Below are positions 1-64,000 of a stretch of DNA of 64,000 nucleotides, piece after piece. The DNA lies in NCBI GenBank assembly GCA_021736645.1, contig JAIPFM010000107.1, positions 1 through 64,000 of the forward strand. Direction: 5' to 3'. This DNA is from Phycisphaerae bacterium (GTDB lineage Bacteria; Planctomycetota; Phycisphaerae; Sedimentisphaerales; Anaerobacaceae). The notes beneath the pieces are model-generated. The model did no database searches and had not been told where the DNA came from. It worked only from the letters and a program-made list of their open reading frames with translations. Positions within the stretch are counted from its first letter, which is position 1; each line of letters starts with the position of its first letter. The position numbers and the translations under genes were made by a program.

Positions 1-1263
1 CTGTGTCTGAGTCGTACTTGCACCCCTTCGCCCCCTGGCAGTGCGGCCTTCTGCATTCATTGCGTTTGACGCGGCTGCCATCTCTTCCTTATTGAGATTG
101 TAAACGACCAGACTTCGCTCCCCACGAAGCTTTCTCTCCAGCATCACCCCATCAATGGCATTGAGGATGCGTGTCTTACCGGCCTTTTCAGCCGAGAGAC
201 GGATGGCATCCATGTCATTGACGATCTTCTCTTGAGTTGATCCATAAATGGTATCCAAGTTTGTATCATCTATGCTGCCCCAATTATTTATGTAGGATTC
301 GTGAGGATCGACTTCTTCAACCACAGCCTCATTGCTTCTCGCCCTGGTACCGCGTCTGGATGTCAACGTGTCAGTGGTCTGACCCCGTCTGCTTCGTGCC
401 CGAGATGTTCTCGTCAACTCTTGCATCGCCAGTGTGCTACCACCCCTGGCCGCTTCTCTCATCGCGCGACTTGATTTGGCAAAGATACTTTTCCAAGTAC
501 TTTGAAGCACATCCAACTCATGAACAATATCATTGGCATCCTCCTGTTTTGCCACTGTCTGTACAAACAGGATTTCAGAGTCAATTTCCTTCCTTAAGGC
601 ATTAAAAAAGGTATTTTTAATACGTTGCTTCCTACTGGTCCACTTGGTTTCCTCGGCCTCCAGCGTCTCAAAGAGGACCTCCATGTCTTTGACTAATTTG
701 GGATCGGTCGACAGGCGTGAACGTACCTCATTAGGGTCTTCAAGAACCTTTTTAAGCTTATCGGACTCTGCTTCCGCTAAGGAAAAGGCATCCTCCAGAC
801 CCGTCCGCCTCTCATAAACAACCGCTTCCTCGGGAAAAAGGCTAAGAACTCTGGAATTACCGGACTGAGAGACTAATTCCTTGGGCGTAAATCCCTTTGC
901 GTTCTTTATTGACGTATTTGCACCCTTCTCAAGCAAGTCGGTGACCACCCTAATCTGCCCATTCGAGGCCCCGATATGCAGCGCCGTATTGCCTTCATTG
1001 TCAACCGCATCAATCTCAGCCCCTCGCTCTAGAAGCAGGGAAATCACTCTAGACATACCAGACTCGGAGGCCGCCATTAAGGGGGTTCGCCCCTTGGTGT
1101 CCTTGGCGTTTGCGCTGACCCCCTCTTGCAAGAAGGCCAGCAGACTTCGTGCATTGCCTAATGCAGCTGCTTCGTGAATTGTACTTATTTCCTGATTATT
1201 TTGAGAATATCCGATGATTTGAGTCAATGAAACCATACATAATACCATTACAATACGTTTCAC
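1..1263 (-). CDS. Exported ankyrin-repeat protein, C-terminus cut by window edge
   Basis: The reading frame stays open from the window's left edge, so at least 421 residues are visible and the C-terminus is missing. The chosen GTG start at 1263 follows a GGGG Shine-Dalgarno-like tract by 5 bases; an ATG at 1278 would add five residues. The first 20 or so residues (MKRIVMVLCMVSL...) look like a signal peptide, so the protein is probably exported. Residues about 25-135 contain three to four ankyrin repeats with typical GRTPLMAASESG and GNTALHIGASNG segments, a protein-binding scaffold. The rest is charged and helical, with an arginine-rich stretch (RARSRRGQ...SRRGTRARS). No enzyme motif is visible. 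It lies just downstream of parB on the same strand, 45 bases away, but nothing links the functions. Confidence 0.75.
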   Translation of the reverse strand, partial: MKRIVMVLCMVSLTQIIGYSQNNQEISTIHEAAALGNARSLLAFLQEGVSANAKDTKGRTPLMAASESGMSRVISLLLERGAEIDAVDNEGNTALHIGASNGQIRVVTDLLEKGANTSIKNAKGFTPKELVSQSGNSRVLSLFPEEAVVYERRTGLEDAFSLAEAESDKLKKVLEDPNEVRSRLSTDPKLVKDMEVLFETLEAEETKWTSRKQRIKNTFFNALRKEIDSEILFVQTVAKQEDANDIVHELDVLQSTWKSIFAKSSRAMREAARGGSTLAMQELTRTSRARSRRGQTTDTLTSRRGTRARSNEAVVEEVDPHESYINNWGSIDDTNLDTIYGSTQEKIVNDMDAIRLSAEKAGKTRILNAIDGVMLERKLRGERSLVVYNLNKEEMAAASNAMNAEGRTARGRRGASTTQTQ

Positions 1264-1308
1264 AGTCGCCCCTTTCATACCATAAATCACATACGTTTTC
1301 AGATTTCA

Positions 1309-2244
1309 CTACATATCGATGGCATTGTTAATGCCCAATTTCTCGAGAACACTGTCAAATTCATCGAGTGTTCTGAACTCAATGACCATTTTACCCTTAT
1401 GGCCCTTTTTTTGTGTTTCAATTTTCACACGACTCCCCAAGTGACTACTCAAAACACCCTCCAATTCAAGAATATGGGGGGCTTTCTCCTTGCGCGGAAC
1501 CCTGCTTACATTAGAGCCATCCAAGTATTCCCTAACCAGTTTTTCAAGTTCCCTGACGCTTAATCGCCCTGCCAGCGCTCGATTTGCAATTTTTTTTCTT
1601 AAATCATTGTCTGGCAGCGCCAGAATGGCCTTTGCGTGGCCCATGCTGAGCACGCCATCTGCAAGCATCTGCCGAACCTCAGTCGGCAAGTCAAATATCC
1701 TCAAATGATTGGCAAGAACAGATCTCTCTTCTCCCAATCGCTTGGCTGCTTCAGTCTGATTCAGGCTGAAGTGATTTATGTAGCTCTGATAGGCCTTTGC
1801 ACGTTCGATTGGATTCAAATCGGCACGGTGGATATTCTCTACCAATGCCCATTCAAGCATTTGAGCGTCAGTGGCTTCTCGAATAAAGGCTGGAATAGTC
1901 GTCTTTCCAATCCTCTTGGAGGCCCTAAATCTTCTTTCGCCGGCAATTAATTGGTATCCTGTGGGTGTTTTCCGAACGACAACCGGCTGAACAATCCCAT
2001 TGGCCTGAATGGACATGGCCAGTTCCTGTAGTTTCTCTTCATCCCAGTAGGTTCTGGCCTGATGAGGATTCACAGAAATCGCTTCAATTGGAATCTCCTG
2101 CACCGTTCTTGATGGTTTCTCCGGTACGAAGACCTCCACCTTTGCTTTCGACGTCGGCTCAGGGGTCACGTCAGTCATTGGGCCAAGCAGAGACTGAAGG
2201 CCCCTGCCAAGGTGCCTTGGTCTAGAAGTTGACTTCTCTGTCAT
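1309..2244 (-). CDS. parB: Chromosome partitioning protein ParB
   Basis: This 311-residue protein is the CTP-dependent DNA clamp that loads at parS sites and works with ParA in chromosome segregation. The N-terminus carries the LGRGLQSLL segment typical of ParB proteins, which usually contacts ParA. The ParB/Srx domain (about residues 50-140) has the GERRFRA and ENIHRADLNPIE motifs that form the CTP pocket. A helix-turn-helix follows (TEAAKRLGEERSVLANHLR), and the C-terminal 50 residues form the dimerisation region. The ATG is preceded by GGAG at 7 bases. parA is normally beside parB but is not present in this window; instead the leader of this gene contains two parS palindromes. Length and motif content are normal for a chromosomal ParB. 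Confidence 0.97.
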   Translation of the reverse strand: MTEKSTSRPRHLGRGLQSLLGPMTDVTPEPTSKAKVEVFVPEKPSRTVQEIPIEAISVNPHQARTYWDEEKLQELAMSIQANGIVQPVVVRKTPTGYQLIAGERRFRASKRIGKTTIPAFIREATDAQMLEWALVENIHRADLNPIERAKAYQSYINHFSLNQTEAAKRLGEERSVLANHLRIFDLPTEVRQMLADGVLSMGHAKAILALPDNDLRKKIANRALAGRLSVRELEKLVREYLDGSNVSRVPRKEKAPHILELEGVLSSHLGSRVKIETQKKGHKGKMVIEFRTLDEFDSVLEKLGINNAIDM

Positions 2245-2367
2245 AGATGCGCTCCATGCTTTTACTGTTTATATTCAATTTAATCATCATAATATTGATT
2301 ATGCCCCCTTCTTTCAACAGGATTTCCCCATAGCCTCGCCCTTCAAGCGATAAATATTCCTCCGGGG

Positions 2368-2383
2368 TGTTCCACGTGGAACA
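2368..2383. promoter_or_regulatory. parS: parS site 1
   Basis: The sequence TGTTCCACGTGGAACA is a perfect 16-base palindrome, and the symmetry extends to 20 bases with flanking GG and CC. It differs from the widely conserved parS consensus TGTTTCACGTGAAACA by one symmetric change (position 5 T to C, position 12 A to G). It sits about 125 bases upstream of the parB start, in the 454-base gap between parB and the divergent prfB. The remainder of that gap is AT-rich and shows no convincing gene. Confidence 0.93.
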
Positions 2384-2418
2384 CCTTCTGGGCTCACAGG
2401 CCATCAAAACCGCCCGCG

Positions 2419-2434
2419 TGTTCCACGTGGAACA
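2419..2434. promoter_or_regulatory. parS: parS site 2
   Basis: This is an identical copy of the 16-base palindrome TGTTCCACGTGGAACA, 51 bases from the first (start to start, close to five helical turns). Two identical sites in the parB leader make a ParB loading site near certain and also allow ParB to influence its own transcription. Confidence 0.93.
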
Positions 2435-2698
2435 CCCAAATAACTTGGATTGCTCTTCCCAAACAAGCACAATCACAGCACGAACATTTGTACTCTTGAG
2501 ACTTATTTTTTTGGAACATTGCACCTAGGAATGCAATATCATGCTTTCTTATAGGACTTTAGTGGATTTTTTGAACTGCCTCTCAAGTTTTGGCGCATGC
2601 CTATAAAGCAATCATTGAATGGTCCGATTATTTATGGTATAAGGTTTGGTTCGTCAGGAACTTATATTGATATTTATTTATTCATAGCACTGGAAATT

Positions 2699-3821
2699 AT
2701 GGAATTATCAGAATTACGGATAGAATTAAACGCCCTGTTGGCCCGGATTCAAACGATCCGGGACTGGCTTTGACTTACCCACTAAAAAGCTTGAACTCGA
2801 GAAAGCAGAAATGGCTGCATCAGCAGAGGGTTTCTGGAATCATGCAGAATCTGCTCAAAAGGTTGTTTCCCAACTGAGTCTTCTCAAATCAATCGTCAAT
2901 CCAATTGAGAAACTCGAAAAGGATGCCAAGGATCTTCTGGAGTTATTTGAATTGGCCTCTGAGGAATCCGACGAGGATATACTCACTTCCATTGAAACCG
3001 ACCTGACCGCCCTACTTCGGGTCTGTGAAACAATGGAACTCCAGGGGCTGCTTTCAGGCCCGCAAGACATGAGGAACTGCTTCTTCAGTATTCACGCTGG
3101 TGCTGGCGGTACTGAGAGTTGTGATTGGGCCAATATGCTCATGAGGATGTATTCAAGATTCTTTGAAGCCAATAAATATCGTGTTGAAGAATTGGATATC
3201 ACACCAGGCGAAGAGGCCGGCATCAGATCAATTTCTCTTCGCGTGGCTGGGCCATTTTCTTTTGGGAAACTCTCTTGCGAGGTGGGTGTCCATCGTTTGG
3301 TTCGGATTAGCCCCTTTGACTCGCAAAGTCGTCGGCATACCAGTTTTGTGGCGGTTGACTGCATTCCAGAATTTGAAGATGACATTGATATAGACATTGA
3401 GGATGACGATTTGCGAATTGATTTCTATCGTGCCAGCGGTGCAGGGGGGCAGCACGTGAACAAAACCAGTTCGGCCGTCCGTATCACCCATGAACCTACA
3501 GGAATAGTAGTTCAATGTCAGAGTCAGCGCAGCCAGCACAAAAACAAGGCACAAGCCATGAAAGTGCTCAAGGCACGCATGTATATGCTGGAACAGAAGA
3601 AAAGAGATGATCAGATTGCTCAATTGTACGGGGATAAAGGTGATATTGCCTGGGGCAATCAGATAAGAAGTTACGTCATGCAGCCATACCAAATGGTCAA
3701 AGACCATAGAACGAATTATCAAACAGGCAATGTGCAGGCCGTCATGGATGGTGACATTGAGGCATTCATTGAAAGCTATCTGCGATTCAGAGCTAAAAAG
3801 CAGGCCTCCAAGGGTAAATAG
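2699..3821 (+). CDS. prfB: Peptide chain release factor 2 (programmed +1 frameshift)
   Basis: RF2 recognises UGA and UAA stop codons and triggers peptide release. Translation starts at ATG 2699 (weak GGA upstream), reads 24 codons to an in-frame TGA at 2771, and resumes in the +1 frame, giving a 373-residue product. The second frame contains the anticodon-mimic tripeptide SPF (RISPFDSQ) and the universal GGQ motif (SGAGGQHVNKTSSAV) that enters the peptidyl-transferase centre. Total length matches RF2 of other bacteria (365 residues in E. coli). An annotation that ignores the frameshift would start at ATG 2811 and lose the N-terminus. It is the first gene of a tight set with pepA, folE and a PTPS-type gene (gaps of 8-10 bases). 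Confidence 0.97.
2768..2774 (+). other. Programmed +1 frameshift site of prfB
   Basis: The heptamer CTT TGA C is the classical RF2 autoregulatory slip site. When RF2 is scarce, the ribosome pauses at the poor-context UGA and the CUU-reading tRNA slips forward one base to UUU, so GAC becomes the next codon. The upstream internal Shine-Dalgarno element seen in E. coli is weak here (CCGGGA, 5 bases before CTT). Confidence 0.95.
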
Positions 3822-3831
3822 TGGGTAAGTT

Positions 3832-5367
3832 ATGAGCAGAACGTTTGAGATGCGCACAAAATGTCAAAAGGGCGATCCTGCGTTATTCAAAACTGACCTT
3901 CTTGCCATTGGCCTGTTTCAGGGTAGCGTTTCACCTAATTCCCTGTTTACCCAACTGAATGAGCAACTCAAGAACCATCTGTCGACAGTCAGATCACTCC
4001 ATGATTTCAGTGCCAATACTGCCGAATGCAAGCTGCTTTACCCAGAGGGCGCGCCTGCGAAGCGTATTCTCTGGGTCGGATTGGGAGACAGAAAAGACTT
4101 TACACTAAAAACTCTGCGCAAGGCCTCGGAGGCCGTAGGGCGAGAGGCTCTCAGGCTAGGCATCAAGAGCCTGTGTATGGGCCTTCATATTGGTCTTCCC
4201 TCGCGATTTCGTCTGCCTGAAATAGCTCGTACCTGTACGGAAGGCATTCGCTTTGGGGCCTATCGATACGATGAATACATCACAACCAATGATCCAACAC
4301 GCGTTGGTAAACTGATTGTGACCTTTCTCGACCCTCGTCATGTGGAACTCAAAGAGGGTGTAAAGGTCGGGCAGGTCATTGGAGAGGCCAACGCCCTGGC
4401 ACGAACCCTTGCTAACAGACCTGGGAATGCACTGTACCCGGCATCGCTGGCCATGGAGGCCCGGCGCGTTGCCAGACGGGACACGAGACTCGACTGCAAG
4501 GTCTATGATCAAAAACAGCTTGAATCAATGGGCATGGGCGGGATTCTTGCGGTAGGAGGAGGCTCCAAACGCCCCCCATGCCTGATTGAAATGAGATATA
4601 AGCCCAGGCAAAAGTTGACAAGCCGAAGTCCCGAGGTAGCACTCGTAGGTAAAGCTGTCACGTTTGACTCCGGCGGCATCAGCATAAAGCCATCCGCGGA
4701 CATGGATCAAATGAAGTTTGACAAGAGCGGGGGGATTGCGGTCCTGGCCACCATGAAGGCCATTGCCGAACTGGATTTGAATATCAATGTCACGGCCTTT
4801 ATCCCTGCCGCTGAAAACATGCCTGGCGGAGGTAGCTATCGACCCGGTGACATTGTCGCGACATATAGAGGAAAAACGGTAGAAATTCTCAATACAGATG
4901 CAGAAGGGCGCATGATTCTCTGCGACGCCATTGCCCTGGCTGAACAGAGAAAGTGTGATATTATTATTGATATAGCGACTTTGACAGGTGCCTGTATGGT
5001 GGCCCTGGGAACTCATAAAGCCGGCTTGATGTGTAATCATGCGGCACTGGTCAGACAATTCATGAAGGCCTCCGATCTGAGTGGAGAGCCGATCTGGCAT
5101 CTTCCATCAGATGACGACTATGCCGAAGAAATGAAGAGTAAAATTGCGGATCTGAAGAATTGTGGCAGTCGGTGGGGCGGCGCTTGCACAGCGGCGGCTT
5201 TCCTGCGACAATTTGCAGGCAACACTCAATGGGCCCATATTGACATTGCTGGCATGGATGTGCTTCACGTTCCAAGCGATCCCAATGGCCCGAGTTCCAG
5301 TGGTTTTGGTGTTCGCTTACTGACCATGTTTTTGTATAATTTACAGGCAACGACAGCCTCCAGCTAA
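3832..5367 (+). CDS. pepA: Leucyl aminopeptidase (M17 family)
   Basis: This cytosolic two-metal aminopeptidase of 511 residues removes N-terminal residues from peptides. The M17 signature [10 protein letters not shown] is present at about residue 350, and the metal and active-site lysine region ([28 protein letters not shown]) lies at about 273-300. The poorly conserved N-terminal macro-like domain occupies roughly the first 170 residues. The ATG at 3832 is 10 bases after the prfB stop, with a GGGTAAG tract upstream, so translation is likely coupled. Family assignment is firm; DNA-binding roles known for E. coli PepA cannot be inferred. Confidence 0.95.
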
Positions 5368-5377
5368 AAGGGCTATT

Positions 5378-5962
5378 ATGTCTCAATCATTAAAACCCAT
5401 AGACAATGCCAAGATCGAAAACGCGATTCGTGACCTCCTGGACGCCATTGGCGAAGATGTGAATCGTGAGGGCCTCCGCGATACGCCCGCCAGAGTGGCC
5501 CGCATGTATTCTGAACTGCTGGGCGGCATGCGGGAGAACCCTGAAATACACTTTAAAAGTGTGTTCACGGAAGAGTATGATGAAATCGTGCTACTCCGAG
5601 ATATTCCTTTCTTCAGCATGTGTGAACACCATATGCTGCCGTTCATAGGGTCTGCCCATGTGGCCTATTTGCCGTCCGGCAAGGTCCTCGGTGTCAGCAA
5701 GATGGCTCGTATCGTGGACTGTTTTGCCAAACGTTTGCAGGTCCAGGAACGCATGACCGGTGAAATTGCTGATCTCATGATGAATCATCTCAAACCCTTG
5801 GGCGTGGCCGTGGTCGTGGAGGCATCTCATAGCTGCATGACCATACGCGGCATCAAAAAGCCCGGGGCCACCATGGTGACTTCGGCCTTACGAGGCCTGT
5901 TTAGAAAAGATTCTCGCAGCCGCAATGAAATTCTGAGCCTGCTGCACCAGGATCGACGTTGA
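5378..5962 (+). CDS. folE: GTP cyclohydrolase I
   Basis: The enzyme converts GTP to 7,8-dihydroneopterin triphosphate, the first step for folate, tetrahydropterin or queuosine precursors. The 194-residue protein has the zinc and active-site motif [10 protein letters not shown], the segment [13 protein letters not shown] and the C-terminal [10 protein letters not shown], which supplies the third zinc ligand and catalytic residues. An AGGG tract lies 5 bases before the ATG. The gene following it encodes a PTPS/QueD-type enzyme that uses exactly this product, so the pair forms a short pterin pathway. Confidence 0.97.
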
Positions 5963-5970
5963 GGCCTTTC

Positions 5971-6768
5971 ATGCACCAGCTATTGCGTAGTGTCCGATTC
6001 TGTATCAATCCGTTCCTGGTAGCCCCCCCTATCGGTCATAATGGTTTTGGAGGCCGCCCGGCAGGCCAGGGGCTGGCACTGTTTCTGGAATTGGGGATTC
6101 GGCTTAGCCACACCGTGGATCCAAACACTGGTTTTGTGATGAATGTCACCGACATTGACGCGGGTGTTCGCCGGGATGCCGTACCGTTATTCGCTGAGTA
6201 CATTACTCAACAGTACAAACAGGCCAAGCACATAAGTCTCAATGATCTTCAGCAGCTCATGACGAGAACCTTTTCAGTGCTAAAAGAAAGCTTCCACCCC
6301 TGTACCCTGAATGAACTCAGTCTGCAGCTTACTCCATACAGGACCATGACCATGAAATCAACCTCACCTGCTACGCTATTCTACTGTGAAAAGTTTGAAT
6401 TTGCAGCCATGCATAAATTGTGGAACGATAACTTCACTGAGCAGCAAAACCTGGATGCCTTTGGAAAATGCGCCAATGCCTCGGGCCATGGACATAATTA
6501 CTGGGTCGATGTCACGATCAAAACCACGAGACCCGACCTGTTTAACTCCATCGCATTTGAGAAAACGACAAACGATCGATTCATTGACCTGGTAGACCAC
6601 AAGAATCTGAATGCGGATGTACCTCACTTTGCGCACCATATTCCCACCATAGAGAATATTGCCGAGTATGCGTGGCATCAACTGTTTTCATACTTTGAAG
6701 ATGGTGAGCTCCACAGTGTCACTGTCTGGGAATCTGACCGCACCAGTTGTACATATTTTGGTCCCTGA
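5971..6768 (+). CDS. Double-domain 6-carboxytetrahydropterin/6-pyruvoyltetrahydropterin synthase family protein
   Basis: The 265-residue product is about twice the usual PTPS/QueD length. The C-terminal half (from about residue 130) is a complete domain: a zinc-ligand histidine in AAMHKLW, the catalytic cysteine and histidine pair in GKCANASGHGHNYW, the DHKNLN pair, and PTIENIAEY. The N-terminal half (RSVRFCINPF...GLALFLELGIRLSHTVDPNTGFVMNVTDID) matches the strand pattern of the same fold but has no HGH or catalytic cysteine, so it looks like a degenerate duplicate. An alternative TTG start at 5959 overlaps the folE stop. With folE upstream, the likely job is making 6-carboxy- or 6-pyruvoyl-tetrahydropterin; which of the two cannot be decided from sequence. 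Confidence 0.88.
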   Translation: MHQLLRSVRFCINPFLVAPPIGHNGFGGRPAGQGLALFLELGIRLSHTVDPNTGFVMNVTDIDAGVRRDAVPLFAEYITQQYKQAKHISLNDLQQLMTRTFSVLKESFHPCTLNELSLQLTPYRTMTMKSTSPATLFYCEKFEFAAMHKLWNDNFTEQQNLDAFGKCANASGHGHNYWVDVTIKTTRPDLFNSIAFEKTTNDRFIDLVDHKNLNADVPHFAHHIPTIENIAEYAWHQLFSYFEDGELHSVTVWESDRTSCTYFGP

Positions 6769-7047
6769 TCCTTTTTTTTGTCACAGGTGATATTTTTAAA
6801 CATTTCCTCACACCAGTGGTGTGCACCCCCTCTGTGTTTTTATGGGACGGATCACTGCGTTTCCGTGGCCTTTTGGCCCACACCTCATCATCTTGTATGC
6901 CTCGCATCTCATCACTACTATATACAGTTATCTTCCCACAACAACATTACCTACTTTAAACCAAGACTCATTAAAGAGCTTTGCTCAATCATGACGATAT
7001 TGCCCAAGTCAATAAAGGGTAGCAATAGCCATTAAGGATACGCAACG

Positions 7048-7197
7048 ATGAGCAAAAGAGAATTGATTGACTGCATCTGTGAGATAAACCGTACTGCCAA
7101 ACCCGAATTCCTGGCCCTCTTTTCAGAAGAAGAGCTTGGGGACTATTTGGAACACCTCATGGAACTGGATCTCTCTGAACTGGCCGTCTGCGGATAA
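7048..7197 (+). CDS. Small conserved-looking protein, 49 residues
   Basis: This short frame runs from ATG 7048 (AAGGA 8 bases upstream) to TAA 7197. It encodes MSKRELIDCICEINRTAKPE and continues with FLALFSEEELGDYLEHLMELD, an acidic, helical sequence without a membrane segment. A good ribosome site, a balanced helical composition and a strong terminator 8 bases after the stop suggest a real gene. The pattern (INRTAKPEFL...L..YL..L) resembles small uncharacterised proteins I associate with planctomycete genomes, but I cannot verify that. Function is unknown. The 279 bases between the PTPS gene and this one show no other gene. Confidence 0.65.
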   Translation: MSKRELIDCICEINRTAKPEFLALFSEEELGDYLEHLMELDLSELAVCG

Positions 7198-7204
7198 AAC
7201 AAAA

Positions 7205-7235
7205 AAGCCCACAGAGTCTCTTGACCTGTGGGCTT
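7205..7235. terminator. Bidirectional intrinsic terminator
   Basis: A perfect 10-base-pair stem (AAGCCCACAG and CTGTGGGCTT) with an 11-base loop lies between convergent genes. On the minus strand it is followed by six T residues and then GTTTT; on the plus strand by TATT. It probably ends both the small gene at 7048 and the CvpA-like gene at 7293. Confidence 0.88.
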
Positions 7236-7292
7236 ATTCAACGCTTTATAGACTCCAATGATCATGCCATGATGATTGGAGAGACATTCAAA

Positions 7293-8405
7293 TCACTTCG
7301 TCTCGGCATTGGCCTGCAGTTTTAAAGGTTCAATCGCCGGAATCGCCTCCCCAGTCACCGGCGCAGGAATGAGCGCGGCATTGTTCATTTTGAATTCTGC
7401 CAGCACTGGCGTCAATCCATTGGGCACCAGGCAGACAAAGTCAATCGGTCTGCTTGATTGATCTCTACTGAATGCATCAGATGACACCGTCACCTTATCT
7501 TTCAAGGAGCGTGTCAAGACGGTGTTCTTCCCGCTCATATAGCCAATTGGGTACACAACCTGCCCCTGTCCCTGTAAAGCAGTCTCACCCTGCGAGGATG
7601 ACTTACAAACCACCCGAACCTGGGCCACCGTAAAAGGACTGTGCCCCGACAAACCTTTTTTCTTGAGATTAATCCGAACGATCATGGGGCGACATCCGGC
7701 CTTACCGGCCAGTGGCTTTTGATCCTCATCCACGAGGCCGTCAGGGGCATTCCATACCGCGGCCTTGAGAGGGACATCAATCGCAGGTTCTTTGGTCAAC
7801 ACGGACACTTTCTGATTGATGGCGTGACGATTGAGATACATCTGATCCAGGAAAGAGGCACGCATCAAGGCGAAGCTCTGAGGTTTCGAGATGGCAGAAA
7901 AACTCCCCTTGCTGATCATGGCAAACCAGCCACTGACCAAACCATCAGCATTGAGAAACGCCTTTTTTGGATTGTCGGCGTTGGGATTGCGTTCGTCAAA
8001 ACGAGCATAGGGAATCGTATTGGCCAGGGGCGCCATGCTGGCCGCCACCAGAATGACACCTGACAGTATCCAACCCAGAAAGAGGCCCACCAAAGGACGG
8101 CCGATTTTTTCAGGCAAATCACCGAGGAGGATGGGTTCATGCAGGAGGGCGACAATACCCGTTTGGAACACCGCAAAACAAATGAGGAATACCAGGGCAA
8201 AGCAAATGACATAGACCCAGGCACCGAGAGATTGGAGGGACTCAAAGCCAATCAGAAGTTTGGCCAGATACTCAAAGTAGCCAAATGCAATAAAACTGGC
8301 AATCAGAGTCACAAACACTGTCGCGACACCTCTGACGATATTGCCTTTAAAGTATTGATATGCGGCACATCCTGCAATGATTAATAGTACGGCTACGGTG
8401 ACCAT
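7293..8405 (-). CDS. CvpA-like membrane protein
   Basis: The 370-residue protein begins with four hydrophobic helices in about the first 135 residues, arranged as in CvpA/colicin V production family proteins, ending in the typical GRPLVGLFLGWILSGVIL helix. The remaining 230 residues are soluble and probably periplasmic, unlike classical CvpA (about 160 residues). ATG 8405 is preceded by GGAG at 9 bases; a TTG at 8420 is an alternative. It is the last gene of a minus-strand set with pilT and a PilB-like gene (gaps 59 and 76 bases). A function connected to that secretion or pilus-type ATPase set is inferred from position only. Confidence 0.7.
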   Translation of the reverse strand: MVTVAVLLIIAGCAAYQYFKGNIVRGVATVFVTLIASFIAFGYFEYLAKLLIGFESLQSLGAWVYVICFALVFLICFAVFQTGIVALLHEPILLGDLPEKIGRPLVGLFLGWILSGVILVAASMAPLANTIPYARFDERNPNADNPKKAFLNADGLVSGWFAMISKGSFSAISKPQSFALMRASFLDQMYLNRHAINQKVSVLTKEPAIDVPLKAAVWNAPDGLVDEDQKPLAGKAGCRPMIVRINLKKKGLSGHSPFTVAQVRVVCKSSSQGETALQGQGQVVYPIGYMSGKNTVLTRSLKDKVTVSSDAFSRDQSSRPIDFVCLVPNGLTPVLAEFKMNNAALIPAPVTGEAIPAIEPLKLQANAETK

Positions 8406-8481
8406 GCACAAAGTCTCCAATATGTCACTTCATTTTAACTCTACATCTGATACAATACACACACGTCAAAGCTCAACGGCC

Positions 8482-10137
8482 TCAAGACTGTGTCGGCTTT
8501 TTCTTGGTGGCAGGCGTCAACACTCTAACCATTTCATTGATGGCTGTCACACCGCCCATGACCTTCCGTAAGGCCTGTTCCTGCAAATAAGCCATCTTGG
8601 CACGTCGGAACTGATTGCCCATGTCCTGAAGCGTTTTGCTCTTCAGGACGACCTTCTTGAGTTCCTCATTGAATGTAATCATTTCGAAGACCCCTGTCCG
8701 CCCGACAAAGCCAGTCCCGTAACAATGCATGCACATGCTCTCTTTGCCTCGCTTGTCATACACCACCTTACCCGGACGGTACAGCACCTTGGCCTTGTCT
8801 GCAGGCAGGTTAAACTTCTTCAGGATATCCTGATTGGGTGTATACCCCTGCTTACACTCATCACACAGCTTCCTCAACAACCGCTGATTCATGATGCCTG
8901 ACAAATTCGTCATGGCAGTTTTTCGATCGCCCACCAATTTAAGCCAACGGCCCAGCGCCTGAAGCACGCTGTCCGCCTGCAGAATCACATAGATTAACTT
9001 GCCCCCATCATTCGCCGCAGCACAAATCACCTGGGCTGTTTCCGGGTCGACACACTCCGCCACCCCCATGATATCCGTTCCCATTCGGAACAGCTGTTGG
9101 AGTTTTTTGGCGTACGAGGTGGTGGCAGTGTCACTCAGCGTAAACAGTTGCTGCGTGACACTCGGAAGTGAATTGGTAATCTCTTTTTCAAACGTATAGA
9201 TGCTATTGGTATAGGCGTCGTGTTCGCGGAGAATGGAATAGAACGTACTTGTCACCCCACTGGACTTGGGCCCAGTCACCAATATGATACCCTCTTTGGC
9301 AGTTTTGACCTCTTCCAGAGACTGCAGTTGCCTGTTGGTCATCCCCAGTTCAGCCAAACGAATGATCGCTTCGTGACTGACTTTTCGGATGCGAACCTGT
9401 TCTCCTACGGTAGAGCCCGCCGTCTTGATTTCCCAGTCCAGAGTATCTTTGCCGCGACGCGTATAGAAAATACCTTTTTGTGGTTTACGTCGCTCTTTGA
9501 TATCGAGACCGCCCAGTTGTTTGACGAATCTCAAAAAGAAATCGATCTGATCTTTAGGCTGCTCTGCCTGCGGTACAGAGGCCCCGTCTATTTGGAATGC
9601 AATTTTATAATTCTCGGGACCAGGGACCAGGGTAATAAATTCAGCACGTCTGGAGATGGCTTCTGTCAATATATCATACGCGATACGATAGCCAAAGAAA
9701 TCCGGCGTCCGTGCTTCCGGGCGGGGGACATCATTCTTGTTGGCGGTGATGAAAAGAAAGCTGTCCATGCCTTCATCGACTTCGCCACTCCCGCTGAGCA
9801 GACTCTTAATATGATCGACTGTTAAAATTCGGTCAAAATCCAAGACGCGTGCATTTCGCTGCTTCACATACACCAGGGATGCGCTGAGTATCGAGATGGC
9901 ATAACACAACGCACCCACAATATACACAGGGACAAAAAACCAAACCAGTGACATCACCGTCACAATACCCAGTATAATACTCACCCAAAGCGTGGCGTTT
10001 GCACCGACGGCCTCTGCATCCTTATGCATCCAATGAATCAAAGCCCAGGACGGGAAGAAAAAAACAAGATAGATGACCAGCTTAGTGATGGACAGGTATC
10101 CACCATACTCAACAAGCAACAGTATCGAATCAATCAT
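8482..10137 (-). CDS. Membrane-anchored PilB/GspE-like protein with degenerate ATPase motifs
   Basis: This 551-residue protein belongs to the type II secretion/type IV pilus assembly ATPase family. It has two oddities. First, residues about 15-95 contain three hydrophobic helices, whereas PilB and GspE are soluble. Second, the Walker A loop reads GPKSSGVTS (about residues 289-297), so valine replaces the ATP-binding lysine at 295. The usual GEIRD Walker B/Asp box is replaced by VAECVD, and the histidine box HTNDA by LQADSV. The zinc-binding C-terminal motif is intact (LCDEC...CMHCYGTGFVGRTGVFEM). It lies between pilT and a CvpA-like gene. I infer a structural or regulatory pseudo-ATPase; no other pilus genes are in the window. 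Confidence 0.85.
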   Translation of the reverse strand: MIDSILLLVEYGGYLSITKLVIYLVFFFPSWALIHWMHKDAEAVGANATLWVSIILGIVTVMSLVWFFVPVYIVGALCYAISILSASLVYVKQRNARVLDFDRILTVDHIKSLLSGSGEVDEGMDSFLFITANKNDVPRPEARTPDFFGYRIAYDILTEAISRRAEFITLVPGPENYKIAFQIDGASVPQAEQPKDQIDFFLRFVKQLGGLDIKERRKPQKGIFYTRRGKDTLDWEIKTAGSTVGEQVRIRKVSHEAIIRLAELGMTNRQLQSLEEVKTAKEGIILVTGPKSSGVTSTFYSILREHDAYTNSIYTFEKEITNSLPSVTQQLFTLSDTATTSYAKKLQQLFRMGTDIMGVAECVDPETAQVICAAANDGGKLIYVILQADSVLQALGRWLKLVGDRKTAMTNLSGIMNQRLLRKLCDECKQGYTPNQDILKKFNLPADKAKVLYRPGKVVYDKRGKESMCMHCYGTGFVGRTGVFEMITFNEELKKVVLKSKTLQDMGNQFRRAKMAYLQEQALRKVMGGVTAINEMVRVLTPATKKKPTQS

Positions 10138-10196
10138 AGACTATTTCCTGAACCAGATTCTCATAGTTTGGAGTACAACATCAAGATTCATTAATA

Positions 10197-11330
10197 TTAT
10201 ATCAACCCCTCAGTCGAGGTTTTAATGCCCTTCATGGCCATCTTTAATTCTTCCGGATTGGGGGCGTGCTTAAAGGCTTCCTTCGGATCCACCACACCCT
10301 CCATGATAAGACGGCACAGATTCTCGGTCAAATCCTGCATCCCCTCGCGCTGACAACTTCGAATCACGCTGGTCAAGTCTCCCTCGCGTCCCTCGGCGAT
10401 AAGCTTTCTGACCGTGGGATTGGCCAACAAGATTTCCAGGGCCGGCACCCGACTCACACCCTCCAATAATGTGGGTACCAGAGTCTGGCTGATGACAGCC
10501 TTCACCGACACGGCCAAAGCCTGTCTCGTCAATTCACGTTCGTCTTGAGGAAACAGGTCCAGGATTCTATGAATCGCCTGTGCCGCATGGGCAGAGTGCA
10601 GCGTGCCAAACACCATGTGGCCGGTTTCCGCAGCTCTCATACCTGCCGTGATCGTCTTGGCATCGCGCATCTCACCCACCAGCACGACGTCCGGGTCCTG
10701 ACGCATCAAATACGTCAACGCATCATCGAAGTTGGCGACATCAAGGCCAATTTCCCGCTGCGAGACAAGGGCCTTACCATCTTTATAGATATATTCGATG
10801 GGATCTTCGATCGTCACAATATGGCAGGCACGCGTCCTGGAAATGTAGTCCAGCATGGCGGCAATCGTGGTCGTTTTACCAGAGCCCGTGGGACCCACGA
10901 CCAGGACCAACCCTTCCTTGGATTCAGCAATCTTGGCAACCACAGGCGGAAGATTCAGGCTCTCAAAAGAAGGGACCGTGGCGGACACTCGCCTGGCCAC
11001 CAAACTCACATGGCCCTTCTGCATAAAGACATTCACGCGAAAACGCTGCTCCTCACTATATTCATAGGAAAAGTCAAGCGTTCCGTTCTCAAGGAATTGC
11101 TCTCGCTGGACAGGCGACAAGATTTCCAGGACAATCGCCCTGAGTTTTTCGTCGGTAAACACTTCACCTGTTGTACTCTTCAACTCCCCGGAGAGACGCA
11201 AACGAGCCGTTTGCCCGACTTTTAAGTGAATATCGCTGGCCTCAGTCTTGATGGCAGCCTTGAAAAACCGATTAACGTAGGGCTCCTTGGGTCTATCAAA
11301 CGCTATTTCAGCAGGATGGCCGGTACTCAT
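10197..11330 (-). CDS. pilT: PilT-type retraction ATPase
   Basis: PilT is the hexameric ATPase that drives pilus depolymerisation and twitching. All motifs are intact: Walker A GPTGSGKTTT, Asp box TIEDPIEYIY, Walker B DVVLVGEMRD, and His box TGHMVFGTLHSAHA. The C-terminal region is normal for the family. The ATG at 11330 gives 377 residues, close to the usual length; an ATG at 11408 would add 26 residues of non-family sequence. A GGAG tract lies 13 bases upstream of the chosen start. It heads a minus-strand set with the PilB-like gene. The 358-base gap to the divergent VanZ gene contains a 10-base palindrome TCTCGCGAGA at 11636 and no gene. Confidence 0.93.
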   Translation of the reverse strand: MSTGHPAEIAFDRPKEPYVNRFFKAAIKTEASDIHLKVGQTARLRLSGELKSTTGEVFTDEKLRAIVLEILSPVQREQFLENGTLDFSYEYSEEQRFRVNVFMQKGHVSLVARRVSATVPSFESLNLPPVVAKIAESKEGLVLVVGPTGSGKTTTIAAMLDYISRTRACHIVTIEDPIEYIYKDGKALVSQREIGLDVANFDDALTYLMRQDPDVVLVGEMRDAKTITAGMRAAETGHMVFGTLHSAHAAQAIHRILDLFPQDERELTRQALAVSVKAVISQTLVPTLLEGVSRVPALEILLANPTVRKLIAEGREGDLTSVIRSCQREGMQDLTENLCRLIMEGVVDPKEAFKHAPNPEELKMAMKGIKTSTEGLI

Positions 11331-11688
11331 ATTAAATGCATCACTCCAATCACTGTGTGAACAATCACCCTCTATCTGTCTACAGAAAGACACCCTAGCC
11401 ATCACCACACAACGGATTGCGTCTTGTCTTGCCTAAGTAATGCCCAAAACAACCTGTAACCGGCTTTATTATAAGCTTTTGTCACACAATGTCAAGATGC
11501 CCCAAACTCGACACCATGATACACCTTGTCGCTGAAGGTCTTTTTCTCTTCCACAAGAATCTGAGAGATGAACATCATCACACGTGGAGTCATAAGGCAT
11601 AATAGCCGATCTGAATACAAAAGGTAGGCAATGATTCTCGCGAGAGATATCTAACTGTGACGAGAAAACTCAAGAAATTATCTGATCC

Positions 11689-12447
11689 ATGGCACATCAA
11701 TTACGAAAAAAACTGGCTCTCATTTCAGTGATTATATATTGGCCCACGATTTTTCTCCTCACCCATACGCCCCTGCCCAAAATCGTCCATCAAGCCAACC
11801 TGTCAGACAAAAGCCTGCATTTTATGGTTTATTTTATTCTGGTTTTTCTTCTTTGGGGCACCCTAAAACCTTATTCTAAAGTAGCTTGGAACAAACCCAC
11901 GGTCTGGATCATCTTGGCTGTTATTGTCTGGTACGGCGCGATCGATGAGTGGCTTCAAGGCTATGTGGCAGGGCGAAGCGCAGATGTCCATGATTTTTAT
12001 GCGGATCTGATGGGTACTTTAACCAGCTTGGTACTCTTGTCTCTCTTGTCGTTCTGGCCAGCTCTGCTCGCGATGTCAGCCATGGCCATATTTGTCGTGG
12101 TCAACAGTAGCCGGGCTGATTTGACGCAACTCCTGCCCATTACGTCGACATGCATCGCCCCTCTACTGCTGGCCGGTTTTACCGGCCTGACCCTCTATTG
12201 TGTCCATACCTCAAAAATTGCCTTTTTAAACACTGGAAAACCGCATTTCAGATGGCTATTCCCCACACTATTGCCATGCCTCCTGTTGGCAGTCACTGCG
12301 GTGGGGGCCAGACTGCTGCACCGTCATCAGGCCATGCAAGACATCCTGCTTTCCGGCCTGGCCATCGCCTTGACAGTTTTGATGGTACAATCAGCCCACA
12401 AATTACTCAAAAAAAACAGGAAATTCGGTTTATCCCAGTCGAACTAA
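11689..12447 (+). CDS. VanZ-like membrane protein
   Basis: The 252-residue protein has six or more hydrophobic helices. It carries the VanZ signature: DKSLHFMVYFILVFLL near residue 43 and AIDEWLQGYVAGRSADVHDF near residue 84, then a second half of four helices. VanZ-family proteins are small membrane proteins; the founding member gives low-level teicoplanin resistance by an unknown mechanism, and most members have no known role. No clear ribosome site precedes the ATG. The downstream STAS gene follows after 83 bases. Confidence 0.82.
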   Translation: MAHQLRKKLALISVIIYWPTIFLLTHTPLPKIVHQANLSDKSLHFMVYFILVFLLWGTLKPYSKVAWNKPTVWIILAVIVWYGAIDEWLQGYVAGRSADVHDFYADLMGTLTSLVLLSLLSFWPALLAMSAMAIFVVVNSSRADLTQLLPITSTCIAPLLLAGFTGLTLYCVHTSKIAFLNTGKPHFRWLFPTLLPCLLLAVTAVGARLLHRHQAMQDILLSGLAIALTVLMVQSAHKLLKKNRKFGLSQSN

Positions 12448-12490
12448 GCTTACAATTAAATAAACTCTCACGAATCGAGGAGATGCACCG

Positions 12491-12541
12491 ATGTCTCAAA
12501 TGAGCTCAGGTTTCAAGAATAGAGTCGACTATGACAACTGA
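12491..12541 (+). CDS. Possible 16-codon leader ORF overlapping the STAS gene
   Basis: A strong Shine-Dalgarno (GAGGAG, 8 bases before ATG 12491) opens a frame MSQMSSGFKNRVDYDN that stops at 12541, overlapping the first 11 bases of the STAS gene in another frame. The STAS start itself has only a weak upstream AGAG. The arrangement could couple translation of the STAS gene to this short frame. The peptide has no recognisable features and may not be functional. Confidence 0.35.
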   Translation: MSQMSSGFKNRVDYDN

Positions 12542-12887
12542 CACCCTTCAACTCACTCAGGAGAAGTCCATAACATTTGTGACATTTGTGGCCACCTGTC
12601 TCAGTGACGTGGATGCGATCGGCCAAGCCACTGATCAGTTGACCACATTTATAGACACAATCCACCCCGCCAAGATGATCTTTGACTTCTCCGGTGTTAA
12701 ATTCTTTTCTTCACAAGTCCTGGGTGTGCTCATTGAAACCAGGGCCAAGATATCATCCTATCAAGGCCAGTTGGCGCTGTGTTGCATCGCGCCCCAGCTC
12801 AAACGCGTTTTCAGTATCACCAACCTGGATCAAATTTTTAATCTGGCGGAAAACCGTATAGATGCCATGTCAATTTTGAACTCTTAA
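12531..12887 (+). CDS. STAS-domain protein (anti-sigma factor antagonist-like)
   Basis: The 118-residue protein is a single STAS domain, with the typical central segment MIFDFSGVKFFSSQVLGVL, where the serine (SS) is the usual phosphorylation site in SpoIIAA/RsbV-type antagonists. Such proteins normally pair with an anti-sigma kinase, but none is encoded nearby. It lies between the VanZ gene and a double-ACT gene (25 bases to the next start), so it may be cotranscribed with the latter. The regulatory target cannot be inferred. Confidence 0.85.
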   Translation: MTTDTLQLTQEKSITFVTFVATCLSDVDAIGQATDQLTTFIDTIHPAKMIFDFSGVKFFSSQVLGVLIETRAKISSYQGQLALCCIAPQLKRVFSITNLDQIFNLAENRIDAMSILNS

Positions 12888-12912
12888 ACTGATTGGGGAA
12901 CAAAACAATCTC

Positions 12913-13377
12913 ATGCAAATTTCAATACAATTTTCAGTCTTTATGGTCAATAAGCCGGGAATCCTGGCACAGGTATTGAGCGAATTTGCGTCAGGGAAGA
13001 TCAACATCCTGGCGATGACCATGATGGACTCCGTGGAACACGGCGTGATGCGTGTGGTATTTACCAGACCTGAACCTGCCAGAGAGATCCTCAAGAAATT
13101 AAATCTGCCCTTTAGCGAAACTCAGGTCCTCTGTGTGAATCTCAACAACAGAAGCGGCGAACTCGCCACATTGGCTGAGAAGCTCGCCAAAAACCACATT
13201 AACATCACCTATGCCTATTGCACCGCCGGGGCCAAGGGTGGAAAAACCACGGGCGTTTTCAAGGTTGCGGATGTCAAAAAAGCCACCAAGATCCTGGAGA
13301 GCCACGAGAATAAAAAGCCCCAGACCAAAAAGGCGAAGGCCAAACCAGTCAAGCGATCTCATTCCACCAGGAAATGA
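12913..13377 (+). CDS. Double ACT-domain protein
   Basis: The 154-residue protein consists of two ACT domains, small ligand-binding modules that usually sense amino acids. The first begins with FSVFMVNKPGILAQVLSEFA (residues about 7-26) and the second with CVNLNNRSGELATLAEKLA (about 75-93). A lysine-rich tail (KKPQTKKAKAKPVKR) follows. There is no catalytic domain, so this is a stand-alone regulator or sensor. It follows the STAS gene by 25 bases. The 89 bases to the convergent exopolysaccharide cluster contain no gene. Confidence 0.85.
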   Translation: MQISIQFSVFMVNKPGILAQVLSEFASGKINILAMTMMDSVEHGVMRVVFTRPEPAREILKKLNLPFSETQVLCVNLNNRSGELATLAEKLAKNHINITYAYCTAGAKGGKTTGVFKVADVKKATKILESHENKKPQTKKAKAKPVKRSHSTRK

Positions 13378-13466
13378 GGGGACGATTTCGTATCAGTGTC
13401 TACCAAGGCGTTTGGAACATCCACCGACAAAACCTTCGGCCGGGACATGAGGGACGTTGCTGTTCT

Positions 13467-14066
13467 TCATGAGTCATGTCCCCGCGTGACCTGCGACTCT
13501 GAATAGCGTCTCTCGTAAATAGAGTCACGCCCAAAAATCTGACGCGCAGTCTGCCACAGAATTTGAAGATCACCCCAAAACGACTGCGTCTCCACATACT
13601 GGACGTCCAGTTCCAGCTTTTGTTCCAGCGTCAAATTGGCTCGCCCCGATGTCTGTGCGAGGCCTGTCAGACCCGGCCGGACCCTCAACCGGGTCCTGTG
13701 CCGTTCATCCCACTCATCCATCTGGGACACATACAACGGTCGTGGCCCCACCAGACTCATCTCACCCTTGAGCACGTTAAACAATTGAGGCAGTTCATCC
13801 AGAGACGTCTCACGCAGAAAGTGCCCCACCCGTGTCAGGCGTGGGTCCTTACCACTTTTGGGACTCGCCCCATAGGGATCGGCCTCCAAACGCATGGATC
13901 GAAACTTATAGATCGTAAACGGCCTGCCTTCCTTGCCCGCCCGCGTTTGAGTGAATAGTGCGGCACCGGGACTGGACGTACGTATTACAATCACAATCAC
14001 CAACAGCACTGGCCAGAGCATCAGCAAAACCGCGAGGCTGACCATGATATCAAGACCTCTCTTCAT
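13467..14066 (-). CDS. Sugar-phosphate transferase, initiating exopolysaccharide synthesis
   Basis: The 199-residue enzyme moves a sugar 1-phosphate to undecaprenyl phosphate at the inner membrane, starting a repeat unit. It is the short monotopic form: one N-terminal hydrophobic segment (MVSLAVLLMLWPVLLVIV), then the family motifs KFRSM, DELPQLFNVLKGEMSLVGPRP and RVRPGLTGLAQTSGR. The start at 14066 overlaps the upstream stop by one base (TGATG); an ATG at 14075 is also possible. It is the last gene of the cluster beginning at 24767. The sugar added cannot be told from sequence. Confidence 0.93.
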   Translation of the reverse strand: MKRGLDIMVSLAVLLMLWPVLLVIVIVIRTSSPGAALFTQTRAGKEGRPFTIYKFRSMRLEADPYGASPKSGKDPRLTRVGHFLRETSLDELPQLFNVLKGEMSLVGPRPLYVSQMDEWDERHRTRLRVRPGLTGLAQTSGRANLTLEQKLELDVQYVETQSFWGDLQILWQTARQIFGRDSIYERRYSESQVTRGHDS

Positions 14067-15199
14067 CACCTGCATACCCTTTCAATCGCATCCGCAATGA
14101 CGCCTGTACAATGTCCCAGCTCGAATTCCGTTTCTACACGTTGACGGCCTGCCGCGCCCAGCCGTCGGCACATCCCCTCGTCCATAATACACACAAGCAG
14201 GGCCTCAGCCAGGGCGTTGGCCTGACGCGTGGGCACCAGCCAGCCGGTCTTTCCCTGAACCACGACGTCCTCGCACCCCCTGTGTTGTGTGGCCACCACA
14301 GGCTTGCCGCACGCCATGGCCTCAAGAATCGATACAGGCAATCCCTCAAAGTAATACGTCGGCAGGGTAAAGATGTCACACACACGCATCAGCCGATCGA
14401 TATCATCTCTCCAGCCCAGCACCTGAAACCTGTCTCCCAGGCCGGTGGCAAACGCTGTCGTTTCCAGGGCCTTTTCATGCGGCCCGTCTCCGGCAATGAG
14501 AAATACCACGTCCCCCCGTACCCGGCATATTTTCTGGGCCGCCTGAAAATACACATAGATGCCCTTGGCCGGAATCATGTAGGCAATGCACAAGACAAAC
14601 CGGACGTGTTCGGGCACGCCCAGTTCTTCTGCCAGCGCCTTGTGTTCAGCCGGGGAGGATGTCCCGTGATACCGTTTCAAGTCTATGCCCATCCCCGGGA
14701 TACGCTGAACCTGATCCGGTGACTTCATTAAATGATGCGTACTCAACTGTTGATCGTACCGGTTCATCACCAGGATCGCATCGGTCAGCCGGGCCAGGGC
14801 CTTCTCCATCAAAAACCAGAAAGTCCATGTGAGCTTGTTTTGTCCCGGTGCACAGGGCAGGCCATGGGCAAAATACACGCAGCAGGGCACTCCGGCCAGC
14901 CGACCTGCGATTCGTCCCACCGCGGCCCCCAGGGGACTGTGACAGACCAACACATCAATCTGCTGTTCACGAATGTGACGGGTAATGCACAAGATGCCCT
15001 TGAGGATCGCCCAGGGATTAAAGCTCCGCTCTAACTGGTGCGTCACCACATGCAGACCCTGGTGACGCAGTGTCTCTGCATAGGCATCGTCCGATCCGCA
15101 CACACACACCTCATGCCCGCGTCGGGTCTGCTCCTGGATCAAGGGCAGCAAGAACTGCCAGACCATGATCGACGCTCTGGATAGATGCATGATTTTCAT
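14066..15199 (-). CDS. Glycosyltransferase family 4
   Basis: The 377-residue protein has the two-Rossmann GT-B layout of GT4 enzymes. The donor-site motif FTLPTYYFEGLPVSILEAMACGKPVVAT (split here into its E-x7-E core, EGLPVSILE) lies near residue 290, and IPGMGIDLKRY marks the domain linker. The start at 15199 overlaps the upstream stop in an ATGA arrangement; upstream in-frame ATG 15232 would run into the preceding gene. It likely adds one sugar of the repeat unit on the cytosolic face. Donor and linkage are unknown. Confidence 0.92.
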   Translation of the reverse strand: MKIMHLSRASIMVWQFLLPLIQEQTRRGHEVCVCGSDDAYAETLRHQGLHVVTHQLERSFNPWAILKGILCITRHIREQQIDVLVCHSPLGAAVGRIAGRLAGVPCCVYFAHGLPCAPGQNKLTWTFWFLMEKALARLTDAILVMNRYDQQLSTHHLMKSPDQVQRIPGMGIDLKRYHGTSSPAEHKALAEELGVPEHVRFVLCIAYMIPAKGIYVYFQAAQKICRVRGDVVFLIAGDGPHEKALETTAFATGLGDRFQVLGWRDDIDRLMRVCDIFTLPTYYFEGLPVSILEAMACGKPVVATQHRGCEDVVVQGKTGWLVPTRQANALAEALLVCIMDEGMCRRLGAAGRQRVETEFELGHCTGVIADAIERVCR

Positions 15200-16389
15200 A
15201 CGGGTTGACTCTGTGGCTGAACCATGGACCAAAACTGCATTTTAACCGCGCGTAATCCTTCGGGAGAAAAGGCCTGCGTGGCAGTGACATTCCGCTGAGA
15301 CCAGCACGCCAGCGTCTCCGCCTGATTCATCACGCTGAGAATCTTGAACGCGAGGGCCTCCGGATCTGCCGGCTCAACCAGACAGTCCTGATCCAGATAT
15401 TCCGGCACCCCCCCAACCGCGGTGGCCACGCAGGGCACGCCTCTGGCCATGGCCTCAATCAATCCTCGTCCCATGCCTTCGGTCAGAGACGGCAACACAT
15501 ACAACTGGGCAGCATCCAACACGCGATGCAAGGGGGCGCCTCGCTTCACATACCCCAGCAATCGAACGTGTTCCTGCAGTCCCAATGTCTTGATCTCCGC
15601 GTCCAGTGCAGGGCGTTCAGGACCCTCTCCCAGAATGTCCAGAGTCACCCGCCGATCGGCCATGTCAATGATGCGCCTCATCGCACGAATCAGATACACA
15701 TGTCCCTTTTCGCCGGACAATCTTCCAGCCGCCACAAGACGAAAGGGCGTGACATCAAACGCCTCCGGTGTTCGAGGTTGACCGCGATCTTCGTCGGCAA
15801 TGGCCACCGAGCAGAACACATACTGCCGATCCGATGTGCCGTGGGGGTAACGCCGTTGAAGGTACCGACTGATATACGTGACCGTGGAAGCTCGTGACAC
15901 GATCCACCGCGTCAGGCGGTCAAAGACTCTCGCGTACCATTCACATCCGAACATGGAGGCCTTGGCATGACGAATACCCTCGTACGAATCGGCCACCACC
16001 TCCACGGCATAGGGTCGTTGAAGGCACAAGAGCAACACGCCCGCCAGCGTGCCCAGCACGTCCGGCATCTTTAAATAGCAGGCCTGTGACCGTTGTATCG
16101 CCCTGTAAATGCCCCGCAGAAGGGTCGGTAGTGTCATGAGAGCCGTCAGAGGCGAGCGGGGATCGGGCAGGGGCACAATCGTGACCCTGTCACCATCCAG
16201 GCGAGGCAGTGACGCGTCTACTTGCGCGACATGGCGCGTCCGTACCAGGACCTCAAGGCGGTCGCAATACTCCAAATAGCGTGTCAGGTAGGCGTAATCA
16301 ATGATGGCGTCACTGCCATTATAAAAACGCCCCTGGCAACAGAGTACGTGTATTTGATGGGTCGTTAATAGGGTCATCTGACAGTTCAT
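15196..16389 (-). CDS. Glycosyltransferase family 4
   Basis: The 397-residue GT-B enzyme has the GT4 donor site PSLTEGMGRGLIEAMARGVP near residue 300 and the phosphate-binding AAGRLSGEKGHVYLIRAM near residue 220. The N-terminal acceptor domain is less conserved. It overlaps both neighbours by four bases (ATGA), which shows tight translational coupling within the cluster. It is one of three GT4 genes here, which together with the initiating transferase would give a repeat unit of at least four sugars. Confidence 0.92.
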   Translation of the reverse strand: MNCQMTLLTTHQIHVLCCQGRFYNGSDAIIDYAYLTRYLEYCDRLEVLVRTRHVAQVDASLPRLDGDRVTIVPLPDPRSPLTALMTLPTLLRGIYRAIQRSQACYLKMPDVLGTLAGVLLLCLQRPYAVEVVADSYEGIRHAKASMFGCEWYARVFDRLTRWIVSRASTVTYISRYLQRRYPHGTSDRQYVFCSVAIADEDRGQPRTPEAFDVTPFRLVAAGRLSGEKGHVYLIRAMRRIIDMADRRVTLDILGEGPERPALDAEIKTLGLQEHVRLLGYVKRGAPLHRVLDAAQLYVLPSLTEGMGRGLIEAMARGVPCVATAVGGVPEYLDQDCLVEPADPEALAFKILSVMNQAETLACWSQRNVTATQAFSPEGLRAVKMQFWSMVQPQSQPV

Positions 16390-17336
16390 GGCGCCTGCCG
16401 CGGGTATGGCGAACGCAGCCTCTGTGCAAATTCATATAAACTCCGGGCCGTCTCCAAACTGTGCGGCCCATCTGTGTACAAGAGCACACCTTTTTTCGCA
16501 GACCAGACCTCTGAATGCACAAACAACTCCTCCGGTGTAAAATATGGCAGTAACGGATCTTCAGGATTAACATGTGTGGTTCTGACATACGCTCCAAATA
16601 TCTCATACGGATACTTGACCCGGCGAAGGCGAGACTTGAGATTGTAATAGGTACTTTCAGAAATGCGGTTCTTTCCCAGGAGGCTCACCTGGTTCAAGGG
16701 GTGACGGGCCTCCGTACTGCCTGCCGGCAGCACATAGTCCACCTGCCCGGTTTCATCCACGGCCGTCATCACCGCCTCTTGTATACGCCTCAGGTCGACA
16801 CGCGATCGCACGGCGGGGTCTTTGAACACCGGCTTGAATACCGACTCACCATACGGTTCACAATCCAAAGCCGTGGCATCTGCCTGTAATTGTTCCGCCT
16901 CTGCCCGGAGGTGAAATACTTCATGCACATAATAGTTCGGATCGTATATTTGGTCTGCGTCACACGATTCATTTTTATAGTATGGCCAGAGATCACGACA
17001 CCAGATGAGTTTGGCGCCCTGGGCCTTGACCATCTTTACAGCCAACTGCACCTTGTCATCCTGGACATCCGCATCATTGCGATGCATATACAACACCATC
17101 ACATGACTCACCAGACCACTGGCCAAGGCCATCTGCAACGACTCGGGTGAATTCGAACTCACACTATGGAACCAAATGATCTCCGGTCGTGACACAGGGG
17201 GCTTGGGGGGCACCACATTGGTATCTTTCGGGAGATTGGGATCCTGAGCCAGAGAGTCGCTCACCCGGTGAGTCTGAAGGACCAGCACCAGAGTCAGCCC
17301 TATCAGACACGGCAACAATGATTTCATCCACTTCAT
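16386..17336 (-). CDS. Exported protein of unknown function in exopolysaccharide cluster
   Basis: The start at 17336 follows a GAGAG tract and gives a clear signal peptide (MKWMKSLLPCLIGLTLVLVL...), so the 316-residue product is exported. The mature part alternates predicted strands and helices: EIIWFHSVSSN, VSHVMVLYMHRND, AKLIWCRDLWPYY, ADATALDCEPYG, VDYVLPAGS, KKGVLLYTDGPH. This rhythm, with acidic residues at strand ends, is compatible with a TIM-barrel glycoside hydrolase, but I recognise no specific family. It overlaps the downstream GT4 gene by four bases and lies 4 bases after the upstream GT4 gene, so it belongs to the cluster. Polymer trimming or release is a guess. Confidence 0.6.
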   Translation of the reverse strand: MKWMKSLLPCLIGLTLVLVLQTHRVSDSLAQDPNLPKDTNVVPPKPPVSRPEIIWFHSVSSNSPESLQMALASGLVSHVMVLYMHRNDADVQDDKVQLAVKMVKAQGAKLIWCRDLWPYYKNESCDADQIYDPNYYVHEVFHLRAEAEQLQADATALDCEPYGESVFKPVFKDPAVRSRVDLRRIQEAVMTAVDETGQVDYVLPAGSTEARHPLNQVSLLGKNRISESTYYNLKSRLRRVKYPYEIFGAYVRTTHVNPEDPLLPYFTPEELFVHSEVWSAKKGVLLYTDGPHSLETARSLYEFAQRLRSPYPRQAP

Positions 17337-17340
17337 CGTC

Positions 17341-18525
17341 TTATCTCTCGCAAACACTCAGTAACGTCTCGCCAACCTTGGTTAACGTGACAGGCTCTGA
17401 ATACGTCTGTGTCACCTTATCGAAGGCAGCCTGGGCCAGCCGTGTGGCGAGATCCGTTTCGTGGACCAGACGTTCTATGGCGGCGGCCAAGGCAGGGGCA
17501 TCGTCGAATGGAACCAGCAAACCCGTTTTGTCATGCTCAACGAGATCTGTGACGCCGCCGGCGGGCGTCGCAATCACGGGGCATTGCAGCAGCATGGCCT
17601 CCCAGATGGCCCTGGGAAAACCTTCCGTCAGACTCGGCAGCACCACGACATTCGCCCGGCTCATCAGGGTACGCACATCAGATCGATGTCCCAGACACAC
17701 CACCTGATCTTGAAGACCGTGTCGCTCTATCGTTTCATGGAGCGCCTCGACAAACTGTGAATCTACCCCCATCTTGACATCGCCTGCCAGCCACATCACA
17801 AAGGCGACACCCCGCCGCTTTAACTCAACCGCGGCCTCTACCGCCACCCGCTGTCCCTTGGCCGCCAGCAACTGGGCAGGTATCAGTATTTTGTATGCCC
17901 CGTCTGCTTCAAGCCTCGCCCCGGTGCACGGGGACTTCGCCTCTGTGATCACGGACTCCATATCGATGACTGTATGACACACGTGAATCCGCTCCGGCGG
18001 AATAGGCCACTGTCTTAACGACTCGGCCGTGGCATTGGACACGGCCAGTACACAAGTTGCCTGCTTGATCAACCAGCGTCCCAACCAGGGAACTTGATGC
18101 TTCTGATACCAACCCCGTGCATAATAGGCAACCGGGTAGGTGGCAGTCACGCCGGACAGCCACAGCAAGGCCATGGCCTTGTAACTGTTGGTCAGCACGG
18201 CATCCGGCTGGCATCTCTTCATCTCTTGCTTAATCGCACCCTGTATCGCCGTCCACTCAGGGAGTTGCCTGAGGCATGACAGACCTCTTCGAATCACCCC
18301 TGTCCCGCCAATAAAATGCGACCTCGGTTGACAGGGCAGAATGGTAACCGGCACAGACGCCTGCGCCAGGGCCTCGAGATACGCCTGACACACGCCATAG
18401 GGGTCCACCACCCGCACATCAAACATGGCATTCAATTTGCTGAGCAGATGGACCGTGGATCTCTGAGCGCCACCATAATGTGTGACACAATCAAAGAACA
18501 CCAGCCTGGGACGTTTAGATCTCAT
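17341..18525 (-). CDS. Glycosyltransferase family 4
   Basis: The 394-residue product starts at ATG 18525 (MRSKRPRLVFFDCVTHYGGAQ begins the GT-B fold, with the glycine-rich HYGGAQRST loop). The donor motif PSLTEGFPRAIWEAMLLQCP is near residue 300. An in-frame upstream ATG at 18810 would add 95 residues lying wholly inside the ATP-grasp gene and without family similarity, so it is rejected. It overlaps the upstream stop by 11 bases. Acceptor and donor are unknown. Confidence 0.9.
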   Translation of the reverse strand: MRSKRPRLVFFDCVTHYGGAQRSTVHLLSKLNAMFDVRVVDPYGVCQAYLEALAQASVPVTILPCQPRSHFIGGTGVIRRGLSCLRQLPEWTAIQGAIKQEMKRCQPDAVLTNSYKAMALLWLSGVTATYPVAYYARGWYQKHQVPWLGRWLIKQATCVLAVSNATAESLRQWPIPPERIHVCHTVIDMESVITEAKSPCTGARLEADGAYKILIPAQLLAAKGQRVAVEAAVELKRRGVAFVMWLAGDVKMGVDSQFVEALHETIERHGLQDQVVCLGHRSDVRTLMSRANVVVLPSLTEGFPRAIWEAMLLQCPVIATPAGGVTDLVEHDKTGLLVPFDDAPALAAAIERLVHETDLATRLAQAAFDKVTQTYSEPVTLTKVGETLLSVCER

Positions 18526-19543
18526 CCAAGCTGCCCCCGTCTGCCTGAGAGTCCTGATGCGATGAGGCAGCCCCCAGTTGTTCCAGCAGGGTTTGAACAT
18601 ACAGATTGCAGAGCCTGTTCTGACAAAACAGGCCTTCTTCAAACCGCCACGTACGCAGGGTGTCATCAAACACAAAACGCCCGGGTTTCGTACCTGCCAT
18701 GGGGAGACTGTCTTCGACCTCGGGGCCAAAGGCCGTCTTGAGGTCGTTGACCAGATACCGGCCATCCTGGGTCTCAAATATATCCAGCACCACACTCTTA
18801 AAACCGCCACAGTCCGTAACGGTTTTCACGAACTCCAATAAAGCATCCGGAGGCCACCCCGGTTCAAGCTGCTTTGACTCACCGACAATGTCACCGAGTC
18901 GGATCTTTTGAGACCCGATGTAAGACTGACCTATCCGAATCACACGCCACGCTGTGGCATTCGCCATATAGGTCTGGAACAGGACATTTCCCCATTGCCG
19001 GCCATGTGCGTCACCACCCAGCTTGACCGTCCCGTTCTTTAAGCTTCGGTTCACCCATCGAATCAACTTGCCCCGCTCACGAAAGATCTGGACGTCCGTG
19101 TTTCCGGCCCCACAATCAACCTGACACACAACCGGCAGGGGGGTGGCATCTGCAAAGGCCACCGCGTCTTGCCGGTCATAATAGACCCAGCTTCTCTGAT
19201 GCGAAATGCGCTTTGCCTCAAGCCAGAACTGCAGACGCCGTTTATTCTCGCACACCCAGAGCTCGTCATAAGACGGAAACAGGGTCTTGCCAAACTCCTG
19301 TGTCACAAGGCGCAACCGCTCATCATACAGTTGCCTCCAGGCACGCATGTCACCGAAGGGGCTGACCAGGAATGCGTCACAGAGCGAATGGTCTATCACA
19401 TCCATCCAGTTCGGCCCTGAAATATCGAGGACCTTATACGGCACACCGAGATCCCGGCATGCCTCGATGTAGTGTTCATGGAGACGCATACCCTCCTTGA
19501 TAATCCCCAGGCAAACATCCGAGGTGATGCATGGTTCGTTCAT
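18515..19543 (-). CDS. ATP-grasp fold protein
   Basis: The 342-residue protein carries ATP-grasp features: a lysine/arginine strand (WRVIRIGQSYIGSQKIRLG), the metal-binding end segment VVLDIFETQDGRYLVNDLK, and a central PLPVVCQVDCGAGNTDV loop that may be the nucleotide lid. The N-terminal 100 residues (VCLGIIKEGMRLHEHYIEACRDLGVPYKVLDIS) look like the pre-grasp domain. ATP-grasp enzymes join a carboxylate to an amine or thiol through an acyl phosphate. In this cluster it may attach an amino acid or other non-sugar group to the glycan, but that is inference. The start at 19543 makes an ATGA overlap with the flippase gene; an upstream ATG at 19750 lies inside that gene and is rejected. Confidence 0.78.
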   Translation of the reverse strand: MNEPCITSDVCLGIIKEGMRLHEHYIEACRDLGVPYKVLDISGPNWMDVIDHSLCDAFLVSPFGDMRAWRQLYDERLRLVTQEFGKTLFPSYDELWVCENKRRLQFWLEAKRISHQRSWVYYDRQDAVAFADATPLPVVCQVDCGAGNTDVQIFRERGKLIRWVNRSLKNGTVKLGGDAHGRQWGNVLFQTYMANATAWRVIRIGQSYIGSQKIRLGDIVGESKQLEPGWPPDALLEFVKTVTDCGGFKSVVLDIFETQDGRYLVNDLKTAFGPEVEDSLPMAGTKPGRFVFDDTLRTWRFEEGLFCQNRLCNLYVQTLLEQLGAASSHQDSQADGGSLDEI

Positions 19544-20832
19544 AGCGCCACTCCCAACTGTCGCATCAACCCGCGACAGTCTTGAAGAGACAGGCACAGA
19601 CACCTCATCAGGCTCACCCTGAACTTCAAGACCATCACGCCCATGAGCATGAGCAACAGCACAACATGGCTGACACTGGATGCCATGGCAGCACCGTAGA
19701 TACCCAGCCTGGGAATCAAGATCCAACTCAGCAGCGCATTCACCGCACAACTGATCAACAGCATGACATAGGAGACCTCAGGAAACCCTCGACTCCCCAG
19801 AAACTGAATGATCACCCGCGCGAGCAGGTAGACCATCGTGCCGGGCAACAGGATCATCATAGGCCTGACAGCAGGTTCAAATGCCTGCCCAAATAACATG
19901 ATCACCATTGGTTTGGCCAGCAGCATAATGCCGACAATGACCAGCAGGCTGAAGGTGGCCACAAAACGAAAGACCTTTTCAAAATGCCCGGCCAGTTCCG
20001 ATGCCTGCAGCGACGCCCATCGACTGAACAGGATGGGCAAGACCGCTTGACTGGCCGTGACCACCAACATGGCAATCTGCATGCCACGACTGAAATAGCC
20101 AATCTGGTCAAAATCGGAAATCATCCACTTGATGATCATGATGTTGAGGCTCGAATTCAACAGGATCATGATATCCACGCCGCCTTGACGCAGACCCATT
20201 TTTCCGAGTTTCATCATGACCTCGATTCGCGGTTTGATGCGCCATGCCACAGTCGGTCCCACCCAGACCCACGCCACAACCATACGGATCGCCTGCATGC
20301 CTGTCAAGCACACCAGGGCAGAGCCCACTGTCAGTACATGGGTCCACGCAAGCACGGCGATTAGCCCCATAGAGCCCAGGGACGACGCGAGTGTCATGAG
20401 GCTGAGACGTTTGGATTCCAGACGCCGCAGGAGACTGTTTCGCCCCACACCGGCGAGAATCATACACACGGCATACAAAGACACGGCCCAGACGGCATAT
20501 CCAGGTATCACACCAAAATAGGACGGACGCCATACCACAAGCACGCCCAGAATCCCGCCCCCAAGCAGACCAAGTGCCAGACCCGCCCACAAGGAATGCG
20601 CCTGGTAAATCTGGGTTTGTTTGGGATCGTGTTGGCTGTAATACAAAAATGCGATGGGAAATCCCAACGCCGATATCTGTGATCCCAACATCACGGCAGC
20701 ACACACCACCGCGTATTGCCCGATCCCTGCGGGGCCAAGGAGCCTTGTCAGTACAATGGTCTGGATCAACCGGATGACAAAAGACACCAGGGCGGTGACA
20801 TTCACTAAAAAGGCTTTACGAAAGAAACTCAT
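19540..20832 (-). CDS. Polysaccharide flippase (Wzx/MOP superfamily)
   Basis: The 430-residue protein has about 12 hydrophobic helices and begins with the typical flippase N-terminus (FRKAFLVNVTALVSFVIRLIQTIVLTRLLGP), with the conserved LGPAGIGQYA turn. It would move lipid-linked repeat units across the inner membrane. It overlaps the polymerase gene upstream and the ATP-grasp gene downstream by four bases each. Family is clear; the substrate is not. Confidence 0.9.
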   Translation of the reverse strand: MSFFRKAFLVNVTALVSFVIRLIQTIVLTRLLGPAGIGQYAVVCAAVMLGSQISALGFPIAFLYYSQHDPKQTQIYQAHSLWAGLALGLLGGGILGVLVVWRPSYFGVIPGYAVWAVSLYAVCMILAGVGRNSLLRRLESKRLSLMTLASSLGSMGLIAVLAWTHVLTVGSALVCLTGMQAIRMVVAWVWVGPTVAWRIKPRIEVMMKLGKMGLRQGGVDIMILLNSSLNIMIIKWMISDFDQIGYFSRGMQIAMLVVTASQAVLPILFSRWASLQASELAGHFEKVFRFVATFSLLVIVGIMLLAKPMVIMLFGQAFEPAVRPMMILLPGTMVYLLARVIIQFLGSRGFPEVSYVMLLISCAVNALLSWILIPRLGIYGAAMASSVSHVVLLLMLMGVMVLKFRVSLMRCLCLSLQDCRGLMRQLGVAL

Positions 20833-22217
20833 AGGTTGGTATACTCGGGTACCTTGATATCAAATGCAGCGGCCTCATTCTCGAACGCATCCATGGCCTC
20901 CAGATATTCGTCCTCCCATAGCACGGCCTGGGATTCCTGATGTGCAATGGCTGAGGCGCGGTCCAGAAGCACCACCACATAAAAAAGAAAATACCTGGGA
21001 TACTGAGAACTGATGGCATCGGCACTCATGGCATAAATGCCCCAGGCAATCAGGGCCCACACACATCCACTGCGCACAATGGTAAGCAAAGGGTCTTCGT
21101 ACGGTTCCCGACGAAAGGCCTTTTTGAAAAACACCCACACAGAGGCAACACCCCAAAGAAGCCCACCCAAGCCATAGACCGTCAATAGGGAGATATATGC
21201 ACTGTGTGCTTCCATCGAATTTTTGGCAATCCCGGCCCTGTGTCCCTGACCCAAGAGATAGGTCATGGGTGTGGCGGTTTGAAAATAGCTGACCCACATA
21301 TCCACACGCCCTGTGACATTCCCGGCCCAGGTGCCAGAACCCCTGTCATACACGGTCGCCACGCGTTCCTGGACGGCCTGACGCAAGCCGACAAAAAAGG
21401 TGCCCACCAGAATGGACCCCAGCAGGATCATCCAGGCCACGCGCCGATTGCGTCCCAGGATCGCCATCAACACAAAGGTACCCATCAAGGCCATTAGACC
21501 TGCACGTGAACGAGTCACCAGAAGAGCGACCAGAAGGATACCACACAGGCCGTACGCACATATCTTGGACAAAAAGGATCGCTGTACACGAATGGCCGTG
21601 ACGAGCATGGCCAGGGAACAGGCGATCATACAGGCGGCATTATTGGGATTGAGAAACGGACCCGAGGCCCGTCCAGTGACGCCTTCAATATCCACCAGCA
21701 GGGGATTGGACCAGGCCGACATGCGACCCGGAAATAGCCCGTGTAAAATGACAATGCCGCCGCCCACCACAGAGGCCAGAGCAAACCAGGTAAACTGGCG
21801 TTTGACATCCTGGGTGTTGTCAATACAATGCAGGATCGAATAGAACAGGCCCCAATACACACCGAGTTTCATGATATCTTTGAAATACAGGACCCGCTCA
21901 AAGATGGGGGCCTCCATGGAGCCCGCCAGAATCGCAATGGATGCGACCCATAAAAAACCAGTCACCACCCAGAACGCGTACCCCCAGCGCACACGAACGC
22001 CGCCCAGCAAATTGCGTCGAATCACCACCACCACAAACAGAAACATGCAGAACAAATCATCCACGCCAATGTTCAGCGGAATCCACTGGTGCTGAAACCA
22101 CCAGTTGTGCGGATAGGTAAACAGCACAAACCAAATGATATAGGATCCCCATTTGGGTTTGATACACAACACCAAAAAGGCGGCACAGGTGGCCAGTAAG
22201 ATTAATAGGGATAGCAC
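20829..22217 (-). CDS. O-antigen ligase/Wzy polymerase-family membrane protein
   Basis: The 462-residue protein has about ten hydrophobic helices and a large periplasmic loop carrying the family motif EAHSAYISLLTVYGLGG near residue 330. Such proteins polymerise repeat units in the periplasm or ligate glycans to a carrier. Translation starts at GTG 22217 after an AGGT tract. With the flippase and initiating transferase it completes a Wzx/Wzy-type pathway, although no chain-length regulator (Wzz) or outer-membrane Wza gene is in the window. Confidence 0.87.
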   Translation of the reverse strand: MLSLLILLATCAAFLVLCIKPKWGSYIIWFVLFTYPHNWWFQHQWIPLNIGVDDLFCMFLFVVVVIRRNLLGGVRVRWGYAFWVVTGFLWVASIAILAGSMEAPIFERVLYFKDIMKLGVYWGLFYSILHCIDNTQDVKRQFTWFALASVVGGGIVILHGLFPGRMSAWSNPLLVDIEGVTGRASGPFLNPNNAACMIACSLAMLVTAIRVQRSFLSKICAYGLCGILLVALLVTRSRAGLMALMGTFVLMAILGRNRRVAWMILLGSILVGTFFVGLRQAVQERVATVYDRGSGTWAGNVTGRVDMWVSYFQTATPMTYLLGQGHRAGIAKNSMEAHSAYISLLTVYGLGGLLWGVASVWVFFKKAFRREPYEDPLLTIVRSGCVWALIAWGIYAMSADAISSQYPRYFLFYVVVLLDRASAIAHQESQAVLWEDEYLEAMDAFENEAAAFDIKVPEYTNL

Positions 22218-22291
22218 AATTCTACCTCAATTTCGACGTATCACATTGATATGGGCATATCGACTGTTTTGGCCTTTGCCTTTGGGTCGAT

Positions 22292-23827
22292 TTATTTCGG
22301 CTTGATGACCTGAAAAATATGACCACGTTGATGCATCTCATAGTATTCTATGAGAAATGACGGGAAATACCCGTGCTGGTCTGATACCACATAAACAGGA
22401 CGTGTCTTAATAAGTCGGTCAAAAGACGCCTCAGAGAACTCCGGGGCTCCGGGCGTGGAAATCACGGCACTGACCACATGCACATCCGGTCGGCTGCCAT
22501 GGATTGCCTGATACAACACCAGTGGCGCCACCGTGGTATTGTCTGCATAGAGCACCGCTCCCTGCGCCAACTGTTCAAATACCTCGCCTGCAAATTGACC
22601 TGCGCCCCCATACCCGGTCTTCCAAGGCTGCAGAAAATAGGTCAAATCATCACGATATGGGATGTTTTGACGTGTCCCCAATGTAATCCCCTGTCTTTTC
22701 AGGACATTCGGCGCAACAAAATACACAATCGCCGGGCACAGTGACAAGGCCAGCGTGCAGCGTATCAGCCAGCGGTTGTTGCTCTTCTGCATCAGGTCAG
22801 ACAGGCCCTTGCCCATAAACACGGCCATCACACAGTAGAAGGGTATGAAAAAGGCATACCGATCCGCCACAGTGTAGCGCCATGCAAAGAGCAGGAACAC
22901 CGCGGCCAGGGCCCCAAACATCACGATCATGGATTGGCGTGTGCGTTTGAGGAATACACCATACAATCCCAGAAAGAACAAGCCGATATTCACTGAAGGG
23001 CAGTTCAGAACAATATAGAGGACGTTCTCCCGGGCAATGCGCCAGGTTACGGAGGCATTCAGCACATCCTCCTGCCACCGGTCGCCAAATGCGGCAGACG
23101 CCAGAGTCCCGAGAACATCGTGGGATCTTACCATCTCCAGAAAGATTAAAGAGGTATACGGAAGGGTTCCAATAACCCATATAAACATTATTAAGGCTAT
23201 TTCGGAAGCCTTTACCCGCTTTTTTACCAGCAGACTCAGGCCGTACCCCAGATAGCAGACGGCTGACAGACAACCCAGCATATGCACAGAGATCGCCAGG
23301 CCATTGATCCCCGCTAACACATACAATAAAGATGTTTTCTGCGTCTTCACATGCAAACACAACACTATCAATTCGAATGTGAACAGCATGGCCCAGAGCG
23401 TATAGGTCTCGGCAATACAGGCATGGCGCCAAAAGGTATGGGAGAGTCCCAGAGAGACAGCTGCCAAAACAGCCGGGCCGGTCTTACCCAGCCACAACCT
23501 GACCAGCAAATAAACGTTGGCCACGGCTACAGCCCCAGCCAGCGCAGAGATCAGGTTGATTCGGTGCAACACCTCGCCAAAAGGAATCAACTTGGCCAAA
23601 AATGCAATCCAGTAATACAGGGGATGTGCCAGGGCAAGGCCGAAAAAGCCCTGGAGGTCATGGTGCAGGACTCTGTACTGGATTAGGCCGCTGTCCTGCC
23701 AGAGCAATCCCGGCGCGCAACTGATCCCATAGATCACCGCGAAAATCGCGAACACCAGACCATATCCCTGTGTGTGTGATAACTTAGGAAGATTTCTTCG
23801 AATCAATGGTGTGTTTCTTGGAATCAA
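22292..23827 (-). CDS. DUF2723-like membrane glycosyltransferase
   Basis: The 511-residue protein has 10 or more hydrophobic helices. Its first periplasmic loop has WQDSGLIQYRV and LALAHPLYYW, matching the acidic DSG and HP motifs of DUF2723/GT-C-type proteins that use polyprenyl-linked sugars. A further signature, GLSHTFWRHACIAETYTLW, is typical for DUF2723. The C-terminal 130 residues are soluble. The TTG start at 23827 overlaps the epimerase gene by 44 bases; a GTG about 24 codons later is an alternative. It likely modifies a glycan or protein on the outer face of the membrane. Confidence 0.75.
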   Translation of the reverse strand: MIPRNTPLIRRNLPKLSHTQGYGLVFAIFAVIYGISCAPGLLWQDSGLIQYRVLHHDLQGFFGLALAHPLYYWIAFLAKLIPFGEVLHRINLISALAGAVAVANVYLLVRLWLGKTGPAVLAAVSLGLSHTFWRHACIAETYTLWAMLFTFELIVLCLHVKTQKTSLLYVLAGINGLAISVHMLGCLSAVCYLGYGLSLLVKKRVKASEIALIMFIWVIGTLPYTSLIFLEMVRSHDVLGTLASAAFGDRWQEDVLNASVTWRIARENVLYIVLNCPSVNIGLFFLGLYGVFLKRTRQSMIVMFGALAAVFLLFAWRYTVADRYAFFIPFYCVMAVFMGKGLSDLMQKSNNRWLIRCTLALSLCPAIVYFVAPNVLKRQGITLGTRQNIPYRDDLTYFLQPWKTGYGGAGQFAGEVFEQLAQGAVLYADNTTVAPLVLYQAIHGSRPDVHVVSAVISTPGAPEFSEASFDRLIKTRPVYVVSDQHGYFPSFLIEYYEMHQRGHIFQVIKPK

Positions 23828-24767
23828 TGACCATCTTCAGCGTATCATCCAGACTCGTGGACGGCTGCCACTGGATCATCTGTTTGATGCGATCCAGACA
23901 AGGCACGCGCCTGGCCATATCCTCAATGGCCCGACCATACGCATCTTCATAGGAGACAAATTGTTTTTTACTGCTGCTGGCGCACAGATCGATCACACGG
24001 TCTGCCAACTGTTCCATGGTGATCTCATGGTTGGAACCAATATTAAAGACCTTGCCCTCGGCCTCATCGCACGCCATCAGTCTGATGACCGCGTCCACCA
24101 CATCCCCCACATAAGAGAAACATCGTGTCTGCTGACCATCACCATAAATCTGCACCGGCTCACTATTCAAGGCCCATTGGACAAAGCGGGGAACCACCAT
24201 GCCGTATTGACCGGTCTGCCTGGGCCCCACAGTGTTGAAAAATCGCCCGATCACCACGCCCAGGCCGTATTGCTCATAATAGGCCTGCCCCAGAAATTCA
24301 TCAATGGCCTTGCTGCATGCATAGGACCATCTGGAAAAGGCCGTACTGCCCAGGATGAAATCGTCCTCTTCCCTGAACGGGACTGCCACGCTCTTGCCGT
24401 AGACTTCTGAAGTGGATGCCAGAAAGACCTTTCTTCCAAACCGATTGGCCTTTTCCAGCACGGTTTCAGTGCCCCCGATATTGGTCTCGATAGTCCACAC
24501 AGGGTCCTTGGCAATCAACTGGACGCCCACAGCAGCTGCCAGATGATACACCTGATCCACGTCCTTGACCACCAGCTGCACCAGTTCTCCGTCACGAATA
24601 TCGCCCCGAATGAATGTCAATTTACCCTGGCCCCGATACGCCTTTAGATTCTCCAGGCTCCCGGTGCTCAGGTTGTCGATCACCCAGACTGCGTGACCAT
24701 CTTCCAACAACTGTCCCACCAAATGCGATCCAATAAATCCGGCACCACCTGTGACTAGTACATTCAT
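23784..24767 (-). CDS. NAD-dependent nucleotide-sugar epimerase/dehydratase (SDR)
   Basis: The 327-residue extended SDR enzyme has the NAD-binding motif VTGGAGFIGSH at the N-terminus, the catalytic triad region ASTSEVYG and SYACSKAIDEF (Tyr-x3-Lys), and RFFNTVGPRQTGQYGMVVP, common to UDP-glucose 4-epimerase and UDP-xylose synthase relatives. It probably makes an activated sugar for the polysaccharide. ATG 24767 is the first codon of the family sequence; a longer upstream frame reads through the repeat element and is not coding. The C-terminal end carries a duplicated IDSKKHTIDSKK segment. It is the first gene of the ten-gene cluster. Confidence 0.9.
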   Translation of the reverse strand: MNVLVTGGAGFIGSHLVGQLLEDGHAVWVIDNLSTGSLENLKAYRGQGKLTFIRGDIRDGELVQLVVKDVDQVYHLAAAVGVQLIAKDPVWTIETNIGGTETVLEKANRFGRKVFLASTSEVYGKSVAVPFREEDDFILGSTAFSRWSYACSKAIDEFLGQAYYEQYGLGVVIGRFFNTVGPRQTGQYGMVVPRFVQWALNSEPVQIYGDGQQTRCFSYVGDVVDAVIRLMACDEAEGKVFNIGSNHEITMEQLADRVIDLCASSSKKQFVSYEDAYGRAIEDMARRVPCLDRIKQMIQWQPSTSLDDTLKMVIDSKKHTIDSKKSS

Positions 24768-24801
24768 CGTGCGAGTTGCTTTCTTTTTTAAAATTCGACT
24801 A

Positions 24802-24961
24802 GGCTCTTTCTGAAAAGACCGTCGTCGGCCCGAGAGCGAGCGTTTTTTCGTCTGGCAAGGACGGCGAAGCAGGCGATATTGAACGTATCGTCGATGCAGT
24901 CGGACGCAGTCCAGACGGAAAAAAAGCCGGTCGAAGCCAGATCGACTTTTCAGACAGAGCC
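24802..24961. repeat. MITE-like inverted-repeat element, about 160 bases
   Basis: The element is bounded by GGCTCTTTCTGAAAAG (24802-24817) and CTTTTCAGACAGAGCC (24946-24961), which are inverted repeats matching at 15 of 16 bases. Inside, TTTTTTCGTCTGG (24843-24855) pairs with CCAGACGGAAAAAA (24911-24924), so the single strand could fold into a long nested hairpin. No open frame with protein-like character is present and no target duplication is evident. It lies in the 472-base gap between the epimerase gene and the divergent phosphoribosyltransferase. It is most likely a non-autonomous mobile repeat or a structured RNA. Confidence 0.6.
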
Positions 24962-25197
24962 TCGTGCGCAGACTCCGTCCCCGTGGGCTGCGCAGGGCAA
25001 TTTCGCCTCTGCCTGCCACACTGACAAACGCTGCGACTGAATGGTCTGTGTTTCAATAGTCTAAAACCTAACTTAAACATCGGAATAACAACGACATAGC
25101 TTAACTTCGTCCTCACCCTGTTTGCCCATCACCTCGTGTATTTTTTTACGGCCAACAGACCGATAAGTTCAAATAGTCACAAGTCGTGTTTGGTTTG

Positions 25198-25231
25198 GCA
25201 CTTGACCCCTTTGGACAAGTGCATTAATAAT
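25198..25231 (+). promoter_or_regulatory. Promoter with operator-like inverted repeat upstream of phosphoribosyltransferase
   Basis: TTGACC (25202-25207) and AATAAT (25226-25231), 18 bases apart, resemble a sigma-70 promoter. GCACTTG (25198-25204) and CAAGTGC (25216-25222) form a perfect inverted repeat covering the -35 box, a good place for a repressor. The predicted transcription start falls at about 25237-25240, on or next to the ATG at 25240, which suggests a leaderless or nearly leaderless mRNA. Confidence 0.5.
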
Positions 25232-25239
25232 ATCCGGTT

Positions 25240-25884
25240 ATGACACGATCCTGTATGAAAATCAAGGATTCACCTCTGGACGGCCCATTATGCCGTTACC
25301 ATGAGGTCTGCGATGACATCCAGGAGGTGGTGATCACAGCAGACCAGATACAGAAGACCGTCGAGATCCTGTCTCACCAGATTCACGAAGTATATGCCAA
25401 TGACACCCGCGTCGTCATTCCTGTTCTGCTCCAAGGGGCCAGACACTTTGCAGACGACCTGTCAGATCGCTTGAACGACTCAAAATTTCAGTTTGTCCCG
25501 GTGAAGGTCAGCAGCTATCGTGGCGGCACCCGGTCAACCGGCCAAGTCGTCATTCACAGCACTGAAACACTCGATATTCGAGGACAGGCCGTGTTGATTG
25601 TGGATGATATCTATGACTCCGGACGGACCTTGACCCAGGTCAAGGCACACCTTGAAGCCCAAAATCCTGCGCATGTCAAGACCTGTGTCATGTTTGAGAA
25701 GGCCTGCGAACACATCCATGACGTGCCGTTGGATTTTGTGGGTTTGCCCGTACCGGATGATTTTGTTGTGGGCTATGGCCTGGACTACCAGGACCGCTAT
25801 AGAGAACTCCACTGTGTGGGCACCCTGAAACCTGACGTCATCGCCACAGAAGATCGCTATGAAGACGCCCAATCTATTGGATAA
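25240..25884 (+). CDS. Hypoxanthine phosphoribosyltransferase-like protein
   Basis: The 214-residue protein is a type I phosphoribosyltransferase. The PRPP-binding motif VLIVDDIYDSGRTL lies at about residues 123-136, VIPVLLQGARHFADDL provides the PPi loop, and KVSSYRGGTRSTG is the flexible loop region. The C-terminal LPVPDDFVVGYGLDYQDRYR matches hypoxanthine/guanine phosphoribosyltransferases, which salvage purines. No ribosome site precedes ATG 25240; ATG 25255 is an alternative. The next gene overlaps its last 26 bases. Confidence 0.88.
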   Translation: MTRSCMKIKDSPLDGPLCRYHEVCDDIQEVVITADQIQKTVEILSHQIHEVYANDTRVVIPVLLQGARHFADDLSDRLNDSKFQFVPVKVSSYRGGTRSTGQVVIHSTETLDIRGQAVLIVDDIYDSGRTLTQVKAHLEAQNPAHVKTCVMFEKACEHIHDVPLDFVGLPVPDDFVVGYGLDYQDRYRELHCVGTLKPDVIATEDRYEDAQSIG

Positions 25885-26200
25885 CATCCCTGAGGATCTC
25901 CCCGAAGAGATTATTGAGACCCTGGCCGGGAATCATCAGGTCCGTATTGAACGGATTGTATCGCAGGGCCATGCCTCCCCCCCGGACTTCTGGTATGACC
26001 AGGACACCACAGAATTTGTCCTTCTCCTCCAGGGCCAGGCCAGACTGACCTTCCGGGATCACACCGTGGATCTCAATCCCGGAGACTATCTCACTATAAA
26101 CGCCCACCAGAAACACCGCGTCACCTGGACCGATCCCGATCAACCCACGGTCTGGCTGGCCGTGCATTATCAGAAAGCTGCCCCATGTACAACGCCGTAA
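25859..26200 (+). CDS. Cupin-domain protein
   Basis: The 113-residue protein is a single cupin barrel: EFVLLLQGQARLTFRDHTVD followed by LNPGDYLTINAHQKHRV. The second motif has a metal-ligand-like histidine pair, while the first lacks the usual HxH. It overlaps the phosphoribosyltransferase gene by 26 bases and the phosphatase gene by 16 bases, so the three are translated together. Its ligand is unknown; small stand-alone cupins of this kind are often of unassigned function. Confidence 0.85.
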   Translation: MKTPNLLDNIPEDLPEEIIETLAGNHQVRIERIVSQGHASPPDFWYDQDTTEFVLLLQGQARLTFRDHTVDLNPGDYLTINAHQKHRVTWTDPDQPTVWLAVHYQKAAPCTTP

Positions 26201-26841
26201 TCTTCGATCTCGATGGCACTTTGGTCAATACCCTGGAGGACATCGCCAACAGTGTCAATGCTGCATTACATCAGCACCGGCTCCAGAGCCACCCCGTGAC
26301 ATCCTACCGATTGAGGGTGGGAGACGGCACCCGTGCCTTAATCGAACGGTCCCTGCCAACGGACCGACAGGATTTGGTGGAGTCCGTACTCAAGGCCCAG
26401 GCGGCCTTTTACAGAGACCACTTTTGTGACAACTCGGCGCCCTACCCCGGAATCTCTGATCTGCTGACCAGATTAAAGGCAGGGCATTTAAAACTGGCTG
26501 TGTTGTCCAACAAACCGGATGTTTATACACGGACATTGACAGAGCGTCTATTCCCGAGCGGCACATTCGATCTGATTCAAGGCCACCTGGAGGGTGTCCC
26601 CTTAAAACCTGACCCCACGTCACTGGTGGACATGCTGTCCAAATTGAATGTCACACCCGACCAGGCCATGTATGTAGGTGACTCCGGCGTCGACATCCAG
26701 ACCGGCAAGCGGGCTGGCGTCTACGCCGTGGGCGTGGCATGGGGCTTTCGCGGTCCAGAGGAACTTGAACTCAATGGCTGCGATACCTTGATCCATGACC
26801 CCATAGAACTTCTGCATCTTCTGCCCGGCCCCAAAGGATGA
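26185..26841 (+). CDS. HAD-family phosphatase (phosphoglycolate phosphatase-like)
   Basis: The 218-residue HAD hydrolase has motif I DLDGTLVNT with the nucleophilic aspartate (residue 9), motif II LAVLSNKP, motif III lysine in PLKPDPTSL and motif IV YVGDSGVDIQTG. The helical cap after motif I and the overall length match Gph-type phosphoglycolate phosphatases and related nucleotidases. Its start overlaps the cupin gene. Beside a purine phosphoribosyltransferase, a role with nucleotides or phosphoglycolate is possible; substrate specificity cannot be read from sequence. Confidence 0.85.
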   Translation: MYNAVIFDLDGTLVNTLEDIANSVNAALHQHRLQSHPVTSYRLRVGDGTRALIERSLPTDRQDLVESVLKAQAAFYRDHFCDNSAPYPGISDLLTRLKAGHLKLAVLSNKPDVYTRTLTERLFPSGTFDLIQGHLEGVPLKPDPTSLVDMLSKLNVTPDQAMYVGDSGVDIQTGKRAGVYAVGVAWGFRGPEELELNGCDTLIHDPIELLHLLPGPKG

Positions 26842-26875
26842 GCCTCACACAGAGAAATATATTCGATCACAAAAC

Positions 26876-26895
26876 ACAACAAGCTGACTTGTTGT
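26876..26895. other. Inverted repeat after the phosphatase gene
   Basis: ACAACAAG and CTTGTTGT form a perfect 8-base stem with a 4-base loop, 34 bases after the phosphatase stop. There is no T tract, so intrinsic termination is uncertain; a protein-binding site is an alternative. Further on, a 12-base palindrome AGCGACGTCGCT lies at 26998-27009. The gap to the BlaI gene (265 bases) holds no other gene. Confidence 0.3.
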
Positions 26896-27056
26896 AACAT
26901 GAATATGCAAATCACTTACCCGCGATGCAGAACGATAAAACGACTTGTCATGCCAAACGCGTGTGAGGTATCCATTGAGCTCAGCCAGCGAAGCTGAAGC
27001 GACGTCGCTAATCAATCATGAAAAAAAGTTGCTAAAAACCTTTTTCTCCTTGTCAT

Positions 27057-27072
27057 ATCTACTTGAGTAGAT
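27057..27072. promoter_or_regulatory. Candidate BlaI operator upstream of the first BlaI gene
   Basis: ATCTACTTGAGTAGAT is a dyad with 7-base arms (ATCTACT and AGTAGAT). Its core TAC-N4-GTA is shared with the palindrome before the second BlaI gene and resembles the TACAnnTGTA core of staphylococcal bla/mec operators. A related half-site, TTACTTGGATAGAT, follows at 27080. A weak -35 (TTGTCA at 27050) and -10 (TAAAAG at 27073) would bracket it, so bound repressor would block the promoter. Confidence 0.6.
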
Positions 27073-27106
27073 TAAAAGTTACTTGGATAGATTTAAGAGG
27101 ACGCAC

Positions 27107-27517
27107 ATGCCAAAGAAAGATCTGGAACTCTTCGACAGTGAGTGGGCGATACTTCGCGTCGTGTGGAAGCTCGAGCCCTGTACTGCCCCCGCCGTCCAGG
27201 AGGCACTTCAGGATAAGAGAGGGTGGGCCTACACCACGGTCAAGACGATGATGGGCCGTATGGTCAAGAAGGGTCTGCTAAAGACGACAAAGATACGCAA
27301 CCTCTACCTCTACAGCTCGGTGGTCACACAGTCTCAGGCCAGAAGAGGCGAGATCCTGAGAACCGTTACCAGGGCATTTGACGGCACTCTAACGCCCATG
27401 ATGCAGTTTTTAATCGAAAGCGATGAGCTGTCGGAGCAGGAGTACAGTCAATTGGAGTCTCTGATTAAGAATCGTAAACGCAAGAAGTCTGCGCCACAAA
27501 AGAAGCCTCAGAAGTAG
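27107..27517 (+). CDS. BlaI/MecI-family transcriptional repressor
   Basis: The 136-residue winged-helix repressor has the family recognition helix region GWAYTTVKTMMGRMVKKGLL at residues 39-58. ATG 27107 is preceded by AGAGG at 6 bases; an earlier ATG at 27083 has no such site. BlaI proteins dimerise on dyads and are inactivated by proteolytic cleavage. In the known staphylococcal protein the cut is N101-F102; the equivalent position here appears to be Q100-F101 in LTPMMQFLIESD. The downstream gene encodes an M56 peptidase, the usual partner. It aligns without gaps to the second repressor at 60775. The target is probably its own operon. Confidence 0.92.
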   Translation: MPKKDLELFDSEWAILRVVWKLEPCTAPAVQEALQDKRGWAYTTVKTMMGRMVKKGLLKTTKIRNLYLYSSVVTQSQARRGEILRTVTRAFDGTLTPMMQFLIESDELSEQEYSQLESLIKNRKRKKSAPQKKPQK

Positions 27518-27568
27518 CCGTTCTGTGGCAGTGATATTGATCACGATTTGTTTATCAACGGAGAGACC

Positions 27569-30500
27569 ATGATGGATGCGATCCTTGAACAAGTCAATTC
27601 GATGGGGAATGCTTTTCTCGATTTTGCTTTGCCCATGCTGGTTCAGTCGAGCCTGCTTATCATCGCATTGCTGGGCCTGGACATGCTTCTTCGCAAGAGG
27701 ATGAGGGCGGTATGTCGATACTGGATCTGGATGATCGTCCTGGTGAAGTTGATGCTTCCAACCACTCTCTCTTCGCCCACAAGTCCGGCCTATTGGTTTG
27801 ACAGTGACCTGCAAGGTGTGGTGACGCAAGGACCGATTGTCTCAGGGACCTCAGAGTCCACGTCCCCAATGACCGAGCCTCCCACTGAGGTGCCAGCGAT
27901 CCTGGATACGATGCCTGTAGCCCGGCCCGCTGAAGATGTCCGGCCTACCCCCGGCTTGGCTTACCCTGTCCAAGCAGACACCGGTGCCACGGTGCCTCCA
28001 GCCGTGCCGGCCCCGTCTATGGCCTGGCAGGGACTTGCGATGCTGCTTTGGCTGGGTGTGGTGATCACCATGACTCTACTGTTGGTTCAACGAGTCTGTC
28101 TTGTCAAGGGGCTGATCGCTCAGTCAAAAGATGCCCCTCCCGAACTGCATGCCCTTCTTGAGCAGGCGCAAAAGCAAATGAAAGTTTACAGACGTGTGGC
28201 ATTGCGACTCTCTTCGGCTGCGGCCAGTCCATCGGTTTGTGGGCTGTTTCGTCCGACGATCTTAATTCCGCATGGTTTGACCAACCGATTAAGCCCACAG
28301 CATTTCAGATCGATCCTTTTGCATGAGCTTGCTCACATCAAGCGAGGCGATTTGTGGGTGAGTATGTGCCAGACCCTATTGCAGATTGCCTACATCTATA
28401 ACCCGTTTCTCTGGGTGGCAAACGCCGTGATTCGAAGGGTCAGGGAAGCAGCCGTTGATGAGACAGTGCTGGTGGCGATGGGCGAGCAGGCCGAGGAGTA
28501 TCCGAGGATGTTGTTGGATGTCTCCAAGTTGACCTTCAGCCGGCCTGCCTGGAGCTTGCGTCTAATAGGTGTGGTAGAGTCAAAAAGAGCGCTGTCCAGC
28601 CGAATCAGACATATCGTAAGCAGGCCTTTTCCTGAGACAGCCAGGCTGGGGTTTTTCGGTTTGCTGGGTGTCCTTGTGGCGGCAGCCGTGCTATTACCCA
28701 TGGCAAGGGCCCAGAAAGACGAGAGCATAGTGTCACCTGCCACTACATCAACTGCGCTCACATTTGAAGGCCCACTTGAGTTTCACAAACCTCTGCCTGT
28801 CGGAATTGTGGCTGGCACAGAGGAGCATCCGGACATCGTGCGCATAGAGTGGCTCCGTTTTGAAACCATCGCTGGCAACGCTTGGGGTGTCACTGCACAC
28901 GTGGGCTGGCTGCCCGAAACAGAAACCTCCTGGCAACTCAAGGTTGAATTGCTCGACAAATCGGGCCGGGTACTGCAGCACGTCAGAGACGAGCCTACAA
29001 TGTTTACACTCGCACCCGGTCAGGCGGATCAGGTGGGACTATGTTTTGTGGATTTGGATCTGGATTTTATGCAGTATGAAGGACGCAGGCACGCAAAACT
29101 ATTTCGGGTTTATCTTGAACCCTGGCAGGAGGAAGTGAAAAATACGGCCTTGGTCGACCCTGAGATGTGTACGCTCGATATGACAGTGGTTGATCAAACG
29201 AGCGAGACGCCTCTTGCCGATGCAGCCGTTGTAGTCCGTAGTTCGTTCGCAGGGAATCGGCATCCACAGGAGAATGGGCTGTACTCCACAGACTCCCAGG
29301 GACGGTGTCAGATAGAGCTCTCCGGAGACGGGCTTGCATTGGTCCGCGTAGGTGCACAAAAGCAGGGCTTTGCCATAAATCAAAAGTATTGGTCGAACTC
29401 CGGTTCCTGGCCTGTTGGCGGAGTCATGCTGGCGAGACTGCCGCATCGCCATGTTCTGGAATTGATCAGGGCCGGTTCGGTGGGTGGATTCGTTCAGGAC
29501 AAGGAGGGTAAGCCCCTCAGTGAAGTCGAGGTTCGCTTGAATGCTTACGTGGAAGATGCCAGTGGCATGTCCCATGTCAGTCGGAGTGTAAAGACAGATG
29601 CCGACGGTCGATGGCAGGTCGATGGCGTTCCCCTGGAATTGGGACCGGATCGCATGAGCATTGGATTAAGGCACGCTGAGTACGGCGGGGATAATGGACG
29701 CAACAGATATCTCACCGGGCAGGCACTACTCGATGCTCGGGCGCTCAAGCACGTTGAGACGCTGGACAAGGGCCTGGTCGTGACTGGCAAGGTGCTCAAC
29801 GACCGGGGGGAGCCCGTGCCCTCGGCAACCGTCATGCGGGCGTCACGATCCTTTAATCCTCTGCCTGCGCTGACAGATGAATCCGGGGCGTTTCGATGGG
29901 CGTGCATGGCTGATGTGTCTGCTTACGACCCTCCCTGCGCACTCGTTGTCGAAGCCCCTGGTTATGCGCCTGTAGAGCAAGCCATAGACCTCACACAAAC
30001 ACTTGACGGTTTGGAAATCCGACTCACACGCGGCAGAAGCATCACATGTCGTGTGGTTGACACAGAGGGTGAGCCTGTTGTGGGCGCCTGGACTGTGGTC
30101 CATCGCATACCTGAGAATTCGGCCTATTCACTCTGGCAAAAAGGCACGGATGCCAGGGGAGAATGTCACGTGCCAAGCATGCCGGAAAGCGATGTTGATA
30201 TTACCGTGCTGAAATCGGGTTACATCGCGGTAAGAGACCTGGTGGTGGGGGCCTCTGAGGACGAAGTCGTCATTACGATGAGACGTGCCATGCGTGTGTC
30301 CGGGACGGTGACAGATGCCCAGAGTGGTAGCCCCATACCCAGTTTTGAAATAGCAGGTGCGTATACTTCGAAAAATGGGCCCTATACGAGCACCCCGTCT
30401 ATCTTTGTTGAAGGCATGTATGACCTGAGCTTTGACGAGGCGACACCTGAGACACTGCAACTTAAGGCTTTCGCTGTGGGATATGAGCCGGCCACTTCAA

Positions 30501-31192
30501 AGGAGATCAAGATAGATGAAGGCCAACGTATCATCGACTTCAAGCTGGTGAGAAGCTCGACGTTTGACGAGACCACAGCCGGACGCCCTCGCGAAGAGAT
30601 CCAACCCACAGGGCCGCGGAGAATCACAGGGAAGGTTCGTGATGGAGAAGGCAATCCCGTGTCTGATGCCATTGTCTCAATCCGGCCGTGGCTTGCAGAG
30701 AATGCAACGACCGATGCCAAGGGCTCATTCGCACTGCGAACGATGGGGACATCGGCCGTGAGTATGAGAGAAGAGACGACCACGCTTTTTGCCAGGCACA
30801 AAGCACGTAATCTTGCGGCTGCCATAGAACTTGGTGCCAATGCAAACAAGCTTGAAATCGATCTGATTCCGGGCGCGATCCTATGCGGCAGGGTCGCTGA
30901 TGCTGAAGGCAAAGGGATCCCCGGTACTGTAATAATTCTCTATTTCTGGCATTTAGGCAGCGGTTACCCTTCTCGGGAAGAGACGCAGGTCGATGCCCAG
31001 GGCTATTATGAGATCAGGGCGGTTCCCTCAGGCCATAGCTATTCTGTGCATGCAACTGCTGAAGGATACGATAAGAAAAACACCAAAATAAAGATGGCTA
31101 AGGCCGCCGGGGATCGCATAGAATTCGAACCGTTGTTTTTGGTCCAGGTGGATAGTTCGGGTTCCCGTATAAATAACATACCCGTAGAATAA
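27569..31192 (+). CDS. BlaR1-like M56 membrane metallopeptidase with about seven carboxypeptidase-regulatory-like domains
   Basis: The 1207-residue protein has a membrane peptidase half (residues 1-380). Helices lie near 15-40, 45-65 and 155-180, with a last one at about 358-380; the zinc motif HELAH is at 252-256 and a likely third ligand E293 lies in REAAVDE. The other 830 residues are periplasmic: a beta-rich region (380-530), then about seven repeats starting near 533, 636, 737, 824, 910, 1018 and 1104. Each has the carboxypeptidase regulatory-like pattern GxVxDxxGxPVxxAxV (e.g. ITGKVRDGEGNPVSDAIV). There is no penicillin-binding sensor domain as in BlaR1. By analogy it would sense an extracellular ligand and cleave the BlaI repressor encoded 51 bases upstream. 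ATG 27569 follows GGAGAG. Confidence 0.88.
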   Translation: MMDAILEQVNSMGNAFLDFALPMLVQSSLLIIALLGLDMLLRKRMRAVCRYWIWMIVLVKLMLPTTLSSPTSPAYWFDSDLQGVVTQGPIVSGTSESTSPMTEPPTEVPAILDTMPVARPAEDVRPTPGLAYPVQADTGATVPPAVPAPSMAWQGLAMLLWLGVVITMTLLLVQRVCLVKGLIAQSKDAPPELHALLEQAQKQMKVYRRVALRLSSAAASPSVCGLFRPTILIPHGLTNRLSPQHFRSILLHELAHIKRGDLWVSMCQTLLQIAYIYNPFLWVANAVIRRVREAAVDETVLVAMGEQAEEYPRMLLDVSKLTFSRPAWSLRLIGVVESKRALSSRIRHIVSRPFPETARLGFFGLLGVLVAAAVLLPMARAQKDESIVSPATTSTALTFEGPLEFHKPLPVGIVAGTEEHPDIVRIEWLRFETIAGNAWGVTAHVGWLPETETSWQLKVELLDKSGRVLQHVRDEPTMFTLAPGQADQVGLCFVDLDLDFMQYEGRRHAKLFRVYLEPWQEEVKNTALVDPEMCTLDMTVVDQTSETPLADAAVVVRSSFAGNRHPQENGLYSTDSQGRCQIELSGDGLALVRVGAQKQGFAINQKYWSNSGSWPVGGVMLARLPHRHVLELIRAGSVGGFVQDKEGKPLSEVEVRLNAYVEDASGMSHVSRSVKTDADGRWQVDGVPLELGPDRMSIGLRHAEYGGDNGRNRYLTGQALLDARALKHVETLDKGLVVTGKVLNDRGEPVPSATVMRASRSFNPLPALTDESGAFRWACMADVSAYDPPCALVVEAPGYAPVEQAIDLTQTLDGLEIRLTRGRSITCRVVDTEGEPVVGAWTVVHRIPENSAYSLWQKGTDARGECHVPSMPESDVDITVLKSGYIAVRDLVVGASEDEVVITMRRAMRVSGTVTDAQSGSPIPSFEIAGAYTSKNGPYTSTPSIFVEGMYDLSFDEATPETLQLKAFAVGYEPATSKEIKIDEGQRIIDFKLVRSSTFDETTAGRPREEIQPTGPRRITGKVRDGEGNPVSDAIVSIRPWLAENATTDAKGSFALRTMGTSAVSMREETTTLFARHKARNLAAAIELGANANKLEIDLIPGAILCGRVADAEGKGIPGTVIILYFWHLGSGYPSREETQVDAQGYYEIRAVPSGHSYSVHATAEGYDKKNTKIKMAKAAGDRIEFEPLFLVQVDSSGSRINNIPVE

Positions 31193-31357
31193 GCCGTTAC
31201 CCGGCGTCCGAGTCTATACCTACACAGATTCTCGCCAATGTATACATAGCCGTATGAAGGTCCAGAGTCCAGGGGTTCGGTCAGGCTTTTTCTTTAGGTA
31301 TGCGCAAAACGAATTCAAGGAAAAGGCTGGAAATTGCGCTTGTTCAATCTTGATATT

Positions 31358-31383
31358 CGAATTCAGGAGCCGGCTGCTGAATT
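31358..31383. promoter_or_regulatory. 26-base near-perfect palindrome upstream of iron-sulfur protein gene
   Basis: GAATTCAG (31358-31365) and CTGAATTC (31376-31383) flank GAGCCGGCTG, so 12 of 13 base pairs of the 26-base sequence are symmetric. It lies 60 bases before the iron-sulfur gene with no T tract, so it is more like a dimeric regulator site than a terminator. No known regulator is recognised. The rest of the 251-base gap shows nothing else. Confidence 0.45.
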
Positions 31384-31443
31384 CAACGGGCATTAAGAGA
31401 TGATTTTCAGGGATTCATAGAAATCGCAAACAGGAGACGTGCC

Positions 31444-32727
31444 ATGGGCCATCATGTCAGCAAGGCGGTTTACCAGCAGTTGGGCAAGAAGATCGATGGT
31501 CTGACGATCAGGACCCCCTGGAATGAGAATCTCTATGCCGTTTTAAAGGAGTTGTATACCCCCGAAGAGGCCCAGCTCATTGCCCGTATGCCTTACCGAC
31601 CGTCTGGTCTGGACAGGATCTGCCAGATAACCGGCTATGACGCGAGCCGGGTCAAGCCATTGCTTGAATCCCTGTGTGAAAAGGGGCTGGTCATGGATCT
31701 GCTGATGCACGATGCCTGTTACTATATGGCGTCTCCCCTGGTGATTGGCATTTTCGAATTTACCATGATGCGCACCGGGGGCAATCTAAACACCAAGGCC
31801 TGGGCGAAACTCTTTCATGCATATATGTTCGGGGATGACTCATTCCTGGAGGCGAACTGTACCAGGGATAAGCGGGTCTCCATCATGAGGGCGCTGCCCC
31901 ATGAGGGCACAGTGACTGAGACCGATTATGTGGAGGTCCTGGACTATGAAAAGGCCACGGCCATTGTGGAACAGAACAAAACCTTCTCTTTGGGGATCTG
32001 CTCGTGTCGACATGAAAAATTTCACCTGGGGGAGAAGACCTGCGATGTCCCCCTGGAGACCTGCGCCGCCTTTGGAGAGGCAGCCAAGTTCCTCGTGAGA
32101 AATAAGTTGGCCCGAGAGGTCTCCCAATCTCAGATGTTCGAAAACCTGGCCCGATCAAGGGAGATGGGCCTGGTGCTGAGCGCGGATAACGTAAAACAAC
32201 AAGTGGGGGCCATCTGTTCCTGCTGCCCCTGTTGCTGTAACATTTTGCAGGGTATTGGGAAATACGGGTACCCCGGCATATTGGTGACATCCAACTTCAT
32301 TGCCCATATCGATGAGATGACCTGTATCGGCTGTGGCCTGTGCGCCCGGGCCTGCCCGATTGATGCGATCGCCATGATCCCTGATGACGAACCCCAAACC
32401 AGACGAAAACAGAGGCCCCGAATCGACACGTCTGTGTGTGTGGGATGTGGCGTATGCAGTCTGAAATGCACGAAGACAGGATCGTTAAAACTGGTGAAAA
32501 GACAGACCCGCGTGCTGCACCCGGAAACCACGATGGAAAGGATTATCCTACAGTGCCTGGAGCGGGGCACCCTGCAAAACCAGCTCTTTGATGATCCCAA
32601 TAAACTGTCACATGACCTCTTGCGCCTGATTGTCGGCGCCTTTCTTAGACTGCCCCCTGTTAAAAAGAGTCTTATGAGCGATCTGCTGAGATCGAGGTTC
32701 TTAAGTGGGTTGAAGGCACATGGGTGA
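31444..32727 (+). CDS. Polyferredoxin-like 4Fe-4S protein with N-terminal winged-helix region
   Basis: The 427-residue protein has two 4Fe-4S ferredoxin motifs at about residues 296-345: CIGCGLCARACP and CVGCGVCSLKC. Two further cysteine groups precede them: GICSCRHEKFHLGEKTCD near 185 and the cysteine-dense ICSCCPCCCN near 258, which may bind another cluster. Residues about 30-95 resemble a winged helix (EEAQLIARMPYRPSGLDRICQ...LLESLCEKGLV). I associate this architecture with uncharacterised proteins of anaerobes, and the function is unknown; electron transfer or redox sensing are possible. A 26-base palindrome lies upstream. The convergent gene on the other side ends 31 bases later. Confidence 0.75.
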   Translation: MGHHVSKAVYQQLGKKIDGLTIRTPWNENLYAVLKELYTPEEAQLIARMPYRPSGLDRICQITGYDASRVKPLLESLCEKGLVMDLLMHDACYYMASPLVIGIFEFTMMRTGGNLNTKAWAKLFHAYMFGDDSFLEANCTRDKRVSIMRALPHEGTVTETDYVEVLDYEKATAIVEQNKTFSLGICSCRHEKFHLGEKTCDVPLETCAAFGEAAKFLVRNKLAREVSQSQMFENLARSREMGLVLSADNVKQQVGAICSCCPCCCNILQGIGKYGYPGILVTSNFIAHIDEMTCIGCGLCARACPIDAIAMIPDDEPQTRRKQRPRIDTSVCVGCGVCSLKCTKTGSLKLVKRQTRVLHPETTMERIILQCLERGTLQNQLFDDPNKLSHDLLRLIVGAFLRLPPVKKSLMSDLLRSRFLSGLKAHG

Positions 32728-32758
32728 TCGAGACACGTCCATCGTCCTTTTACTGAGA

Positions 32759-33343
32759 TCACAACCGATTGATCTCGCGAAGATAGTCATTGGGGTAATC
32801 CATGTCTGACAGGACCTGGTCGCTGGCAACGGGATATTCACACAGGTCATCGGGATGCGCCTGCAACAGGCCGCGCAGGCCGACATGGTCAAATTGATGG
32901 TGTATCTCCTCGAAATAACAGGCAGACAGCAGCAGGGGGTGTCCCCGCCTGCCCTCGTAACAGGGCACCAGAAGCCCCTTCGGCGTGGCCTCAAAGGCCT
33001 TTATCAATATGTCGATCAAGACACAGGTCAGGCTCGGCTGATCCCCCAGGACAACCATGCATGCCTTACATGTCCCGGGCATGGCCCCAATACCGCAGCG
33101 CACAGATGACAGCATGCCCCGGGCAGGGTCTGGATTGTGGACATAAGAAACAGGCCGATCCTTGAGCACCTGGTGAATACGGGCCTCGTCATGCCCTGTC
33201 ACGACCCACAGGTGATCGATCCGGCTGCGGAGGATCTCCTGCACGAGCTGCTCGATCACGGTGTGGCCGGCAAAGGGCAACAACAGCTTCTGTGTCCCCA
33301 TGCGACTGGACCGACCGGCTGCCAGCAGCAGGGCACTCAGCAT
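32759..33343 (-). CDS. MobA-like nucleotidyltransferase (molybdenum cofactor cytidylyltransferase type)
   Basis: The 194-residue enzyme has the signature LLAAGRSSRMGTQKLLLPF at the N-terminus, where the nucleotide and magnesium bind, and VVLGDQPSL, with the metal-binding aspartate. In MocA-type proteins this activity links CMP to molybdopterin for xanthine oxidase-family enzymes. Its start overlaps the XdhC gene by 7 bases and the operon encodes such a molybdenum hydroxylase, so MocA-like activity is the best guess. Confidence 0.87.
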   Translation of the reverse strand: MLSALLLAAGRSSRMGTQKLLLPFAGHTVIEQLVQEILRSRIDHLWVVTGHDEARIHQVLKDRPVSYVHNPDPARGMLSSVRCGIGAMPGTCKACMVVLGDQPSLTCVLIDILIKAFEATPKGLLVPCYEGRRGHPLLLSACYFEEIHHQFDHVGLRGLLQAHPDDLCEYPVASDQVLSDMDYPNDYLREINRL

Positions 33344-34365
33344 GTCACGGCAGCCTTTCGTCTGACCGCAATGAGCTGTGCCATGATACTCACGGCAATT
33401 TCGGCTGCAGTCACAGAACCGATGGCCAGACCGATCGGTGCATGCACCCGATCAAATTCAGCTTCGCTGGCCGCGCCCGATTTGATCAGACCGCTGCGTA
33501 TCACGGCAATCTTGCGCTGACTGCCAATCATACCGATGTAGGCGCAAGGTCGGTTGATGCAGGCCTCCAGCACCTGAGCATCGTACTGGTGCCCCCGCGT
33601 GACAATCACGATGAACGTGTCCGGCGTGAGTTGGAGTTCACGCATGGCCTCGGCCATGTCACGGCATCGCATCATGACCCCGGCCGGGTAGAGGTCGGGA
33701 TGCACAAATTCGGGCCGGTCGTCCAGCATCGTCACATCAAATCCCACGAGCACGGCCTGCTGTGCCAGGGCCTGGCCCACATGTCCGCCGCCTGCAATCA
33801 CCAGGTGCGGTCTGGGCAAAATGGGTTCGACCAGGACTTCGGACCAGCCGGCCTGATTCGTGAACAGGGCCGGGACCTCTTTCTTGAGACAGGACTGCAG
33901 GACCTCCCCATCCGGAAATCCGGCCTGATCTATCACAGAATCGGCTGACACCCACCCAATCGTCACCTCTGTACACTGGGAAATTCGAGTCACCAGGACC
34001 CCGCTCCGACGGGCCTGCACCGCGGAGGCGGCCTCGGCATAGACCTGCGCGTGTCCGGCCTCGCAGGGATTCACAAGAATCCGCATGGTCCCGCCGCACA
34101 CCGGTTCGTGGTCTCGCGTCTGCATACCCTTCATGTGGAAATCGAAGACCACGGCCTGACCGGTGTCACAGGCCTGAATCGCCCGCTGCTGCGCCTCGGC
34201 TTCGACTGCACCGCCCCCGATCGTGCCCCAGATGCGTCCGGACTTTTCCACCACGGCCTTGGCACCTGCCTTCAGGGGGGTGGAGCCCTCGGCCTGAAGC
34301 ACCTGGATCACGGCGCACACGGTCTGCCGTTCAATCAGCTCGCCTATTTTTTGATGAATGTCCAT
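33337..34365 (-). CDS. XdhC/CoxI-family molybdenum cofactor insertion protein
   Basis: The 342-residue protein has the N-terminal XdhC domain (GSTPLKAGAKAVVEKSGRIWG TIGGGAVE region, residues 27-55) and a C-terminal Rossmann domain with VIAGGGHVGQALAQQAV and TMLDDRPEF. XdhC binds the cofactor and passes it, after sulfuration, into xanthine dehydrogenase-family enzymes. It lies 4 bases after the large-subunit gene and overlaps the MobA-like gene. Confidence 0.9.
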   Translation of the reverse strand: MDIHQKIGELIERQTVCAVIQVLQAEGSTPLKAGAKAVVEKSGRIWGTIGGGAVEAEAQQRAIQACDTGQAVVFDFHMKGMQTRDHEPVCGGTMRILVNPCEAGHAQVYAEAASAVQARRSGVLVTRISQCTEVTIGWVSADSVIDQAGFPDGEVLQSCLKKEVPALFTNQAGWSEVLVEPILPRPHLVIAGGGHVGQALAQQAVLVGFDVTMLDDRPEFVHPDLYPAGVMMRCRDMAEAMRELQLTPDTFIVIVTRGHQYDAQVLEACINRPCAYIGMIGSQRKIAVIRSGLIKSGAASEAEFDRVHAPIGLAIGSVTAAEIAVSIMAQLIAVRRKAAVTC

Positions 34366-34369
34366 AGTC

Positions 34370-36514
34370 CTAGGCCTTTAGTTTATCGCTTTGAAGGGGC
34401 ATGGAACGCAGCCGAATGCCCGTGGCGGCAAACACGGCATTGCCAATGGCAGGGGCAATCGCAATGATCGGTGTTTCACCGCCGCCGGCCGAGGGGATGT
34501 CCCGGTTCTCGACCAGGTGGATGTCCAGCTTGGGGATATCTGCGAACCGGGGCACTTGATAGGTGTAGAAGCTGTTGCTCAGGATGCGACCGTCTTCAAA
34601 GACCATGGCCTCACGCAGTGCCGGACCCAGCCCCATGCAGATACACCCCTGAATCTGTGACGTGAGATTGTCGGGATTCACGATGGGGCCGCATTCAAAG
34701 GCCTCGCACACCTCGACCACCCTGATCTGGCCGGTCTTTCGATCGATCAGGATCTCCACACAGGCGGCCACCACGGAATTCTTTTCCGTGCCGCAGGCCA
34801 GGCCCACGCCGAGTTCCCGGGTGATTTTTTTTCTGCGGTTGCCCCAGTCAAAATGCCTGGCCGCGGCCTCCAGGACGGTGCGGATCCGGGGATTGTTGAG
34901 GTGGGCCAGCCTGAAGGCCAGGGGGTCCGCCTTGGCCGCCACACTCAATTCGTCGATAAAGGATTCCCTGGCAAAATTGTTGGCCGTGGCCGCAAGACAT
35001 CGATAGGCCCCCTGACGCAGAGGCGAATCCGTGCCTGCGGACAGAATGCTCATATTGGCAATGCCGTAGGGCGGGTCAATGCCGGAACTACCCGGGTTGA
35101 TGGAGGTAAAGTCCCAGGCCGTGAGCGAGCCGGTGTCATCGAGCCCGGCCCTGCATTCGATCACGGCAGCAGGCCGGAAATACGCCCAGGTGAATTCCTC
35201 TTCCCGCGTCCAGTGGACTGCCACAGGCCTGGCACAGGCCTTTGAAAGACGAGCCGCTTCTTCGGCCGCTTCCCCGGAATGCTTGCCGCCGAATCCGCCG
35301 CCCATGTCCGGTACGATCAAACGCACCTTATCATTGGACACGCCGAATTCCCGCGCCAGATCGCCCTGCACGCGCTGCGGACTGTCCACGCCGGTCCACA
35401 CGGTCAATTTCCCATCGGTCCATTCGGCGGTGGCGGCCCTGGGTTCCATGGGCGTGTGCTGCACATAGGCCACCTCATACGTCTCGTTCAGGACCTGACT
35501 CGCCTCAGACAGGGCCTTGTCCACATCGCCAGTCGTTCTGGGCCGGGATCGCCCGCCGGTCTGTTTGTTTTTCTTGAGGTGAGAAAACAGGTCCCGGCTC
35601 GACACCTGAGGCACGGTCTTCCATTGGGCCGTCTGGGCTGCAGCCTCCAGGGCACGGGTTGCCAGAAATGTCGTGGGCGCAGCAAATCCTACAAACTGGC
35701 CCTCGTGCAGGACGAACACATCCTTCATGGCCTGCGCCGCGCCAAGGTCGATGGCCTCCAGCGTGGCCCCGTAAGAAGGAGGCCGGAGCACCTTGCCGTA
35801 CAGCATGCCGGGGCGTATCTGATCGGACGGGTAATGATGGGCCCCTGTGACCAGATCCCGGCTGTTGGGTCTTGGCACAGACGTGCCCATGGTCTTCCAC
35901 TGCCCCAGGGGCGTCAAGGTCACATCCGAACGGATCGAGCCCTTGAACACCTCGGAGGTCGTGTCCAGTGCGGCCAGATCACCGTAGGTCAGGGTCTTGC
36001 CGGTAGCGGTGTGCGTAATCTTGCCGTTGAGGACCTCAAGTGTCTCCGCGTTGACCTGCCACTGCCGGGCCGCGAGATTCGTCAGCAATTCACGGGCCGT
36101 GGCTGCAGCCTGACGTACCGGGGGGACATTGTATGGGGTGGTGCGACTGCCTGCCGTGATGCCGTCGTCCGGGACCAGATCCGTGTCCGCCATGATCAGG
36201 CGTACCTGACCTACAGACACGCGCAATTCTTCCGCCGCGGCCTGACTCAGTTCCGCGCGCGAGCCCTGGCCTTCCTCGACCTTGCCGGTCAGCACAGTGA
36301 CCGTGCCGTCCGTATTCAGGTGGAGTCTGGCGATCACAGGCATGGTGCGACCGCTCTGGGCCTGGGTCATGTCCTGGGTCACCGTGATCAGCAGGCCTGC
36401 GCCCAGTACCTGCAGAAACGTCCGCCGAGTCAGGTCAAACTCATGGGTCCACAGGGCCTGTGTCTCATCCTGTTCCAGTTCGAAGACATCATCGATAAGG
36501 GATTCCCGTGTCAT
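34370..36514 (-). CDS. Molybdenum hydroxylase large subunit (isoquinoline 1-oxidoreductase beta-like), Tat-exported
   Basis: The 714-residue protein belongs to the xanthine oxidase family. The twin-arginine motif TRRTFLQVLGAGLLI, at about residues 29-43, implies folded export with cofactor bound. Cofactor-binding motifs include DMGGGFGGKHSG near 395, the glutamate-rich ACGTEKNSVVAACVEI near 555, and GGETPIIAIAPAIGNAVF near the C-terminus. Size and Tat signal fit isoquinoline 1-oxidoreductase and aldehyde dehydrogenase types rather than cytosolic xanthine dehydrogenase. It partners with the 2Fe-2S subunit, whose stop overlaps its start by four bases. The substrate, probably an aldehyde or N-heterocycle, is unknown. 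Confidence 0.88.
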   Translation of the reverse strand: MTRESLIDDVFELEQDETQALWTHEFDLTRRTFLQVLGAGLLITVTQDMTQAQSGRTMPVIARLHLNTDGTVTVLTGKVEEGQGSRAELSQAAAEELRVSVGQVRLIMADTDLVPDDGITAGSRTTPYNVPPVRQAAATARELLTNLAARQWQVNAETLEVLNGKITHTATGKTLTYGDLAALDTTSEVFKGSIRSDVTLTPLGQWKTMGTSVPRPNSRDLVTGAHHYPSDQIRPGMLYGKVLRPPSYGATLEAIDLGAAQAMKDVFVLHEGQFVGFAAPTTFLATRALEAAAQTAQWKTVPQVSSRDLFSHLKKNKQTGGRSRPRTTGDVDKALSEASQVLNETYEVAYVQHTPMEPRAATAEWTDGKLTVWTGVDSPQRVQGDLAREFGVSNDKVRLIVPDMGGGFGGKHSGEAAEEAARLSKACARPVAVHWTREEEFTWAYFRPAAVIECRAGLDDTGSLTAWDFTSINPGSSGIDPPYGIANMSILSAGTDSPLRQGAYRCLAATANNFARESFIDELSVAAKADPLAFRLAHLNNPRIRTVLEAAARHFDWGNRRKKITRELGVGLACGTEKNSVVAACVEILIDRKTGQIRVVEVCEAFECGPIVNPDNLTSQIQGCICMGLGPALREAMVFEDGRILSNSFYTYQVPRFADIPKLDIHLVENRDIPSAGGGETPIIAIAPAIGNAVFAATGIRLRSMPLQSDKLKA

Positions 36515-36993
36515 GGTACTGTGACCTCCAAATTCTGACGTGCCGCCCGACGAACGGCATTGAGGATCTTGGTATACCCATTACAGCGACAGATATTGGC
36601 ATTCATCCAGGCCTTGATCGTGCTGTCCGAGGGATTGGGGTCGCTGTCCAGCAGGGCCACGGCCCGCATGATCATACCGGGCGTGCAGTAACCACACTGT
36701 ATGGCCCCCTCCGCCAGAAACGCGGCCTGTACTGGGTGCAGCACATCACCCCTCGCCAGCCCCTCGACCGTAATGACTTCGGTGTTGTTCACGCTGCCCA
36801 CCGGGGTCACACAGGAATGCACGGCCCTGCCGTTGATCAGCACGGTGCAGGCGCCGCATTGCGATTGACCGCAGCCGTACTTCGTACCGGTCAACTGCAG
36901 GTCTTCGCGCAGCACATCCAGCAGACGGCGACTGGGATCTGTGGTGATGGTTTTCTTCTCCCCATTGACGGTCAGACTCATTGTGACGTCCAT
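36511..36993 (-). CDS. 2Fe-2S subunit of molybdenum hydroxylase
   Basis: The 160-residue protein carries the plant-type 2Fe-2S motif CGQSQCGACTV near residue 45 and the second cluster motif QCGYCTPGM...CRCNGY in the helical C-terminal half. It transfers electrons from the molybdenum site. ATG 36993 is preceded by GGAGG at 7 bases; an upstream frame to 37029 is not needed. It is the first gene of the four-gene minus-strand operon. No FAD subunit is encoded, as is usual for isoquinoline oxidoreductase-type two-subunit enzymes. Confidence 0.94.
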   Translation of the reverse strand: MDVTMSLTVNGEKKTITTDPSRRLLDVLREDLQLTGTKYGCGQSQCGACTVLINGRAVHSCVTPVGSVNNTEVITVEGLARGDVLHPVQAAFLAEGAIQCGYCTPGMIMRAVALLDSDPNPSDSTIKAWMNANICRCNGYTKILNAVRRAARQNLEVTVP

Positions 36994-37056
36994 TAGACGA
37001 CCTCCACACCTAAACCTTCCGGACCACACAGACCGGAACTCCGCCCTGTGATCAAA

Positions 37057-37068
37057 CCATTATAATGG
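37057..37068. promoter_or_regulatory. Palindrome with -10-like core between divergent operons
   Basis: CCATTATAATGG is a perfect 12-base palindrome in the 231-base gap between the molybdenum hydroxylase operon and the PH-domain gene. It contains TATAAT on both strands, so it could be a -10 element with operator symmetry. No clear -35 was found for either direction. Confidence 0.3.
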
Positions 37069-37224
37069 GGAAATAGGCAGGGTACAGTCTTATTTTTTTG
37101 GACCGGGGGACGTCTCAGACTCAGTGGATAGGCTCAAACCGCACAAATTCCTTGCGGCCCGTGCGTCTATGCCTGATAATATGAATCATACAGATCGCAA
37201 ACCATGTTTTTAGGAGATGCAATT

Positions 37225-37602
37225 ATGGGACTCATCAGCGGCGCCCTGGGTAATGCTTCAGAAATCCCTGTGGACAAGATTCAGTCAGAATATGCCCCCA
37301 TGCTGGTTGCCTCGGAGACTATTCTCAAGGCCTTCAAGGTCATCCGGGACGTCATGATCTTCACCAACAAACGCATTTTGCTGGTGGACAAGCAGGGCGT
37401 GACAGGTACAAAAATAGAATACCTGACCATCCCCTATACCAAAATTAACCGTTTTGCCAAGGAAAGTGCAGGTGTCCTGGATATTGATGCCTCCCTGAAG
37501 ATCTGGCTCACCGGTCAGTCTGATCCGCTGGTCAAGGATTTCAAACGCAATAATTCGATCAATGAAATCTATCAATTACTAAGCGAACAGATTCTAAAAT
37601 AG
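37225..37602 (+). CDS. Bacterial PH-domain protein
   Basis: The 125-residue protein is a single bacterial pleckstrin-homology-like domain, with the typical strand sequence VMIFTNKRILLVDKQGVTG and IPYTKINRFAKESAG. AGGAG lies 8 bases before ATG 37225. Such proteins are soluble, form rings in known structures and have poorly defined roles. The next gene, a patatin, starts 18 bases later, so the two are probably cotranscribed. Confidence 0.85.
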   Translation: MGLISGALGNASEIPVDKIQSEYAPMLVASETILKAFKVIRDVMIFTNKRILLVDKQGVTGTKIEYLTIPYTKINRFAKESAGVLDIDASLKIWLTGQSDPLVKDFKRNNSINEIYQLLSEQILK

Positions 37603-37620
37603 CGATCCGGCGAAAATGTC

Positions 37621-38460
37621 ATGTCTGCGAACCACCCAAAAAAAATAGGTTTGGCACTGGGCGGCGGCGGGGCCAAGGGTCTGGCGCACATCACCATGCT
37701 GCAGGTCTTTGATGATCTCGGCCTTCGTCCTCATTGCATTGCCGGCACGAGCATCGGGGCGATAATGGGAGCATTGTATGCATCAGGCCTCAAAGCCAGT
37801 CAAATCAAAGAGGGTGTTCGTCGCATGGTGATCTCAAAGGGTGACTCCTTCAAGGCGGCACTCAAGAAGAAGGATGTGCTGAAATGGATTCACTTCATGG
37901 ACCTCGAGTTCCGGGGCCACGCCATCTTTAGGGGTGACCGGTTTATTGATTTTCTTTTCAGCGCCATGGAGGTCGCGACATTTGAGGCCCTGGACATACC
38001 TCTGCGCATCGTGGCCACCGACTTCTGGGCCTCCAGTCAGGTGGTGCTCAAGTCCGGCGACCTCCTGCCTGCGGTCAAGGCGAGTATGGCCTTGCCAGGG
38101 GTATTTACACCGGTCACGCTAAATAATCGAGTTCTGATAGACGGCGGGGGGGTCAATCCCGTGCCGCACGACCTTTTACTGGATTGCGACCTCGTGGTCG
38201 CCATTGACGTCATGGGTCAGCCGCAGAATGAAGGTCAAAAAATGCCCAATCTGTTTCGCGCTGTATTGACCACCTTTGACATCATGCAAAACTCTATCAT
38301 CAAGGAAAAACTCGACAGGCATCCTCCGGACATCTATATCAAGCCGGATATTCATGGCGTCGACATTCTGGATTTTTACAGGGCGGATGATGTCTTTGAG
38401 CAGGCCGCACCTGCACAGGCACGCCTGAAACGGCAGCTCAAAAAACACTTGTCTCTATAG
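37621..38460 (+). CDS. Patatin-like phospholipase
   Basis: The 279-residue protein has the patatin catalytic dyad: the glycine-rich oxyanion loop GLALGGGGAKGLAH, the nucleophile serine in GTSIGA (about residue 44) and the aspartate in DGGGVNPVP. It resembles RssA/YchK-type patatins. These hydrolyse acyl esters of lipids, but the natural substrate is unknown. No signal peptide is present. It sits between the PH-domain gene and pdxH on the same strand. Confidence 0.92.
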   Translation: MSANHPKKIGLALGGGGAKGLAHITMLQVFDDLGLRPHCIAGTSIGAIMGALYASGLKASQIKEGVRRMVISKGDSFKAALKKKDVLKWIHFMDLEFRGHAIFRGDRFIDFLFSAMEVATFEALDIPLRIVATDFWASSQVVLKSGDLLPAVKASMALPGVFTPVTLNNRVLIDGGGVNPVPHDLLLDCDLVVAIDVMGQPQNEGQKMPNLFRAVLTTFDIMQNSIIKEKLDRHPPDIYIKPDIHGVDILDFYRADDVFEQAAPAQARLKRQLKKHLSL

Positions 38461-38471
38461 GATACTCTGTC

Positions 38472-39104
38472 ATGGATCTCAATGCCTTGGGTACAGAATT
38501 TGTCAACGCCCCCTTGAATCGCCGGGATCTCCTGCAGGACCCATTCGACCAATTCGAATCCTGGATGGCGTGCTTGCTCCAGGCCCGGGCCGTGGAACCG
38601 AACGCCATGACCCTGTCCACGGTGAACACGGAAGGCCAGCCTTCCAGTCGAATTGTCTACCTCAAGGCTGTGGACAGACAAGGCTTTGTGCTCTTCACCA
38701 ATTACCAGAGCCAGAAATCTGTCGAGCTGGCCCGCAATCCCAAGGCAGCCTTGACTTTTTTTTGGCCTCAATTAAACCGACAGGTTCGCATTGAAGGAAC
38801 CGTGCAGAAGACCTCGGAGGAAGAATCAGATGGGTATTTCGCCCGGCGAAGTCGCGCCAGCCAGTTGGGCGCCTGGGCCTCGCAGCAGAGTCAGAGACTC
38901 ACGTCCCGTGACGCGCTGGACGATCAGTTCAAGGCCATGGAAAAGCGGTTCCCTCAGGCCGTGCCCAGACCACCCCACTGGGGCGGTTACAGGCTCTCTC
39001 CTGACAGAATGGAATTCTGGCACGGCAGGCTGAACCGATGCCACGATCGATTCGAATATCGATCGACGTCTACCGGATGGACGATCACGCGTCTGTCCCC
39101 ATGA
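38472..39104 (+). CDS. pdxH: Pyridoxine/pyridoxamine 5'-phosphate oxidase
   Basis: The 210-residue FMN enzyme oxidises pyridoxine 5'-phosphate or pyridoxamine 5'-phosphate to pyridoxal 5'-phosphate using oxygen. The N-terminal half has SSRIVYLKAVDRQGFVLFTN and the C-terminal signature PDRMEFWHGRLNRCHDRFEY. It starts 11 bases after the patatin stop. An oxygen-using enzyme shows that the organism at least tolerates oxygen, or uses another route when anaerobic. gyrB ends 19 bases away on the opposite strand. Confidence 0.94.
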   Translation: MDLNALGTEFVNAPLNRRDLLQDPFDQFESWMACLLQARAVEPNAMTLSTVNTEGQPSSRIVYLKAVDRQGFVLFTNYQSQKSVELARNPKAALTFFWPQLNRQVRIEGTVQKTSEEESDGYFARRSRASQLGAWASQQSQRLTSRDALDDQFKAMEKRFPQAVPRPPHWGGYRLSPDRMEFWHGRLNRCHDRFEYRSTSTGWTITRLSP

Positions 39105-39123
39105 TCGCCGGACCCGGTCCGCA

Positions 39124-41954
<2,831 letters not shown>

Positions 41955-42027
41955 GGGTTCTCCCCTTGAATAAGGGTCATCATCGTGAAAAAAAGGATTG
42001 TCAGGCTGCAGGACAACCGAATCATCC

Positions 42028-43131
42028 TTAACCCAGATTGATTGGCATTAACACATATTGAAAGTCGGCACCACTCCGGATCAGGCCTGGGCGGTCGGGT
42101 TGACCAAGGTCCAGCTCAAATTCGGGGGTTTGAATCACGCGCAGCGCATCTGTCAAAAACTGAGGATTAAAGCCAACACTGATAGGTTCACCAGAGTATT
42201 CAATGGTCATGGTGATCTCGGCAGCCCCTGCTTCTGGTGCACGACCTGAAAACATCAGAGAATTTTCTGAGATAGAGAGTTTAATGCCCTTGGTCTCTTC
42301 GCTGGCAAGCAGCGAGGCACGCCGCACGGCACTGGCCACTGTCTCACAATCCAACACAATCCTCTTGTCGTAATCCTTTGGAATGATGTCTTCATATTTT
42401 GGGAAGTTGCCTTCCACCAAATTAGAGCTGATGCTCACCATAGAGCAACTCAAAATGATCTGGCTTCCCACCAATTGAATCGCGATCTTGTCTTTGCTAT
42501 CCCCACCTAGTTTCTCCACCAACCCCAGAGTCTTGGAGGGGACAATCATACTCAAGCCAGTGTCAGACTCAGGCCCCTTGATTAAATTCACGCTGTTTTT
42601 TGCCAGACGCCTGCCATCTGTGGCCACCAGCAGCAGCTTCTTGCCCTTGATTTCCCACAACACACCATTAATGGCATATCGACTACTTTCCTTGGCCGTG
42701 GCAAAGAGACACTGCTTGATCCCCCGCTTGAGCTCCTGCAAGCTCACTTCAATGTCTGGGGCCCCGTCACTGCAGGGTACACCTGGAAATTGATCAGGGT
42801 CCTGGCCATAGATGGTAAAATGGCTGTCACTGCCCTTGATCTGGCAGGTATTGTCTTCCACCTCAAGGGTCAACACGTCATCGGCACACTCACGGACAAT
42901 CGCCGTCAAGCGATCTGCGGCCAACACAGCCTGTCCGGTTTCAATGACCTGGACCTCAGACAACACATAGTTGATGCCCACTTCAAGATCCGTGGCATAG
43001 ATGTGCACACAATCCTGTGAGGCATCCAAACGCACACACCGAAGGATCGGCTTGGGTGTACGACTAGGAACCACCGACGTTAACAAACTCAACGCTTCAG
43101 CCAGTGCCAATCGATTGAATTGGACTTTCAT
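42028..43131 (-). CDS. dnaN: DNA polymerase III sliding clamp (beta subunit)
   Basis: The 367-residue clamp has three domains of about 120 residues. The N-terminus MKVQFNRLALAEALSLLTSVV begins at ATG 43131 with AGGTC 5 bases upstream. Characteristic segments include LEVEDNTCQIKGSDSHFTIYG and the C-terminal FQYVLMPINL. It is the first gene of dnaN-dciA-gyrB. In many bacteria dnaA lies directly upstream, but here there is an AT-rich gap and then an unrelated gene. Confidence 0.97.
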   Translation of the reverse strand: MKVQFNRLALAEALSLLTSVVPSRTPKPILRCVRLDASQDCVHIYATDLEVGINYVLSEVQVIETGQAVLAADRLTAIVRECADDVLTLEVEDNTCQIKGSDSHFTIYGQDPDQFPGVPCSDGAPDIEVSLQELKRGIKQCLFATAKESSRYAINGVLWEIKGKKLLLVATDGRRLAKNSVNLIKGPESDTGLSMIVPSKTLGLVEKLGGDSKDKIAIQLVGSQIILSCSMVSISSNLVEGNFPKYEDIIPKDYDKRIVLDCETVASAVRRASLLASEETKGIKLSISENSLMFSGRAPEAGAAEITMTIEYSGEPISVGFNPQFLTDALRVIQTPEFELDLGQPDRPGLIRSGADFQYVLMPINLG

Positions 43132-43727
43132 GTAAGACCTCAAAAAACAAAAGAACAACAAAGGGTGTTGAGTCACAGGTTTCCTGCAATAAACAGCGAC
43201 AGTGTACAATAGAATTACGCTTTTATCTAGCGGAAATTTTGCTTTTAAGCGAGTCTGGAATAGGTGAAGAGGGTGTGGGGGATGACCGACAGTGAGTCCT
43301 ATAAAAAAGAATCTAACACTACAGGTTCTGGGTTAATATATTAGTTATTATATAAAGAAATTTAGTATTATTCTTAGTATAGGATCTGACTTTGTTAGCA
43401 ACTCCAAAATGGGCCTTACCTATCTGTTGGTTTGACACATAGTTATCTTTTAAAAGGTGGGGTGTTAAAACATGTCCCAGGGGTGTGATATCTGTTGTTA
43501 AGAAACTGTGACAAATCACAGAGTAGCATTGATATCAGTACTGGTAACAAGGTTTATCAGACAAGGCGTGTCAGACCTAACAGTGTTGATAACAGAATTA
43601 TAGGTCACTGCAGAGTATTTTTGATTAGTGTTCCGAACTCTATAATAAGAAAATCTTATATAGTCTGATATGTGGGTCGATTATTTAACAAAAGTATTTT
43701 CCTGATTTATCTGTGACGTGTCAAAAC
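43132..43727. other. AT-rich gap upstream of dnaN, weak candidate for oriC
   Basis: This 596-base gap has no convincing gene. An AT-rich tract lies at about 43333-43380. One DnaA-box variant, TTATCAACA, is at 43584-43592 on the minus strand; other boxes are not clear. A dyad CTGTGA-CAAA-TCACAG is at 43506-43521. Position beside dnaN-dciA-gyrB and about 41 kb from parB/parS suggests an origin-proximal region, but one box is weak evidence for the origin itself. Confidence 0.3.
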
Positions 43728-44690
43728 TCATTGAATCGCCAGCAATGACCACAGTGCGCTGGGGCCCTGTCCGATTCTCCAAAAGCCCACAGCAGTGACA
43801 CCCTGATGTTTATATAGCGATAGTTTCTCTGTCAAGCTTCTCAGGTCTTCGAAATACGCCACTGCATTGACCTGACGCTTGATTTCAAAGAATGGTATTT
43901 CTCCTATCTCTCTTTTTACCATAGGTTTATCGTTTTTCCATAATGCAAGTGTATCGGCGTATTTCAAGGCCCTCGCCACCTCCTCACGCTGCCACACACG
44001 GCCGTATAGGGGGAGCCCCATGATCAGCTTATTGCCGGGAATCTGCTTTCTTGCAAAATCACAGACCTCTCGACACCACCCGATAGAGGCCACGGGTCCC
44101 GGAGGGCCTGAACGGTAATGCTCATCATAGGCCATGATGATCACTCTATCTGCAATGGTGGCGATGGATGAATAGGGAAACGCATCATCCATCACACGGG
44201 TTCTGGCAGGGACGGCGACGCTTAAGACCTTACTATTTGGAAGTTTACGCTTTATCTCCGACAGAAAAGACAGATAGGCGCTGCGTTCCTCCGCACGCAT
44301 GACTTCAAAATCTATCTGGACCCCGTCAAACGGGCCTGACATCCTCAAGATATCGCTGATCAAATCTGATCGCAGTTGTTTGTCTCGGTTGAGACAGAAG
44401 TACATCAAGGTCTTGCTGGCCGGCGCACTAATCACCAGGTGTATCCTGGCGTTTTTGAGCCGACCTATCAGGGTAGGGCGTGGGACAGTCGTATCAAGTC
44501 TGCCAATATCATTGACCCTGGCACTGAAGTACCCAATATCGGTCAGGGGTTCCATCCCGGTGATATACTTCTCTTCTCCCTTCATCAGGTAGGCCCAGTT
44601 TTCCTTGAAATCGATGGTCTGTGCTGAGCAAAAGGTGCCTGAAAGAAAAAGAAGGCATAATATGCTGCAGTGAAAGGTCCTTTGTCTCAT
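43728..44690 (-). CDS. Exported GH18-like glycoside hydrolase
   Basis: The 320-residue protein begins with a signal peptide (FHCSILCLLFLSGTFCSA, residues about 5-22). The TIM-barrel GH18 motif FDGVQIDFEVM near residue 120 corresponds to DxxDxDxE with the catalytic glutamate. Also present are the strand motifs VIIMAYDEHY and AVGFWRIGQGP. GH18 enzymes cut chitin or peptidoglycan-like N-acetylglucosamine links; the short YaaH/spore-germination type is the closest in size. It is not clearly linked to its neighbours. Confidence 0.85.
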   Translation of the reverse strand: MRQRTFHCSILCLLFLSGTFCSAQTIDFKENWAYLMKGEEKYITGMEPLTDIGYFSARVNDIGRLDTTVPRPTLIGRLKNARIHLVISAPASKTLMYFCLNRDKQLRSDLISDILRMSGPFDGVQIDFEVMRAEERSAYLSFLSEIKRKLPNSKVLSVAVPARTRVMDDAFPYSSIATIADRVIIMAYDEHYRSGPPGPVASIGWCREVCDFARKQIPGNKLIMGLPLYGRVWQREEVARALKYADTLALWKNDKPMVKREIGEIPFFEIKRQVNAVAYFEDLRSLTEKLSLYKHQGVTAVGFWRIGQGPSALWSLLAIQ

Positions 44691-44793
44691 GACTGGTCTC
44701 CACGAATCATTGGCATGATTGTTTTAAGGCATATATCGTCGAAATGAGTTGAGATGCAGTAGTTTTTTTGGGACCTTGTCCTGAGAAGCCGAG

Positions 44794-45954
44794 TTATTGA
44801 GGATGAAAACCGGAGTCCCAGTCCTTCCATACAGGCTCCATGCCCTGCTGGCGGAGCATGTCTGCCACCTGAGAAGGGGTACGAGCATCATCGATGGCAA
44901 ATTGTTCCAGGCTACCATCCTTGTGGCCATAGCCGCCTGGATTCGTCTTGCTGCCAGCACTCATCTTCGTAATACCCAAAGGGACAAGCGCGTCACGAAA
45001 CCGAGCACACTCGCGTGTGGATATAATCAGCCCGGCATCCGCAAAGCAGAGCCGCAAGGCCAGGAGCATTTGGACGAGGTCTTGATCCGACACGAGGTGG
45101 TCGAATTGCTGGGCCTGTACTTCATTGGCAGGTCTTAATCGTGGGAAGGAAAAGGAGATCTGGGACCGCCAATACTGTTTCATCAAGTAATGGCCATGCA
45201 TGCCCAGGGCCAGGGTCTCTAATCGCCAGTCCGTGAGGCCCAACAAAAATCCCAATCCAAGTTTTCGCATACCAGCGGCACCAAAACTGTCGCAAGCGAG
45301 AAGTCTTCTCTGGAAATCCGCTTTTGGGCCCTTCACATGGTAGCGTGCATACACATCCGGATCATAGGTCTCCTGATACAGGGTGACACCGTCTATGCCC
45401 GCTTCAAACAACCTGGCATACTCCTGAGTTTCCAGTTGATGAATTTCAAGGGACAGGGTACTGAACATGCCCCGAAGGCGATGCGCCAACTCGCAAAGAT
45501 AGTCCACAGTAATAAACTCGCGATCTTCACTGCTGACCAGCAAAAGGTCCTGAAAACCCTCATGATGAATGATACGGGCTTCCTCGACCGCATCCTCCAC
45601 GGAGAGGCGACAGCGTTCATACTGATTGCTGCAGTTAAAACCACAATAGACACACTGGTTGCAGCAGTAGCTTGATACATACAGCGGGGCATACAGTGAA
45701 ATCGTTTTACCAAAACGCTGCACTGTCAGACGATGGGCGATCGTGGCCATCTGTTCGAGATACGTCTGTGCAGCAGGGGCGATCAGCGCGAGCAGACGTT
45801 CCGGGCGATAGATCCCGGGCGCGGCTGTCAGGGCGCATTCGACATCAGAAGGTGTCACAGCCTCCAGCCGGGCCTGCCAGCGATCGCGTTCCAGAAACAC
45901 GGAGTCCCGTGACCAGACGTCGGAAAAATTAGGGTGTAAAACATTCGTCTGCAT
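44794..45954 (-). CDS. thiH: 2-iminoacetate synthase ThiH
   Basis: The 386-residue radical SAM enzyme makes dehydroglycine (2-iminoacetate) from tyrosine for the thiazole ring of thiamin, without oxygen. The CxxxCxxC cluster motif lies in YCCNQCVYCGF near residue 98. FSFPRLRPAN and SAGSKTNPGGYG are typical ThiH segments. It starts 9 bases after thiG and is the last gene of the riboswitch-controlled operon. Use of ThiH rather than the oxidase ThiO fits an anaerobic or microaerobic lifestyle. Confidence 0.95.
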   Translation of the reverse strand: MQTNVLHPNFSDVWSRDSVFLERDRWQARLEAVTPSDVECALTAAPGIYRPERLLALIAPAAQTYLEQMATIAHRLTVQRFGKTISLYAPLYVSSYCCNQCVYCGFNCSNQYERCRLSVEDAVEEARIIHHEGFQDLLLVSSEDREFITVDYLCELAHRLRGMFSTLSLEIHQLETQEYARLFEAGIDGVTLYQETYDPDVYARYHVKGPKADFQRRLLACDSFGAAGMRKLGLGFLLGLTDWRLETLALGMHGHYLMKQYWRSQISFSFPRLRPANEVQAQQFDHLVSDQDLVQMLLALRLCFADAGLIISTRECARFRDALVPLGITKMSAGSKTNPGGYGHKDGSLEQFAIDDARTPSQVADMLRQQGMEPVWKDWDSGFHPQ

Positions 45955-45963
45955 GGATTCAGC

Positions 45964-46740
45964 TTATTCCCTGAGAAAACCCGTGAGTGGACTTGAGGCT
46001 GAGGCCTGTCTGCCCACGGCCCCGGGGCCTGACAGATACGCCTTTCGACCTGCCTGGACAGCCAGATTGAAGGCTTCAGCCATGGCAATCGGATCAGAAG
46101 CCGTGGCAATGGCCGTGTTGACCAGGACCGCATCGGCCCCCATCTCCATGGCGTCGGCTGCGTGAGAGGGCAGGCCCAGACCTGCATCGACAACCACAGG
46201 CACATTGGCCTGTTCAATAATGATTTCAATGGCTGCTCGCGTTTGAAGACCGCGATTGGAACCAATGGGGCTGGCCAGCGGCATGACCGTCGCTGTGCCC
46301 ACCTCTTCCAGCCGCTTCGCCAGGACCGGGTCCGCATTGATATAGGGCAGGACCACAAATCCCTCCTTGACCAGGATGTCTGCGGCCTTGAGTGTTTCAA
46401 TCGGATCCGGTAAGAGATAATAGGGATCAGGCGTCACTTCCAGCTTGACCCACTCAATATCCGTGGCGGCCCGGGCCAGGCGCGCCAGACGAACCGCCTC
46501 ACCAGCGTCTCTAGCCCCTGATGTGTTGGGCAACAACAGATATTTGTCACGATCGATCACGCTCAGCATATCATCGTTTTCGTTTTCAATATCCACCCTG
46601 CGCAATGCCACAGTCACGATGTCCGCGCCGCTTTGCGCCAATGCCTCAGCCATCAAGGCATGAGAAGAAAACTTCCCGGTGCCCAACAGCAACCGAGATT
46701 CAAATGTCCTGCCTGCTATTCTTAGAGGTTCCATAGCCAC
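45964..46740 (-). CDS. thiG: Thiazole synthase ThiG
   Basis: The 258-residue TIM-barrel enzyme builds the thiazole phosphate from deoxyxylulose phosphate, dehydroglycine and ThiS thiocarboxylate. Family motifs are [35 protein letters not shown] and the Schiff-base lysine in WVKLEV near residue 100. [21 protein letters not shown] is the phosphate-binding end. It lies 48 bases after thiS. Confidence 0.96.
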
Positions 46741-46788
46741 CCATTTCTATAGTCTTAATCGCTCAAAATTCAACGTTGATAAGGGAAC

Positions 46789-46998
46789 TCATCCACCACC
46801 CACAAACCTGATCAGCTCGATACTCTGACCCGGCTCCAGGGGGGTCGTGGCAAACTCCGGTCGTTTGACAATCTGTTCGTTTATCTCCGCCACCACTGTG
46901 GCCTGATTAATATGCAGCACGTCCAGGAGATCCGATACTGTCTCAGGCAGTCCCTCAGGAAAATCCCTCCATGCTCCGTTGATTCTTAATGTCTTCAT
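46789..46998 (-). CDS. thiS: Sulfur carrier protein ThiS
   Basis: The 69-residue ubiquitin-like protein ends in RFVGGG, with the diglycine needed for adenylation and thiocarboxylate formation. It delivers sulfur to ThiG. No thiF-type activating enzyme is in this operon, so that step must come from elsewhere. It is the first gene after the TPP riboswitch. Confidence 0.93.
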   Translation of the reverse strand: MKTLRINGAWRDFPEGLPETVSDLLDVLHINQATVVAEINEQIVKRPEFATTPLEPGQSIELIRFVGGG

Positions 46999-47037
46999 TC
47001 TTTACCTTCTACTCTGTCATGCCATGGTCTTACAGGC

Positions 47038-47063
47038 AAAAAAAAAACGCCCCTGCAAAGGCG
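47038..47063 (-). terminator. Intrinsic terminator of the TPP riboswitch
   Basis: On the minus strand CGCC and GGCG pair in CGCCTTTGCAGGGGCG (47063 down to 47048), followed by ten T residues. It lies between the TPP aptamer and thiS, so ligand binding should end transcription before the operon. Confidence 0.85.
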
Positions 47064-47095
47064 CGTCAGAATAATTCATGATCAAGAATTAAACA

Positions 47096-47213
47096 AAGCC
47101 TTCCTTCGCAGGTCTTATCCTGAGCAGGTTCAAAGGGTCATTCCTGTCAGGGAAATCCTGACTCGAAATCTCTCAGCCGGAAGTCCAACACGACCTCACG
47201 GCTCCCCTGGCCA
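47096..47213 (-). ncRNA. TPP (THI element) riboswitch
   Basis: The minus strand has the conserved aptamer blocks in order: GGGGAGCC, then GGCTGAGAG, then GACCCTTTGAACCTG, then AGGATAAGACCTGCGAAGG. These are the pyrimidine- and pyrophosphate-binding arms of the thiamin pyrophosphate riboswitch. A terminator follows at 47063-47038 and thiS at 46998. When TPP is high, the thiS-thiG-thiH operon should be off. Confidence 0.95.
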
Positions 47214-47227
47214 CTATGTCTGAGGGG

Positions 47228-47256
47228 ATTGTAGCAGTGATGAACCCTGAGTACAA
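47228..47256 (-). promoter_or_regulatory. Promoter of the thi operon
   Basis: On the minus strand TTGTAC (47256-47251) and TACAAT (47233-47228) are separated by 17 bases, matching the sigma-70 consensus at four and five of six positions. The predicted start near 47221 falls just before the riboswitch. The end of the preceding gene is 20 bases upstream of the -35 box. Confidence 0.6.
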
Positions 47257-47275
47257 GTTGTGTTATGGCTTTCTG

Positions 47276-48463
47276 TCAATCGGGATCGGGCCGGCCAGTC
47301 AGAACATTGAGTATTTCACTGGCAATGGGGGGGCACCCGGGTACAAAAATATGGTCCTTTTTATGTCTACCAGTACAGTTTCCCAAACACAGGGTTTTCT
47401 CAGGCAATTCCGTATGACCCTTGCCAATGGCCACGGAAATTTCTTTCTGGTCTGGGAAATAATCCCATAGATGCCTGGCATGGTGTTTCAAGAACAAGAG
47501 CAAAGTCGACTGGCATGCGCTGCAGGAATTGTTGTCCATGACCGTGATATTTGGAAATTCCAGGGTCAGGTTTCTGGGGGGCTCTGCAAATGACACGGCC
47601 CAGTCCTGCCAGTGGTCAGGGTGGATTGACAGGCCAGACAGGTCTATCGTACCGTATCCCCGCTCAGCGCCGAGACGCAAATGGGGAATGAGCGATGCCT
47701 CAGTGCCCATGAGTCTGCACGCCACGGCATCCGCGGCAAAGGCGTCGGTGCCCACGACCACGCAGCCCAGAGGTTTGGGAACACCGGCGCTTGGCCCAAG
47801 CCCCTCCAATCCCACAGTGCCGTCAATAATGGAAAGGTGGGGACGCAGTACAGAGGCCATGTCTGCGATTGCCACATTAAGGGGTTTTTCATCACAGCCT
47901 TCGATGGGGGGCAGCATGTGCAGCAGGACTTTGCTCCGCCGCCACAGGCATCCCTTCATATTTTTCACTGCCAGAGTCACACCTGTGTGCATGTGCATCT
48001 TCATCACCGGGATCGAGACCACCACGTCGTGCTCGAGGACCTCCGGACAGAGCTTGATCTCATGAAGCACCACCGCATTGGGGATGTTGACCGGGACTGC
48101 CGGCCTAGCATCCATGTCGATCAACGGGCAACTGCGTGCTCTGGCCACGGCTGCCATGCCCGTGACTTCCAGAGCCTCAAGCGTATTGACACCGGTAATG
48201 GGGCTTTCACCGACCGACACCTCGCAGCCTGCCTGCTGAAACACATCGATGGCAGCGGCCAGGACTTGCGGATCCGTGGTGATCCCCGCGCCCGGTTCAG
48301 CCGGACGTCCTGCATTGGGTTTAAGCAATACGCGTTGTCCCCTGATATTTCTTAACGGGAGGTCCTGCAAGGCATTCAAGGTATTCTGATAAGCCCCCTG
48401 CCCATGCGCCACACTGAGAAAAGGAGGATCATTCCGATCCCAAAATGGATTTTCTAAATTCAT
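47276..48463 (-). CDS. DUF362 domain-containing protein
   Basis: The 395-residue protein has the DUF362 pattern: VLLKPNAGRPAEPG near residue 45, VVSIPVMKMHMHTGVTLAVKNMKG near 150 and VVGTDAFAADAVACRLMG near 240. The usual C-terminal ferredoxin domain is absent, but cysteines occur in NNSCSACQS and LCLGNCTG. DUF362 proteins of unknown function are common in anaerobes. ATG 48463 is used; a TTG at 48517 would add 18 residues. It ends 20 bases before the thi promoter and is divergent from the helicase gene. Confidence 0.85.
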   Translation of the reverse strand: MNLENPFWDRNDPPFLSVAHGQGAYQNTLNALQDLPLRNIRGQRVLLKPNAGRPAEPGAGITTDPQVLAAAIDVFQQAGCEVSVGESPITGVNTLEALEVTGMAAVARARSCPLIDMDARPAVPVNIPNAVVLHEIKLCPEVLEHDVVVSIPVMKMHMHTGVTLAVKNMKGCLWRRSKVLLHMLPPIEGCDEKPLNVAIADMASVLRPHLSIIDGTVGLEGLGPSAGVPKPLGCVVVGTDAFAADAVACRLMGTEASLIPHLRLGAERGYGTIDLSGLSIHPDHWQDWAVSFAEPPRNLTLEFPNITVMDNNSCSACQSTLLLFLKHHARHLWDYFPDQKEISVAIGKGHTELPEKTLCLGNCTGRHKKDHIFVPGCPPIASEILNVLTGRPDPD

Positions 48464-48574
48464 GCGAGGATCATAGGGGCTTGGCACCGCGTTTGTCAAC
48501 CTGTTATATACTTTCAAAACAGCATTCGTTCATGCTATAATCCAGGTCTTTCAAGGAACCCAGGAACCCTGATC

Positions 48575-50578
48575 ATGATCATGCGTCGAACCGATTCGGA
48601 ACGTCAGATCGCTCAGTTGTTGTCCGATGAAGGACCGATTGCTGAGACGCTCGGGCATTATGAGGTTCGTCCGCAGCAGATGGACATGGCGGCAGCCGTG
48701 TACAGGGCCTTCAATCTGTCGCATCACCTGGTGGCAGAGGCGGGCACAGGTGTGGGCAAGAGTTTTGCGTATCTGGTCCCCGCCATAGAATACATCTTTG
48801 AGCAGGCCGGCAAGGCCCTGATCAGCACCTATACCATCAACCTCCAGGAACAGCTCATCCAAAAGGACCTGCCCATTCTGGACACCTGTCTGGACAGGGG
48901 GTTTATCGCCAAACTCGCCAAGGGACGCGGCAACTATGTGTGCAAACGGCGCCTGGCCTTTTCCCTGGCGCGTATGGATCGGCTGCTGGGGGGATATGCC
49001 GAGCAATTGCGGGCCATTGACGCCTGGGCTGCCCAGACCAGAGACGGATCACTGTCTGACCTGGACTTTGTACCCAGGGCCGCAGTGTGGGACAAGGTCA
49101 AGAGCGAGCACGGCAACTGTCAGGGCCGCAAGTGCCGTCATCATCAGACCTGCTTCTACTGGAAGGCGCGGCGCGAACTCGAAAGTGCCGACATCATCGT
49201 GGCCAATCACGCCCTGCTCTTCAGTGACCTTGTCCTGAAGAAGGAAGATTACGCACTGTTGCCAAACTACAATGTCATCATCCTGGACGAAGCGCATACC
49301 ATTGAGCGTGTGGCAGAAGATCATTTTGGATTGAACATCAGTCACCGGCGCGTCAGCTATGTGCTGGACGGCCTCTACCATCCGCGAAGACGTAAAGGCC
49401 TGCTCATGGCAGCCAGGGATACGGAAGCCATCAATCTGGTGTGCGAGGCACATCTCCAGGCCCGGTCCTTTTTTGACAGTGTCAATGCCTGGTATCACCA
49501 CAATAAACATCAGTCCCAAGGCCAATGTCCCGCGCATGTGGTGGACAACACCCTGAGCCCTGTGCTCAAGGATCTGAAGCGACAATTGAAACAGCAGATC
49601 AAACAGGCGCAGGACCAGGACGAACAATTGGAACTGACCCGGTATACGGACATGTGTCACTCTGTGGCCGAGGAGCTGAGTGACTTTATGAACCAGACGC
49701 ATGAGGACCATATCCACTGGGTGGAATCCGGTTCGATGGATTTTTCAGACGTCAAACTCAGGAGTGCGCCCCTGCACATCGGGCCCTACATGCAGCGCAG
49801 TCTGTTCGAACCGTATGACAGTGTGGTCCTGACCAGTGCCACCTTGAGTACCGGTGGGCAGGAGGGCCATGAAAAGGGCGGGTTTCAATTCTTTTGTGGT
49901 CGCATTGGGTTGAATGAATACGACTCCGTCAAATTGGGCTCACCCTTTGACTACGAGCAGCAGGTCACGGTCTATGTCGAGGCCGATCTCCCGGAACCCA
50001 ACCACGACAGTTTTGTAGAGAAGGCGGCAGAGGCCATCAAGAAATACCTCCTCAAGACAAGGGGGCGTGCCTTTGTGCTCTTTACCAGTTACCGCATGCT
50101 CGAACAAATGGCGGAGACTCTCGATCACTGGCTCAGGTCCGAAGGCTTCACCCTGCTCCAGCAGGGCGGTGACATCGATCGAACCACCTTGCTCCGCCAG
50201 TTCAAAGAAGACGACAAGCACGTCCTGTTCGGCACGGACAGCTTCTGGCAGGGGGTGGATGTCCCGGGTGACACCTTGAGCAATGTCATCATCGTCAGAC
50301 TCCCTTTTGCCGTGCCGGACCACCCCCTCCTGGCCGGGCGCATGGCACAGATCAAGAAGCAGGGCGGCAATCCCTTCTTCGATTACCAGCTTCCGTCGGC
50401 CATCATCAAATTCAAGCAGGGCTTCGGCCGCCTCATCCGAAACAAGACCGACCAGGGCATTGTCGTGATCCTGGACAGCCGTGTCGTGCACAAGCGCTAT
50501 GGTCGGCAATTCCTGGAGAGTATCCCCAGGTGCCGGCTCGAAATTGTGGAGGATCAGGCTGACGGCTATGAGAGGTGA
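48575..50578 (+). CDS. dinG: DinG/XPD-type ATP-dependent DNA helicase
   Basis: The 667-residue superfamily 2 helicase has Walker A AEAGTGVGKSFAYL near residue 55, the DEAH box VIILDEAHTIERV near 235 and motif VI QGFGRLIRN near 615. Four cysteines between motifs Ia and II (CKRRLAF, then CQGRKCRHHQTCFY) are the 4Fe-4S ligands of XPD/DinG helicases. Such enzymes unwind damaged or R-loop DNA with 5' to 3' polarity. It is transcribed away from the DUF362 gene and converges with the sulfatase gene, with an 88-base gap that holds no clear terminator. Confidence 0.93.
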   Translation: MIMRRTDSERQIAQLLSDEGPIAETLGHYEVRPQQMDMAAAVYRAFNLSHHLVAEAGTGVGKSFAYLVPAIEYIFEQAGKALISTYTINLQEQLIQKDLPILDTCLDRGFIAKLAKGRGNYVCKRRLAFSLARMDRLLGGYAEQLRAIDAWAAQTRDGSLSDLDFVPRAAVWDKVKSEHGNCQGRKCRHHQTCFYWKARRELESADIIVANHALLFSDLVLKKEDYALLPNYNVIILDEAHTIERVAEDHFGLNISHRRVSYVLDGLYHPRRRKGLLMAARDTEAINLVCEAHLQARSFFDSVNAWYHHNKHQSQGQCPAHVVDNTLSPVLKDLKRQLKQQIKQAQDQDEQLELTRYTDMCHSVAEELSDFMNQTHEDHIHWVESGSMDFSDVKLRSAPLHIGPYMQRSLFEPYDSVVLTSATLSTGGQEGHEKGGFQFFCGRIGLNEYDSVKLGSPFDYEQQVTVYVEADLPEPNHDSFVEKAAEAIKKYLLKTRGRAFVLFTSYRMLEQMAETLDHWLRSEGFTLLQQGGDIDRTTLLRQFKEDDKHVLFGTDSFWQGVDVPGDTLSNVIIVRLPFAVPDHPLLAGRMAQIKKQGGNPFFDYQLPSAIIKFKQGFGRLIRNKTDQGIVVILDSRVVHKRYGRQFLESIPRCRLEIVEDQADGYER

Positions 50579-50666
50579 CGGGGGAATGTTGAAGTGCCTT
50601 TGGCTGTGACACCAAAACCCCTGATGGTCATCTTGACTCTAGATCCGCTTCCAAATCATCTTGGCG

Positions 50667-52103
50667 TCAAAATTTTTCAAAGTCACTCTTGCCTCTGGCC
50701 TTGATATACTGATCATACCAGGGTTGGTTGTGCGGCAGGGGACGGCCGTCACGCGTCCAACCGTCGCGACGTCGCGTCTCGGGCATCCGGTCATGGGTTT
50801 CCACTCGCCAGTTGTCGAGGCGCGTTCGCAATTGATTGATATCGTCAGAATAGGCCGGGTCTTCCATGACGTTCTTCAACGAGTGGGGATCGGTCTGCAG
50901 GTCGTAGAATTCCTCAAACGGTCTGGGTTCTGCAAAGAGGAACTCTTGCGCAGAGGTCAGTTTGCCCTGCTCACGCATCTGCAGATATCCCACCCAGGTC
51001 TGTGCATTGATGGAGTCCACACTGTTCCACAGGGGTTTGTCCCAGTAGTAGTTTCGGATCAACAGAAAGCGTTCGGTCCGTACCGCGCGCGTGAACTGCT
51101 CGAAGTCGTGCCAGTTGGCCTCGGCAAAGATCGCCTCCCGGCCGGAGGCCTCGGGATCTTTGAGCAGGGATCGCAGGGAGTGACCCTGTACAGTCGACTG
51201 CGGGATGCCGGCCAATTCAAGCACGGTCGGTGCGATATCGATCGTGCTGACCAGGCTGCGCTGTCTGGTCCCGGCAGGCACCAGCGGCGGGTACCGCACC
51301 AGTAAGGGCGTGCGGATACCGGCATCATACAGTGTGGTCTTGGCGCGGGGGAAGGGCATACCGTTGTCAGAGACATACACAATAAAGGTCTCATCCAAAA
51401 GTTGCTGTTCGGAGAGTTCATCCAGGACCTGTCCCACATGGCGGTCGAATCTCGCAATTTCATTGTAGTACTGGGCGATCTCTTCACGGATCAGGGGGTG
51501 GTCAGGCAGGTAGGGGGGCACGATCACTTCATCGCGGCCATATTGGCTTTCGATATTGTCCTGGCCATAGGGGCGATGCGGATCTTTGGAGGCCACCCAG
51601 AAGAAGAAGGGTTTATCTTTGGGACGCTCGCGCAGGAGCGTCAAGGCGTGTTGTCCGGTGTCACTACCCGGACATTCAATAATGCGATGCCAATGGCTCT
51701 TTTCGGCCTCACCCAAGTGCCATTTTCCCACGGCCATGGTGTAATATCCCGCACTCTGCAGGTAGCGGGCCAGGGTCGACTGGTCCGCGGGCAGGGGGTC
51801 ATGCAGGTCTTCGGCGCCGGTGTTGTGTGGATAGCGTCCAGTCAGCAGGCTGCACCGCGTGGGGCTGCAGGAACTGATCGTGAGGAAGGCCGATTCAAAC
51901 AGCATGCCCTCCCGGGCCAGCCGGTCGATATGGGGTGTCTTTAAAGTCGGATGCCCATAACAACTGAGGTCTCCCATGCCCTGATCATCAGCAATAAAAA
52001 TAACTACATTGGGTGCATTGCCCATGGCAGGCAACACGCACAGGAGCCACCACAGGATACAGAGGAATCGAACGGTCTCTTTCACGATCGTCTGTGTTAT
52101 CAT
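50667..52103 (-). CDS. Exported sulfatase (S1 family, cysteine-type)
   Basis: The 478-residue protein has a signal peptide (FLCILWWLLCVLPAMG near residues 13-28) and the formylglycine motif CSPTRCSLLTGR near residue 80, which must be modified by a formylglycine-generating or anaerobic sulfatase-maturing enzyme not seen in this window. Metal-binding ADDQGMGD and YVSDNGMPF are present. The late segments (KTTLYDAGIRTPLLVRYPP) resemble heparan N-sulfatase-like members. It could remove sulfate from marine or host glycans, in line with the L-fucose isomerase gene 5 kb away. Confidence 0.92.
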   Translation of the reverse strand: MITQTIVKETVRFLCILWWLLCVLPAMGNAPNVVIFIADDQGMGDLSCYGHPTLKTPHIDRLAREGMLFESAFLTISSCSPTRCSLLTGRYPHNTGAEDLHDPLPADQSTLARYLQSAGYYTMAVGKWHLGEAEKSHWHRIIECPGSDTGQHALTLLRERPKDKPFFFWVASKDPHRPYGQDNIESQYGRDEVIVPPYLPDHPLIREEIAQYYNEIARFDRHVGQVLDELSEQQLLDETFIVYVSDNGMPFPRAKTTLYDAGIRTPLLVRYPPLVPAGTRQRSLVSTIDIAPTVLELAGIPQSTVQGHSLRSLLKDPEASGREAIFAEANWHDFEQFTRAVRTERFLLIRNYYWDKPLWNSVDSINAQTWVGYLQMREQGKLTSAQEFLFAEPRPFEEFYDLQTDPHSLKNVMEDPAYSDDINQLRTRLDNWRVETHDRMPETRRRDGWTRDGRPLPHNQPWYDQYIKARGKSDFEKF

Positions 52104-52271
52104 AATATAGTCCTTGCACTTTGTTTCAAGACGGAGGATACGGCAAACATGTCATTAGACCAAATTTCCAATGAAGCTCAACATCATTGACATCGAGCTT
52201 TTGTCATACGCACATAGTCTAAAGGAAATCGCCCCATCAATCTACCCCATCGTGATACAGAGGGCCACAAG

Positions 52272-52385
52272 ATGTTTAAGTTGAAGGATGATCCAAATCT
52301 GGTGATTGCCAGGGTCGCGGATCATAATCCAGCAATCTTTGGCTTGCCAGAGAATGATGTTCATTCATTCTACCGGAATCCCTGA
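52272..52385 (+). CDS. Doubtful short ORF in the sulfatase-EEP gap
   Basis: Within a 358-base gap, a 37-codon frame (MFKLKDDPNLVIARVADHNP and 17 more residues) runs from ATG 52272 to TGA 52385. The frame continues upstream without a start to a TAG near 52220, with protein-like composition (INLPHRDTEGHK). It has no ribosome site. It may be a remnant of an older gene or chance; nothing else is seen in the gap. Confidence 0.2.
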   Translation: MFKLKDDPNLVIARVADHNPAIFGLPENDVHSFYRNP

Positions 52386-52461
52386 TGCATCATAATGTAT
52401 TGATTGCCACGACCCAATTAAGTCATTTCTGTATTGAGTCTTAAGCTTTCTGGACGAGTCC

Positions 52462-53316
52462 TTAAGGCCTGTCTCTAAAATGACCATCAGTGCGGAATGT
52501 TGCCAACACTGGGAGGTGATCTGAAACCCGCCTGGCTGTCACCCGATCCTCGCCGGAGAAGGTTTGGATCATGCAAGACAGGGCTTCTTCTTGTGCCAGA
52601 TCAGGAGAGACCAGGAAGTGGTCATACCGATTGTTTGCATGCGTGGTGCCGATTCCGTCTTGTCCGGCTGGTACCATGACCACCATCCCTATGGCCTGGG
52701 CAAGTGCCTGGATGCCTTGCTCGGTCGTGTTGAAGTCACCATTGATGATCAGGTCTGGGTCACGTGCCAGCATGTCGGAGACAACTGCCTGCAATGCGTT
52801 TTTCTCCCGCTCTCTTAGAGCCTTATTCGTCCAGGATAGATGCACAGTCACGATGGCAGCGTCAAAGCCATCATAGGCCACGTAGACCGCCTGGACCGGG
52901 TGCTGGAAGCCTGTGGGGTCTGCAAGGTCCAGCATGGTTACAGAGGCCTTGATGAATATGGCATTATCCTGTCCATCACTTGATTCTTGAAAGGCTGAAG
53001 ACGCAAAGTTCAATTCAGTAGAAAGGAAGCTGTTAACTTTACCCTGATTGGCAATTTCCTGAATACAGACAATGTCCGGGTTCAACTCTGAGAGTGTGGC
53101 AGTGAACCATGCCCTGTCTGAGGCCCGTTTTTCGGGATATCCTCGGATGTTCCAAGTGGCAATCACGAGCCTGCCAGAGTGATCCATGGGGGACCTGCCA
53201 GTTATATTGGACATCTGGGTCACGGGCTCGAATTGTCTGCTCTGGGAACGGTTGTAGAAACCAACGGCAAGGCCAATGACAATACAAATCAGTAAGGTGG
53301 TGTTCGTTCGCCTCAT
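52462..53316 (-). CDS. Exported endonuclease/exonuclease/phosphatase-family protein
   Basis: The 284-residue protein starts at ATG 53316 (AAAGG 7 bases upstream) with an N-terminal hydrophobic helix (TTLLICIVIGLAVGFY), so it is membrane anchored or exported. EEP motifs are all present: VIATWNIRG, DIVCIQEI, TVHLSW, LIINGDFNT and SDHLPVLA with the catalytic histidine. The family includes DNases, sphingomyelinases and phosphoinositide phosphatases; the substrate here is unknown. A nuclease or phosphodiesterase acting outside the membrane is likely. Confidence 0.88.
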   Translation of the reverse strand: MRRTNTTLLICIVIGLAVGFYNRSQSRQFEPVTQMSNITGRSPMDHSGRLVIATWNIRGYPEKRASDRAWFTATLSELNPDIVCIQEIANQGKVNSFLSTELNFASSAFQESSDGQDNAIFIKASVTMLDLADPTGFQHPVQAVYVAYDGFDAAIVTVHLSWTNKALREREKNALQAVVSDMLARDPDLIINGDFNTTEQGIQALAQAIGMVVMVPAGQDGIGTTHANNRYDHFLVSPDLAQEEALSCMIQTFSGEDRVTARRVSDHLPVLATFRTDGHFRDRP

Positions 53317-53407
53317 CTTGAATCCTTTCAATTGGCTGAGCACGGTGGTTTGTAGAGTTGTTGTTCCTGGCGTTTCAAGTTGGACCGTCAGCCATTCTTT
53401 GCATTGC

Positions 53408-53810
53408 TGCTGAGGGTTTAAGTGGTCAGTGGTCAGTTTATTGGGGTCGCGTGGCGGGTTGGTTTAACAGCCTCTCAATTCTTTGCGGTGACACAATCAT
53501 CCAGTTCTTAATCCATAAGTTGCCAAAACAATGTAGAATCCCGAGATTCCAAGGAATCATGCCCACTAAATAAGGAATATCGCGAGGGCTATTCTGACCA
53601 ATATACAGCACACTACGCAGATTGTCAGCATGGAGTTTCAGTCAACTTGAATATTTTGATGATCATGCCCAGTTCGGCGGTGAGTGATATTGGTGCTGAG
53701 TTTGTAGTCGCAGGTTTCAAGTGGCGGCAAAGAAATTTTTGAAACGCTAAGCTCTATGGAATCACGCCGTCGGCTGGCTAAATAGACCGCTCAATTCTTG
53801 GCGTGACATG
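53408..53810. repeat. Two diverged copies of an imperfect direct repeat in a gene-free gap
   Basis: The 633-base gap between the EEP gene and the next gene has no convincing ORF. Two related segments occur about 310 bases apart: one at about 53452-53494 (CTCAATTCTTTGCGGTGACA) and one at about 53763-53810 (CTCAATTCTTGGCGTGACA), with similar GGTTGGTTTAACAG and GGCTGGCTAAATAG segments before them. Each is preceded by a loosely similar TGCTGAG...TTTMAAGTGG tract. They look like decayed units of one repeat, perhaps mobile-element remnants. Confidence 0.35.
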
Positions 53811-53949
53811 TTGTGGCATCGTGAAGCATCTGTGCCAATAAACAGCCGTCGGCCCCCAAGGGGCTTCGCTTCAGTCATTCGTGGTGGGTTGCTGGGTTTC
53901 AGCGCACTGTCCGACTGTCGAGCCGTCCCACCGTCTCAGCCCTGAACCC

Positions 53950-55668
53950 TCACATGTTCAGTCCCCACCAGTTGGTCTTGCCTGTGAAGAGCACCTTGCC
54001 GCCCTTGTCACGGATCTCCACGCGTCGGTCCATGTAGGTCGACAGGCGGTCGCTGCCGTGTGAGATCAGGGCCTCGGGATTGCGCGTCAAAAAGATCGGG
54101 AATCGTAGGCTCTGCCCGGGCTGCAAGGGGGGGATCGGTGTTCTCGTGTCCAGCCACGGCGGGATCTGCGCCGGATAGGTCGTGGTGTCTCCAATCGTCG
54201 AGCCGTACAGCAGCCACAGCACGGAACTGGCTGTGGGTTGTGCCGTGGTATTGGTGATTTCCACTTCAATAAAGGCCTGCTTGTCCTGGAACCTCGGATC
54301 GGGCCACAGGAATGCTGCGCCCTGACCCCCGGGCGGGTTGTTCACCACGTCCGCCATTTTATCGATCCCCGCATTGATCAATTCTTCCGGCACAGGCGTC
54401 TGACTGGCGATGTACGCGACCACATAATCCCTGCCCATGGAACAGAGATCGTTCGTGTTGGGCAGTTCAGGCGGGATGCCCACCGCGGCCAGACCCATCT
54501 TCAGCGCCGGCCCTGCGCAGGACTTGCAGGTGTCGTTGCCATTACAGATCCCGTTGACAAACTCGGCCTGCATGTCGCTCCAGGTCTTTGACACCCAGTT
54601 GATCAGATCACTGACAGCGTCGATCGCATCCCCCGCAGCCTCTGCCACCTGCTCCAGGCCGCTGTCTTCATGCGGTTCAAAATGGACGGCCTGACCGGGG
54701 GTCCACTTCATGCTGGTCATCAGGAATTTGGGACAGTTGCTCAGCACAATGAAACGTCCCTGGCGATCGTCCGGACTGTACTCAATGGCATGCTCATAAC
54801 CCAGTACCTTGACCTCGGGCATGTGGATCGGCTGCTGCGCTTCCGGCAGGGAGCCGGGAAAGATCGTCACATGGCCTGGTGCGGCCGTGCGCACCGCCGC
54901 ATAGGACGAGACGCCCACGGGCTCACCCCGGCTGTTCAACAGCACCAGGCGGAGGTAGTAGGCACGATGCTGGGAGAGAGTCTCCAATTGCTGCACAAAG
55001 GTGCTGCGCTGGGCTTGCAGGGCCGGGCTGACCCTTACGGCCTGGGCTCCAGTGCCTAAGTTCGACAGCCTCAGGCCGCTCGCGCCGGACATGCCCGTCG
55101 ACTGTCGCGACCTGCTGGCGCGGCGCCGGGGCGCTGGCGGGGTGAGCCGGTACTCGGGCGGGAGTTTCAAGATGGGACCAAAGTCCACCACAAAATACGC
55201 GGGCTGATTTGCGCCAGCTATGACGGTGGCCGTGCCTCGGGCCGCAATGCCTGCCGGATATTCCCAGTTGTCAGAATCGTAGGCAAGCGGCGTGAGCACG
55301 ACCTGCCACTGGGCGGCTGTGACATGGCTGCTCGCTGTTTGCCAGCGAAACGGCACGTACAGATGAGCGCTGCCTCGCCGGGTCTCATCGATCGTCATCT
55401 GCGAGCCAAACGGTATCTGGATTTCGCCATTCTTGTACGGGGTCTGGTTCGCCGTTGCCAATAGAGTCATGCCGACCTTGAGCTCCACGGGCAGGCGCAG
55501 GGATGCCGTGACACGCGCCGGGTTCATTGGCGCAGGTTCAACTCGGACCGGGGCCGCCTGACGGACCATCGGTGTCCTGCCCAGTCCTGCCCGGGCCTGG
55601 GCCGCCAGGCACACAATCAACAACAGAACACCGCCCACGCGCAGAAAACCATGCTGTCCGTGACTCAT
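53950..55668 (-). CDS. Exported protein of unknown function
   Basis: The 572-residue protein starts at ATG 55668 (GGAG 8 bases upstream) with a signal peptide (VGGVLLLIVCLAAQARA). Early segments RLPVELKVGMTLLATANQTPYKN and ADGS-like strands suggest a beta-rich N-terminal half. A middle region has four cysteines in ICNGNDTCKSCAG and LCSMGRDY, which may form disulfides. The late part (QAFIEVEITNTTAQPTASS, LQPGQSLRFPIFLTRNPEAL) resembles an Ig-like fold. I recognise no family. It lies 204 bases from the AraC gene on the same strand. Confidence 0.7.
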   Translation of the reverse strand: MSHGQHGFLRVGGVLLLIVCLAAQARAGLGRTPMVRQAAPVRVEPAPMNPARVTASLRLPVELKVGMTLLATANQTPYKNGEIQIPFGSQMTIDETRRGSAHLYVPFRWQTASSHVTAAQWQVVLTPLAYDSDNWEYPAGIAARGTATVIAGANQPAYFVVDFGPILKLPPEYRLTPPAPRRRASRSRQSTGMSGASGLRLSNLGTGAQAVRVSPALQAQRSTFVQQLETLSQHRAYYLRLVLLNSRGEPVGVSSYAAVRTAAPGHVTIFPGSLPEAQQPIHMPEVKVLGYEHAIEYSPDDRQGRFIVLSNCPKFLMTSMKWTPGQAVHFEPHEDSGLEQVAEAAGDAIDAVSDLINWVSKTWSDMQAEFVNGICNGNDTCKSCAGPALKMGLAAVGIPPELPNTNDLCSMGRDYVVAYIASQTPVPEELINAGIDKMADVVNNPPGGQGAAFLWPDPRFQDKQAFIEVEITNTTAQPTASSVLWLLYGSTIGDTTTYPAQIPPWLDTRTPIPPLQPGQSLRFPIFLTRNPEALISHGSDRLSTYMDRRVEIRDKGGKVLFTGKTNWWGLNM

Positions 55669-55871
55669 TTGATTGACTCCTTCCTTAGGGTGTGTACCCA
55701 TGTCTTACCCTGACCCCAAAGCCGTGACGTCTTACCGCCAACCGCCACGGATTGAGTGTCACTGACTCATCGTGTGATTTGATATCCATTGTCACGATTA
55801 TACGCCCAAGGGAAGGCCGCATCAATGAAAAGCCGGCCCCCGCCCAAAGACTTGCCCCTAACCCCCAATCC

Positions 55872-56759
55872 TCACAACTGTCTGCGTTTCTGGTAATACG
55901 AAGGGGCCAGGCCCACAATCTTCTTGAACAGCCGGGAGAAGTAATAGACGTCGGTGAAGCCGACCTGTGCGGCGACCTCGTAAAGGGGATCATCGCTGCT
56001 GAGCAGGAGCTGCTGGGCCTTTTCAATGCGGCGCCGATTGATGTACTGGACCGGTGGCATGCCCATGAGCCTGGCAAAGAGGTTGGAGAAGTAGGTCGGG
56101 TTGAGGTTGACAAGTTCCGCCAGTTCTTCCAGGGTGATGGGCGCATCGAGATGATCATGGATGTAGTCAAAGACGGCCCTGAAGCGGCTGAGACCATGCA
56201 GGGTGTTGGCTGTCTGGGGATGGTCCTGGTTGGACAGGAACACGCACAACAACAATCGCATGAGTGCGTTGGTCTCCAGAATGGTGGCAGGGGTTTTGTC
56301 TTCGTCCAGCCGGGTGGATCGTTCCAGCACCTGTCGGTAAATGGGTTTCGTGGCATCGTAGTCAGACAGCTCCCGGTTTGGATTCAGACGCAGCAGACGA
56401 TCAAAGAGAGAGGCGTCGATACCATGGTCAGACGCCCGGCTCTGATAGGCCGTGTTGAGAATCGAAAAGAGATCCAGGCCTGTCTGGATTCGGCTGGTGA
56501 AGTGGATGTAGTAATGACTGAACTGTTCAGGACAATGCATGTCGACTGTGCTGAAGCAGGGGATGAGATACAACCAGCCCGGCTTTAATTCAAACGACTC
56601 ATTGTGATGTGTAATGCTGCCATACCCTTCTGTCACAAAATAGATTCTGGAGTAGGGATTGTTGACGTGCTGATAGTTCCACTCCCTTCCCACTCTATAG
56701 TATTCCGTGTTGAGGATGGTGATGTCCAGCGTATCCAGCATGTGTTTTAATCCAAACAT
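55872..56759 (-). CDS. AraC-family transcriptional regulator
   Basis: The 295-residue regulator has an N-terminal cupin-like ligand domain (residues about 35-110) and a C-terminal AraC DNA-binding domain with two helix-turn-helix units; the second has the signature QVGFTDVYYFSRLFKKIVGLAPSYY split across about 265-290. It is divergent from the L-fucose isomerase gene with a 134-base gap, the usual position of a regulator of sugar catabolism. The ligand is probably a sugar such as fucose or arabinose, by inference. Confidence 0.9.
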   Translation of the reverse strand: MFGLKHMLDTLDITILNTEYYRVGREWNYQHVNNPYSRIYFVTEGYGSITHHNESFELKPGWLYLIPCFSTVDMHCPEQFSHYYIHFTSRIQTGLDLFSILNTAYQSRASDHGIDASLFDRLLRLNPNRELSDYDATKPIYRQVLERSTRLDEDKTPATILETNALMRLLLCVFLSNQDHPQTANTLHGLSRFRAVFDYIHDHLDAPITLEELAELVNLNPTYFSNLFARLMGMPPVQYINRRRIEKAQQLLLSSDDPLYEVAAQVGFTDVYYFSRLFKKIVGLAPSYYQKRRQL

Positions 56760-56893
56760 ACCATTTCAATTATAGAGAAAACCTGTAAAAAATCCATGAT
56801 CGCTTAAAATTATTCATTGCGAATCCCCCCCAGGCACAGGAGAATAAGCCACCCAATCTGTTCAATGTTTATACCTAAGCAAGGAAGGATACC

Positions 56894-58609
56894 ATGGCAA
56901 AAGAACAAAAAGCAGTATGCTTACCCGAGATTTCCAAATCAGAACCCAGACTGCCAGTGATAGGTGTATTTTCTCCATGTGACCCCCGCATTGATGCGGC
57001 CAGCCGAGAGCGGGCCCGCAATGTGGTGTCCATGGTGGCAGAGACCATTTGCGGCCAGGTGGTACTGCCGGACAAGACACCGGTGCCTGTGGTGTATTCG
57101 TCCGTGCTGATCGACAGTGAAAAGCAGGCCGATGTGGTGGCGCAGCAGTTTCGCGAGGCCGGTGTGAATATCCTGGTGTGTGCGCCGGATACCTGGGCAT
57201 TTCCCCAGTTGACCACGATTTCTCTGCTGCAGCAGTTCCCGGACAATACACCCTTGAATATCACCTGCGGCAACAGCGGACCCAAGCCGGGCGTGGTCTA
57301 CGCCCATGCAGTCAACGGCGCGATCAGTCAGTACGGTCGCATGGTTCACCTGAATGTGGGGACGTGGCCGGATACCGGTCAAAACCCCAAGATGACGCCT
57401 GATACAGGCAAGGCCTTGATCGACTGGTGTTTTGCCGCAGTGACCGTGCAGGCCCTGCGCGGACGTCGCGTCATGATCTTCGGTCATGATTCCATGGGCA
57501 TGGAAACAGCGCTGCAGCACATCATTCCCACGCGCAACACCTTTGGTGTAGAAATTACCCGCCTGGACATGAAGCTGCTCTCTGACATGCTGCAGAAAGG
57601 TGCGTATGATCAAAAGGAGCTTGCGTCCTTGCGGTCCTGGATCGACACCAATCTGGGCAAGCGATTGGAACTCAAGACCCAGGCAGACAGTGATCGATTC
57701 AACCAGAGCCTGGCCATGTATCTCATCAATCGTGATCTCATGGCGGATCTCAATGCCGTGGGCGGCGGGTTCATGAGTCAGCTGGAGTGGGGCAGCGATC
57801 CACGCGGCCTGCCCCTGCCTGTGGCCGATGCCATGGAGTCCATTTTCAACAGTACCTTTGATCATCAGGGTCCCAAGGCACCGCTGCCTTACGCCACTGA
57901 AGCAGATACCCAGGGCCTGCTCACCATGCTCTTCTTTACTTACCTGACCGGCGGCAACGCGCCCCTGTTCATGGACTTCAGGAAGGTCTGGGAGAGTTGG
58001 GAAATCAAGGCGCTGGCCAAGAAACACAAGATCACACTGCCGGCCAAGGCTGATTATGTCCTTAAAGGCCTTGTCGATGGCAACAACTCGGGCAGTGCGG
58101 CCCTGGACTGGGCTGCCAAACCCGGGACAGCCGTGAGCAAACTCATGAAAGGCGTGGCCATGCCATTGGCTGATGCCGGGTATTTCCCGGGCGGCGGCAA
58201 TAGCGTGACATTCATGTCTCCGGGCGGACTCAGCGGTCTGGCCGGGCGGTTGGCCTTCAGTGGGTGCAATGGCAAGTTCAGCATGATCTGGGATGAAGCC
58301 GCCACCACGGCGGTCCCCCAAAAGCTGGAAAAGGCCATGTGCAACCTGACCAACTGGAACTGGCCTCACACCTTTGTGATCCCCAGGTATGCCAGTATGG
58401 TCGAGTACAAGCAATACGCCCCGGCCAATCATTTCCACATGACGCAAGACCTGTCTCCAGCCAGGCTTCAGTACTGGATGGACCTCACCGGCGTCCTGGA
58501 CGTATCGCCCTGGGCCGCCAGACCCGCCTTTGTCGAGGGCGTGGATCGCCCGGTTCCTTTGATTCACCTGATCAACGGCGGTGAAAAGGCGTTTAAGCTC
58601 TCGAAATAA
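56894..58609 (+). CDS. L-fucose/L-arabinose isomerase family protein
   Basis: The 571-residue protein belongs to the FucI family, which isomerises aldoses to ketoses with manganese (E. coli FucI has 591 residues). Candidate metal ligands occur in ATEADTQGLLT and PLFMDF near 340-362, and a late histidine in ANHFHMTQD near 518. ATG 56894 follows AAGGAAGGA. It is transcribed from a promoter region shared with an AraC regulator. No fuculokinase or aldolase is adjacent. Preference for fucose or arabinose cannot be decided. Confidence 0.87.
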   Translation: MAKEQKAVCLPEISKSEPRLPVIGVFSPCDPRIDAASRERARNVVSMVAETICGQVVLPDKTPVPVVYSSVLIDSEKQADVVAQQFREAGVNILVCAPDTWAFPQLTTISLLQQFPDNTPLNITCGNSGPKPGVVYAHAVNGAISQYGRMVHLNVGTWPDTGQNPKMTPDTGKALIDWCFAAVTVQALRGRRVMIFGHDSMGMETALQHIIPTRNTFGVEITRLDMKLLSDMLQKGAYDQKELASLRSWIDTNLGKRLELKTQADSDRFNQSLAMYLINRDLMADLNAVGGGFMSQLEWGSDPRGLPLPVADAMESIFNSTFDHQGPKAPLPYATEADTQGLLTMLFFTYLTGGNAPLFMDFRKVWESWEIKALAKKHKITLPAKADYVLKGLVDGNNSGSAALDWAAKPGTAVSKLMKGVAMPLADAGYFPGGGNSVTFMSPGGLSGLAGRLAFSGCNGKFSMIWDEAATTAVPQKLEKAMCNLTNWNWPHTFVIPRYASMVEYKQYAPANHFHMTQDLSPARLQYWMDLTGVLDVSPWAARPAFVEGVDRPVPLIHLINGGEKAFKLSK

Positions 58610-58647
58610 CCTGAAATACACACCTCAGTGTGAATCCTTGTTTCTAA

Positions 58648-58684
58648 GGGGAACCTGGACACAACCTTGTGTTTCAGGTTCCCC
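58648..58684 (+). terminator. Intrinsic terminator after the isomerase gene
   Basis: GGGGAACCTG (58648-58657) and CAGGTTCCCC (58675-58684) form a perfect 10-base stem; inside, GACACAA pairs with TTGTGTT. The sequence ATTTTATTTTTATT follows. It lies 38 bases after the isomerase stop. Confidence 0.92.
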
Positions 58685-58808
58685 ATTTTATTTTTATTCT
58701 GGGAAACACCAAAAATAAAGGAATATTCTGTAACAATTCTCCTGTTTAACGCCAATACATATATAGACGTGATTATTCAATTGATTGTCTTTGGTGTAAG
58801 GATGAGAG

Positions 58809-58973
58809 ATGGATTCCAAAGAGTCTGAGAAGATGCGACTTGAACTTGAATTGTTTCTCAACAACTGTCTCGAGCAAAAAGGTGGTACGTGGCCCTTAAA
58901 ACGCCTGAATCTTCAAAAACAGGAGGTTCAGACGCCGAAGAAAACCGGGGTGTTTGCTAGAGAGCAGAAGTGA
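58809..58973 (+). CDS. Small protein, 54 residues, unknown function
   Basis: The frame runs from ATG 58809 (AAGGAT 6 bases upstream) to TGA 58973 and encodes a charged, helical protein starting MDSKESEKMRLELELFLNNC and ending in a lysine-rich tail. It has no membrane segment or known motif. A good ribosome site and position after a terminator support it; homologues would be needed for certainty. The 247-base gap to mgtE contains no other gene. Confidence 0.5.
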   Translation: MDSKESEKMRLELELFLNNCLEQKGGTWPLKRLNLQKQEVQTPKKTGVFAREQK

Positions 58974-59220
58974 GCAAATGAGCATTTCTTTGCTGTTATC
59001 ATATAGAGTCATGTATGAACATGTCGAGGGGCAGTGGACATGTCCTGCACAACTTTGACCTGCAGCTCCTATAATGAACCTCCTATAGTCGCATTTCTCC
59101 TGCCATTACCTTTTTCCTCAATCTCAGTTGCCGCAGGCAACCACTTGAGTTATTATGCGTGAGATCGAACACCCGTTATTTGAGCATCACGCAACCTGGT
59201 AACTGAGCTTGAATTGTATC

Positions 59221-60615
59221 ATGGCTGACGAAAACGAAAAAATCCAAAGACAGATACTTCTCCAGCAGGTTGAAATCCTTCTTGAGAGCCGGGATCTTGA
59301 GGGTCTCAAAATCCTCCTGGCGGATCAGTGGGAAAGTGATATCGCTGAAATCGTCGAGTTGGTGGACAATGATGAACGGCGTCTGATCTTTGATACTCTG
59401 GATGGGGAAGTCAGGGCCGAAGTCCTCGAAAAGGTCAATGAGGCCACGCGGGATGAACTGTATGACCTGCTGCATGACCACGAAATCAAGGCCATCTTTA
59501 CGGAACTGGACCACGATGATGCGGCTGACCTGATTGCGGAACTGTCCGAAGAACAGGCGCAAAAGGTGCTCAGCAGTCTGGACAAAGAGGATTCCAGGGG
59601 GATTAAGGCCCTCCTGAGATATTCCGAAGACTCGGCCGGCGGTATTATGGACCCGGTCCTGCTCAGTGTCGGGGAAAAAGCCACCGTGGCTGAGGCCGTG
59701 GAGATCATACGCAAGGCCGACATCGAAGAGGATTTTTACACGGTCTATATTGTGGACGATACAGACCGGTACGTGGGGGATGTGCGTATCCGTCTGCTCC
59801 TGACCCGGCGGGCAAGCACCAAAATCAGCGACCTGGTGGATCGTGACACCCTGTATGTGACCACCGACACAGACCAGGAAGAAGTGCGAAACATCTTCAG
59901 CAAGAATGACCTGATCGTGATCCCGGTCCTGGATCAGGATCACCACCTGGTTGGACGCATTACGGCCGACCGTGTGATTGAAGTGGCGGAAGAAGAAGCG
60001 GCTGAAGACGTCTTTGCCATGGCCGGTACGGACCCGGACGAACTCGAAAGTGAATCTGTGTTTAATGCCGCTCGCATTCGGTTGACCTGGATCATTCCGT
60101 GTTTGTTCGGAACAGCAATCACAGCTATGGTGATGCGGTATTTTGAGATTCAGTACGCTTCGATTTATGTGGTGGCTGTGGCCTTTGTGCCGATGATCGC
60201 TGCGATCAGTGGAAATACCGGGTTGCAGACCTCTGCCATTGTGGTCCAGGGATTGGCCACGGGTCACCTGGCTGCCCTGCGCTTCAGCCAGGTATTCAGC
60301 CGCGAGGTTCGCATTGCCCTGATCATCGCCGTGGCCTGCGGAGTTTTGGGGGGCATTGTGTGCGGGGTGATCAGCTACCTGAAGGCCTCACCGGATGCGC
60401 CCATTGCCATTGCCTTGGTCCAATTGGTCTTTGCCTTTGGCATGGCCATGTTCACAGCCATTATGGTGTCGACCACCCTGGGCCTGGGCCTGCCGTTTCT
60501 ATTTAAAAAAATCAACATCGATCCGGCCATCAGCTCGGGCCCCATCGTGACCACGGCCAACGATTCCATCAGCGTGGCCATCTACCTGACCCTGGTCATC
60601 AGTCTGGCATCCTAG
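59221..60615 (+). CDS. mgtE: Magnesium transporter MgtE
   Basis: The 464-residue protein has the full MgtE layout: an N-terminal helical domain (residues 1-130), two CBS domains (about 135-255) that sense cytosolic magnesium, a plug helix, and a membrane domain of five helices from about residue 284, with the conserved FVPMIAAISGNTGLQTSA pore segment. It imports magnesium and closes when magnesium is high. ATG 59221 is used; the earlier TTG 59209 has no ribosome site. A likely terminator follows at 60625. It has no clear functional link to its neighbours. Confidence 0.95.
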   Translation: MADENEKIQRQILLQQVEILLESRDLEGLKILLADQWESDIAEIVELVDNDERRLIFDTLDGEVRAEVLEKVNEATRDELYDLLHDHEIKAIFTELDHDDAADLIAELSEEQAQKVLSSLDKEDSRGIKALLRYSEDSAGGIMDPVLLSVGEKATVAEAVEIIRKADIEEDFYTVYIVDDTDRYVGDVRIRLLLTRRASTKISDLVDRDTLYVTTDTDQEEVRNIFSKNDLIVIPVLDQDHHLVGRITADRVIEVAEEEAAEDVFAMAGTDPDELESESVFNAARIRLTWIIPCLFGTAITAMVMRYFEIQYASIYVVAVAFVPMIAAISGNTGLQTSAIVVQGLATGHLAALRFSQVFSREVRIALIIAVACGVLGGIVCGVISYLKASPDAPIAIALVQLVFAFGMAMFTAIMVSTTLGLGLPFLFKKINIDPAISSGPIVTTANDSISVAIYLTLVISLAS

Positions 60616-60624
60616 GGGCCGCCT

Positions 60625-60651
60625 ATGCATGGACGCATGCATGCCTTTTTT
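60625..60651 (+). terminator. Probable terminator after mgtE
   Basis: ATGCATG (60625-60631) and CATGCAT (60636-60642) form a 7-base stem with a 4-base loop, followed after GCC by six T residues. The stem is AT-rich, so strength is uncertain. Confidence 0.5.
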
Positions 60652-60716
60652 CTGCATATTCCTCGCTGAAACGGCAAGGCTACAGGGCTTTTTTTTAAAA
60701 GATTCATAAAAATACC

Positions 60717-60746
60717 TTGACATTCTTTACAAGTGTAAAGTAGTCT
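60717..60746 (+). promoter_or_regulatory. Promoter and BlaI-type operator of the second BlaI/M56 pair
   Basis: TTGACA (60717-60722) is a perfect -35 box; TAGTCT at 60741 is a weak -10 at 18 bases. Between them CTTTACAAGTGTAAAG (60725-60740) is a palindrome with 7-base arms whose core TACAAGTGTA matches the TACAnnTGTA core of bla/mec operators. A repressor bound here would block the promoter directly. Confidence 0.75.
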
Positions 60747-60774
60747 TTGCATTGTTAGAGATAAGGAGATGTGT

Positions 60775-61155
60775 ATGTCACAGAGAACACAGGAACTCAC
60801 GGACGCGGAATGGGCCATCATCCAGATGGTCTGGGAACACGAACCCGTGCCTGCCCCCACAGTCCAGGAACTTTTGGAAGAACAGCGGGGCTGGTCCTAC
60901 AGCACGGTCAAGACGCTGATGGACCGTATGGTTAAAAAAGGGCTGCTTACCACAGAACGGATTCGAAACCTGATGCTTTACACCTCCGCCATCACACGCC
61001 AGGAGGCGCAGTCCAAAGAGATTCTCAAGACACTCAAACGGGCGTTTGAAGGGGCCCTTACACCCATGATGCAGTTTCTGCTGGAGAGTGATCACATCAC
61101 CCACAGCGAGTTGGATGAATTGGAGGCCTTGATCAGGGCAAAGAAATCAAAATAA
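60775..61155 (+). CDS. BlaI/MecI-family transcriptional repressor (second copy)
   Basis: The 126-residue repressor aligns without gaps to the first copy at 27107, with the same winged-helix segment GWSYSTVKTLMDRMVKKGLL and the same LTPMMQF tract. Q100-F101 matches the position of the BlaI cleavage site. AAGGAG lies 6 bases before ATG 60775, while an upstream ATG at 60769 directly abuts the ribosome site and is unlikely. The M56 peptidase gene starts 37 bases after its stop. A BlaI-type palindrome lies in its promoter, implying autorepression. Confidence 0.93.
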   Translation: MSQRTQELTDAEWAIIQMVWEHEPVPAPTVQELLEEQRGWSYSTVKTLMDRMVKKGLLTTERIRNLMLYTSAITRQEAQSKEILKTLKRAFEGALTPMMQFLLESDHITHSELDELEALIRAKKSK

Positions 61156-61191
61156 AGGGGCTCACAGGCTCGTACTTGTGGAGGTTCAATC

Positions 61192-64000
61192 ATGAATACG
61201 CCTATTGTGGTATTGAACGGGGCCGGACAATGGTTCGTGGGAATTTCTGCGGATATGCTGATCCAGGCGAGTGTGTTGATTGGGGTCTTATTTATCCTGG
61301 ACTGGTTCTTTCGGAGGCGCATGCGAGGTGTGATACGCTACTGGATCTGGACGCTGTTGCTCGTAAAGCTGGTGCTGCCGCCGTCACTGATTTCCCCCGT
61401 TGGCCTGGGCCGGTTGATCCCCAAAGTGGGCACCGTCACAGCCACTGTCATACCTGACGGACCGCCGACATTAGACAGCAAAAAAGAGACCCTTTCCTTC
61501 AACCTCAAGTCTACCTCACCCTTGACATACTCAGAGTTCTTAACCAGTGATTCACAATCCTCGGTGCCCCATCCTCTGACCGAACCGTCAATCAACAATC
61601 AGGCATTGAAACTCAATAATCAAGTGCCCTTATCCTGGCAGGGCCTGGCCTTGCTGATATGGGTTGGCGTGGTCTCGGCTATGTGCTTACTCTTGATTCA
61701 ACGTGTCCTGTTTGTCAAGGGCCTGGTATCTCAGGCCATCCGTTGCGACAACGCATTGCAGACTGTACTTGACGCGTGCCGAGAGCGTCTGGGATTGGCT
61801 GCGCCTGTCACTCTCAAACTGACTCCTATCTCAGGCAGCCCGGCGGTCTGCGGTTTGCGCAGGCCTGTCATTCTGATGCCGCGTGACATGTTGGCGAATC
61901 TTGCACCTCAAGAGCTTGAGGCAGTGCTGCTCCATGAGCTGGGTCATGTGATACGGGGTGACCTCTGGATCAATGTCGTTCAGACCTTGCTGCAAATCCT
62001 GTATTTTTACAATCCCCTGGTGTGGCTGGCCAATTGGCAGATCCGTAAGATTCGTGAAATCGCGGTAGACGAGGCCGTGCTGGTGGCGCTAAGAGACAGG
62101 GCGGCCACGTACCCTGAAACCCTGGTGGGTGTCGCACGCATGGCGCTGTCGCGTCCCACGCCGAGCCTGCGCCTGATCGGGGTGGTGGAAAATAAAAGCC
62201 AACTCAATCGGAGGGTAAAACGCATGTTGACTCGACCGCTTCCAAAGATAGCCAGGCTGGGCGCAACGGGCATTGTTATTCTGGCGTTGTTGGCTTTGTT
62301 GCTGCCCATGGCCACCGGGGAGTCTTCCGTACTGACTATGACAAACCGCCAGATTGTAGAGGCGCTCACAGAGTTGGGTGTCGATCCCAACGACTATCAT
62401 ACTGTCAATGTGAAGTATTGGTGGGATGGGCTTGACCTGGATTCCGGTCAGGTGGTCAACATACAGGCCGCGCGGGTACGGGGTGTGGATATAGACCTCA
62501 ACACCGAATTGAGACAGGGCCGACGCGTTTCAGACAAGGTGAATGCCAATCTTGGCTACCCTCATATCGATCCCAATAGCGTCAGACGAATCCTGACACT
62601 GAAGTCCGATCGACTGTTGGAGGCCCTGGTGGAGGCGAGTCAACGCAGGGACGAATTGCAGAACAGCCAGGCGGCGATGAATGGTTTCTCAACCCAAAAA
62701 GGCTCGCAGTGGTTTTTGGTGAAAACGGATGGTATGCAGGTCAATACCACGGTACCTGATCAAAGAACACCTAGCAAATTGGCCATTGTACAATTGATGG
62801 CATTCGGAGATACAGACGTCACACTCCGGTATTGGCTGGGACACTGGGATCCAAGCTCCAGTACAGTGATGGTTCATGAAGACGGTGCCGGGGCCGAGGG
62901 GCGAGCCAGTTTGCACGGCATCGTCATTGATCCCAATGGCCGGCCCGCTGGAAACCATCGGTTTTGGATCAACAAGAACTCAAAGACACTCGCCAGCGTC
63001 ACGACAGGCACGACAGGTCAGTTTACGATCGAGGATGTGCCGTTGGGGCTCCTGCAAGTGGCCTGCCAAGATGCCTATGGCCACGAGGTGGCGTACTCAT
63101 TCCCCTTGGATCGGGCCGGGCCCTGGTACATCAAACTGCTGTACAACAGCGAGCCCAACAAGACCTATACCTTGAAGGTCCTGGCCCTGGGGCGTGAACC
63201 GGGAATTTTCGAGAAGTCCGCTGACCAGCCCTGGTACGACGCGTCCGGCGAGACATCGATACGGGGTCGTGTGCTGGACGCGCAGGGTGCCCCGGTGACT
63301 CATGCGGTCGTGGTCCTCTGCGAATCCCAGGGCGGGATTCCGCTGGTGAAAGAGAGCTATGTCACCATGACAGAGGCGTATATCAGCAACAAGGCACCCA
63401 GGGAGATTGCCTTTGAAGTGACAAATGAGTCAGGGCAGTTTCGATTTGACCATGTCCCGGACGGCACCTATCGATTGATTGCCCAGTCCTGGCAGGGCGT
63501 GACAAAGATCAAGGCGATTCTGGAGACAAATGGACCAGAGATTCAGCTGCATGGACTCGCGGAACACGTCCGGCCCGGCCGCGATGTGGAGATTCGACCG
63601 CTGGGATCGGGCACGCTGGTGCTGGATCAGCACATGCCCAATGACGAAACCCTGCTGGTGGTCAGTACGTCACCGCCTCAGGCCGACCCGGTCCTGGGCT
63701 TTGCCGGGTGGGGCGGTCCATTGATGCGCCACATGATCTGTGGGAATCGCATGCCCGCAGGCAAAACAACGATCCACGGATTGCCTGCGGGCACCGTGTA
63801 TCTGGCCATGTTTGCCGCAGACAGTGCACCGGCCTTTGCCGCAGGCCGGGCCGAGATTCGGGCGGGACAGAACACCGTGCTGCCTGAGATCCAGTTCGTG
63901 GGGTCCTGGTCCAATGCCAGACAGGAGCCTCCTGCAGCATTGCAGGCGGTGTTCAGTGAGCTGCAACAACTCGGGGAGGATCAACTGAAATATGTGGCCC
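61192..64000 (+). CDS. BlaR1-like M56 membrane metallopeptidase, C-terminus beyond window
   Basis: The frame is open to the right edge, giving at least 936 residues. ATG 61192 follows GGAGG at 7 bases. The membrane half has helices near 20-40, 48-65 and 150-175, the zinc motif HELGH at 248-252, a likely third ligand E289 and a last helix at about 356-378. The periplasmic half so far holds at least two carboxypeptidase regulatory-like repeats, near 574 (LHGIVIDPNGRPAG) and 689 (IRGRVLDAQGAPVTHAVV). As in the first copy there is no penicillin-binding sensor. The two proteins are related through the membrane half but differ strongly outside, which suggests different ligands. Confidence 0.88.
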   Translation, partial: MNTPIVVLNGAGQWFVGISADMLIQASVLIGVLFILDWFFRRRMRGVIRYWIWTLLLVKLVLPPSLISPVGLGRLIPKVGTVTATVIPDGPPTLDSKKETLSFNLKSTSPLTYSEFLTSDSQSSVPHPLTEPSINNQALKLNNQVPLSWQGLALLIWVGVVSAMCLLLIQRVLFVKGLVSQAIRCDNALQTVLDACRERLGLAAPVTLKLTPISGSPAVCGLRRPVILMPRDMLANLAPQELEAVLLHELGHVIRGDLWINVVQTLLQILYFYNPLVWLANWQIRKIREIAVDEAVLVALRDRAATYPETLVGVARMALSRPTPSLRLIGVVENKSQLNRRVKRMLTRPLPKIARLGATGIVILALLALLLPMATGESSVLTMTNRQIVEALTELGVDPNDYHTVNVKYWWDGLDLDSGQVVNIQAARVRGVDIDLNTELRQGRRVSDKVNANLGYPHIDPNSVRRILTLKSDRLLEALVEASQRRDELQNSQAAMNGFSTQKGSQWFLVKTDGMQVNTTVPDQRTPSKLAIVQLMAFGDTDVTLRYWLGHWDPSSSTVMVHEDGAGAEGRASLHGIVIDPNGRPAGNHRFWINKNSKTLASVTTGTTGQFTIEDVPLGLLQVACQDAYGHEVAYSFPLDRAGPWYIKLLYNSEPNKTYTLKVLALGREPGIFEKSADQPWYDASGETSIRGRVLDAQGAPVTHAVVVLCESQGGIPLVKESYVTMTEAYISNKAPREIAFEVTNESGQFRFDHVPDGTYRLIAQSWQGVTKIKAILETNGPEIQLHGLAEHVRPGRDVEIRPLGSGTLVLDQHMPNDETLLVVSTSPPQADPVLGFAGWGGPLMRHMICGNRMPAGKTTIHGLPAGTVYLAMFAADSAPAFAAGRAEIRAGQNTVLPEIQFVGSWSNARQEPPAALQAVFSELQQLGEDQLKYVA

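Follow-up and report, generated by a model that had tools for sequence, protein, structure and literature searches.

The locus at positions 27057-31192 of the window (the whole 64,000-nucleotide stretch that was analysed, part of contig 107 of a planctomycete genome) contains a tandem dyad, a BlaI-type repressor and an M56 protease, and probably constitutes a BlaR1-like derepression switch in which the outside sensor has been exchanged. We assign this reading, with its full mechanism, a probability of roughly 60%. In the proposed mechanism, BlaI would bind the tandem dyads, located in the promoter spacer and the start region, and repress its own two-gene operon, as suggested by the conserved operator placement. 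By homology to BlaR1, the M56 protein would cross the membrane so that its zinc site faces the cytoplasm and the beta-sandwich array of 823 residues lies outside, where the array might meet a ligand, at a guess a protein or another envelope component. The signal would travel via the last membrane helix to the protease, which would cleave BlaI at the predicted bond Q100-F101, releasing the operon and possibly also one ECF sigma operon with a like operator type.

In the textbook system, the sensor of BlaR1 is a penicillin-binding domain, and to our knowledge BlaR1 is known almost solely as a drug-resistance sensor. If an M56 protease can carry any grafted sensor, it would represent a general signalling receptor that acts via direct repressor cleavage. 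In that case, the natural swaps would mark where a sensor can be joined, and the question of how an outside domain switches on the M56 protease would become testable, for instance in chimeras that respond to a defined ligand and are joined at the point of natural exchange.

Operator, repressor and protease

A candidate promoter was located on the forward strand at 27050-27078, with the -35 element TTGTCA (27050-27055) separated by a 17-base spacer from a weak -10 element, TAAAAG (27073-27078). The first dyad, ATCTACT-TG-AGTAGAT (27057-27072), has perfect 7-base arms and a conserved position, and a second, imperfect dyad, TTACTTGGATAGA (27079-27091), lies 20 bases downstream of it. The core of the first dyad, CTACTTGAGTAG (27059-27070), is the sole CTACN4GTAG in the window; 0.17 occurrences were expected and 15 of 100 shuffles contained the motif, so that by the window alone the dyad is not significant. 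Its conserved placement indicates more than chance: YTACN4GTAR was found 47-52 bases upstream of blaI in 18 of 20 orthologous loci (25 occurrences in total in their 155 kb), including L147, where the dyad lies at -49 from its own ATG and BlaI is 59% identical (BLAST). Alignment of 21 orthologous and paralogous upstream regions revealed the pattern CTTGCAA-N17-TAnTaT, in which the dyad fills the spacer and a second, half-conserved site comes next. The dyad appears to be a true operator, placed as expected of a polymerase-blocking site.

The residue at position 43 of BlaI, in the recognition helix, was found to be associated with the operator arm, Thr with CTACT..AGTAG and Ser with CTACA..TGTAG (counts 10/2/0/10; p = 1e-4 before kinship correction, a value weakened by kinship among the sequences). 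A one-residue specificity code at this position is possible (L129-L148, L020, L018 and L154), with L134 and L136 as exceptions.

The repressor gene (27107-27517, forward strand; ATG at 27107, stop at 27517) encodes a 136-residue protein that matches PF03965 with an E value of 4.5e-29 and 101.6 bits (Pfam cut-off 22.6), which places it in the BlaI/MecI/CopY family. Alignment with MecI (1sd6) and BlaI (1sd4) runs the length of the protein, the MecI match covering residues 2-121, and its recognition-helix region reads WAYTTVKTMM. The original prediction had placed proteolysis of the repressor at Q100-F101, a position that lies within TPMMQFL. In the alignment, this putative site falls on Asn101-Phe102 of BlaI, the bond cleaved in that protein (PMC9834060), and the predicted and known positions thus coincide. 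QF is kept at the cut position in every readable BlaI sequence of the subfamily.

The repressor might instead be controlled otherwise than by M56 cleavage, for example by direct binding of a ligand or metal, as in CopY, with the M56 protein acting on another substrate. In NCBIfam, the repressor scored best with the CopY family, but under the cut-off (80.6 versus 121.95 bits), and the source genome contains 13 BlaI and 12 M56 genes, some of them unpaired. This explanation appears quite unlikely, however, given the conservation of QF at the cut site and the adjacency of the BlaI and M56 genes in all 20 relatives examined.

Under the preferred reading of control by cleavage, the protease would be the M56 protein of 1207 residues, encoded in a single uninterrupted frame (27569-31192, forward strand; ATG at 27569, stop at 31192). 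Its protease half, or chassis, comprises residues 1-382 (27569-28714), as delimited by PF05569 (E 6.9e-41 over residues 20-348; 140.8 bits versus a cut-off of 31), alignment with BlaR1 (8exs) and hydropathy. The hydropathy profile indicated four hydrophobic transmembrane segments, with a predicted outer loop of ~84 residues, versus 41 in BlaR1. The zinc motif H252ELAH256 (28322-28336) and the gluzincin motif E293AAVD297 (28445-28459) align with H201EXXH and E242XXXD, respectively, the gluzincin signature of BlaR1 (PMC9834060), and the protein can be assigned to peptidase family M56 as a membrane gluzincin with HEXXH and EXXXD. A structure model of the protease half, built from two sequences, was poor (pLDDT 46) and was set aside.

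The pair has in common with BlaR1-BlaI of Staphylococcus aureus (8exp-8ext; PMC9834060) the repressor-protease organization, the four-helix gluzincin protease with HEXXH...EXXXD, a C-terminal sensor predicted to lie outside, and the position of the predicted cut site in the repressor. The sensor of BlaR1 is a class-D-like penicillin-binding domain, whereas that of the window protein is a beta-sandwich array, and, unlike BlaR1-BlaI, the window pair has no recognised beta-lactamase gene alongside. MecR1-MecI follows the same logic, with a repressor that can be aligned over residues 2-121, but the window pair differs in having no penicillin-binding sensor and in scoring far short of the NCBIfam cut-offs for MecI and MecR1. 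The predicted bla/mec logic was borne out in the operator-like dyad, the repressor, a gluzincin protease of apparent BlaR1 topology and the aligned cut site. As far as the sequence can tell, the pair would work like BlaR1-BlaI; as the feature that defines the BlaR1/MecR1 sensor was not detected, the M56 protein is best described as a variant receptor.

The beta-sandwich array and its origin

The sensor half begins with a membrane-proximal Ig-like beta domain (residues ~397-530; 28757-29158, forward strand), which shows strands in the model and is also kept in secreted arrays. It is followed by seven transthyretin (TTR)/CarboxypepD_reg-like repeats (residues ~533-1190; 29165-31138, forward strand), recognised by PF13620, the model and fold comparison, with borders set by motif. 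PF13620 (CarboxypepD_reg) matched six stretches of the protein with a total E value of 6.9e-46 (Pfam), and seven repeats were counted by motif. The AlphaFold2 model of residues 385-1207 (823 residues) was nearly all beta, with a mean pLDDT of 75.8, and the modelled domains matched the TTR domains of carboxypeptidase D, the SusC NTE, the teneurin TTR domain and CnaB (Z ~10-12.6; ~12 for carboxypeptidase D), as expected of tandem PF13620 domains with a TTR-like fold. About seven Ig-like repeats had been predicted; the number stood, and the composition was revised to a single Ig-like domain followed by seven repeats of the transthyretin/carboxypeptidase-D type. As to the polymer, cell-wall glycan or other protein that the original prediction had suggested as the binding partner, the results spoke neither for nor against.

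At E<=1, Pfam matched no transpeptidase or beta-lactamase family in the M56 protein, and NCBIfam blaR1_generic reached 110 bits versus a cut-off of 400, with its best stretch in the protease half. No penicillin-binding structure was among the fold matches listed, an absence that is no proof, and sequence profiles might overlook a very divergent penicillin-binding domain. The C-terminal class-D-like penicillin-binding domain that characterizes BlaR1 and MecR1 was detected neither by Pfam or NCBIfam nor in the nearly all-beta AlphaFold2 model. The original prediction had denied the protein such a domain and proposed that the structure of the repeats be predicted; the model suggests a beta array of TTR-like folds with no detectable penicillin-binding fold.

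Sensing of beta-lactams or cell-wall damage by some region that is not a penicillin-binding domain would find a parallel in the M. tuberculosis BlaR1 homologue, which is without an equivalent sensor domain (PMC9834060). However, no beta-lactamase-like gene was recognised adjoining the pair among the ORFs, which were judged by eye, and the ankyrin and leucine-rich-repeat (LRR) sensors found on orthologous chassis argue for varied signals, making this explanation very improbable. The flanking ORFs, a HAD-type phosphatase upstream and a ferredoxin-like protein downstream (both judged by sequence motif only), look separate from the pair.

The nearest relatives of the array were secreted CarboxypepD_reg array proteins (L155-L160) from Planctomycetota, Sedimentisphaerales among them; they are 39-51% identical, and in four the match covers nearly the full length. 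Unlike the window protein, these have a signal-like N-terminus and no M56 half, and no adjacent BlaI was seen. The taxon labels of the named array-sharing relatives were Sedimentisphaerales, Phycisphaerales or simply Planctomycetota. Most free arrays extend into one more repeat and a thioredoxin-fold end, which the window protein lacks; of the four longest, three finish with the thioredoxin-type motif PWLIL, and the fourth is masked there. Among same-genus genomes, one has a free array of 681 residues and another a partial copy, neither with a close chassis match, and no relative combining the same chassis with the same array was found. In two other genomes, G053 and G020, an M56 protein of a distant clade bears a similar array; its gene lies beside free array genes and is preceded in both by a BlaI-like ORF. 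The M56 tree grouped the window protein with ankyrin and LRR forms (99/95), far from the G053/G020 clade, while the G053/G020 arrays grouped with a free array (91/99), the inner array branches being only partly resolved. Separate fusions of the array to M56 would be the simplest reading, and we infer that the direction was from free to fused array. No TAC-type dyad was present upstream of the three free array genes checked. Rows of neighbouring secreted CarboxypepD_reg-array genes were also observed (L062:1963-19501, L063:381-18999 and L064:3-8243), many of them ending in the thioredoxin-fold motif LPWLILTD; they apparently belong to a large, expanding family.

These free arrays bear on the possibility that the window array is a structural arm or a partner-docking scaffold, for example for secreted thioredoxin-fold array proteins, while a separate protein would sense redox or envelope stress. 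In relatives, the free arrays frequently terminate in an AhpC/TSA or thioredoxin fold, some M56 relatives have such a fold in-chain, and the thioredoxin-fold part is missing from the window protein. A search of the window genome at E<=1e-10, however, returned only the gene itself as an array match, which leaves no obvious free partner, and direct sensing suits the exchange of sensors at least equally; a scaffold role is considered unlikely. An accidental join of an M56 gene to a secreted array gene, by assembly error or pseudogene formation, was also weighed, since the fusion in its exact form is known from one genome and one fragmented assembly (5.88 Mb in 234 contigs, estimated completeness 88%), and the same-genus genomes have the free array only. 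Against such an artefact, which is extremely improbable, are the uninterrupted frame of 1207 codons, the location of the joint directly behind the last membrane helix, the point at which every other member changes, and the M56 fusions of similar arrays in two other genomes.

Exchange of sensors among relatives

In 20 relatives, BlaI is 51-84% and the M56 half 46-63% identical to the window proteins, but the C-termini are not conserved. Close chassis matches were present in 81 genomes. The nearest relative (BlaI 84%) carries ankyrin repeats and the following two carry LRRs. Among the C-termini of the others were CPD repeats combined with a thioredoxin fold, a secretin-like segment, DUF4019 together with HEAT or CPD, Clp_N and DUF3108, besides some without any recognised domain. 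Among 276 pairs of C-termini (24 proteins), 73 showed any similarity and three could be aligned across >70% of the shorter member; several loci stop at contig borders, so that some of these C-termini are partial. Between L141 and L142, 84% of the chassis is shared, against just 29% over 276 residues of the sensor. At the level of sequence, the pair is a conserved chassis on which the sensor has been repeatedly replaced in this bacterial family, a feature that the original prediction did not anticipate.

A wider proposal, held tentatively and at somewhat less than even odds, is that in Sedimentisphaerales and their relatives BlaI-M56 serves as a general transmembrane receptor platform, with repeated grafting of outside sensors (secreted-protein arrays, ankyrin, LRR, beta-helix and others), paralogue-specific insulating operators, and one or more channels that could feed an ECF sigma factor. 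In the openly accessible literature, nothing on point was found for M56/BlaI in planctomycetes, nor for M56 with CarboxypepD_reg or LRR domains.

Regulon and paralogous systems in the genome

It had been predicted that the regulon may extend beyond the two genes, and a genome-wide search for further dyads had been suggested. With up to three mismatches, the tandem operator pattern occurred at two sites in the 5.88 Mb genome, the window operon and C16:34749-34781, and at none in the reversed control. The C16 site precedes a subfamily BlaI gene (56% identical) and then an ECF-type sigma factor; in this locus (L154; G000 C16), the BlaI gene lies at 6347-6733 and the sigma factor gene at 5726-6250, M56 is absent alongside, and the tandem operator is as in the window pair. 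Since the operator type is shared, cross-regulation with the window system is possible. Relatives of the ECF sigma factor gave many matches of 36-45% and no close orthologue, so that it was not possible to demonstrate conservation of the pairing between BlaI and the sigma factor. A small extension of the regulon, by this one further tandem operator with its BlaI-ECF sigma genes, may exist; a wide regulon was not found, as single-dyad genome scans gave counts below those of the reversed control. In Clostridium thermocellum, BlaI regulons were described as small and self-regulating, the BlaI operon being preceded by inverted repeats in pairs (PMC8457756). The motif there (GTCTAT/GACTAT) differs from the window dyad, and the likeness lies in the small regulon and the paired repeats.

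Additional matches to CTACTTCAGTAG were rejected as operators, most being a dispersed repeat and others lying inside genes. This 12-mer occurs at ten G000 places (C30:13915, C37:22107, C74:13598, C76:14485, C77:6729, C105:12158, C111:18596, C126:704, C174:1422 and C219:19850). In the two that were read, it lies within a longer common sequence, GATGCAAGGAAGACAACGAAG..CCTACT..AGTAGGGCGAGGC, which suggests a family of dispersed intergenic repeats.

The window contains a second BlaI/M56 pair, absent from the first reading of the sequence. A second subfamily BlaI gene (60769-61155, forward strand; PF03965) has an upstream dyad of its own, TTTACAAGTGTAAA, and precedes a second M56 gene (61192-64000, forward strand), which continues to ~65305 of contig 107 and encodes 1370 residues in L020. 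The C-terminus of this M56 protein combines CarboxypepD_reg with a right-handed beta-helix (NosD-like), and its protease half is 44% identical to that of the first. The paralogues in the genome carry different dyads, and the parallel systems are therefore probably insulated from each other. A further subfamily M56 gene, L019:10316-12805 (G000 C156), has no BlaI directly upstream; the preceding ORF ends HEAT-like, and the protease half of the L019 protein hardly differs from its L018 counterpart.
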